Positions 1 to 35,635 of a DNA stretch of 35,635 bases are shown in pieces; position 1 is the first letter of the stretch; every line of letters begins with the position of its first letter. The stretch is taken from NCBI RefSeq assembly GCF_001436775.1, contig NZ_AYZC01000013.1, positions 1 to 35,635 on the forward strand, written 5' to 3'. The notes beneath the pieces are model-generated. The model was not told the origin of the DNA. It did no database searches and was given only the letters and a program-made list of their open reading frames with translations. The stretch is from Lactobacillus acetotolerans DSM 20749 = JCM 3825 (lineage in GTDB: Bacteria; Bacillota; Bacilli; Lactobacillales; Lactobacillaceae). Position numbers and translations under genes: made by a program.

Positions 1-32
1 TGATATGGTGTTTGCATGCTAGAATTTGCTTG

Positions 33-95
33 GGTCATGAAGATTCCTTTCTTAACTGGTTTGTTAATTTAAGTTTAGGTCTTCATGACCTTTTT
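33..95 (+). terminator. Long-loop hairpin with U-tract, probable terminator of the upstream gene
   Basis: The arms GGTCATGAAGA (33-43) and TCTTCATGACC (80-90) are perfectly complementary over 11 bp and are followed by five T. The 36-base loop can fold further (TTAAC 52-56 with GTTAA 63-67). In related genomes tsf usually precedes pyrH, so this may end the tsf transcript, but that gene lies outside the window. The remaining bases up to pyrH (96-221) show only AT-rich sequence and no convincing promoter pair. Confidence 0.6.
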
Positions 96-234
96 GTTTA
101 AGTTCTATTTGTGTTGCACTTCAATTTTAAATCAGGGTTATTAAAAAATTTAAAAATGCCTTTTCATTATTGGGTAAACAGACATAGAATTATTTTATAT
201 GGTAAAATAATTAAAGCTATTAGAGGAGGTTGCT

Positions 235-960
235 ATGAGTCAAGTTAAATATAAACGCATCATTTTGAAAATCTCAGGCGAAGCTTTAGCCGGCGATGAA
301 GGAACAGGTATTAACCCGACGGTCATTGCTCACCTGGCAAAAGAAATTAAATCTGTTCACGATTTAGGCGTTCAAATTGGTGTCGTTTGTGGCGGCGGTA
401 ATATGTGGCGCGGTGAAACTGGTGCTAAATTAGGTATGGAGCGATCACAAGCTGACTACATGGGTATGTTAGCTACCATTATGAATGGTTTAGCCCTTCA
501 AGATGGGCTTGAGCATGTTGGTGTTCCGACAAGACTCCAAACTTCAATTGAAATGCGTCAGGTTGCTGAGCCTTATATTAGAAGAAAGGCCATTCGACAC
601 TTAGAAAAAGGTCGTGTAGTTATTTTTGGTGGCGGTACTGGTAATCCATACTTCTCAACAGATACTACTGCTGCTCTTCGTGCGGCTGAAATAGATGCAG
701 ATGTTATATTAATGGCCAAAAACGGTGTTGACGGAGTATATACCGCCGATCCTAAACTTGATCCAAAAGCAAAAAAATACAGTGAATTAACCCAACTTGA
801 TTTAATTGCTAAGAATTTAAAAGTTATGGACAGAACTGCAAGTTCATTGTCTATGGACACACACATCCCATTGATTGTGTTTAACGTAAATACTGAAGGT
901 AACATCAAGAAAGTGGTTCTTGGTGACCATATTGGTACTATTATCGAAGGTGGTAAATGA
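235..960 (+). CDS. pyrH: UMP kinase (uridylate kinase)
   Basis: Bacterial UMP kinase phosphorylates UMP to UDP with ATP in the cytoplasm, feeding pyrimidine nucleotide synthesis. The 241-residue length matches the family. The N-terminus has the amino-acid-kinase-fold phosphate loop (KISGEAL, residues 12-18) and the GGGN motif near residue 53. The C-terminal half has the [10 protein letters not shown] and [12 protein letters not shown] segments typical of PyrH. The ATG is preceded by a strong ribosome binding site, AGAGGAGG (222-229). The stop codon region overlaps the following frr gene, a coupling that is conserved in Firmicutes. Nothing unusual is seen. Confidence 0.97.
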
Positions 961-1517
961 TGAATAATGAGACGATAAAAAAAGCACAAGCGAATATGGA
1001 TAAATCAATTAAGGTTTATCAAAAGAATTTAGGATCAATCCGGGCTGGGGTAGCCAATGCTTCCTTGCTTGAAGGGATTCAGGTTAATTATTACGGTGCA
1101 CCGACACCCTTAACGCAAATGTCGAGTGTTACTATTCCAGAACCGCGGGTTTTACTGATTACTCCATATGACCAAAGTAGTTTGGATGATATTGAGCACG
1201 CGCTTTTGGCTTCAAATCTTGGCTTAACACCCGCAAATGATGGTAAAGTCATCAGATTGGTTATTCCACAACTTACTGGTGAAAGACGGCAAGAAATAGC
1301 TAAGCAAGTAAATAAAATGGCTGAAGATGCTAAGATTGCTGTTAGAAATGTTCGTCGGGATGCAATGAATAGTCTTAAAAGACAAGAAAAAGACGATGAA
1401 ATTACTGAGGATGAACAACGTAATTTAGAAAAGCAAGTTCAAAAAGTAACCGATAACTCAACTAAGAAAATTGATGAACTTGCGGATAAAAAGCGTAAGG
1501 AAATTACGCAAGGCTAA
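960..1517 (+). CDS. frr: Ribosome recycling factor
   Basis: RRF works with EF-G to split the post-termination ribosome complex. The protein has the hallmark [14 protein letters not shown] and YYGAPTPL segments near the N-terminus, the conserved hinge region LTGERRQE, and a C-terminal helix ending in KRKEITQG. Two tandem ATG codons exist (957 and 960). I choose 960 because it gives the usual 185 residues and better spacing from the AAGGTGG ribosome binding site (947-953). The 957 ATG would overlap the pyrH TGA. Translation is likely coupled to pyrH. The downstream gap to uppS is only 2 bases. Confidence 0.96.
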
Positions 1518-1519
1518 AA

Positions 1520-2254
1520 ATGAGCAAGAAGAAAAACCAATTAAATCATCTTGCTATTATAATGGATGGCAATGGTCGTTGGGCTAAAAAACGCCATAAG
1601 CCAAGGGTAGCTGGTCATTATGAGGGCATGAATAATGTTGAACGCATTACTCTAGCCGCTGATAAGCTTGGAATTAAAATCTTGACATTGTATGCCTTTT
1701 CCACTGAAAATTGGGCTCGTCCAAAAGAAGAAGTGGCTTATTTAATGAATTTGCCAGTTCGTTTTTTCGATCGTTTCATGCCCACATTAATGGAAAATAA
1801 TGTCAAAGTTAATATTATGGGTTATTTGGATGAGTTACCTAGAAATACTTATGATGTAGTTGAACGTGCAATGGCAGAAACAGCTCATAATACAGGCTTA
1901 ATTTTAAACTTTGCTTTTAATTATGGCTCGAGACGAGAAATTACTTCAGCTATGAAGGAACTCGGGGGCATGATTGAGAGCGGGAGTTTAACGAGTGATG
2001 AAATCACCGAAGATATGATTTCTGATCATTTAATGACTGGTAATTTTGGTAAATACCGTGATCCTGACCTCTTAATTAGAACCTCAGGTGAACAAAGAAT
2101 CTCTAATTTCTTATTATGGCAGCTTGCTTATTCTGAGCTTGCCTTTAGTGATAAGTATTGGCCAGATTTTAATAAAGATGATTTAAAGTATTTTGTAGAA
2201 AATTTTCAAAATCGTGATCGTCGGTTTGGTAAAATTGATGAATCAGATAGTTAG
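1520..2254 (+). CDS. uppS: Isoprenyl transferase (undecaprenyl diphosphate synthase)
   Basis: This cis-prenyltransferase condenses isopentenyl diphosphate onto farnesyl diphosphate to make the C55 lipid carrier for peptidoglycan and teichoic acid synthesis. The signature [11 protein letters not shown] (about residues 15-25) includes the catalytic Asp. The middle has [13 protein letters not shown] and the C-terminal region has [19 protein letters not shown], both diagnostic of UppS. The length of 244 residues is normal. It starts 2 bases after frr and is followed 9 bases later by cdsA, so it sits inside the same transcript; pairing of uppS with cdsA is very widely conserved. Confidence 0.96.
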
Positions 2255-2263
2255 GTAGAATAT

Positions 2264-3061
2264 ATGAAACAACGTGTAATTACAGCAGTTATCGCTTTAA
2301 TTTTGTTTATTCCAATTGTCCTTTTAGGTGGACTTTGGATGGATTGGCTGACGGTCGCATTTGCTGTGGTCGGAATCAGTGAAATTTTCTTGATGAAAAA
2401 GCAAATTCTAATTTCAGTAGACTTTGTTTTAGCATTATTAGCAACTTTAACTTGTGTCGTACCAGATGCATTCTTTAAGAACATGCCTTGGCACTGGACT
2501 AAATTCGGTGTTTATTTTGCAATCATTATGTTAATGCTGACCTGGACTGTTCTTTCAAAGAATAAGACGACCTTTGCTGATGTCGGAGTCTATGCACTTG
2601 CAGCACTTTACATTGGTACCGGCTTTCACTATATGGCCGCAATTCGAAGCGATACAAATGGCTTAGCACTTCTTTGCTACGTCTTTGTTGTCGTATGGCT
2701 CACCGATACGGGTGCCTACATGATTGGCCGTAAGATCGGTAAGCATAAGTTATGGCCGGTCATCAGTCCGAATAAAACCTGGGAAGGTTCAATCGGTGGT
2801 ACAATTTGTGCTGTTATCTGTGCTGCCATTTACGTCATGTTTGTTGACGTAGGCTACCCACAGTTACAAATGATTATATTTGCATTCTTCCTTTCAATCG
2901 TGGGACAAATGGGTGATTTGGTTGAGTCTGCTTATAAACGTTTCTATGGTGTCAAAGATTCTGGTAAAATTTTACCGGGACACGGTGGCATTTTAGATCG
3001 CTTTGATAGCATGCTCTTCGTTTTGCCAGTTGTCGCTGCCTTGTTAGGTATAGTACACTAG
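2264..3061 (+). CDS. cdsA: Phosphatidate cytidylyltransferase
   Basis: CdsA makes CDP-diacylglycerol from CTP and phosphatidic acid in the membrane, the branch-point precursor for phosphatidylglycerol and cardiolipin. The 265-residue protein is almost entirely hydrophobic helices. The family signature is near the C-terminus: KR, KD, then PGHGG and DRFD, with His240 and Asp245 visible. SPNKTWEGSIGG in the middle is also typical. It follows uppS by 9 bases. The cardiolipin synthase found at 28435-29919 would use phosphatidylglycerol that derives from this product. Confidence 0.95.
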   Translation: MKQRVITAVIALILFIPIVLLGGLWMDWLTVAFAVVGISEIFLMKKQILISVDFVLALLATLTCVVPDAFFKNMPWHWTKFGVYFAIIMLMLTWTVLSKNKTTFADVGVYALAALYIGTGFHYMAAIRSDTNGLALLCYVFVVVWLTDTGAYMIGRKIGKHKLWPVISPNKTWEGSIGGTICAVICAAIYVMFVDVGYPQLQMIIFAFFLSIVGQMGDLVESAYKRFYGVKDSGKILPGHGGILDRFDSMLFVLPVVAALLGIVH

Positions 3062-3071
3062 GAGATTTTCA

Positions 3072-4328
3072 TTGAAGGGTATACTGATCTTTTTAGTTGT
3101 ATTCGGATTACTCGTATTTGTTCATGAATTTGGGCATTTTATTGTAGCTAAAAAATCCGGTATTCTTGTTCGAGAATTTTCAATTGGGATGGGGCCCAAA
3201 CTCTTTCAAATTAGACGTAATCCTACTACGTACACTATTCGCTGGTTACCACTTGGTGGTTATGTGCGTTTGGCAGGTGCTGATGATGAAAGTAAATTAG
3301 ACCCAGGTATGACTGTAGTTCTGCAATTAAACGACAAAAATGAAGTTGTTAGAATTGATGCTTCAGAATTTGATATGCCAATTGAAGGAATTCCCGTTCA
3401 AGTTACCAAAGCTGATTTAGTCGATTCGTTGGTAATCAATGGCTATGAAAATGGTGACGAAGAAAAACCTGTTAGCTATCATGTTAACCACGATGCAACT
3501 ATTATTGATAAAAATAAAACAGAATTAATCATTGCTCCGCGTGATACCCAGTTCCAACAGGCAAATGTTTGGCAGAAGTTAGCAACTAATTTTGCTGGAC
3601 CTCTTATGAACATTATTTTGGGTTTCGTAGTTTTTTTAATTTGGACTTTTACAATTCCTGGTCCGGCAACTACAACTATTGCGAAGGTTGCACCGAATTC
3701 ACCAGCTCAGACCGCAAAGATCGTTAGTGGTGATAAATTTGTTTCGGTTAACGGACATAAAACGAACAGTTTTAATGATGTTTCCGAGCGAATTGCTCAA
3801 AGCAACGGGAAGCCTTTAAGTCTTAAACTTGAAAAAGATGGGCAAACAAGAACTGTTAACGTAAAGCCAACAAAGAAGAAAGTTCAAAAACAAACTTTTT
3901 ACCAAATTGGTGTGCAAGGTCAAAGTGATAATAATCTAGGCGTAAAGTTTAAACGTGGCTGGGATACAGCCGTATCGACCACCGGCCTGATTTTTAATGC
4001 AGTTGGTGGTTTATTTAAGCACTTTAGTTTAAACAAATTAGCAGGTCCTGTTGGTATCTATTCTGAAACTTCGCAAGTTTCGAATATGGGCTTTGTTTAT
4101 ATCTTAGCCTTCTTGGGCATGATTTCTATTAACTTAGGAATTGTTAATATGATTCCTATCCCTGGCCTGGATGGTGGCAAGATATTGCTAAATCTGATTG
4201 AAATAGTTCGCGGCAAGCCAATTTCACAAGATCATGAAGCAATAGCTGAATTGATTGGTTTTGTAATTCTATTGATTTTGATTATTTCAGTTACTGGTAA
4301 TGACATTTATCGTTACTTTATTAAATAA
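3072..4328 (+). CDS. rseP: RIP metalloprotease RseP-like (site-2 protease)
   Basis: Site-2 family intramembrane zinc protease that cleaves transmembrane substrates; in Gram-positives the relatives process anti-sigma factors and leftover signal peptides. The HExxH zinc motif is in the first membrane segment (HEFGH, residues 18-22). The second metal/active-site motif, NMIPIPGLDGG, is at residues 359-369. Between them lies a PDZ domain (about 195-270, VAPNSPAQTAKIVSGD). Three to four membrane segments are evident. The start is TTG at 3072, 8 bases after a GGAG, and gives the expected N-terminus just before the first helix. The substrate in this organism cannot be told from the window. Confidence 0.93.
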   Translation: MKGILIFLVVFGLLVFVHEFGHFIVAKKSGILVREFSIGMGPKLFQIRRNPTTYTIRWLPLGGYVRLAGADDESKLDPGMTVVLQLNDKNEVVRIDASEFDMPIEGIPVQVTKADLVDSLVINGYENGDEEKPVSYHVNHDATIIDKNKTELIIAPRDTQFQQANVWQKLATNFAGPLMNIILGFVVFLIWTFTIPGPATTTIAKVAPNSPAQTAKIVSGDKFVSVNGHKTNSFNDVSERIAQSNGKPLSLKLEKDGQTRTVNVKPTKKKVQKQTFYQIGVQGQSDNNLGVKFKRGWDTAVSTTGLIFNAVGGLFKHFSLNKLAGPVGIYSETSQVSNMGFVYILAFLGMISINLGIVNMIPIPGLDGGKILLNLIEIVRGKPISQDHEAIAELIGFVILLILIISVTGNDIYRYFIK

Positions 4329-4351
4329 AAATTTATTTTAGGAGAAAGTTA

Positions 4352-6052
4352 ATGCGTCAATCTAAATTCTTTATGCCAACTTTGAAGGAAGCTCCAGCCG
4401 ATGCTGTAGCTGAAAGCCATAAGCTAATGCTTCGTGGTGGCTATATTCGTCAAGTCACTGCCGGTGTTTATGCTTATCTGCCTTTAGGCTATAGAGTTTT
4501 GCGTAAGGCGGAAAATATTATGGAAGAGGAGATGTCGAAAATAGATGTTCCTGAAATGTCCATGCCTCATTTTTTGCCAGCTTCACTTTGGGAAGAATCA
4601 GGCCGTTTAAAAAAATATGGCCCTGAGATGTTTAGATTGAAGGATCGTCATGGCCGTGAAAGTTTGCTTGGCCCCACTCATGAGGAAACATTTACGGAAA
4701 TAGTTGCTAAGAATTTAAAGAGTTATAAGCAAATGCCAATAGCTCTTTACCAAATTCAGACTAAGTTTCGTGATGAAAACCGTCCGCGTTTTGGCCTTCT
4801 TCGTGGCCGTGAATTTATTATGCTCGACGCATATAGTTTTGCTGCAACTGCCGACCAATTAGACCAACAATTTGAAGATGAGAGAAAAGCTTTTGCCAAT
4901 GTCTTTAAACGTTGTGGTGTTCAAGTTCGGCAAGTAATTGCTGACTCAGGAACAATGGGCGGCAAGAATTCAACTGAATTCCAGGCTCCGGCAGATATTG
5001 GTGAGGATACTATCGCAACTAATGAATCTGGATCTTATTCAGCAAATGTTGAAATGGCAGAAAGTGTTGATACCTTTAAACAGGATCCTGAGGATCCAAA
5101 AGAAGTTGTAAAAGTTGCTACTCCTGGACAAAAGACAATTGCTGATTTAGTAAAATTCATGAAGGTACCAGCAACTAGAATTGTTAAGAGTGTTCTTTAC
5201 ATTGTTAATGACAAGCAACCTATATTGGTATTAATTCGTGGGGATAAAAAAATAAATGAAATTAAATTGACCCACTTACTTGATGCTGATTTAGTTCGTG
5301 AAGCTAATGACAAGGAATTAAAAGAGATTACTGGTGCTGAAAAAGGTGGAGTTGGTCCCGTTAAAGCAGACTGGGCTGATAAAATTATTGCAGATAATAC
5401 TGTTAAAGGTCTTTATAACTTTGTCGTTGGTGCTAATGAAACTGGTTATCAACTAAAAAATGTCAACCTTAACCGTGATTTTACGGTTGACGATTTTGGC
5501 GATATTCGAGTTGCTAACGAAGGCGAACCTGATCCAATTGATCATCAACCACTTAAATTCACTACTTCAATTGAAGTAGGCCACATTTTTAAACTTGGTA
5601 CTTATTATACGCAAACAATGGGTGCTAAATTCTTAGATAAAAATGGTAAGGCACAACCGGTTATCATGGGATCTTATGGTATCGGTGTTACCCGTATGTT
5701 CTCAGCTATTGTTGAGCAACATTTAACTAAATTTGGTGTTGCCTGGCCGAAGGAAGTTGCTCCGTTTAGCATTCATATTGTTCAAATGAAGATGAATAAG
5801 GAAGAGCAAACTAAGTTGGCTGAACAACTTGAAAAGAAATTTAGCACAAAGTATGATGTTTTGTACGATGACCGTAAAGAACGTGCTGGTGTTAAATTCG
5901 CTGACGCTGATTTAGTTGGGGCACCAATTCGAATCACAGTTGGTAAAAGGGCTGGTGATGGTATTGTTGAAGTTAAACGCCCAACTGACGCCAAGGCAAC
6001 CGAAATCCCAGTAAATAAGTTAGATAATTTTGTAAATAAAGAGTTAGGATAA
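4352..6052 (+). CDS. proS: Prolyl-tRNA synthetase, bacterial type with editing insertion
   Basis: Class II synthetase that charges tRNA-Pro. Motif 2 is seen as TKFRDENRPRFGLLRGREF (about residues 138-156) and motif 3 as GSYGIGVTRMF (about 443-453); GPTHEE is present near residue 107. The central block (roughly 225-405) is the YbaK-like editing insertion that hydrolyses Ala-tRNA-Pro; its conserved lysine lies in RIVKSVLY. The C-terminal anticodon-binding domain follows. The length of 566 is standard. A clear AGGAGA ribosome binding site precedes the ATG. It is 23 bases behind rseP and 5 bases ahead of polC, an arrangement common in lactobacilli. Confidence 0.97.
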   Translation: MRQSKFFMPTLKEAPADAVAESHKLMLRGGYIRQVTAGVYAYLPLGYRVLRKAENIMEEEMSKIDVPEMSMPHFLPASLWEESGRLKKYGPEMFRLKDRHGRESLLGPTHEETFTEIVAKNLKSYKQMPIALYQIQTKFRDENRPRFGLLRGREFIMLDAYSFAATADQLDQQFEDERKAFANVFKRCGVQVRQVIADSGTMGGKNSTEFQAPADIGEDTIATNESGSYSANVEMAESVDTFKQDPEDPKEVVKVATPGQKTIADLVKFMKVPATRIVKSVLYIVNDKQPILVLIRGDKKINEIKLTHLLDADLVREANDKELKEITGAEKGGVGPVKADWADKIIADNTVKGLYNFVVGANETGYQLKNVNLNRDFTVDDFGDIRVANEGEPDPIDHQPLKFTTSIEVGHIFKLGTYYTQTMGAKFLDKNGKAQPVIMGSYGIGVTRMFSAIVEQHLTKFGVAWPKEVAPFSIHIVQMKMNKEEQTKLAEQLEKKFSTKYDVLYDDRKERAGVKFADADLVGAPIRITVGKRAGDGIVEVKRPTDAKATEIPVNKLDNFVNKELG

Positions 6053-6057
6053 TTTTC

Positions 6058-9000
6058 GTGACCGATAAAAACGAACTTTTCTTAAGACTTTTGAAGCAAA
6101 TTCATTTTCCAGATCAATTTGAGGATAATGATATACTTCAAAAAGGTAAAATTGAGAACGTGGATGTTTACGCTAAAGAACACAGGTGGGATATCCATGT
6201 TTTTTTTGCTACACCATTAAAATTTGAGACATATATTGCGTTAACAAAGGCTATAACTGCCAGCTTCTCTTCATTTGTAAACACACGGCTTTTTGTAGGA
6301 ACTGCCGATGGTTCAGATGAATATTTAACAGATTACTGGAAGTATGCAGTTAAAAATTCGAAAATTTTGCAGCCGGTTGCACGTGAATTTATAGCTAGTC
6401 ATAAACCTGAGAAAACGGATGGCCGGTGGGTTATACCGGTTGATAATTCTGTAGTCGATGGCTTAATTGAGCAGAGAATGCTGGATAAGCTTGCGTTCGA
6501 AATGCGTAATTTTGGTTTCTTTAATTTAAAATTTATTACTGAATTAAATGAAGAAAATTCGCAGAACAATTTAGAAAATTTGCAGCAATTACAAGAAGAA
6601 CATGAACAAAATATGCAGCAAGCATATGATGCAACTCCTGAAAAATCTAGACCTAAGCCCCAGCAATACCCAACCAAGAGGACGAGGTATGGGAACCGTA
6701 AATTAGATGAAAATATGCCGGTTAGCCAGATTAAAGATGTTGTTGATGGGACCAGAAATGTTGTAATTGAAGGGAACATTTTTAAACTCAATAATAAGGA
6801 ACTTAAATCAGGGACGGTTATTTTCTCTGGTGAAATTACTGATTATACTAGTTCGATTGCTTTTAAGAAATTTGTTTCTGATAAAGAACAAATTAAGAGT
6901 ATTTCGGCTATAAAACCTGGTACTTGGGTCAAAATGCAGGGTTCAGCTTCTAATGACCAATGGACACACGACGTAGTTTTTAACGTGACTAGTTTTGAAA
7001 CCATTGAACACGTTGGACGTCAAGAAAAATATAAGGGTGATAAAAAACGGGTTGAACTTCACCTTCATACCAATATGAGTCAGCTAGACGGCACTAATTC
7101 GGCTACGGACCTTGTAAATACAGCTAAGAAATTTGGTCAAAGTGCCGTGGCAATTACCGATCATGGTGATGTGCAAGCGTTTCCAGAAGCCTATAATGCT
7201 GGGAAATCTGCAGGTATAAGGATACTTTATGGCCTTGAAGCCAATATGATTGATGATCATGCCGAATTGGTTATTAATCCTGCATCTATGACTTACGAGG
7301 ATAAAGAATTTACAATTTTTGACGTTGAAACCACCGGTTTATCCTCCGTTTACGACACAATCATTGAAATTGGTGCGGTCAAGATGAAGAATGGGGAAGT
7401 GCTCAAACGGTTTGACAAATTTATTAATCCACACCATCCCTTGAGCGAACAAACTATTAACTTGACTTCAATCACGGATGAGATGGTTGATAAAGCTGAT
7501 GATGAAGGTGTCGTAATTAAAGAATTCAAAGATTTTTATGGCGATGATCCTTTATGTGGGCACAACGTTCAATTCGATGTGGGCTTTGTTAACGCTGCAT
7601 TGAGAAGAAATGGGCTCGATGAAATTACGCAACCGGTTGTTGATACGCTTGAGGTATCAAGATTATTGCACCCTGAACAGAGCCGGCATACGTTGGATTC
7701 ATTGGCTAAAAAGTATAACGTTCCCCTTGAACACCATCATAGAGCTAATCAAGATGCGGAAGCTACTGGATATCTGATGTATAAACTGCTTGATGCATTT
7801 AAAAAGAAGTTTAATGAAGATAATCTGGGTAAGATGAATAGTTATGCAGAAGGTGGCCAGGTTTATAAGCGGGCCAGACCATCACACATGACAATTTTGG
7901 CAAAAACTCAGGCAGGATTGAAAAACTTGTACAAGTTGGTTTCAGTTGCCAGTACGAAAGATTTTTACCGGGTTCCGCGTACGCCTAAATCTGAGTTAAA
8001 TAAGTATCATGATGGTTTACTTTATGGATCAGCTTGTTCTCAAGGCGATGTTTTCACTGCCATGATGCAAAAAGGTTATGATGAGGCTCGTGAAAAGGCT
8101 AAATTTTATGATTACCTAGAAATTCAGCCGCCAGCTAATTATTCACAGCTGATTGCTAACCATTTGGTTGCTGATGAAAAACAACTTGAAGAGATTCTGA
8201 CCAATATTTACAAGTTAGGAAAGGAACTGAAGAAACCAGTTGTTGCAACTGGGGATGTCCATTATATTGATCCTCAGGATGCAATTTATCGGACAATTTT
8301 AACCTCTTCACAGAGAGGAAACCCAAATAGGGATGAAGAACAACCTGACCTTCATTTCTACACTACCCAGGAAATGCTTGATGCTTTTAGCTTCTTAGGT
8401 AAGGATGTTGCTAAAGAGGTTGTCATTGATAATACTAATAAAATTGCTGCTTCTTTAGACGACATTGCACCCATTAAGAGTGGACTTTACCCACCACACA
8501 TTGATAATGCTGATGAGCAAATGAAGCGTTTGACCTATGACAGGGCATATAAATTATACGGTAATCCACTTCCTAAGATCGTGGGGGATCGAATCAAATT
8601 AGAGTTACATTCTATTATTTCTAATGGTTATGCGGTAATTTACTTGATTTCACAAAAACTTGTAGCAAAGTCAAATAAAGACGGTTACTTGGTTGGGTCA
8701 AGAGGCTCTGTTGGATCAAGTCTAGTTGCGACAATGTCTGGAATTACAGAGGTTAATCCTCTTCCCCCGCATTATCGCTGTCCTAAGTGTAAATATTCTA
8801 AATTCTTTGAGAATGGAGAATATGGTTCTGGTTTTGACCTGCCGGATAAGAAGTGTCCAAAGTGTGGCACTGAACTTGTAAAAGATGGCCAGGATATTCC
8901 ATTTGCTACCTTCTTAGGTTTTCATGGTGATAAGGTTCCAGATATCGATTTGAATTTCTCTGGAGATTATCAGCCTGTTGCCCATAACTTCATTCGGGTT

Positions 9001-10365
9001 ATGTTTGGTCCGGATAATTCCTACCGTGCCGGTACTATTGCCACAGTTGCGGATAAAACCGCTTATGGTTATGCCAAGCACTATGATGAAGTAAAAGAAT
9101 TAAATTTGCGGGGAGCAGAACTTGACCGTTTGGCTACTGGTGTCAGTGGAGTAAAGCGGACAACAGGACAGCACCCTGCGGGTATTGTCGTTGTCCCTGA
9201 TAATATGGATATCTTTGATTTTACTCCAGTGCAGTATCCAGCAGATGATGTTCATGCAGCTTGGCTCACTACCCACTTTGACTTCCACTCTATTCATGAT
9301 AATATTTTGAAGTTTGATATTCTGGGTCACGATGACCCAACAATGATCAGAATGCTGCAAGATTTATCTGGGGTTGATCCGTTAACCATACCGCCTGATG
9401 ATCCAGGTGTTATGTCACTATTTTCTAGTCCTAAGATTTTGGGTGTTACTCCACAACAAATTCAATCTGAAACCGGAACTTTGGGAGTTCCAGAATTTGG
9501 TACCAGGTTTGTTAGGGGCATGCTGGAAGAAACTAAACCAACTACCTTTTCTGAATTGTTACAGATTTCTGGATTGTCCCACGGTACTGATGTATGGCTA
9601 GGCAATGCTGAAAATTTGGTCAATAATGGTACTTGTAAATTAAAGGATGTTATTGGTTGTCGTGACAACATAATGATGGACCTGATACATTGGGGTGTTG
9701 ATCCAGAAGTTGCCTTTACTACGATGGAGACAGTTCGTCATGGTAAGGGTATAAGTGATGACAACATGGCAGTCTTAAAGAAAAATAAGAAAATACCTGC
9801 CTGGTATATTCCATCATGTTTAAAGATCAAGTACATGTTCCCTAAGGCCCACGCTACGGCTTATATTTTGATGGCTTTGAGAATTGCCTGGTTTAAAGTT
9901 TATTATCCGGAAATTTATTACACAGCATACTTTTCTGTTCGGGCTGACTTATTTGATTTGGTTGCGATGAGTCACGGTAAAAATACTGTTAAGGCTGCTA
10001 TGAAAAAGATTCAAGATGATGGTAATGATGCCTCTGCTAAAGATAAGAGTTTGCTGACAGTTTTGGAAATTGCCAATGAATGTTTGGAACGTGGTATTAA
10101 AATTAACATGGTTGATATCAATAAATCTGAAGCCACTAATTTTAAGATTATTGATAAACATACAATTTTGGCACCCTTTAATGCAGTACCAGGGTTGGGT
10201 GACACTGTTGCTAAGCAGATTGTTGCTGCGCGGACTGAGCAAAAGTTTTTGTCTAAGGAAGATTTGGCAAAACGGGGCAGATTATCAACTACGATCATGA
10301 ATTATTTAGAAGATAATGGCGTTTTGGACGGGATGCCTGCTCAAAATCAGCTTTCTTTGTTCTAA
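6058..10365 (+). CDS. polC: DNA polymerase III alpha subunit, PolC type
   Basis: The Gram-positive replicative polymerase. Domains in order: N-terminal region; OB fold; PHP domain (HLHTNMS, His335) interrupted by the DnaQ-like 3'-5' proofreading exonuclease (FDVETTG, Asp422 and Glu424); a zinc-binding pair C908/C911 and C933/C936; the palm with PDIDLNF (catalytic Asp962 and Asp964); and a helix-hairpin-helix (VPGLGDTVAKQI) near the C-terminus. Its 1435 residues are the normal PolC size. The GTG start is 5 bases after the proS stop, with AGGAT as a weak ribosome binding site, suggesting translational coupling. Confidence 0.97.
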   Translation: MTDKNELFLRLLKQIHFPDQFEDNDILQKGKIENVDVYAKEHRWDIHVFFATPLKFETYIALTKAITASFSSFVNTRLFVGTADGSDEYLTDYWKYAVKNSKILQPVAREFIASHKPEKTDGRWVIPVDNSVVDGLIEQRMLDKLAFEMRNFGFFNLKFITELNEENSQNNLENLQQLQEEHEQNMQQAYDATPEKSRPKPQQYPTKRTRYGNRKLDENMPVSQIKDVVDGTRNVVIEGNIFKLNNKELKSGTVIFSGEITDYTSSIAFKKFVSDKEQIKSISAIKPGTWVKMQGSASNDQWTHDVVFNVTSFETIEHVGRQEKYKGDKKRVELHLHTNMSQLDGTNSATDLVNTAKKFGQSAVAITDHGDVQAFPEAYNAGKSAGIRILYGLEANMIDDHAELVINPASMTYEDKEFTIFDVETTGLSSVYDTIIEIGAVKMKNGEVLKRFDKFINPHHPLSEQTINLTSITDEMVDKADDEGVVIKEFKDFYGDDPLCGHNVQFDVGFVNAALRRNGLDEITQPVVDTLEVSRLLHPEQSRHTLDSLAKKYNVPLEHHHRANQDAEATGYLMYKLLDAFKKKFNEDNLGKMNSYAEGGQVYKRARPSHMTILAKTQAGLKNLYKLVSVASTKDFYRVPRTPKSELNKYHDGLLYGSACSQGDVFTAMMQKGYDEAREKAKFYDYLEIQPPANYSQLIANHLVADEKQLEEILTNIYKLGKELKKPVVATGDVHYIDPQDAIYRTILTSSQRGNPNRDEEQPDLHFYTTQEMLDAFSFLGKDVAKEVVIDNTNKIAASLDDIAPIKSGLYPPHIDNADEQMKRLTYDRAYKLYGNPLPKIVGDRIKLELHSIISNGYAVIYLISQKLVAKSNKDGYLVGSRGSVGSSLVATMSGITEVNPLPPHYRCPKCKYSKFFENGEYGSGFDLPDKKCPKCGTELVKDGQDIPFATFLGFHGDKVPDIDLNFSGDYQPVAHNFIRVMFGPDNSYRAGTIATVADKTAYGYAKHYDEVKELNLRGAELDRLATGVSGVKRTTGQHPAGIVVVPDNMDIFDFTPVQYPADDVHAAWLTTHFDFHSIHDNILKFDILGHDDPTMIRMLQDLSGVDPLTIPPDDPGVMSLFSSPKILGVTPQQIQSETGTLGVPEFGTRFVRGMLEETKPTTFSELLQISGLSHGTDVWLGNAENLVNNGTCKLKDVIGCRDNIMMDLIHWGVDPEVAFTTMETVRHGKGISDDNMAVLKKNKKIPAWYIPSCLKIKYMFPKAHATAYILMALRIAWFKVYYPEIYYTAYFSVRADLFDLVAMSHGKNTVKAAMKKIQDDGNDASAKDKSLLTVLEIANECLERGIKINMVDINKSEATNFKIIDKHTILAPFNAVPGLGDTVAKQIVAARTEQKFLSKEDLAKRGRLSTTIMNYLEDNGVLDGMPAQNQLSLF

Positions 10366-10368
10366 AGA

Positions 10369-10397
10369 TTGCAACGGCAGTATAAATATGCTATGCT
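10369..10397 (+). promoter_or_regulatory. Promoter of the rimP-nusA-infB operon
   Basis: TTGCAA (10369-10374), a 17-base spacer, then TATGCT (10392-10397) preceded by TG one base upstream, forming an extended -10. The predicted start site is near 10404. It begins just after the polC stop codon, so it separates this operon from the pyrH-polC block. Confidence 0.75.
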
Positions 10398-10418
10398 TAT
10401 TCGCGAAGTTCGAATAAG
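10396..10418. repeat. Perfect 8-bp dyad straddling the predicted transcription start
   Basis: CTTATTCG and CGAATAAG are exact inverted copies separated by 7 bases. The dyad overlaps the end of the -10 box and the first transcribed bases, so it is placed like an operator; only part of it would be in the RNA. Confidence 0.5.
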
Positions 10419-10425
10419 TAAATTC

Positions 10426-10453
10426 GAGTGAGCAATTATTGCTCACTCTTTTT
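10426..10453 (+). terminator. Leader terminator or attenuator ahead of rimP
   Basis: A 10-bp perfect stem (GAGTGAGCAA with TTGCTCACTC) with a three-base loop TTA is followed at once by five T. It lies between the promoter and rimP with no gene in between, so it must be read through for the operon to be expressed. No competing antiterminator structure is obvious by eye. Confidence 0.75.
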
Positions 10454-10471
10454 ATTACGGAGGAAAACTTT

Positions 10472-10948
10472 TTGTCAAAAGTTACAGATCTTGTTCTATC
10501 AGAAGTCAAACCAATCATTGCTAAACGAAATGATGAGTTTGTAGATATTGAATATGTGAAAGAAAAGGGCCAGAATTACCTAAGAATCTATGTTGATCGC
10601 CAACCAAATGGGATTGATATAGATGAAATAGCTGATCTAAGTGAATTGGTTTCTAAAAAACTTGATAGTTTAGACCCTGATCCTTTTCCTGATCCCTATG
10701 TTTTAGAGATTTCTTCACCAGGGGTTGAGAGGCCGATTAAAACTGACCGTGACTGGGAAAATGCGGTTAATAAATACATTCATATCAGCCTTTATCAAAA
10801 GGTTAATGGTAAGAAAATATATGAAGGTACTCTTAAATCTTATAATGATGAAGAAATTGAGTTAGAAATAAAGATTAAAACAAGACGAAAAACTCTGACT
10901 ATTCCTCGTAAGTTAATTGCAAGTATTCGCTTTGCAATTGAATTTTAG
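10472..10948 (+). CDS. rimP: Ribosome maturation factor RimP
   Basis: RimP assists maturation of the 30S subunit. The protein shows the family's N-terminal alpha/beta domain with [22 protein letters not shown] (the SSPG and ERP motif) and a C-terminal SH3-like domain. I set the start at TTG 10472, which follows GGAGG (10459-10463) by 8 bases and gives 158 residues. An in-frame TTG at 10439 would extend it by 11 residues, but those bases lie inside the leader hairpin. It heads the operon, 18 bases before nusA, as in Bacillus. Confidence 0.93.
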
Positions 10949-10966
10949 AAAGGCTGATCAAAACTT

Positions 10967-12325
10967 ATGTCTAAAGAAATGCTTGAAGCGTTTGACACTT
11001 TAGAGAAGACAAAAGGTATCAAGCAAGATGTGATTGTTGATGCAATTAAAGCTGCTTTAGTTGCTGCATATAAGAAAAATTTTAACCAAGCACAAAATGT
11101 TGAGGTTGATTTTGATGAACGTAAGGGTAACTTTAAGGTTATGGCGGTTAAAACTGTTGTAGATGAGGTTCATGATAATCGCCTTGAAGTTAGTTTGAAG
11201 GATGCTTTGGCAATTAATAAGGCTTATGAAGTCGGGGACGAGATTCGCTTCGAAGTTACACCAAAGAATTTTGGCAGAATTGCCGCTCAAACTGCCAAAC
11301 AAGTTATTATGCAACGCTTGCGTGAAGCAGAAAGAACCCATATTATTGATGAGTACTCTCAATATGAAGATGAATTAGTTACTGGAACAGTCGAACGACG
11401 TGATAATCGCTTCGTTTATGTTAAAATTGGTAACGTTGAAGCCGTAATGCCTCATCGTGATCAAATGCCGACTGAAACATACAACCCACAAGATAAAATT
11501 CGTGTGCTTGTAACTCACGTTGGTTCTGATTCTAAGGGTGCACAGATTACGGTATCAAGAACTGCTCCTGACGTGGTAAAACGTTTATTTGAACAAGAAG
11601 TTCCAGAAATCTATGATGGAACTGTTGAAATTGTTTCTATTGCTCGTGAAGCGGGTGACAGAACTAAAATGGCAGTCAAAACGAATGATCCTAATATTGA
11701 TCCAGTTGGTACTTGTGTAGGTCAACGTGGTGCCAGAGTTCAAAACGTTGTTAATGAGCTGGATGGAGAAAATATTGATATTGTTCAATATGAAGAAGAT
11801 CCATCTGACTTCATTGCCAACGCACTAAATCCTGCAGAAGTAATCGCTGTTCAATTTAGCAACGATGATGATGAGGATGAAAAGAATGCCTTGGTTATTG
11901 TTCCAGATTATCAATTGTCATTGGCAATTGGTAAAAAAGGTCAGAATGTTCGTTTAGCTGCTCGTTTAACTGGTTATAAAATTGATATTCGTCCAGAATC
12001 TGAAGTTGAATTTGTTGATGAAAACAAAGATGATTCAGATAAAAAAGAGTCGGATGATTCTGTAACTACAGATGAGACAGATACAGATAGTGAAGATGCT
12101 GAAGAAACAGCGGCAGATGATGATTCAAATGTAGAAGCTACTGATGATGAGGCAGCTGATTCTGATGATACTCAGGAGGATGATAGTGATGATTCTTCCG
12201 ATGATTCGGAAACGGGTGATCCAGATGCAGAAACTACAGATGAATCAGATAATTCCGACGATGATCAGGAAGCCGATAATGATGACTCTTCCGAAGATGA
12301 GGGTTCAGATACTGATAAAGAATAA
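10967..12325 (+). CDS. nusA: Transcription termination/antitermination factor NusA with a long acidic tail
   Basis: NusA binds RNA polymerase and nascent RNA and modulates pausing and intrinsic termination. Domains in order: N-terminal polymerase-binding domain (1-130), S1 domain (VTGTVERRDNRFVYVKIG, about 135-200), and KH1 and KH2 (GQRGARV and AIGKKGQNVRLAARLTG, up to about 345). From about residue 350 to 452 there is a tail of some 103 residues made almost only of Asp, Glu, Ser and Thr, with no predicted fold. Bacillus NusA is about 370 residues and lacks such a tail. Enterobacterial NusA also has extra acidic domains, but those are folded repeats, unlike this low-complexity stretch. Confidence 0.96.
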   Translation: MSKEMLEAFDTLEKTKGIKQDVIVDAIKAALVAAYKKNFNQAQNVEVDFDERKGNFKVMAVKTVVDEVHDNRLEVSLKDALAINKAYEVGDEIRFEVTPKNFGRIAAQTAKQVIMQRLREAERTHIIDEYSQYEDELVTGTVERRDNRFVYVKIGNVEAVMPHRDQMPTETYNPQDKIRVLVTHVGSDSKGAQITVSRTAPDVVKRLFEQEVPEIYDGTVEIVSIAREAGDRTKMAVKTNDPNIDPVGTCVGQRGARVQNVVNELDGENIDIVQYEEDPSDFIANALNPAEVIAVQFSNDDDEDEKNALVIVPDYQLSLAIGKKGQNVRLAARLTGYKIDIRPESEVEFVDENKDDSDKKESDDSVTTDETDTDSEDAEETAADDDSNVEATDDEAADSDDTQEDDSDDSSDDSETGDPDAETTDESDNSDDDQEADNDDSSEDEGSDTDKE

Positions 12326-12339
12326 GGATTGGTGATTTC

Positions 12340-12636
12340 TTGAAAAAAAGGAAAATTCCAATGCGGAAAGATTTATTAACCGATACAATGCAACCTAAAA
12401 AAGAATTAGTGCGAATTGTTATTGATAAAGAAAAGAATGTTTCCGTAGATCCTACTGGTAAGAAGCCAGGACGTGGCGCATATGTGTCATTGGATCCAAG
12501 TAAGATTAAAATGGCAGAGGATAAAAAGGTATTGGAACGAAGTTTAGGTACGAAAATTCCAGAATCATTCTATAAAGACCTTTATTCTTATGTGGATCAT
12601 CAAAAAGCTAGGAAAGAATTATTTGGTGATAAATAA
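12340..12636 (+). CDS. ylxR: YlxR/RnpM family RNA-binding protein
   Basis: A small basic protein of 98 residues that always sits between nusA and ylxQ in Firmicutes. The conserved core DPTGKKPGRGAYV is present, as is PKKELVRIV. Bacillus YlxR has been described as a nucleic-acid-binding modulator of RNase P, hence the newer name RnpM. The usual RKC near the N-terminus reads RKD here. It starts at TTG 12340 after AAGGATTGGTGA and ends 2 bases before ylxQ. Confidence 0.88.
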   Translation: MKKRKIPMRKDLLTDTMQPKKELVRIVIDKEKNVSVDPTGKKPGRGAYVSLDPSKIKMAEDKKVLERSLGTKIPESFYKDLYSYVDHQKARKELFGDK

Positions 12637-12638
12637 GG

Positions 12639-12950
12639 GTGCAGAGTAGACAAAAAGCATTGAATTTGCTTGGTTTAGCACAGCGAGCCGGGGAATTAGA
12701 TTCCGGTACAGATATTGTTATTGCTGGGCTCAGAGGTAAGCAGGTAAAGGTAGTTATTTTGGCTAATGATATTTATGCAGATTCATCAGAAAAGATTACT
12801 AGGGTTGCTAAGCAAAATAATGTAAAAATTATTGACAACTTTAGTTCTGAAGAGTTATCCCATGCTATTGGGAAAAAACGCAAAGTTTTGGGATTAACGG
12901 ATGATGGTTTTTGCAAAGCTTTAGTTAAAAAGATTAATGAAGGAGTGTGA
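12639..12950 (+). CDS. ylxQ: YlxQ-type L7Ae/L30e-family RNA-binding protein
   Basis: The 103-residue protein has the L7Ae-type fold pattern: [16 protein letters not shown] at the N-terminus, [15 protein letters not shown] in the centre and [13 protein letters not shown] near the end. Relatives bind kink-turn RNA and are placed between ylxR and infB. The start is GTG 12639, 2 bases after the ylxR stop. Its 3' end supplies the ribosome binding site of infB (AAGGAG, 12940-12945). The exact RNA partner is not known from sequence. Confidence 0.87.
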
Positions 12951-12954
12951 TTGG

Positions 12955-15588
12955 ATGGCTAAGAAAAGAATTTACGAAATCGCAAAAGAATTAGGCATCA
13001 GTAATAAAGTCGTGGTCGATAAAGCAAAGGACCTCGGTTTTGATGTGAAGAATCATATGTCATCACTAGATGATTCACAAATGAATCAATTAAAGGGTAG
13101 TTTCCGTAACTCCGCTCCCGCTAAAAAGCAAGAGAAGTCTTCTAAAAAGAGCAGTAAAATTAAAATTTCTGTTTCTTCTATTCGTAAAAGTGAAAAGAAT
13201 CACGAAAATAACAATAATCAACGTAGAAACAATAGAAGGCGCAATAACAATAATCGCCGCTCAAATGACCGCAATCGTGGTCAAAACGAAAACCGCCGTG
13301 GTGGTCAACCTAGAAGAGCAGCAAAGCCAGCTGCACGCAACTTATTAAAGCAATTAAAGCAAAAGCAACGTGTTGAAGAAAATTCATTAAATGAGCAGGC
13401 ACAAGAAACCAAAAAGCAGTATCATCAAAGTTTAAAGCATCCTGAAAAGAAAACTGAATCGACTAAGGATGTAAAGAAGACTGTTGATAAGAAGGCTTCT
13501 AAGAAAGATACAACTGATAAAAAGGTAATTGGCCCCAAGATTTTAAAACCTTCACCAGCTCGTTTAAAGAAGAATAATGAAGCTCCACATGCAGCTGTCG
13601 GTTCTAAAGCAAAAGCTACACCTGCAAAAGAAAACAACCGTCGTGGAAATGGTCATGGTCGTAGCCGTAACATGGGTAAACCAGGCCGTAAAGGTAGAAA
13701 TCAATTCTTTAACCGTGGTAATCATTCAGACCGTAGAGAAAGACGTAAGCGTAAGAATAGAAGACGTCAATTTGAGCAGGCTCCTAAGAAACAGCCTACT
13801 AAGAGAAAGTCTCGTCCATTACCAAAGGTTCTTGTATTTAAAGAAGGTATGAATGCCCAAGATATAGGTAAGTTATTACACCGTGAACCTGCTGAAATTG
13901 TTAAGAAGTTGTTCATGTTAGGTGTTATGACCAACCAAAACCAATCTCTGGATAAAGATACAATTGAACTTTTAGCTGCTGATTATGGTATTGACGCTAA
14001 AGAAAAGGTTCATGAAGATATTTCTGATATCGATAAACTTTACAACAAGAGAATGGCAGCTTCAAAGAAGTCAAAGAACCAGGTTAAGCGTCCACCTGTA
14101 GTTACAATTATGGGCCATGTTGACCATGGTAAAACTACTTTGCTTGATCGTTTGCGTCATACCCATGTTTCAGCTCATGAAGCAGGAGGTATTACCCAAA
14201 AGATTGGTGCTTATCAAGTTCACCTTGATAAACATTTGATTACGTTCTTAGATACTCCAGGACATGCTGCGTTCTCAAACATGCGTGAACGTGGTGCCGA
14301 AATTACCGATATTGTTGTCTTAGTTGTAGCTGCTGACGATGGTGTTATGCCCCAAACTGTCGAAGCTATTGACCATGCGAGAAGCGCTAAGGTTCCAATT
14401 ATTGTTGCAATTAACAAGATTGATGTTCCAGGTGCAAATCCAAAGCACGTAACTGAGCAATTAATGAAGTACAATTTAATTCCAGAAAAATATGGTGGTG
14501 ACACCATTTTCGTCAATATTTCTGCCAAAACCGGTGAAAATGTTGAAGATCTGTTACAAATGATTTTACTGCAAGCAGATGTAATGGAATTAAAGGCTGA
14601 TCCAAAGCAAGCAGCTATCGGTACTGTTATTGAAGCTCGTTTGTCTCGTGGTCGTGGTCCTGTTACTGATGTTTTGGTTCAACAAGGTACGCTGCATGAC
14701 GGTGATCCAATCGTTGTTGGTGATAGATTCGGTAAAGTCCGAGTTATGACTAATGATCGTGGTCACCAGGTTGAAAAAGCTACGCCATCAATGCCAGTTG
14801 AAATTACCGGTTTAAATGATGTTCCTGAATCAGCCGATAAACTGGTTGTCTTTAATGATGAAAAGACTGCTCGTAACGTTGGTGAGCAAAGAGCACAACA
14901 AGCTCTGCAAAAGTCCCGTGAGAATGTTCAACATGTAACTCTGGATAACCTCTTCGATACAATGAAAAAGGAAAACATGAAGGAAGTTGACATCGTCCTT
15001 AAGGCTGATGTTCAAGGCTCCGTTGAAGCTTTACAACAATCACTTGAAAAGATTGAAGTCAAGGGTGTTCGTGTCAATATCATTCACTCTGGCGTAGGGG
15101 CTATTAATGAATCAGATGTTACTTTAGCTGGTGCATCAAATGCCTTTATTATTGGGTTCGATGTAAGACCGACCGCAACTGCTAAGTCACAGGCTGAAGA
15201 AGACGGTGTTGATATTCGTCTCTACAGTATAATTTACAAGGTAATTGATGATGTTAAAGCCGCTATGCAGGGTATGCTGGAACCAACTTACGAAAACAAG
15301 GTTACTGGTAATTTAACTGTCCGTGAAACTTGGAAGGTATCTAAGGTAGGCACGATTGCAGGTGCATTCGTTGACTCTGGTTATATCACCCGTGATTCCG
15401 GTGTTAACCTTATTCGTGACGGTGTCGTAGTTTATAAAGGTAAGGTTGCCTCACTGAAGAGATTTAAGGATGACGTTAAGAAAGTTAAGCAAGGTTTAGA
15501 TTGTGGTCTGACTATTGATGGTTATAACGACATTAAGATCGGGGATCAGATTGAAGCCTTCGAAAAGCAAGAGGTTAAACCTAAGTAA
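12955..15588 (+). CDS. infB: Translation initiation factor IF-2
   Basis: The GTPase that brings fMet-tRNA to the 30S subunit and promotes subunit joining. I start at ATG 12955 ([14 protein letters not shown]), giving 877 residues; an upstream in-frame ATG at 12937 overlaps ylxQ and lies before the ribosome binding site. Domains in order: a small IF2-N domain (1-52), a basic Arg/Lys/Asn-rich linker (about 53-286) with NNNN and RRR runs, a second IF2-N-like helical domain (about 287-350), the G domain (GHVDHGKTT at 387-395, then DTPGHAAF and NKID), and the beta-barrel and initiator-tRNA-binding C-terminal domains. Confidence 0.97.
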
Positions 15589-15606
15589 TTTTTAGTAGGG
15601 GGAAAT

Positions 15607-15972
15607 ATGAAACACAGAATTGGTCGTGTTGAAGGAGAAATCCTCCGTGAATTAACCAAAATTTTACAAAGGGACATTCGCGATCCGCGATTAAGTGAAG
15701 TAACTCTTACTGCTGTTGAGTGTACCAATGATCTTTCTTATGCAACGGTTTACTATAGTTTGCTTACAGAAGATCCTAAGAAAGAAAAAGAAGTTAAAGA
15801 GGGCTTAAAGAAAGCAAAGGGAATGATGCGTCACTTGCTTGGTCAAGTTTTGACGGTTTATAAAGTTCCAGAACTTATTTTTAAGCGTGATAACTCCGTA
15901 AAATATGGTAGTAAGATTGACCGTTTGATTGCTGAAGTTAAAAAGCAAGATGCAGAACGGAATAATAAATAG
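15607..15972 (+). CDS. rbfA: Ribosome-binding factor A
   Basis: A KH-type cold-shock ribosome assembly factor that binds immature 30S subunits. The protein begins KHRIGRVEGEILREL and contains RDIRDPRL and a VPELIFKRDNSVKYGSKI segment, all typical. Its 121 residues are the usual size. The ATG follows a GGGGG-containing site (15598-15602). A strong terminator-like hairpin starts right at its stop codon. Confidence 0.95.
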   Translation: MKHRIGRVEGEILRELTKILQRDIRDPRLSEVTLTAVECTNDLSYATVYYSLLTEDPKKEKEVKEGLKKAKGMMRHLLGQVLTVYKVPELIFKRDNSVKYGSKIDRLIAEVKKQDAERNNK

Positions 15973-15998
15973 AAAAGCGCCGTCATGGCGCTTTTTTT
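15973..15998 (+). terminator. Intrinsic terminator between rbfA and truB
   Basis: A 9-bp GC-rich stem, AAAAGCGCC and GGCGCTTTT, with a five-base loop GTCAT and a run of seven T. It directly follows the rbfA stop and ends 21 bases before the truB start. Confidence 0.88.
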
Positions 15999-16018
15999 AA
16001 TATAGACAGGAATAAAAT

Positions 16019-16912
16019 ATGTTAAACGGTATTTTAGTTATTGATAAGGATAAAGGCTTAACTAGCGCTGACGTGGTTTATCATTTACGCAAAGCATTAC
16101 ATATTAAAAAAATGGGTCACGCCGGTACCCTTGATCCCAATGTTACGGGAGTTTTGCCGATCGCCATTGGTCAAGCGACTAAATTAATTGAGCTAATGCA
16201 TACTAAACCCAAAGAATACACCGGCACGGGATTATTTGGCTATTCAACCGATAGTTATGATACTGATGGCAAGGTTTTGCAGGAAAAGAAACTTACTCAA
16301 TGTATAACTGCCGAACAAATAAAGGCAGCGATGAAAAGTTTTGAAGGAGAAATTGAGCAAGTTCCACCTATTTACTCTGCGGTAAAAGTTAATGGTAAGC
16401 ACCTCTATGACTATGCGCGTGCAGGGATTAAAGTTGAGCGGCCAAAAAGACAGGTTGATATTTTCTCATATAAACTTGTAAATGCACCACGGTATGACCA
16501 AGAAAAAGGTCAAGAAAGCTTTGCTTTTGTAATTAAATGCAGTAAAGGTACTTATATTAGGTCACTAGTTAATGATTTAGGTGTAAAACTTGGTGTTCCA
16601 GCTGTGATGACTAATTTACGCAGAACGGCTAGCTCAGGTTTTAATATTGACCAAGCTGTTAAATTAAATGAGATTACTGCGAATCCCGATGAGGCAGCTA
16701 AGTTAATCCAACCGATAGATAATTTCTTTAAAGATTATCCAACAATTGATTTGTCGTCCAAAGTATGGATGAAAATCAAAAATGGGGGTTCAGTTCCGTT
16801 AGCTTCCGATGCAAAAAAGGTCGCGTTAAGATACAATAATAAAGTTAAGGCAATTTATCAAAAACAGGGTGAGGTTTACCGTCCTGATTTAATGCTTTTA
16901 CAAAATGAGTAG
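16019..16912 (+). CDS. truB: tRNA pseudouridine(55) synthase TruB
   Basis: Makes pseudouridine 55 in the T-loop of tRNA. The catalytic motif [15 protein letters not shown] is at about residues 37-51, with the nucleophilic Asp43. [38 protein letters not shown] and [10 protein letters not shown] are also characteristic. The C-terminal region (about 235-297) looks like a short PUA-type domain. Its length of 297 is normal. It is separated from ribF by 5 bases, so the two are co-translated. Confidence 0.95.
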
Positions 16913-16917
16913 GTGAA

Positions 16918-17868
16918 ATGAAGGAATCGATTGTGAAAATTATCCATTTAACTTATCCAGTTAAAGAAAATTTAATACCAAGCAAAATCGTTTTGGCTCT
17001 CGGCTTTTTTGATGGTGTCCATTTAGGGCACCAACATCTAATTTCGGTTGCGCGGGATGTAGCTAAGAGAAAATCTTTACCACTGGCAGTCATGACATTT
17101 GACCGTCATCCTAAGGAAGTTTACGAGAAAAAAGCCAATTTTGCTTATATTGACAGCTTGGATGAAAAAGCTTTTAAAATGCAGCAATTAGGGGTTGACT
17201 ACCTATTAGTGGCTGCTTTTACTAAAAAATTTAGTGAATTAAATGCTCAAGAATTTGTTGATAACATGATTGTGAAATTACGACCAGATACTGTTGTCGC
17301 AGGTTTTGATTACACTTATGGCCCTAAAGATGTGGCTAATATGAAAAATTTGCCTAAATTTGCGCAAGGCAGGTTTAACATAATTGACGTCCCTAAGCAG
17401 ACTTTTGACGGTAAGAAGATTGGTTCAACGGAGATTAAAAGGGCAGTTAGAGATGGCAATATGGAATTAGCCTATGAATTGCTGGGGTCACACTATGTAA
17501 TGAGCGGAACAATCGGTCGTGGCCTGCGTAATGGCCATAAGCTTGGTTTTCCTACGGCTAATTTGGTTTGGAAGAATAAAAAGGTTATTCCTAAAATTGG
17601 TGTCTATGCTACTAAAACTAAAATTGGCGGCAAGTGGTATGATTCCATGACAAGTGTTGGTTACAATGTAACTTTGAATCAGAGCAGAAGAATTTACATT
17701 GAATCGAACTTATTTGGCTTTAATAAAGAAGCATACGGGCAAAAAATGATCATTAAATGGTATAAGTATACTCGTGGGGAAATTAAATTCTCCGGGCTGC
17801 AGGCTTTGAAAGACCAGTTAAAACGCGACCAAAAACAAATTAAGGCATATTTTGCTAAAAATGATTAG
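16918..17868 (+). CDS. ribF: Bifunctional riboflavin kinase/FAD synthetase
   Basis: Converts riboflavin to FMN and then to FAD. The N-terminal adenylyltransferase half has LGFFDGVHLGHQ and the ISSTRIR-equivalent, here GSTEIKRA with Lys in place of the more usual Arg. The kinase half begins at about residue 190 with GFPTANL and GVYATKTK. The usual NPTF reads NVTL, while the catalytic Glu is retained in YIESNLF. The length is 316. ATG 16918 follows AGGTG; a GTG at 16933 preceded by AAGGA is a possible alternative start. A terminator follows. Confidence 0.93.
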   Translation: MKESIVKIIHLTYPVKENLIPSKIVLALGFFDGVHLGHQHLISVARDVAKRKSLPLAVMTFDRHPKEVYEKKANFAYIDSLDEKAFKMQQLGVDYLLVAAFTKKFSELNAQEFVDNMIVKLRPDTVVAGFDYTYGPKDVANMKNLPKFAQGRFNIIDVPKQTFDGKKIGSTEIKRAVRDGNMELAYELLGSHYVMSGTIGRGLRNGHKLGFPTANLVWKNKKVIPKIGVYATKTKIGGKWYDSMTSVGYNVTLNQSRRIYIESNLFGFNKEAYGQKMIIKWYKYTRGEIKFSGLQALKDQLKRDQKQIKAYFAKND

Positions 17869-17904
17869 AATCCACCTATTGGATAATTTCCAGGTGGATT
17901 TTTT
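17869..17904 (+). terminator. Terminator after ribF
   Basis: A 9-bp stem, AATCCACCT (17869-17877) with AGGTGGATT (17892-17900), and a T-run to 17904. It ends the nusA-infB-ribF unit before the heat-shock promoter. Confidence 0.88.
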
Positions 17905-17933
17905 CTTAATAGATACAAAAAAATGAAATAAGT

Positions 17934-17960
17934 TTAGCACTCACCTTGACATTCTGCTAA
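17934..17960. promoter_or_regulatory. CIRCE-like HrcA operator 1
   Basis: The left arm TTAGCACTC is a perfect match to the CIRCE consensus. After nine bases the right arm reads TTCTGCTAA, with three mismatches to GAGTGCTAA. It covers the -35 box of the hrcA promoter. Confidence 0.72.
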
Positions 17961-17973
17961 AAGGTAGTATTAT
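17946..17973 (+). promoter_or_regulatory. Promoter of hrcA-grpE-dnaK-dnaJ
   Basis: A consensus TTGACA (17946-17951), a 16-base spacer and TATTAT (17968-17973). The predicted start is near 17980. A second TATAAT at 17973-17978 would need a 21-base spacer and is less likely. Confidence 0.8.
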
Positions 17974-17981
17974 ATAATCTG

Positions 17982-18008
17982 TTAGCACCTAAGAGATAAG
18001 AGTGCTAA
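17982..18008. promoter_or_regulatory. CIRCE-like HrcA operator 2
   Basis: The left arm TTAGCACCT has two mismatches; after nine bases the right arm GAGTGCTAA is perfect. It lies just after the predicted transcription start, where HrcA binding would block the polymerase. Confidence 0.85.
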
Positions 18009-18025
18009 AAGTGAGGGCGATATTT

Positions 18026-19075
18026 ATGTTGACCGAGCGTCAAGAACTTATTTTAAAAACAATCATTAAGGATTTTACTAAGACACATGACCCGGTTGGC
18101 TCAAAGACGGTAATGAATCAATTACCGATGAAGGTTTCGAGTGCAACTATCCGCAATGAAATGGCGGTATTAGAAGATAAAGTTTTGATTGAAAAGACTC
18201 ATTCTTCTAGCGGCCGGATCCCATCGAGTGATGGCTATCGTTATTATCTTGATAACTTGGTTGAACCGCTGCAATTACCTGAATCTGTTTATAATCAGAT
18301 AGTTAGTGAATTAGATCGACCGTTTCATCAAGTTAATGAAATAGTCCAGGAAGCTGCCAAGATTTTGTCGGATTTGACGAATTATACGGCTTTTGCAGAG
18401 GGACCTGAGAGTCATGACGTGACGGTTACCGGTTTTAGAATTGTTCCCTTATCTAACCGACAAGTAATGGCAATTTTAGTAACTAGTGATGGTAACGTTC
18501 AGAATCAGGTTTATGCTCTGCCGTACAATGTTCATGGCGATGAAGTTGAAAAAGCGGTCAGAATGATAGATGATGAACTAGTTGGTAAGACTTTAAAGGA
18601 GATTACCCCATCACTGCTGAAGAAAAAGTTGGGTGTTGAGCACGGTGGCAAACATGCGAGTGAACTTGTTAGTTTGGTCGAAGATGTCATTAAGGATGCA
18701 GCCAGTGAGCAGATGTATGTGGATGGGCAGATTAATTTACTAAATAATACATCTAAGAAGGATGTAAAAGATCTGCGCTCCCTTTACGAATTAGTTGATC
18801 ATGATGATCTGATTTCTAGTTTGATGGATAACTGTAGTAAATCTAAAAAGGGCAGGTACCCGGTACGAGTTAGTTTAGGATCGGAGCTACCTAATGAATT
18901 GTTGAAAAACTACAGTTTGTTGACAGCTGAGTATAATGTTGGTTCACATGGTAAAGGCGTAATCGCCTTGCTGGGACCAACGAATATGCCGTATTCACAA
19001 GTGATTGGTTTGCTAGAATATTTTAGGAATGAGTTGGCCAAGAAATTGCTCGATTATTACGGTAGATTTCAATAA
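18026..19075 (+). CDS. hrcA: Heat-inducible transcription repressor HrcA
   Basis: HrcA binds CIRCE and represses class I heat-shock genes; GroE is known to support its folding. The N-terminal winged helix ([13 protein letters not shown], then HDPVGSKT and [13 protein letters not shown]) and the [18 protein letters not shown] segment identify it. I start at ATG 18026, 8 bases after GAGGG, giving 349 residues. The in-frame GTG at 18002 lies inside the second CIRCE and is unlikely. Because both operators are at its own promoter, the gene is autoregulated together with grpE, dnaK and dnaJ. Confidence 0.95.
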
Positions 19076-19087
19076 AGGAGGTTAGCC

Positions 19088-19672
19088 GTGAGTAAAGAAG
19101 AGTTTCCAAGCGAAAAAGATATAGATAAAAAGGATGTTTCTTCTAAAACTAAGAAAACAAAGGCTAAGCCTGATACTAAGAAAAAAGAAGAGACAAAGAA
19201 AGACAGCAATGAAAAATTAGATAAAGAAATTGCTGACTTGAAAGATAAAAATAAAAAGCTGGAAGATAAATTCTTACGTAGCGAAGCAGAAAATCAAAAT
19301 ATGCAAAATCGTTACGCTAAAGAAAGATCCCAACTGATTAAATATCAATCACAAGATTTGGCCAAGGATGTTTTACCAGCAATGGATAATTTGGAGCGTG
19401 CTTTAAATGCTGAAGTTGATGATAAGGATTCAAAGCAATTGAAGAAAGGTGTCCAAATGACACTTGATTCACTTGTGAAAGCCATGAAAGATCATGGGAT
19501 TGTTGAGATCAAAGCCGAAGGCGTTAAATTTGATCCAACTTTGCACCAGGCAGTACAAACCGTTCCTGCAAAGAGTGACGATCAAAAAGATCATGTTGTT
19601 AAAGTTTTACAAAAAGGATATCAATATAAGGACCGTACATTAAGACCAGCAATGGTTGTTGTTGCACAGTAA
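19088..19672 (+). CDS. grpE: Nucleotide exchange factor GrpE
   Basis: GrpE releases ADP from DnaK. The protein has a highly charged, Lys-rich disordered start (1-45), a long coiled coil (about 45-95, [18 protein letters not shown]), then the beta-wing domain with FDPTLHQAV and [18 protein letters not shown]. The length of 194 is normal. The GTG start is preceded by an excellent AAAGGAGG ribosome binding site. The gap to hrcA is 12 bases and to dnaK 17. Confidence 0.96.
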
Positions 19673-19689
19673 TGAAAGGAAGTTTATAA

Positions 19690-21564
19690 ATGGCTAAAGT
19701 TATTGGAATTGACCTAGGAACTACTAACTCTGCAGTTGCCGTTCTTGAAGGTAAAGAACCTAAAATTATTACTAACCCAGAAGGTAATCGGACTACCCCA
19801 TCTGTTGTTGCTTTTAAAGATGGTGAAATTCAAGTAGGTGAAGTTGCTAAACGGCAAGCAATTACTAACCCTAACACTGTAAGTTCAATTAAGCGTCACA
19901 TGGGTGAGAAGGATTATAAAGTTAAGATTGGTGATAAGAGCTATACACCACAAGAAATTTCAGCAATGATCTTACAGTACATTAAGAAATTCTCTGAAGA
20001 TTATTTGGGTGAAAAAGTTACTGATGCAGTTATCACTGTTCCTGCTTACTTCAACGATGCACAGCGGCAAGCAACTAAAGATGCTGGTAAGATTGCCGGT
20101 TTAAATGTTAAGAGAATCATTAATGAGCCAACTGCTTCTGCACTTGCTTACGGGTTGGACAAAGATAATGATGATGAAAAAGTCCTTGTTTATGACCTCG
20201 GTGGTGGTACATTTGATGTTTCCATTTTGCAATTAGGTGACGGTGTCTTCCAAGTACTGTCAACTAATGGTGATACTCACCTTGGTGGTGATGACTTTGA
20301 TAAGCGCATCATGGACTGGTTGATCAAGAACTTTAAAGACGAAAATGGTGTTGACTTGTCCAAAGACAAGATGGCATTACAACGTTTAAAGGATGCTGCT
20401 GAAAAAGCTAAGAAAGACTTATCAGGTGTATCATCAACCCACATTTCACTTCCATTTATTTCTGCTGGTGAATCTGGCCCATTACACTTGGAAGCTGATT
20501 TAACTCGTGCTAAGTTTGATGAATTAACTTCTGACTTGGTTGATAAGACCAAAGTTCCATTTAATAATGCTTTGAAGGATGCTGATCTTTCAGTTGGCGA
20601 TATTGACAAAGTTATTTTAAATGGTGGTTCTACTCGTATTCCAGCAGTTCAAAAGGCTGTTAAGGAATGGGCAGGTAAAGAACCAGATCACTCAATCAAC
20701 CCAGATGAAGCCGTTGCCGATGGTGCCGCTATTCAAGGTGGAGTTATTTCAGGTGACATTAAAGACATCGTTTTGCTTGATGTTACCCCACTGTCACTCG
20801 GAATTGAAACCATGGGTGGTGTCTTTACCAAGTTAATTGATAAGAACACTACGATTCCAACCTCTAAGAGTCAGATATTCTCTACTGCCGCTGATAATCA
20901 AACGGCTGTAGATGTTCACGTACTTCAAGGTGAGCGTCCAATGGCTGCAGATGACAAGACACTTGGTAACTTCCAATTGACTGATATTCCAGCAGCTCCA
21001 CGTGGTGTCCCACAAATTAAGGTTACATTTGATATCGATAAGAACGGTATTGTAAATGTATCTGCTAAAGATATGGGTACTGGTAAGCAACAAAAGATTA
21101 CTATTAAGAGTTCATCTGGCTTGTCTGATGCAGAAATCAAGAAGATGCAAAAAGAAGCTGAAGAGCACGCTGATGAAGATAAGAAGAAGAAGAAGGAAGT
21201 TGATTTACGCAACGACGTTGATCAATTAATCTTCACCACTGAAAAGACCTTGAAAGAGACTAAGGGCAAAGTTCCTGATGCCGATACTAAGAAGGTCAAG
21301 GATGCATTGGCTGACTTGAAGAAAGCTCAAAAAGACAATGATTTGGATGAAATGAAGAAGAAGAAAGATGCTTTATCCAAAGTTGCTCAAGATTTAGCTG
21401 TTAAGTTATACCAAGCTAACGGTGGCAATCAAGGTGCAGCTGGTCAGGCAGGTCCACAAGCTGGCCCTAAGGGCCCTCAAGGTCCTAAAGGACCACAAGG
21501 TGGTAACCCAAATGATGGTAACGCTGAAAATGGCAATTTCCATAAAGTAGACCCAAATAAGTAA
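19690..21564 (+). CDS. dnaK: Chaperone DnaK (Hsp70) with a Gly-Pro-rich tail
   Basis: ATP-driven Hsp70 chaperone. The nucleotide-binding domain has [17 protein letters not shown] at the N-terminus, [13 protein letters not shown] and [13 protein letters not shown]. The interdomain linker reads [15 protein letters not shown], followed by the substrate-binding beta domain and helical lid. The tail (about 579-624) carries four consecutive Gly-Pro-Lys/Gln triplets (592-603) and ends in KVDPNK, not in the VVDADFEEV-like end of many relatives. The length is 624. Expression is from the CIRCE-controlled promoter. Confidence 0.97.
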
Positions 21565-21587
21565 TGGGTTTATAATTGAATAAATTA

Positions 21588-21620
21588 GAAAAGAACTGCC
21601 CGTTGAGTAGTTCTTTTCTT
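21588..21620 (+). terminator. Hairpin between dnaK and dnaJ
   Basis: GAAAAGAACT (21588-21597) pairs with AGTTCTTTTC (21609-21618) over 10 bp, with an 11-base loop and a T-rich tail TTTTCTTTT. It lies 28 bases before dnaJ and there is no promoter in the gap, so it probably acts as a partial terminator. Confidence 0.65.
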
Positions 21621-21645
21621 TTGGAAAGTAAGGAGCTTTTGATAG

Positions 21646-22794
21646 ATGGCACAAGAAGATTATTACAAAGTTTTGGGTGTTGATCGCAATGCCAGTGAAA
21701 AAGAAATCAATTCTGCCTACCGTAAGTTGGCTAAGAAGTATCACCCTGACCTAAACCATGCACCAGGAGCAGAGGAAAAGTATAAACAAGTTAACGAAGC
21801 TTATGAAGTTTTGCATGACAGGAAGAAACGTGCTCAGTATGATCAATTTGGTCAGGCTGGTGTAAATGGTCAAGGCGGCTTTGGCAATGCTGGTGCCGGT
21901 CAAGGTGCCGGATACGGCGACTTTGGCGGCTTCGGTGACTTTGGTGATATTTTTAATGACTTCTTTAACGGTGGCGGCCAAAGGCAACAAGCCAATCCAA
22001 CTGCTCCACAGCGTGGTCAAGACCTTGACTATACCCTGAACATTGATTTTATGGATGCCATTAATGGTAAAAAGACCCAAGTAAGTTATACACGTGATGA
22101 GACTTGTCCAACTTGTGGTGGTAATGGTGCCGAAAAAGGTACACATCCGGTTACCTGTGATAAGTGTCATGGTACGGGTTATATGACCATAACTCAGAAG
22201 TCGATGCTGGGTGTTATTAGACGGCAGACTACCTGTGATAAGTGTCATGGCCGTGGCGTTATCATTGAACATCCATGTAAAACTTGTCACGGTAAAGGCA
22301 CCGTAAACAAGAAGAATACCATTGAAGTTGATATTCCGGCTGGTATCGACAATGGCCAACAACTTCGCTATGAAGGACAAGGTGAAGCAGGTAAAAATGG
22401 TGGCCCTTACGGTGACTTATACATTAGTTACCGGATTAAGCCTTCTAAAGACTTTGAGAGACGGGGCAATACTATTTATACGACTGTACCGATTTCCTTT
22501 GCTCAAGCAACTTTGGGTGACGAAATAAACATTAAAACTGTCCATGGCGACAGCAAGTTGAAGATACCTGCGGGTACGCAACCCGATAAGCAGTTTACTT
22601 TGAGGGGCAAAGGTGTGCCTTATCTTAGAGGTAACGGAAACGGTAACCAGATAACAACGGTTAAAGTTCAGATTCCGGAATCAATTAATGATAAGCAGAA
22701 GCAGGCTTTGGTTGACTTTGTTAAAGCTGGCGGTGGTTCAATTACCCCTCAAGAGAAGGGCTTTTTTGAACGATTGAAAGATAAATTGAAGTAA
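21646..22794 (+). CDS. dnaJ: Chaperone DnaJ (Hsp40, type I)
   Basis: Co-chaperone that loads clients on DnaK and stimulates its ATPase. The J domain (1-70) has the HPD triad in YHPDLN. A Gly/Phe-rich linker with [12 protein letters not shown] follows. The zinc region has four CxxCxGxG repeats ([32 protein letters not shown]), and the C-terminal substrate-binding domains follow. Its 382 residues are typical. An AAGGAG ribosome binding site precedes the ATG. Confidence 0.97.
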
Positions 22795-22807
22795 TAGATT
22801 AAAATTT

Positions 22808-22843
22808 GATCCCGATGTTATCAATAACATTGGGATCTTTTTT
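22808..22843 (+). terminator. Terminator after dnaJ
   Basis: A 13-bp stem (GATCCCGATGTTA with TAACATTGGGATC, one G-T pair), a four-base loop and six T. It closes the heat-shock operon. Confidence 0.9.
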
Positions 22844-22854
22844 ATTTGTTTGAT

Positions 22855-22883
22855 TTCACCTGTTCCTAGTCCTTTGCTATAAT
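22855..22883 (+). promoter_or_regulatory. Promoter of lepA
   Basis: TTCACC (22855-22860), a 17-base spacer and a perfect TATAAT (22878-22883) with TG one base upstream (extended -10). Confidence 0.68.
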
Positions 22884-22915
22884 AATAAGATAGAAATAAA
22901 GGGTGCAAATAATTT

Positions 22916-24754
22916 ATGGATATTAAAAAATTAAAAGACTATCAAAAACATATTCGCAACTTTTCAATTGTTGCACACATCGATCATGGTAAATCAACTA
23001 TTGCCGACCGTATTTTGGAATTGACCGATACTGTGTCTGAACGGCAGTTGAAAAATCAGATGCTTGATGATATGCCGCTTGAACGGCAACGCGGTATCAC
23101 AATCAAGATGAACTCAGTTGAGGTTAAATACCATGCTAAAAATGGAGAAGATTATATTTTTCACCTAATTGATACACCGGGGCACGTGGATTTTTCTTAT
23201 GAAGTTTCGCGGTCGCTGGCTGCCTGTGAGGGTGCCTTACTTGTAGTTGATGCTTCTCAGGGTGTACAAGCACAAACTTTGGCTAACACTTATTTAGCGA
23301 TTGATGATGATTTAAAGATCTTACCGGTTATTAATAAAATTGACCTTCCTTCAGCTGATCCTGAAGGAACCAAAAATGAAATTGAAGAAATGCTTGGTTT
23401 GGATGCTTCTGGAGCGGTCGAAGTATCTGGTAAGACCGGACAGGGTATTCCTGAATTGCTTGAGAGAATCGTAACTGATATTCCCGCACCAACAGGTGAT
23501 TTGCAGGCTCCGCTTAAGGCTTTAATTTTTGATTCTAAGTACGATGATTACCGTGGGGTAGTACTATCCGTTCGAATTGAGGATGGTACCGTTAAACCAG
23601 GTGATCAGATTCAAATTATGAATACTGGTAAAAATTACGAGGTTACCGAAGTCGGTGTATCTAGCCCGCACCCGATTAAGAAAGATATTTTGGTTGCTGG
23701 GGATGTAGGTTACCTTACGGCTAACATTAAATCCGTTCGTGAAACCCGTGTTGGTGATACGATTACAGACGCAAATAAACCAACGGCAGAACCATTACCC
23801 GGTTATAGGCAAATTCCACCGATGGTCTTTTCTGGTATGTATCCGGTTGATAATTCTAAGTACGATGAATTAAAGGATGCTTTGCAAAAATTGCAATTAA
23901 ACGATGCGGCACTGGAATTTGAACCAGAAACTTCTACTGCTTTGGGATTCGGTTTTCGTTGTGGTTTCTTAGGGCTTTTACATATGGACGTTGTTCAGGA
24001 ACGCCTGGAACAAGAATTTGGTCTTGATTTAATTATGACGGCCCCATCAGTTGACTACCACGCAATTATGAACGATGGTTCAACCAAAGTAATTGATAAC
24101 CCATCTGATTTGCCTGACGCAGGTGAATATAAAGAAGTACAAGAACCTTATGTTAAAGCTGAGATCATGGTTCCAAATGATTATGTTGGTCCGGTAATGG
24201 AATTGTGCCAGCATAAGCGGGGCGAATTTGTAACGATGGATTACTTGGATAAATATCGGGTAAACGTTATTTACAATATGCCGTTAGCCGAAATCATTTA
24301 TGATTTCTTCGATGATTTGAAGTCCTCCACGAAAGGTTATGCTTCACTTGATTATGAGATTACCGGCTATAAGACTACCGATCTGGTTAAGATTGATATC
24401 TTATTAAATAAGAAACCGGTTGATGCCCTGAGCTTTATTGCACACAGGGATGAAACGCAACCAAGAGCCCGGCAAATGACTTCAACACTGAAGAAACTAA
24501 TTCCGCGGCAAAACTTCGAGGTTGATATTCAAGGGGCAATTGGCTCAAAGATTATTTCTCGTGCTACTGTTAAGCCTTATAGAAAAGATGTTACCTGGAA
24601 AATCCACACAGGTGATCCAGATAGACGTGCTAAGTTGCTTGAGAAACAGAAGCGGGGAAAGAAGCGGATGAAAGCTGTTGGCAAGGTAGAAATACCACAA
24701 GATGCGTTCATGGCCGTACTTAAGATGAATGATGACGATATTAAGAAAAAATAA
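22916..24754 (+). CDS. lepA: Elongation factor 4 (LepA), back-translocating ribosomal GTPase
   Basis: An EF-G-like GTPase that acts on ribosomes under stress. The G domain has AHIDHGKST (20-28), DTPGHVDF and NKIDLP. The remaining domains match EF-G up to the unique LepA C-terminal domain with [16 protein letters not shown]. The length is 612 residues. The ATG matches the conserved N-terminus [20 protein letters not shown]. The ribosome binding site is weak and distant (AAGGGTG, about 12 bases away). It has its own promoter and probably continues into recJ, since no terminator is seen between them. Confidence 0.97.
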
Positions 24755-24773
24755 GATTGGCAGAATAGATATT

Positions 24774-24800
24774 ATGAAGGGTTCCAAACTTAAATTATGA
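24774..24800 (+). CDS. Possible 8-codon leader ORF overlapping the recJ start
   Basis: ATG at 24774 opens a frame reading MKGSKLKL and its TGA overlaps the recJ ATG as ATGA. No clear ribosome binding site precedes it. It could couple translation of recJ, whose own start also lacks a well-spaced Shine-Dalgarno, or it may be chance. Confidence 0.25.
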   Translation: MKGSKLKL

Positions 24801-27067
24801 AGTGGAAACAAAGAACTGCGGAAGAGTTAGATCCTAAATTAATTGATAAGTATCAACTTAGCCCAATTGCGGCTAAGTTGTTTTCTTTGCGCGGGATTAA
24901 TACGGATGAAAAGTTAAATTTTTGGTTTAATGCAACTGAAGATGATTTAGCAGATCCGTCACTTATGCACGATATGGATAAAGCGGTTAAGCGAATTAAC
25001 CAGGCAATTGATAAGGGTGAAAAGATCACTGTTTATGGAGATTATGATGCGGATGGAATAACTTCCACAACGATCATGACAGAGACACTGAGTATTCTTG
25101 GGGCCGATGTCCATTACTTCATACCGAGCCGCTTTAAAGATGGTTATGGACCTAATTTGGAGCGTTACAAGCAAATTGTTGCCGATGGTTCCAAATTAAT
25201 TATTACGGTTGACAATGGGGTTACCGGGATCGATGAGGTGGCTTATGCCAAAGATAAAGGTGTAGACACGATTGTTACCGATCACCACACTATTCAAGAT
25301 AAATTGCCCGACGCTTATGCAATTGTTCACTGTAATTATCCTGGTCAAAAGTATCCCTTTGATGATTACTGTGGTGCAGGGATTGCTTACACTATTTGCC
25401 GTAGTTTAATGCAAGATCCTATGCCGGAACTCCTAGATTTGGCAATGATCGGTACGATCGGTGACATGGTTAAAGTATCTGGTGAAGGTCACATAATTGT
25501 TAAGCGGGGCTTAGAGGTACTTAACCAAACTGATCGTCCAGGATTGCGAGCTTTAATTAAAAATGCCGGCTTGACTATGGGCAGCATTAATGAAACTGAT
25601 ATTGGTTTTAATATCGCTCCACGGTTAAATGCTGTTGGCCGTTTAGCAGACGCTAATTTGGCGGTTGAATTGTTGCTTAGTGATGACGACATTGAGGCGC
25701 AAAAGCTAGCTGATCAGGTTGAGAAATTAAATGAGAAACGTAAGAAATTAACTACTAAAGTCTATAATGCTTGTTTGAAGCAAGTTAAGAAGAATAGCTG
25801 GCAACGTAAAAATACGCTGGTACTTTATGACCCAACTTTTCATGAAGGTGTGTTAGGCCTGGTAGCAAATAAAATAGTTGAAAAACTGCATAAGCCAACA
25901 GTTATTTTGACTAAAAATGCTGCTGGTGAAATAAAGGGTTCTGGCCGTTCAATTCCTGGCTTTAACCTATTCGATGCATTAAATCCGCTTAAAGAAAAAT
26001 TGTTAACTAAGTTTGGTGGTCATGATTTTGCTTGCGGCTTGTCGATGACTGAAGATAAGATCGATGCTTTAAGGGATGCCTTCGAAAAGAGTTTCTACGT
26101 TAAGGGCGGTCTGGAGACTAAGTATTATGATATGGAACTGCCAATGAAGGGATTAGCTACAAGTACGATAGCAGAGGTGAATCAAGCAGGGCCTTTCGGT
26201 ACCGATAATGCTCAGCCTGTTTTCAGTATTTCTGATCCACAGATTATGGATTTTCATAAGATTGGTAAAGATAAAACGCACGTTAAGTTTAATGCGGTTA
26301 AAAGTGATGGTAAGCTTGATATTGTTGGCTTTAATAAAGCATTCTTAAACAATAACTTGTTACCCTTTGTTTCGAAAATTTTTGTTCAGCTATCTTTAAA
26401 TGCTTATCGCAACAGAATTTCCTTACAAGGGATCATGGAAGGCGTATCTTTTGCTGCACCTAAGTTAGCTGTGCCGACCAAAGTAATTGATATGCGTTCA
26501 GAAAATTATGTTATGGGTTTCGCGGACAGGTATTTATTGTTTGATCCGAAGAATATTGCAATTGTTAAAAATAGTTTGGGAATCGATGAAGATAAGATTA
26601 GTTTAGCAAAAGATTATAATGCAAATGGTGAAACGGTAGTTTTACTTGATGCGCCACATAATCAAGTTGAGTTAGATCATGCGTTAGAAAACAATTATCA
26701 GCAATTATACTTACGCTTTTTACTTGATCAATTACTGGTTGAAAGAATTCCAGATAAATCTTACTTCGGCAAAGTTTTGAAGTATATTTATGCTCATCCT
26801 ACTTTAAAGCCTGAAGACTACCGCACAGTGGCTCCATATCTAGGTTTAAACTATGATAGTATTTTGTTTATTTTACGGGTTTTCTTTGAATTAGGATTTG
26901 TGCAACTTGATAACGATAAATTAGTTGGAAAGAAGAATCCTGAAAAGAAGCCACTCACGGCTTCTAAATATTTGCTGGCAACACAGTCACAAATAAAGTT
27001 TGTTCGGGAATTGCGTAATATGCCAAGTCAACAATTATTGGCATATGTTAATAATCTCATCAAATAA
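24797..27067 (+). CDS. recJ: Single-stranded-DNA-specific exonuclease RecJ
   Basis: 5'-3' single-strand exonuclease for recombination and mismatch/base-excision repair. The DHH phosphoesterase core has DYDADG (82-87) and DHH (162-164); the DHHA1 domain has GGHDFACG (GGH 407-409). An OB-like domain follows, then a long C-terminal domain as in Bacillus and lactobacillus RecJ, giving 756 residues. The ATG is kept because the start MKWKQRTAEELDP fits the family. The nearest GAAGGG is about 14 bases upstream, which is too far for a good site. Confidence 0.93.
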   Translation: MKWKQRTAEELDPKLIDKYQLSPIAAKLFSLRGINTDEKLNFWFNATEDDLADPSLMHDMDKAVKRINQAIDKGEKITVYGDYDADGITSTTIMTETLSILGADVHYFIPSRFKDGYGPNLERYKQIVADGSKLIITVDNGVTGIDEVAYAKDKGVDTIVTDHHTIQDKLPDAYAIVHCNYPGQKYPFDDYCGAGIAYTICRSLMQDPMPELLDLAMIGTIGDMVKVSGEGHIIVKRGLEVLNQTDRPGLRALIKNAGLTMGSINETDIGFNIAPRLNAVGRLADANLAVELLLSDDDIEAQKLADQVEKLNEKRKKLTTKVYNACLKQVKKNSWQRKNTLVLYDPTFHEGVLGLVANKIVEKLHKPTVILTKNAAGEIKGSGRSIPGFNLFDALNPLKEKLLTKFGGHDFACGLSMTEDKIDALRDAFEKSFYVKGGLETKYYDMELPMKGLATSTIAEVNQAGPFGTDNAQPVFSISDPQIMDFHKIGKDKTHVKFNAVKSDGKLDIVGFNKAFLNNNLLPFVSKIFVQLSLNAYRNRISLQGIMEGVSFAAPKLAVPTKVIDMRSENYVMGFADRYLLFDPKNIAIVKNSLGIDEDKISLAKDYNANGETVVLLDAPHNQVELDHALENNYQQLYLRFLLDQLLVERIPDKSYFGKVLKYIYAHPTLKPEDYRTVAPYLGLNYDSILFILRVFFELGFVQLDNDKLVGKKNPEKKPLTASKYLLATQSQIKFVRELRNMPSQQLLAYVNNLIK

Positions 27068-27095
27068 TTAATAAAAATTTTGGCTTTTAATGCTT

Positions 27096-27123
27096 TTGAG
27101 TTAAAAGTTTGTTAGAATATAAA
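27096..27123 (+). promoter_or_regulatory. Promoter of apt
   Basis: TTGAGT (27096-27101), a 16-base spacer and TATAAA (27118-27123). A small stem-loop (GTGTTTG with CAAGCAC, 27132-27149) follows in the leader, upstream of the GGAGG site at 27161. Confidence 0.55.
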
Positions 27124-27177
27124 AGTCAAGCGTGTTTGTAAACAAGCACTAAAATTTTTTGGAGGCTTTTTCTTCTT

Positions 27178-27705
27178 ATGGCAAACATTTTTAAAGAACA
27201 TATTGCAAGTGTTCCGAATTTCCCTAATAAAGGGATAGTTTATCGAGACGTTACACCAATTGTACAAGATGGTAAACTTTATCGACTTGCTACACATAAA
27301 TTAGCTGAATATGCTAAAAGTAAGAAAGCTGAGGTTATCGTTGGTCCTGAGGCACGTGGCTTTATTGTTGGCTGTCCAGTTGCCACTGAATTAGGCTTGG
27401 GCTTTGTTCCTGCTAGAAAACCACATAAATTACCACGGCCTGTAGTACGTGCTTCATATGACTTGGAATACGGCTCTAACAGTTTGGAAATGCATAAGGA
27501 TGCAATTAAGCCTGGTCAAAGAGTTGTTGTCTGTGACGATTTATTGGCTACCTCTGGCACTTTAAGAGCTACTAAGCAATTAGTAGAAACTCTTGGTGGT
27601 GAAGTAGTTGGTGCAGCATTTTATGTTGTATTGCCTGATTTGAATGGGTATAAGAAATTATCAGATTTGGATATTTTCTCACTTGTTGAATTCCATGGTG
27701 CTTAA
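27178..27705 (+). CDS. apt: Adenine phosphoribosyltransferase
   Basis: Salvages adenine to AMP using PRPP. The 175-residue protein has the N-terminal [21 protein letters not shown] with the conserved Glu-Ala-Arg-Gly-Phe, the [12 protein letters not shown] loop, and the PRPP-binding signature [13 protein letters not shown] near residue 118. GGAGG lies 12 bases before the ATG, longer than usual. The recJ-apt order is common in Firmicutes, but here apt has a promoter and terminator of its own. Confidence 0.95.
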
Positions 27706-27722
27706 ATTTAGGAAATTATATT

Positions 27723-27758
27723 AAAGCTTTGGTTTGTAATGTGAACCAAAGCTTTTTT
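27723..27758 (+). terminator. Terminator after apt
   Basis: A 12-bp perfect stem (AAAGCTTTGGTT with AACCAAAGCTTT), a nine-base loop and a run of six T. Confidence 0.9.
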
Positions 27759-27795
27759 GATTGTCTAAATAAATATAGAGTTTAATCACTAATCT

Positions 27796-27824
27796 TTTAC
27801 AAGCAATCTAATTTTCTATATAAT
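27796..27824 (+). promoter_or_regulatory. Promoter of the GNAT gene
   Basis: TTTACA (27796-27801), a 17-base spacer and TATAAT (27819-27824). Confidence 0.7.
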
Positions 27825-27857
27825 TAAAAACGCTATTTTAAAAGGAGAGTAAAAAAT

Positions 27858-28379
27858 TTGAAACTTAGACAAGCTACAAAAGCTGATTTTGATCAAATTA
27901 TGGATATATTAAAAGATGGTGCCAACCAATTAGCCGAGCACGGAGTTGATCAATGGCAGGGTGATTACCCGTCTCCAGATCAAGTTAACGAAGATATTGA
28001 AAAAGGTTGGGCTTATTTAGCTATTTCGCAAGACCAGCAAACTGTAGGAGCTATTTCAATTGTTGATGCACCTGATCACTCTTACGATAAGATGAAGGGT
28101 AAATGGTTAAAGGATACTAATAAGTATGTTGTCATTCACCGAGTAGCCATTCATTCCAAACACGCGGGTAATGGTTATGCAACCAAGCTTTTAACTGAAG
28201 TGGTTAATTATATTCGTGATAACCGTAAAGATATAGATTCAATTCGAATAGATACGCATGAAGATAATAAGGCAATGCAGCACCTAATTGATAAGATGGG
28301 GTTCAAACGTGTTGGTTCACTTCACGGTGTGTATTGTTTAGATGAAACTTCTTATGTTTATGAAATGCTTTTACATTAA
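27858..28379 (+). CDS. GNAT-family N-acetyltransferase
   Basis: A 173-residue stand-alone GNAT. The N-terminus LRQATKADFDQIMDIL is the usual beta1-alpha1. The acetyl-CoA pyrophosphate loop is HSKHAGNGYATKLL (about 99-112), and IDTHEDNKAMQHLIDKMGF is the conserved beta5/alpha4 part. The start is TTG after AAAGGAGAG. The substrate is not predictable; close relatives in lactobacilli are annotated only as acetyltransferases. It is monocistronic, with its own promoter and a shared terminator. Confidence 0.88.
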   Translation: MKLRQATKADFDQIMDILKDGANQLAEHGVDQWQGDYPSPDQVNEDIEKGWAYLAISQDQQTVGAISIVDAPDHSYDKMKGKWLKDTNKYVVIHRVAIHSKHAGNGYATKLLTEVVNYIRDNRKDIDSIRIDTHEDNKAMQHLIDKMGFKRVGSLHGVYCLDETSYVYEMLLH

Positions 28380-28393
28380 TTAAAGATAGAAAA

Positions 28394-28427
28394 AAATGGT
28401 TTCCGCTATAGTTGGCAGAAACCATTT
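28394..28427. terminator. Bidirectional terminator between the GNAT gene and cls
   Basis: AAATGGTTTC and GAAACCATTT form a 10-bp stem with a 14-base loop. The minus strand continues into an unbroken T-run, so it is strongest for cls; the plus strand continues TCGTTTT. Confidence 0.8.
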
Positions 28428-28434
28428 CGTTTTA

Positions 28435-29919
28435 TTAAAGTATTGGTGATAACAGCCTTGAGAAGTACTGCTTAAATTTACGCCAATGAGATTGTTCATC
28501 AAAGTACTCATTGGTTAATAAAGTTGATTGCTCTAAATCATCTTCAAAGATTTTCTTTAATTTTTCTGCTAGTTTAGGACTGTAGTTAAATGAGTTAACC
28601 TCAAAATTTAACATATAACTTCTGTAGTCTTGATTAGCTGAACCGACTGAACAAATATTTGAGCCGCTTACCATAGTCTTTGCGTGAATGAAGCCATTGT
28701 TATACTTGTAAACCTTAATTCCGTTAGCAGTTAAATATTTTGCATAATATTCGGTTGCTCGGTATACAAATGGGTGATCCGCCATACATGGAATCATTAT
28801 ACGGACATCGACACTACTTTTAGCGGAAACAATTAAAGCTTCCAAGATAGAAGGTTCAGGAATTAAATATGGTGATTGAATATAAACGTATTTTCGTGCA
28901 CCTGCTATGATTCCTTCATAACCACGCCGAATTGCAAAATTTTGACTATCTGGTCCTGATGCAACAATCTGCATAGCTACTTGATCTTCTGAAGTTGGGC
29001 GCTTGAGTTTAAGTTTATCTAAATTCTTTAAATTATACTTAGGTAAACGAGATTTACGGCAAGAGGTATTCCAATCCATTGCAAAGCGAATTTCCATCAT
29101 TATCGCTGCTTGGCCAACTACTTGAAGGTGGGTATCGCGCCAGTGACCAAACTTTTTTGATTTGTCAACGTATTGGTCACCAATGTTAAAACCACCGATG
29201 TAACCAATTTTATGATCAATAATAACTAGTTTACGGTGCAAATGATAATTTAACCGAGGAGTTCTGAACCAATATTTGCTTGAAGTTGAAATAAAAGTTT
29301 GTACCTCACCGCCTAATTTGCGTAGATTATTGAAATAAGAGGGCTTAGTACCTAAAGAGCCGCTTGCGTCATAGATTACCCTGACTTTAACACCGCGTCG
29401 TGCTGCGCCTTCTAAAGCTTTTAAAACATGGTTACCTAAATCATCGGAATAGAAAGTGTAAAATTCAACATTGATAGATTCCTTAGCATTATTGATTTTT
29501 TCAATTATGTCTTTAAATAATTTTGTCCCGTCTATAAAAATTTTTACATTATTATCAAAGGTAATGAAGGCACTATCAGTATTTAAATTTAAAGTCGTTA
29601 ACATCCGTGCACGTTCAGATTTTTCCTTTTCTGGCAGCATGTCGTATTGCTTTAGCATTTCTTGCTGCTTGGTTAGATACTGATCCTGAATTTTCTTTTG
29701 TTCATTTTGAATGGCAAAAATATCATCGTGCGAAATTTGCCTGCCTAAAAACAGGTAAATAAGAAATCCAATATATGGGATACCAATTAGGACCAAAAGC
29801 CATGCCCACGTGGAAGCAATGTCGCGGTGACTACGAAAAACTGTCCAACCAGCCAGAACGATATCAATTAGCCATAAGATTTCAATTATTTTGCGGATGA
29901 TGTTCCAATCCCAAACCAT
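28435..29919 (-). CDS. cls: Cardiolipin synthase (PLD superfamily) with a changed second HKD motif
   Basis: Joins two phosphatidylglycerol molecules into cardiolipin at the membrane. Two N-terminal membrane segments (about residues 8-28 and 38-58) are followed by two phospholipase D domains. The first HKD is intact: His228, Lys230 and Asp235 in HRKLVIID. The second reads HAKTMVSGSN: His412 and Lys414 are present, but the Asp position is Gly419; the downstream SVGSANQDYRS is normal. The length of 494 is typical. The ATG follows AAGGAG, and TGCTAGAAT on the minus strand (29951-29959) is a likely extended -10. It could also be a PLD-family paralog with a different head-group preference. Confidence 0.88.
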   Translation of the reverse strand: MVWDWNIIRKIIEILWLIDIVLAGWTVFRSHRDIASTWAWLLVLIGIPYIGFLIYLFLGRQISHDDIFAIQNEQKKIQDQYLTKQQEMLKQYDMLPEKEKSERARMLTTLNLNTDSAFITFDNNVKIFIDGTKLFKDIIEKINNAKESINVEFYTFYSDDLGNHVLKALEGAARRGVKVRVIYDASGSLGTKPSYFNNLRKLGGEVQTFISTSSKYWFRTPRLNYHLHRKLVIIDHKIGYIGGFNIGDQYVDKSKKFGHWRDTHLQVVGQAAIMMEIRFAMDWNTSCRKSRLPKYNLKNLDKLKLKRPTSEDQVAMQIVASGPDSQNFAIRRGYEGIIAGARKYVYIQSPYLIPEPSILEALIVSAKSSVDVRIMIPCMADHPFVYRATEYYAKYLTANGIKVYKYNNGFIHAKTMVSGSNICSVGSANQDYRSYMLNFEVNSFNYSPKLAEKLKKIFEDDLEQSTLLTNEYFDEQSHWRKFKQYFSRLLSPIL

Positions 29920-29950
29920 TATTTTTCTCCTTTGATAGTTACTAATAGCT

Positions 29951-29959
29951 ATTCTAGCA
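29951..29959 (-). promoter_or_regulatory. Extended -10 promoter of cls
   Basis: Minus strand TGCTAGAAT. The -35 region (TCTTTT at 29974-29979) is poor and overlaps the terminator of the upstream ATPase gene. Confidence 0.42.
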
Positions 29960-29972
29960 GATTTATCCAGAA

Positions 29973-30005
29973 AAAAAGAAGCCGAATTTAATTCGGTTTC
30001 TTTTT
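29973..30005 (-). terminator. Terminator after the P-type ATPase gene
   Basis: A 15-bp stem (AAAAAGAAGCCGAAT with ATTCGGTTTCTTTTT, one G-T pair) with a three-base loop. The minus strand continues into T, so it ends transcription of the ATPase before the cls promoter. Confidence 0.88.
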
Positions 30006-30022
30006 ACTATTATTATCTTTAT

Positions 30023-32296
30023 TTATCTGTTCTTCATAATTGGTTGGTAGAATAAATCAATTATGTTAGCAGCAGCTAAGGCAATAACTACTGTAATTAG
30101 TAGGTTAGCCCAGGAAATTTGGGTCATGGCTAAGCCAAACAGTGCCAATATGAAGGTTAAGACAACGTCTGCAATTTGAACCATGCCGACTAATTTAGCT
30201 GGGTGATCTTGCCAGAAGTATTTCTTGGTTCTGGTAATGAGAACGATCAACATAGCACTTAATACTAAGTAAACATAGACCATAGTTGAAATTGTTCCGT
30301 GTCCCCAGTTGTGCGTGTTGAGGTAGTAAATAAATCCAATTCCAATAACTGTCCAACCAGCAGCTAGTGAAAAGGCAATTTTGGCGAGTTTTGCCATGTT
30401 CCAATTCTCTGGCTTATAAGTAATATGGGTTCGGTCGGTACCGATCATCATGGTAACCATGTTGTTCATAATGGTGTAAATAACCATAGCGTTTAATGCC
30501 ATAGGGATGTAGTTGAAGAAGAGGTATCCAAAAGTTAAAAGCATGGTCAATTCAGCCGTTCTAGCTAATTTAGTCAATGACCAGGTTGTCATTCTTTGAT
30601 AAACTCGGTGGCCAGCATCCAAAATTTTGACAATTGAGGTTAAGCCATCATTAAGCAAGACCATTTTACCAGATCGTTTAGCAACATCGGCGGCATTTGA
30701 TACGGCAATCCCAACTTCGGCTTGTTTCAATGCAGGAGAGTCATTAACACCATCACCAGTCATACCAACGATGTAACCTTTCTTCTGGAAGAATTTGACC
30801 ATCCGTAGTTTATCTTCTGGTAAAACGTCAGCAATTCCAGCTAATTTAGTAATGTCAGTATTTTCATTAAAGTCGTGAATGGAAATAACGTTGCCCTTTA
30901 AGTCGACTTGTTTAGCCACAGAAGCAGCGGTTCGTTGGTTGTCACCCGTTAACATGATTGGGCGCACACCGCGCTTTTTAAGTTCGGCTAAGGCTGCCTT
31001 AGAATCTTTACGAACCTTATCTTGTAAAATAAATACACCAGCCAGTTTATTATCAATTAAAAGGGCAACAGAACGTCCGGCTCCGAAGTCGACGTCTTGT
31101 ACTTTTTGGTTAGCGTCTTCATCAATTAATGAAAGTTGCTTGAAAGAACCGAGTTTTACGTTATGTCCGTCAACGTCGGCCATGGAATAACCTGTGGCTG
31201 AAGTGAAGGGGGTAAAATCATCACCAGTTTTAATCGGTAAACCTTTTGCGGTTACATAATCATCAATTGCAGTATCAATGATTTTCTTATTTCTCTGATC
31301 GATTGCTGCACTGGCAAACTCTAATACTTGATCATTATTTAAACTGCTAAAATTTGTCCAGTGGGCGACTGCAGTCTTATTTTCAGTGATAGTGCCGGTC
31401 TTATCCAACAAAATTAGGTTTAAGTTGGCTGCGTCTTGAATACCAGTCAGATCTGAAGTTAAAACGCCTTGTTTACTTAATCTGGTTGCCTCAAAGGAGT
31501 TAGATAGGGCGAAAGTTGAAGGCATTGCAACTGGGATAGAAGCAATAAACATCATGGCCAGGAATGGCAGCATATTGACCAACGTATTGAGATTGCCACC
31601 CTTGAAGAATGAGGCAATGATGATTACAAGGGTCAAAATACCATCAAGTATACAGAGGTAATAGATGATTTTGGTTAACAGTTGTTGTAAATGACCTGGA
31701 GCGGCAGATTTGTTGATTAAATTAATAGTCTTACCGGATCGTGAATCAGCACCTGTGGCGGTGACGACAGCTAAGCCTGAGCCTTCCATTACGGTAGTCC
31801 CGGCGTAAGCTTTGTCATTGACACTCTTTTTAACGGTTTTAGCTTCACCAGTGATTGAACTTTCATCGAATGAAAGCTGTCCACTAATTATTTTAGTATC
31901 GGCTGATAAAACATCCCCAGCCTGGATACTAATTAAGTCGCCAACAACCAAATATTTTGAATCGATTGTTGTCCACTTGTCGTCTCGTTCGACTGAAACA
32001 GTAGGGGTCAATTTGTGCGAGATATTATTTAAAACTCGCCGTGATTGCTTTTTCTTGGAAGCACCATTCCATGCAGCGAATAAAAGCATTAGCAACACGA
32101 ATAGTGACTGGATCCATTTACCCAGAATACATTCTAAAAGCAGGGCAGCTTCTAGAATCCATGCGGATAAATTCCATAATTTAGATAAGAATTCTTTAAA
32201 GAAATTGAATTTTGGTTCTGGAACCTCATTCAAGCCGTTTTTCTTAAGGAGTTTATCTGCTTCGGCTTGTGTCAAGCCATGAAATTTTTCAGACAT
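30023..32296 (-). CDS. P-type ATPase of the P3A (plasma-membrane H+-ATPase-like) group, ion uncertain
   Basis: Membrane cation pump of 757 residues from the ATG at 32294-32296, which follows AAGGAAAA. An in-frame start at 32407 would add 37 residues from within the eno terminator and is rejected. The N-terminus (GLTQAEADKLLKKNGLNEVPE) and overall layout resemble H+-ATPases. Visible motifs: TGEAKTV, M4 PVAMP, phosphorylation site DKTGT (Asp298), MLTGDN, and GDGVNDSPALKQAEVGIAV. In M6, IMNNMVTMM carries Asn611-Asn612 where plant AHA2 has Asn-Asp684. The M5 position of AHA2 Arg655 aligns with Glu582. The ion may therefore not be H+. A Mn2+/Cd2+ P-type ATPase (MntA) has been described in L. plantarum; orthology is untested. 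Confidence 0.85.
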   Translation of the reverse strand: MSEKFHGLTQAEADKLLKKNGLNEVPEPKFNFFKEFLSKLWNLSAWILEAALLLECILGKWIQSLFVLLMLLFAAWNGASKKKQSRRVLNNISHKLTPTVSVERDDKWTTIDSKYLVVGDLISIQAGDVLSADTKIISGQLSFDESSITGEAKTVKKSVNDKAYAGTTVMEGSGLAVVTATGADSRSGKTINLINKSAAPGHLQQLLTKIIYYLCILDGILTLVIIIASFFKGGNLNTLVNMLPFLAMMFIASIPVAMPSTFALSNSFEATRLSKQGVLTSDLTGIQDAANLNLILLDKTGTITENKTAVAHWTNFSSLNNDQVLEFASAAIDQRNKKIIDTAIDDYVTAKGLPIKTGDDFTPFTSATGYSMADVDGHNVKLGSFKQLSLIDEDANQKVQDVDFGAGRSVALLIDNKLAGVFILQDKVRKDSKAALAELKKRGVRPIMLTGDNQRTAASVAKQVDLKGNVISIHDFNENTDITKLAGIADVLPEDKLRMVKFFQKKGYIVGMTGDGVNDSPALKQAEVGIAVSNAADVAKRSGKMVLLNDGLTSIVKILDAGHRVYQRMTTWSLTKLARTAELTMLLTFGYLFFNYIPMALNAMVIYTIMNNMVTMMIGTDRTHITYKPENWNMAKLAKIAFSLAAGWTVIGIGFIYYLNTHNWGHGTISTMVYVYLVLSAMLIVLITRTKKYFWQDHPAKLVGMVQIADVVLTFILALFGLAMTQISWANLLITVVIALAAANIIDLFYQPIMKNR

Positions 32297-32394
32297 AATT
32301 TTCCTTCTTTTCATAATTAATACATTATCTAAACTAGCATAATTATGCCATAGTTGAAAATTTTTTATTAGGTTAAAGAAAAAAATAAACAAAA

Positions 32395-32424
32395 AATAAG
32401 CTTGCAAAACTGCAAGCTTATTTT
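32395..32424 (-). terminator. Terminator after eno
   Basis: A perfect 12-bp stem, AATAAGCTTGCA with TGCAAGCTTATT, and a four-base loop. On the minus strand it runs into a long T-rich tail. Confidence 0.9.
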
Positions 32425-32445
32425 AAATCGAATTAACTAACTTAA

Positions 32446-33732
32446 TTAGTCTTTGTCAATGCTGTCTGGGAATGTAGCGATGTGCTCACCCTTGCCAAGT
32501 TCACTTTCAATTTCAAGCAAACGGTTGTACTTTTCAACACGTTCTGAACGTGCAGGAGCACCAGCCTTTAATTGGCCACCCTTTACAGCAACAGCGAAGT
32601 CACTTAAGAAGGTGTCACCAGTTTCACCTGAACGGTGAGAAATCATGGTGTTGTAGCCATTCTTACGTGAAAGACGAACTGTTTCAAGAGTTTCACTAAC
32701 AGTACCGATTTGGTTCAACTTGATTAATGCGGCGTTACCTGCACCTTCCTTGATAGCCTTAGCTAAAAGCTTTGGGTTAGTACAAATGAAGTCATCCAAA
32801 ACAATTTGAATCTTGTCTTTGTGGCTCTTAGTGAATTTAACCATACCATCGATATCGTTTTCGTCATATGGGTCTTCGATAGAAATTATTTCTGGGAATT
32901 CCTTGAATAACTTGTCGTAGTAATCTGATAATTGTTGATCATCAAGAACTTTACCTTCAAAGTGATACTTCTTGTCATCTTTGTTGTAGAAGTAAGAAGC
33001 AGCACAGTCAAAGGCAATAGCGATATCTTTGCCTGGCTTGTAACCAGCTTTAACAATAGCTTCGTGTAAAGCCTTTAAAGCTTCTTCGGAACTCTTCAAG
33101 TTAGGAGCGAAACCACCTTCGTCACCTAAACCAGTTTCAAAGCCCATACCTTCAAGAACTTTCTTCAAGGTGTGGTAAGTGTTAACGATCTTTTCGAAAC
33201 CGTCACGGAATGAAGTCTTGTTAACTGGGGTGATCATAAACTCTTGAACATCGATACCGTTGTCGGCGTGTTCACCACCATTGATAACATTGTGGAATGT
33301 TTGTGGCATTTCAATGTCAGTACCACCAAGGTATCTGTATAATGGTTCATGACTGTCTTTAGCTGCAGCAACAGCAACGGCCATAGATACACCTAAGATA
33401 GCATTAGCACCAAGCTTAGCTTTGTTAGGGGTACCGTCTAAGTCGATCATAGTTTGGTCGATCTTAGCTTGATCGTGTGGGTCCATACCCTTTAAAGCTT
33501 TAGCAATCTTAGTGTTAACGTTGTTAACAGCTTTGGTAACGCCTTTACCACCAAGACGCTTACCACCGTCACGTAATTCAACGGCTTCGTTTTCACCAGT
33601 TGAAGCACCAGATGGAACTTCAGCCTTGCCTACGATACCGTTTGAAAGGGTAACGAAAGCTTCAACAGTTGGGTTGCCACGTGAATCAAAGATTTCAAGT
33701 GCATGAATATTTTCAATGACTGATTTTAACAT
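32446..33732 (-). CDS. eno: Enolase
   Basis: Glycolytic enzyme converting 2-phosphoglycerate to phosphoenolpyruvate. I start at the ATG read on the minus strand from 33732 (MLKSVIENIHALEIFDSRGNPT), 428 residues, preceded by TAGGAGG. The substrate and Mg2+ residues are in GDEGGFAPN, SIEDPYDEND and DDFICTN; the catalytic lysine is in ALIKLNQIGT; SHRSGETGD is also present. An upstream in-frame start at 33804 lies inside the leader hairpin and is rejected. The gene is monocistronic with a structured leader of about 80 bases, as expected for a very highly expressed gene. Confidence 0.97.
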   Translation of the reverse strand: MLKSVIENIHALEIFDSRGNPTVEAFVTLSNGIVGKAEVPSGASTGENEAVELRDGGKRLGGKGVTKAVNNVNTKIAKALKGMDPHDQAKIDQTMIDLDGTPNKAKLGANAILGVSMAVAVAAAKDSHEPLYRYLGGTDIEMPQTFHNVINGGEHADNGIDVQEFMITPVNKTSFRDGFEKIVNTYHTLKKVLEGMGFETGLGDEGGFAPNLKSSEEALKALHEAIVKAGYKPGKDIAIAFDCAASYFYNKDDKKYHFEGKVLDDQQLSDYYDKLFKEFPEIISIEDPYDENDIDGMVKFTKSHKDKIQIVLDDFICTNPKLLAKAIKEGAGNAALIKLNQIGTVSETLETVRLSRKNGYNTMISHRSGETGDTFLSDFAVAVKGGQLKAGAPARSERVEKYNRLLEIESELGKGEHIATFPDSIDKD

Positions 33733-33755
33733 CAAAAAACCTCCTAAAAAATTAT

Positions 33756-33785
33756 GATGTTGTACCGAATTAATGTACGAACATC
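33756..33785 (-). other. Leader stem-loop 2 of eno mRNA
   Basis: A stem of 10 bp with one bulged base: plus-strand arms GATGTTGTAC (33756-33765) and GTAC-G-AACATC (33775-33785) around a nine-base loop. In the mRNA it is followed by ATAA and six U, then the ribosome binding site. Confidence 0.6.
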
Positions 33786-33786
33786 G

Positions 33787-33804
33787 TTGGAGCATTTGCT
33801 CCAA
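33787..33804 (-). other. Leader stem-loop 1 of eno mRNA (near the 5' end)
   Basis: A perfect 7-bp stem TTGGAGC/GCTCCAA with a four-base loop. It starts about 8 bases from the predicted 5' end of the mRNA. Confidence 0.65.
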
Positions 33805-33818
33805 TCTCTACAAATCAA

Positions 33819-33847
33819 ATTTTAGCCTAACTTTGTGATGGTGTAAA
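33819..33847 (-). promoter_or_regulatory. Promoter of eno
   Basis: On the minus strand: TTTACA (33842-33847), a 17-base spacer and TAAAAT (33819-33824). The predicted start site is near 33812. Confidence 0.75.
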
Positions 33848-33866
33848 CATATGAAAGCGGTTTACA
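33842..33866. promoter_or_regulatory. Inverted repeat TGTAAAC-N11-GTTTACA with a cre-like right part
   Basis: The two 7-base arms are exact inverted copies. The left arm contains the eno -35 box. TGAAAGCGGTTTACA (33852-33866) resembles the catabolite-responsive element with one extra base. Confidence 0.5.
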
Positions 33867-33882
33867 TGATTAAAAAGTTATT

Positions 33883-34467
33883 TTAGATGATTGCCAAAAA
33901 AATTTGTTGTGAAATACTAAAGCAGAGAATTGCTAGACTCGCTGCACCAATAACGTCTGATGGGTAATGTGCCCGTAAACTTAACCTTGAGACAATTACC
34001 ATGACCCAAATGACACCAAGAAGAATGATGAAGCTCAAACCTAATTTTTTACCAAAAAGTTGCAAAAGAATTAACGCCATGGTTGTGGCACCTAGAACGT
34101 GTCCACTTGGGAAGCTATAACCACTTTCTAAATCTGAGTGTTCGAAAGGACGTCTTCTATGGATAGTTCTTTTTAAAATAATTCCTGTGGCGTCAGCAAA
34201 TCCCAAGGTTGCCAAAACCCATAAAGCTGTAATATTTTTCTCTTCATTAATTAAAAATGCAGCTAGAAGTACAGCCCAAACTACCATTAACTTAGGATCA
34301 TTTAAAAAGGCGATTACTTGCCAGCTAAAGCCATCATGATTACGGATCAATTTGTGGTGTAGCCAACGATCGTAAAGATTAAAGCGGCGAGAATTTTTAA
34401 TGTTAATGATGAGTAGTAACAAAATGATTGCAGAGCTAAGCACTACAACCCAATTATTTATTCTCAC
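33883..34467 (-). CDS. PAP2-family membrane phosphatase
   Basis: A 194-residue protein with about five to six hydrophobic helices and the three-part PAP2 motif: KRTIHRRRP, PSGH and SRLSLRAHYPSD. Such enzymes dephosphorylate lipid phosphates such as phosphatidic acid, phosphatidylglycerophosphate or undecaprenyl diphosphate; the substrate here cannot be assigned. The start is GTG, read on the minus strand from 34467, with AGGGAC upstream. No terminator is seen between it and the eno promoter. TGCTAAAAT on the minus strand about 50 bases upstream may be its -10. Confidence 0.87.
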   Translation of the reverse strand: MRINNWVVVLSSAIILLLLIINIKNSRRFNLYDRWLHHKLIRNHDGFSWQVIAFLNDPKLMVVWAVLLAAFLINEEKNITALWVLATLGFADATGIILKRTIHRRRPFEHSDLESGYSFPSGHVLGATTMALILLQLFGKKLGLSFIILLGVIWVMVIVSRLSLRAHYPSDVIGAASLAILCFSISQQIFLAII

Positions 34468-34582
34468 AATTAAGTCCCTGCCTATAAAATAAACATTTCA
34501 TAAGCTATTTTAGCAGGAAAGGTGAGTCACAATAGTTTTCTTGTCTAAAACTTAACAAATTTAATTGTTTTTAAAGAAGTAC

Positions 34583-34609
34583 TTGTTATGTATTGAATTA
34601 AAATATAAT
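34583..34609 (+). promoter_or_regulatory. Promoter-like sequence touching the start codon of the zinc-ribbon gene
   Basis: TTGTTA (34583-34588), a 15-base spacer and TATAAT (34604-34609), one base before the ATG at 34611. No Shine-Dalgarno sequence is present. If used, the mRNA would begin after or at the ATG. Confidence 0.35.
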
Positions 34610-34610
34610 T

Positions 34611-35612
34611 ATGAAACGTTTAACCAATGATAAATTCATAAAAAAAGTAAATTATATTCAACACGATCAATATAAAATTTTAAGTAAATATAGGAATGAA
34701 TATGCAAAAATTACAGTAAAGTGTAAAAAATGTGGTCGTAAATTTGATGAAACTGCTAAAACTTTAATGACCTATCATATTGGTAAGAACTGTTACCATC
34801 ATATTAATGGTAATCAAGAAAGTGTAGCGAATAGGATATTTAAAGAAAGTAAAGGTACTATTATTATGATTGGTAAATATAATGGTGCTAAGAATAAAAC
34901 TGAAATGCAATGTAAAGTGTGTAACTATAAATGGTCAACTGAACCTTATGTTGTATATAAAGGACATGGTTGTCCGCAATGTAGCGGGAAAGCTAAAATT
35001 ACTACTATCAGTTTTAAAAAATATCTTAATAGATATGCGAAAGATTATAAATTAATTGGTTTAGTAATTTCTTCTAAAAAGAAAGTAAAAATATTACATA
35101 AAGAATGTGGTAATTTATTTTATATGACTCCTCATAATTTTATAGTGTCTGAAGAACGCTGCCCCTATAGTGCATCTAAGCGAAGAGGAGATTCTAATGC
35201 CTATTCGTTTAAAAAAATGAATCAAATTTTAAAATTAACAACTGGAAATAGGTATAAAGTTAGTTCGCATTACACCAGGGCTAGTAAAAAAGCTGTATGT
35301 TTTGATAATAAATGTAAACGACATTTTATTTCAATACCAAGTATGCTTTCAAGAAATGAAACTGGTTGCCCATTTTGTGCAACATCTAAAGGAGAAAAAG
35401 CTATTCGCATATATCTTATTGATCATCGTGTTTCTTTTAAAGAACAGGTTAAATTTAGTAATTGCAGAAATAAACGTTCTTTACCTTTTGATTTTGCTGT
35501 TTATAAAAATAATAAATTATTATATCTTATAGAATTTCAAGGGATTCAACATTATAAACATATTGAATTATTCGATAAAACTAAGTGTAAAATAGTTTGC
35601 GGTAACGTTTAA
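34611..35612 (+). CDS. Multi-zinc-ribbon protein with a truncated nuclease-like C-terminus
   Basis: A 333-residue basic, AT-rich gene. Four modules of about 65 residues each end in a zinc-ribbon pattern: C38/C41 with C61/H64; C101/C104 with C121/C124; H163/C166 with C184/S187 (a Cys appears lost); C230/C235 with C253/C256. The last part (about 260-333) resembles Vsr/EDxHD-type nuclease domains found on phage and mobile proteins: GEKAI (E262), LPFDFAV (D294) and LIEFQGIQHY (E308, H314). Relatives normally continue with a further strand and helix of about 40 residues; here the gene stops 18 residues after QHY. No ribosome binding site is visible. It is probably an acquired, decaying gene. Confidence 0.7.
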   Translation: MKRLTNDKFIKKVNYIQHDQYKILSKYRNEYAKITVKCKKCGRKFDETAKTLMTYHIGKNCYHHINGNQESVANRIFKESKGTIIMIGKYNGAKNKTEMQCKVCNYKWSTEPYVVYKGHGCPQCSGKAKITTISFKKYLNRYAKDYKLIGLVISSKKKVKILHKECGNLFYMTPHNFIVSEERCPYSASKRRGDSNAYSFKKMNQILKLTTGNRYKVSSHYTRASKKAVCFDNKCKRHFISIPSMLSRNETGCPFCATSKGEKAIRIYLIDHRVSFKEQVKFSNCRNKRSLPFDFAVYKNNKLLYLIEFQGIQHYKHIELFDKTKCKIVCGNV

Positions 35613-35623
35613 ATATAAATTAA

Positions 35624-35629
35624 AAGGAG
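35624..35629 (+). promoter_or_regulatory. Ribosome binding site of a gene beyond the window
   Basis: AAGGAG six bases from the end of the window, directly after the zinc-ribbon gene. The last two bases are AT, so an ATG may straddle the edge. The gene itself is not visible. Confidence 0.4.
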
Positions 35630-35635
35630 TCAAAT

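Follow-up and report, generated by a model that had tools for sequence, protein, structure and literature searches.

An Asp-less P3A-like ATPase kept across Lactobacillus and its possible link to a former fluoride-resistance locus

The window, which is the whole stretch of DNA that was analysed, comprises 35,635 nucleotides of Lactobacillus acetotolerans DSM 20749 = JCM 3825 (contig NZ_AYZC01000013.1). As shown in Table 1, it carries a gene for a P3A-like P-type ATPase, called here the window pump, with an enolase gene upstream. A terminator-like hairpin lies between the two genes, and transcription of the pump is therefore probably separate from that of the enolase. The adjacency of enolase and pump was seen in many Lactobacillus species, not all. 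No fluoride riboswitch was found in positions 28000-35635 at E<=1, and no Mn2+ or other metal riboswitch was found beside the pump. Elsewhere in the window, a 333-aa ORF rich in Cys-x-x-Cys pairs was observed on the plus strand at 34611-35612, and its C-terminal part looks endonuclease-like by eye.

Table 1. Coordinates of the features of the enolase-pump locus, in positions of the window
Feature	Position	Strand	Basis or remark
P3A-like P-type ATPase, Asp-less (Asn-Asn) pump, 757 aa	30023..32296	-	open frame, profile score, structure matches
Asn611-Asn612 in M6 (codons AAC AAC), at AHA2 Asn683-Asp684	30461..30466	-	alignment, codon read
Thr608 in M6, a helical turn ahead of Asn612	30473..30475	-	alignment
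Glu582 in M5 (GAA), at AHA2 Arg655 / Pma1 His701	30551..30553	-	alignments
Lys576 in M5, invariant; Arg in P3A rows	30569..30571	-	alignment
DKTGT with phosphorylated Asp298; invariant	31391..31405	-	
PVAMP of M4	31520..31534	-	
Ala74 in M2, at AHA2 Asn106, partner of Asp684	32075..32077	-	alignments
Glu55 in M1, invariant in subfamily; Ser in true P3A rows	32132..32134	-	alignment
Terminator-like hairpin between enolase and pump	32393..32424	-	consensus match only
Enolase gene upstream of pump	32446..33732	-	fluoride-riboswitch enolase lineage; no riboswitch here

The preliminary description had assigned the protein a P3A-like architecture, and this assignment is supported by sequence and fold. 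A phmmer search against solved structures scored highest for the proton pumps Pma1 (248.7 bits) and AHA2 (241 bits), with Ca2+ pumps at about 190. An AlphaFold2 model, built from a shallow alignment and with a mean pLDDT of 73.5, showed ten membrane helices, and Foldseek with this model again returned Pma1 and AHA2 as best. The P-x-x-M/L-P motif of M4, DKTGT and the ten membrane helices expected of P3A pumps are all present, and the catalytic motifs are complete. Against TIGR01647, the NCBIfam P3A equivalog, the protein scored 451.8 bits, which is below the curated cut-off of 615.5. By sequence, the window pump is a complete P-type ATPase that comes nearest to the P3A proton pumps. It fits a fluoride-riboswitch-linked P3A-like subfamily, forming a clade with a plasmid ATPase (L147) and with the Asp-bearing pumps of other Lactobacillaceae, and having Glu55 and the Ala/Ser of position 74. 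True P3A pumps with Asp-Asp in M6 were also observed in addition to window-type pumps in three Lactobacillus genomes (L063-L065), and their TIGR01647 scores of 936-963 are above the cut-off.

The main finding at this locus concerns M6, where Asn611-Asn612 had been described in place of the Asn-Asp684 of AHA2. This placement was borne out: pairwise alignments of Asn612 with AHA2 Asp684 and Pma1 Asp730 were ungapped across M6, and in multiple alignments with P3A pumps Asn612 stood in a column that was Asp in every P3A or P3A-like comparison row outside the Asn/Ser clades. Codons 611 and 612 both read AAC, with neither GAC nor GAT at 30461-30466. In AHA2, Asp684 mutants except D684E hydrolyse ATP but do not pump (PMC5387105). 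The earlier claim that the missing M6 Asp excludes the canonical AHA2 proton mechanism was supported.

A scan of named genomes found 53 orthologous loci, nearly all from Lactobacillus. Asn611 was invariant in the 53 aligned orthologues, and position 612 was Asn in 52 of them (AAT 31, AAC 21) and Ser in one. Because Asn612 was kept in 52/53 with AAT and AAC mixed, though Asp is one base away, it is held by selection, and the 53 orthologues together with the synonymous codon mixing excluded sequencing error or gene decay as the cause. The dN/dS to several relatives was about 0.04-0.07, with dS saturated, and a P3A profile was matched in 41/41 sampled Lactobacillus genomes, although the same profile also matches Ca2+-type pumps. 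All these results showed that the Asn-Asn gene is retained genus-wide in Lactobacillus under strong purifying selection. Two orthologues are possible pseudogenes: one (L107, genome G011) looks truncated, with a 638-aa frame ending after M6, and one from L. gigeriorum (L032) has a stop codon inside the matched span.

We then considered the other membrane residues around this site. Glu582 had been said to match AHA2 Arg655 in an ungapped alignment. The match itself is upheld by the multiple alignment, where a Rhodococcus P3A pump has Arg, and by an ungapped alignment with Pma1 (His), but the pairwise alignment with AHA2 opens a 4-residue gap in M5. Glu582 had also been suggested as a substitute proton carrier, and this idea failed, since position 582 was Glu in 37 and Gln in 16 of the 53 Asp-less orthologues, and Glu and Gln alternate among the Asp-bearing relatives too; a role as general proton carrier is therefore ruled out. 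The AHA2 Asn106 site was Ala or Ser across the whole subfamily, Asp-bearing members included, and Asn in all other P3A or P3A-like rows (L063-L065, L144-L146, L149-L152). All Asp-less pumps had Thr or Ser at position 608, where the Asp-bearing relatives had Ala or Val. AHA2 Arg655 is reported to correspond to Glu771 of SERCA, a Ca2+ ligand, and AHA2 Asp684 to SERCA Asp800 (PMC5387105); by our reading of the spacing, Thr608 would fall on SERCA Asn796. In M1, Glu49 and Glu55 were invariant, and equally so in the Asp-bearing pumps, with Glu55 near the end of a short M1 helix in the AlphaFold2 model. A soft-metal site made by a Met-rich M6 was rejected, as neither the Ser branch nor the second Asn clade has the Met residues.

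The family search covered 301 Lactobacillaceae genomes. Relatives in other Lactobacillaceae genera were 36-54% identical to the window pump, and nearly all had Asn-Asp in M6. A fluoride riboswitch (RF01734) was found upstream, on the same strand and within 1.8 kb, for 29/32 Asp-bearing pumps vs 0/23 Asn/Ser pumps, a contrast between related rows that reflects few independent events. Its Fisher p, 1e-12, takes no account of this relatedness and is not independent evidence. The distance from riboswitch to Asp-bearing pump was mostly 60-150 bases or about 1.4-1.8 kb, and in several cases the order was riboswitch, enolase, pump. Riboswitch scans over 40 genomes were made with stricter filters. Three Asp-bearing pumps had no nearby riboswitch, so loss of the switch is not always paired with loss of the Asp. 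The genome of L. acetotolerans itself has an Asp-bearing paralogue (L205:2607-4959; G000:C102:45106-47458) with 52% identity to the window pump. It lies 77 bp after a fluoride riboswitch that, at 29.2 bits, falls short of the gathering score (34), with its conserved core aligned. The frame of this paralogue is broken near residue 87 into two overlapping frames and is either frameshifted or misassembled.

The tree indicated an ancestral Asp that was replaced by Asn in two clades, that of Lactobacillus and a second one (g10), and by Ser in the branch with L. hominis. The best tree splits the two Asn clades (support 97/92 for g10 with L118), which favoured two independent losses of Asp, although the AU test (p 0.21) did not reject a single origin. 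Both the Lactobacillus Asn clade and g10 are without a riboswitch. Common to the Asp-less pumps are Thr222, Asp288 and Thr608 (replaced by Ser in the Ser branch), and 13 conserved sites were changed in both Asn clades vs 5.2 expected by position; these shared changes may reflect either convergence or common descent. The gene context of g10, over 13 kb, contained no fluoride gene and no other functional hint.

The enolase provides a second line to fluoride. The window enolase groups with riboswitch-linked enolases (100/100) and away from the housekeeping type of other Lactobacillaceae. Its Lactobacillus clade has as sister the second, riboswitch-linked enolase of L. acetotolerans, a genome in which no housekeeping-type enolase was found. 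The most economical account is that both genes of the pair derive from a fluoride operon whose riboswitch has been lost. Near the fluoride-riboswitch enolase, a Na+ riboswitch (RF03071, 50.6 bits) was also seen at L204:2533-2591, directly before a cation:proton antiporter-like gene at 2636-3787.

Taken together, the window pump is probably a P3A-like pump of fluoride stress that lost both its riboswitch and its proton Asp, was kept by selection, and now uses a neutral polar site for another cation. An ancestral enolase-pump pair would have stood behind a fluoride riboswitch, which was lost in the Lactobacillus lineage, as its absence there shows; the M6 Asp of the pump was lost too, by D to N or, in a side branch, to S. 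Cycling through phosphorylation of Asp298 should still occur. The M6 site would be uncharged, made of Thr608, Asn611 and Asn612, and position 582 is occupied by Glu or Gln, so that the AHA2 proton mechanism should be impossible and the cargo is most likely another, probably monovalent, cation. Lys576 is a possible candidate for a built-in counter-ion in such monovalent transport. Judged from sequence, movement of another cation by the window pump is at least possible. The ancestral role, as ascribed here to the Asp-bearing pumps, may have been to remove protons brought in by HF and to rebuild the membrane potential on which fluoride export through Fluc channels depends. Both pH and proton-motive force fall under fluoride (PMC11139923). 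Because of the Ala/Ser at the AHA2 Asn106 site, the Asp-bearing members are only putative proton pumps.

The strongest rival, which we regard as unlikely, is that the protein still pumps protons but binds them at a different membrane carboxylate, the candidates being Glu49 and Glu55 in M1 and Glu582 in M5. The invariance of both M1 glutamates and the fact that the nearest solved structures are proton pumps agree with it, but the M1 glutamates are just as conserved in Asp-bearing relatives and are therefore not compensatory, Glu55 is placed by the model near the end of its short helix, Glu582 gives way to Gln in 16/53, and transport is lost in the published AHA2 Asp684 mutants except D684E (PMC5387105).

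Somewhat less likely still is a divalent-cation transporter like L. plantarum MntA, a P-type ATPase for which uptake of Mn2+ and Cd2+ is reported. MntA may be a member of the window pump's subfamily. Fluoride operons are reported to carry divalent-cation transporters commonly, and Thr608, Asn611, Asn612 and Glu582 stand at SERCA Ca2+-ligand positions if Asp684 equals Asp800 and Arg655 equals Glu771 (PMC5387105). Against this, the sole M6 carboxylate is gone and Gln is tolerated at 582, which would leave a charge-poor site, and no Mn2+ riboswitch accompanies the window pump. An uncoupled or regulatory ATPase without transport, comparable to AHA2 Asp684 mutants that stall in E1P, is very improbable, for although the Asn612 substitution matches those that uncouple AHA2 (PMC5387105), the membrane domain is conserved and not the catalytic core alone, and the Asn/Thr pattern is kept with no drift.

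The loss of riboswitch and Asp under continued selection thus remains our preferred reading. We tentatively suggest, with less confidence than in that reading, that Lactobacillus has a natural equivalent of AHA2 Asp684Asn, which would carry non-H+ cargo through an uncharged Thr/Asn site as part of a domesticated enolase-pump pair from fluoride resistance. Prokaryotic P3A ATPases have been described as having an undetermined transport function (PMC10654040). The family offers a natural experiment, with close pumps that have or lack the proton Asp, the Asp-bearing ones linked to fluoride, and both kinds in one genome; the cargo of an Asp-less P3A-like pump thereby becomes directly testable in ordinary food bacteria. 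The results also suggest that the enolase beside the Lactobacillus pump came from a fluoride-resistance operon.

Compared with known systems, the window pump shares with the P3A H+-ATPases AHA2 and Pma1 the domain order, the PVAMP of M4, DKTGT and the M5-M6 alignment, whereas the M6 Asp, the M2 Asn and the C-terminal regulatory extension are all absent from it, and window-type pumps have Glu/Gln at the M5 site where AHA2 and Pma1 have Arg/His. The Asp-bearing Lactobacillaceae pumps (among L108-L141, and the own-genome paralogue L002) have the same motifs as the window pump and often eno between riboswitch and pump, but differ by Asp at 612, Ala/Val at 608, Pro at 43 and the riboswitch found in 29/32. 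MntA resembles the window pump as a P-type ATPase from Lactobacillaceae, a comparison made by reported function alone.

More distant relatives were found on plasmids of Enterobacteriaceae, in a ppaC-uspA-eno-gpmA-crcB-ATPase island whose gene order matches that of the Enterobacter cloacae FRM operon for fluoride resistance. The last gene of that operon, annotated as a 'divalent cation transporting ATPase', is up 15-fold with fluoride (PMC5533749). From gene order, not sequence, we infer that this ATPase (orf5249) corresponds to L147. The plasmid ATPases (L147, L148) are like the window pump in their 34-35% identity, the wider subfamily, the Glu in M1 and an island with eno; they have Ser in place of Asn106 and keep Asn-Asp in M6. 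On the conjugative Klebsiella plasmid (L147:1-10193), two MutS-like genes and an antiporter were also seen beside the ATPase in the fluoride-resistance-like island. Unlike the window locus, the published E. cloacae FRM operon has a fluoride riboswitch and crcB. Fluoride-linked P-type ATPases are thus already known in Enterobacter, and the Lactobacillus branch, with neither Asp nor riboswitch, appears to be new.
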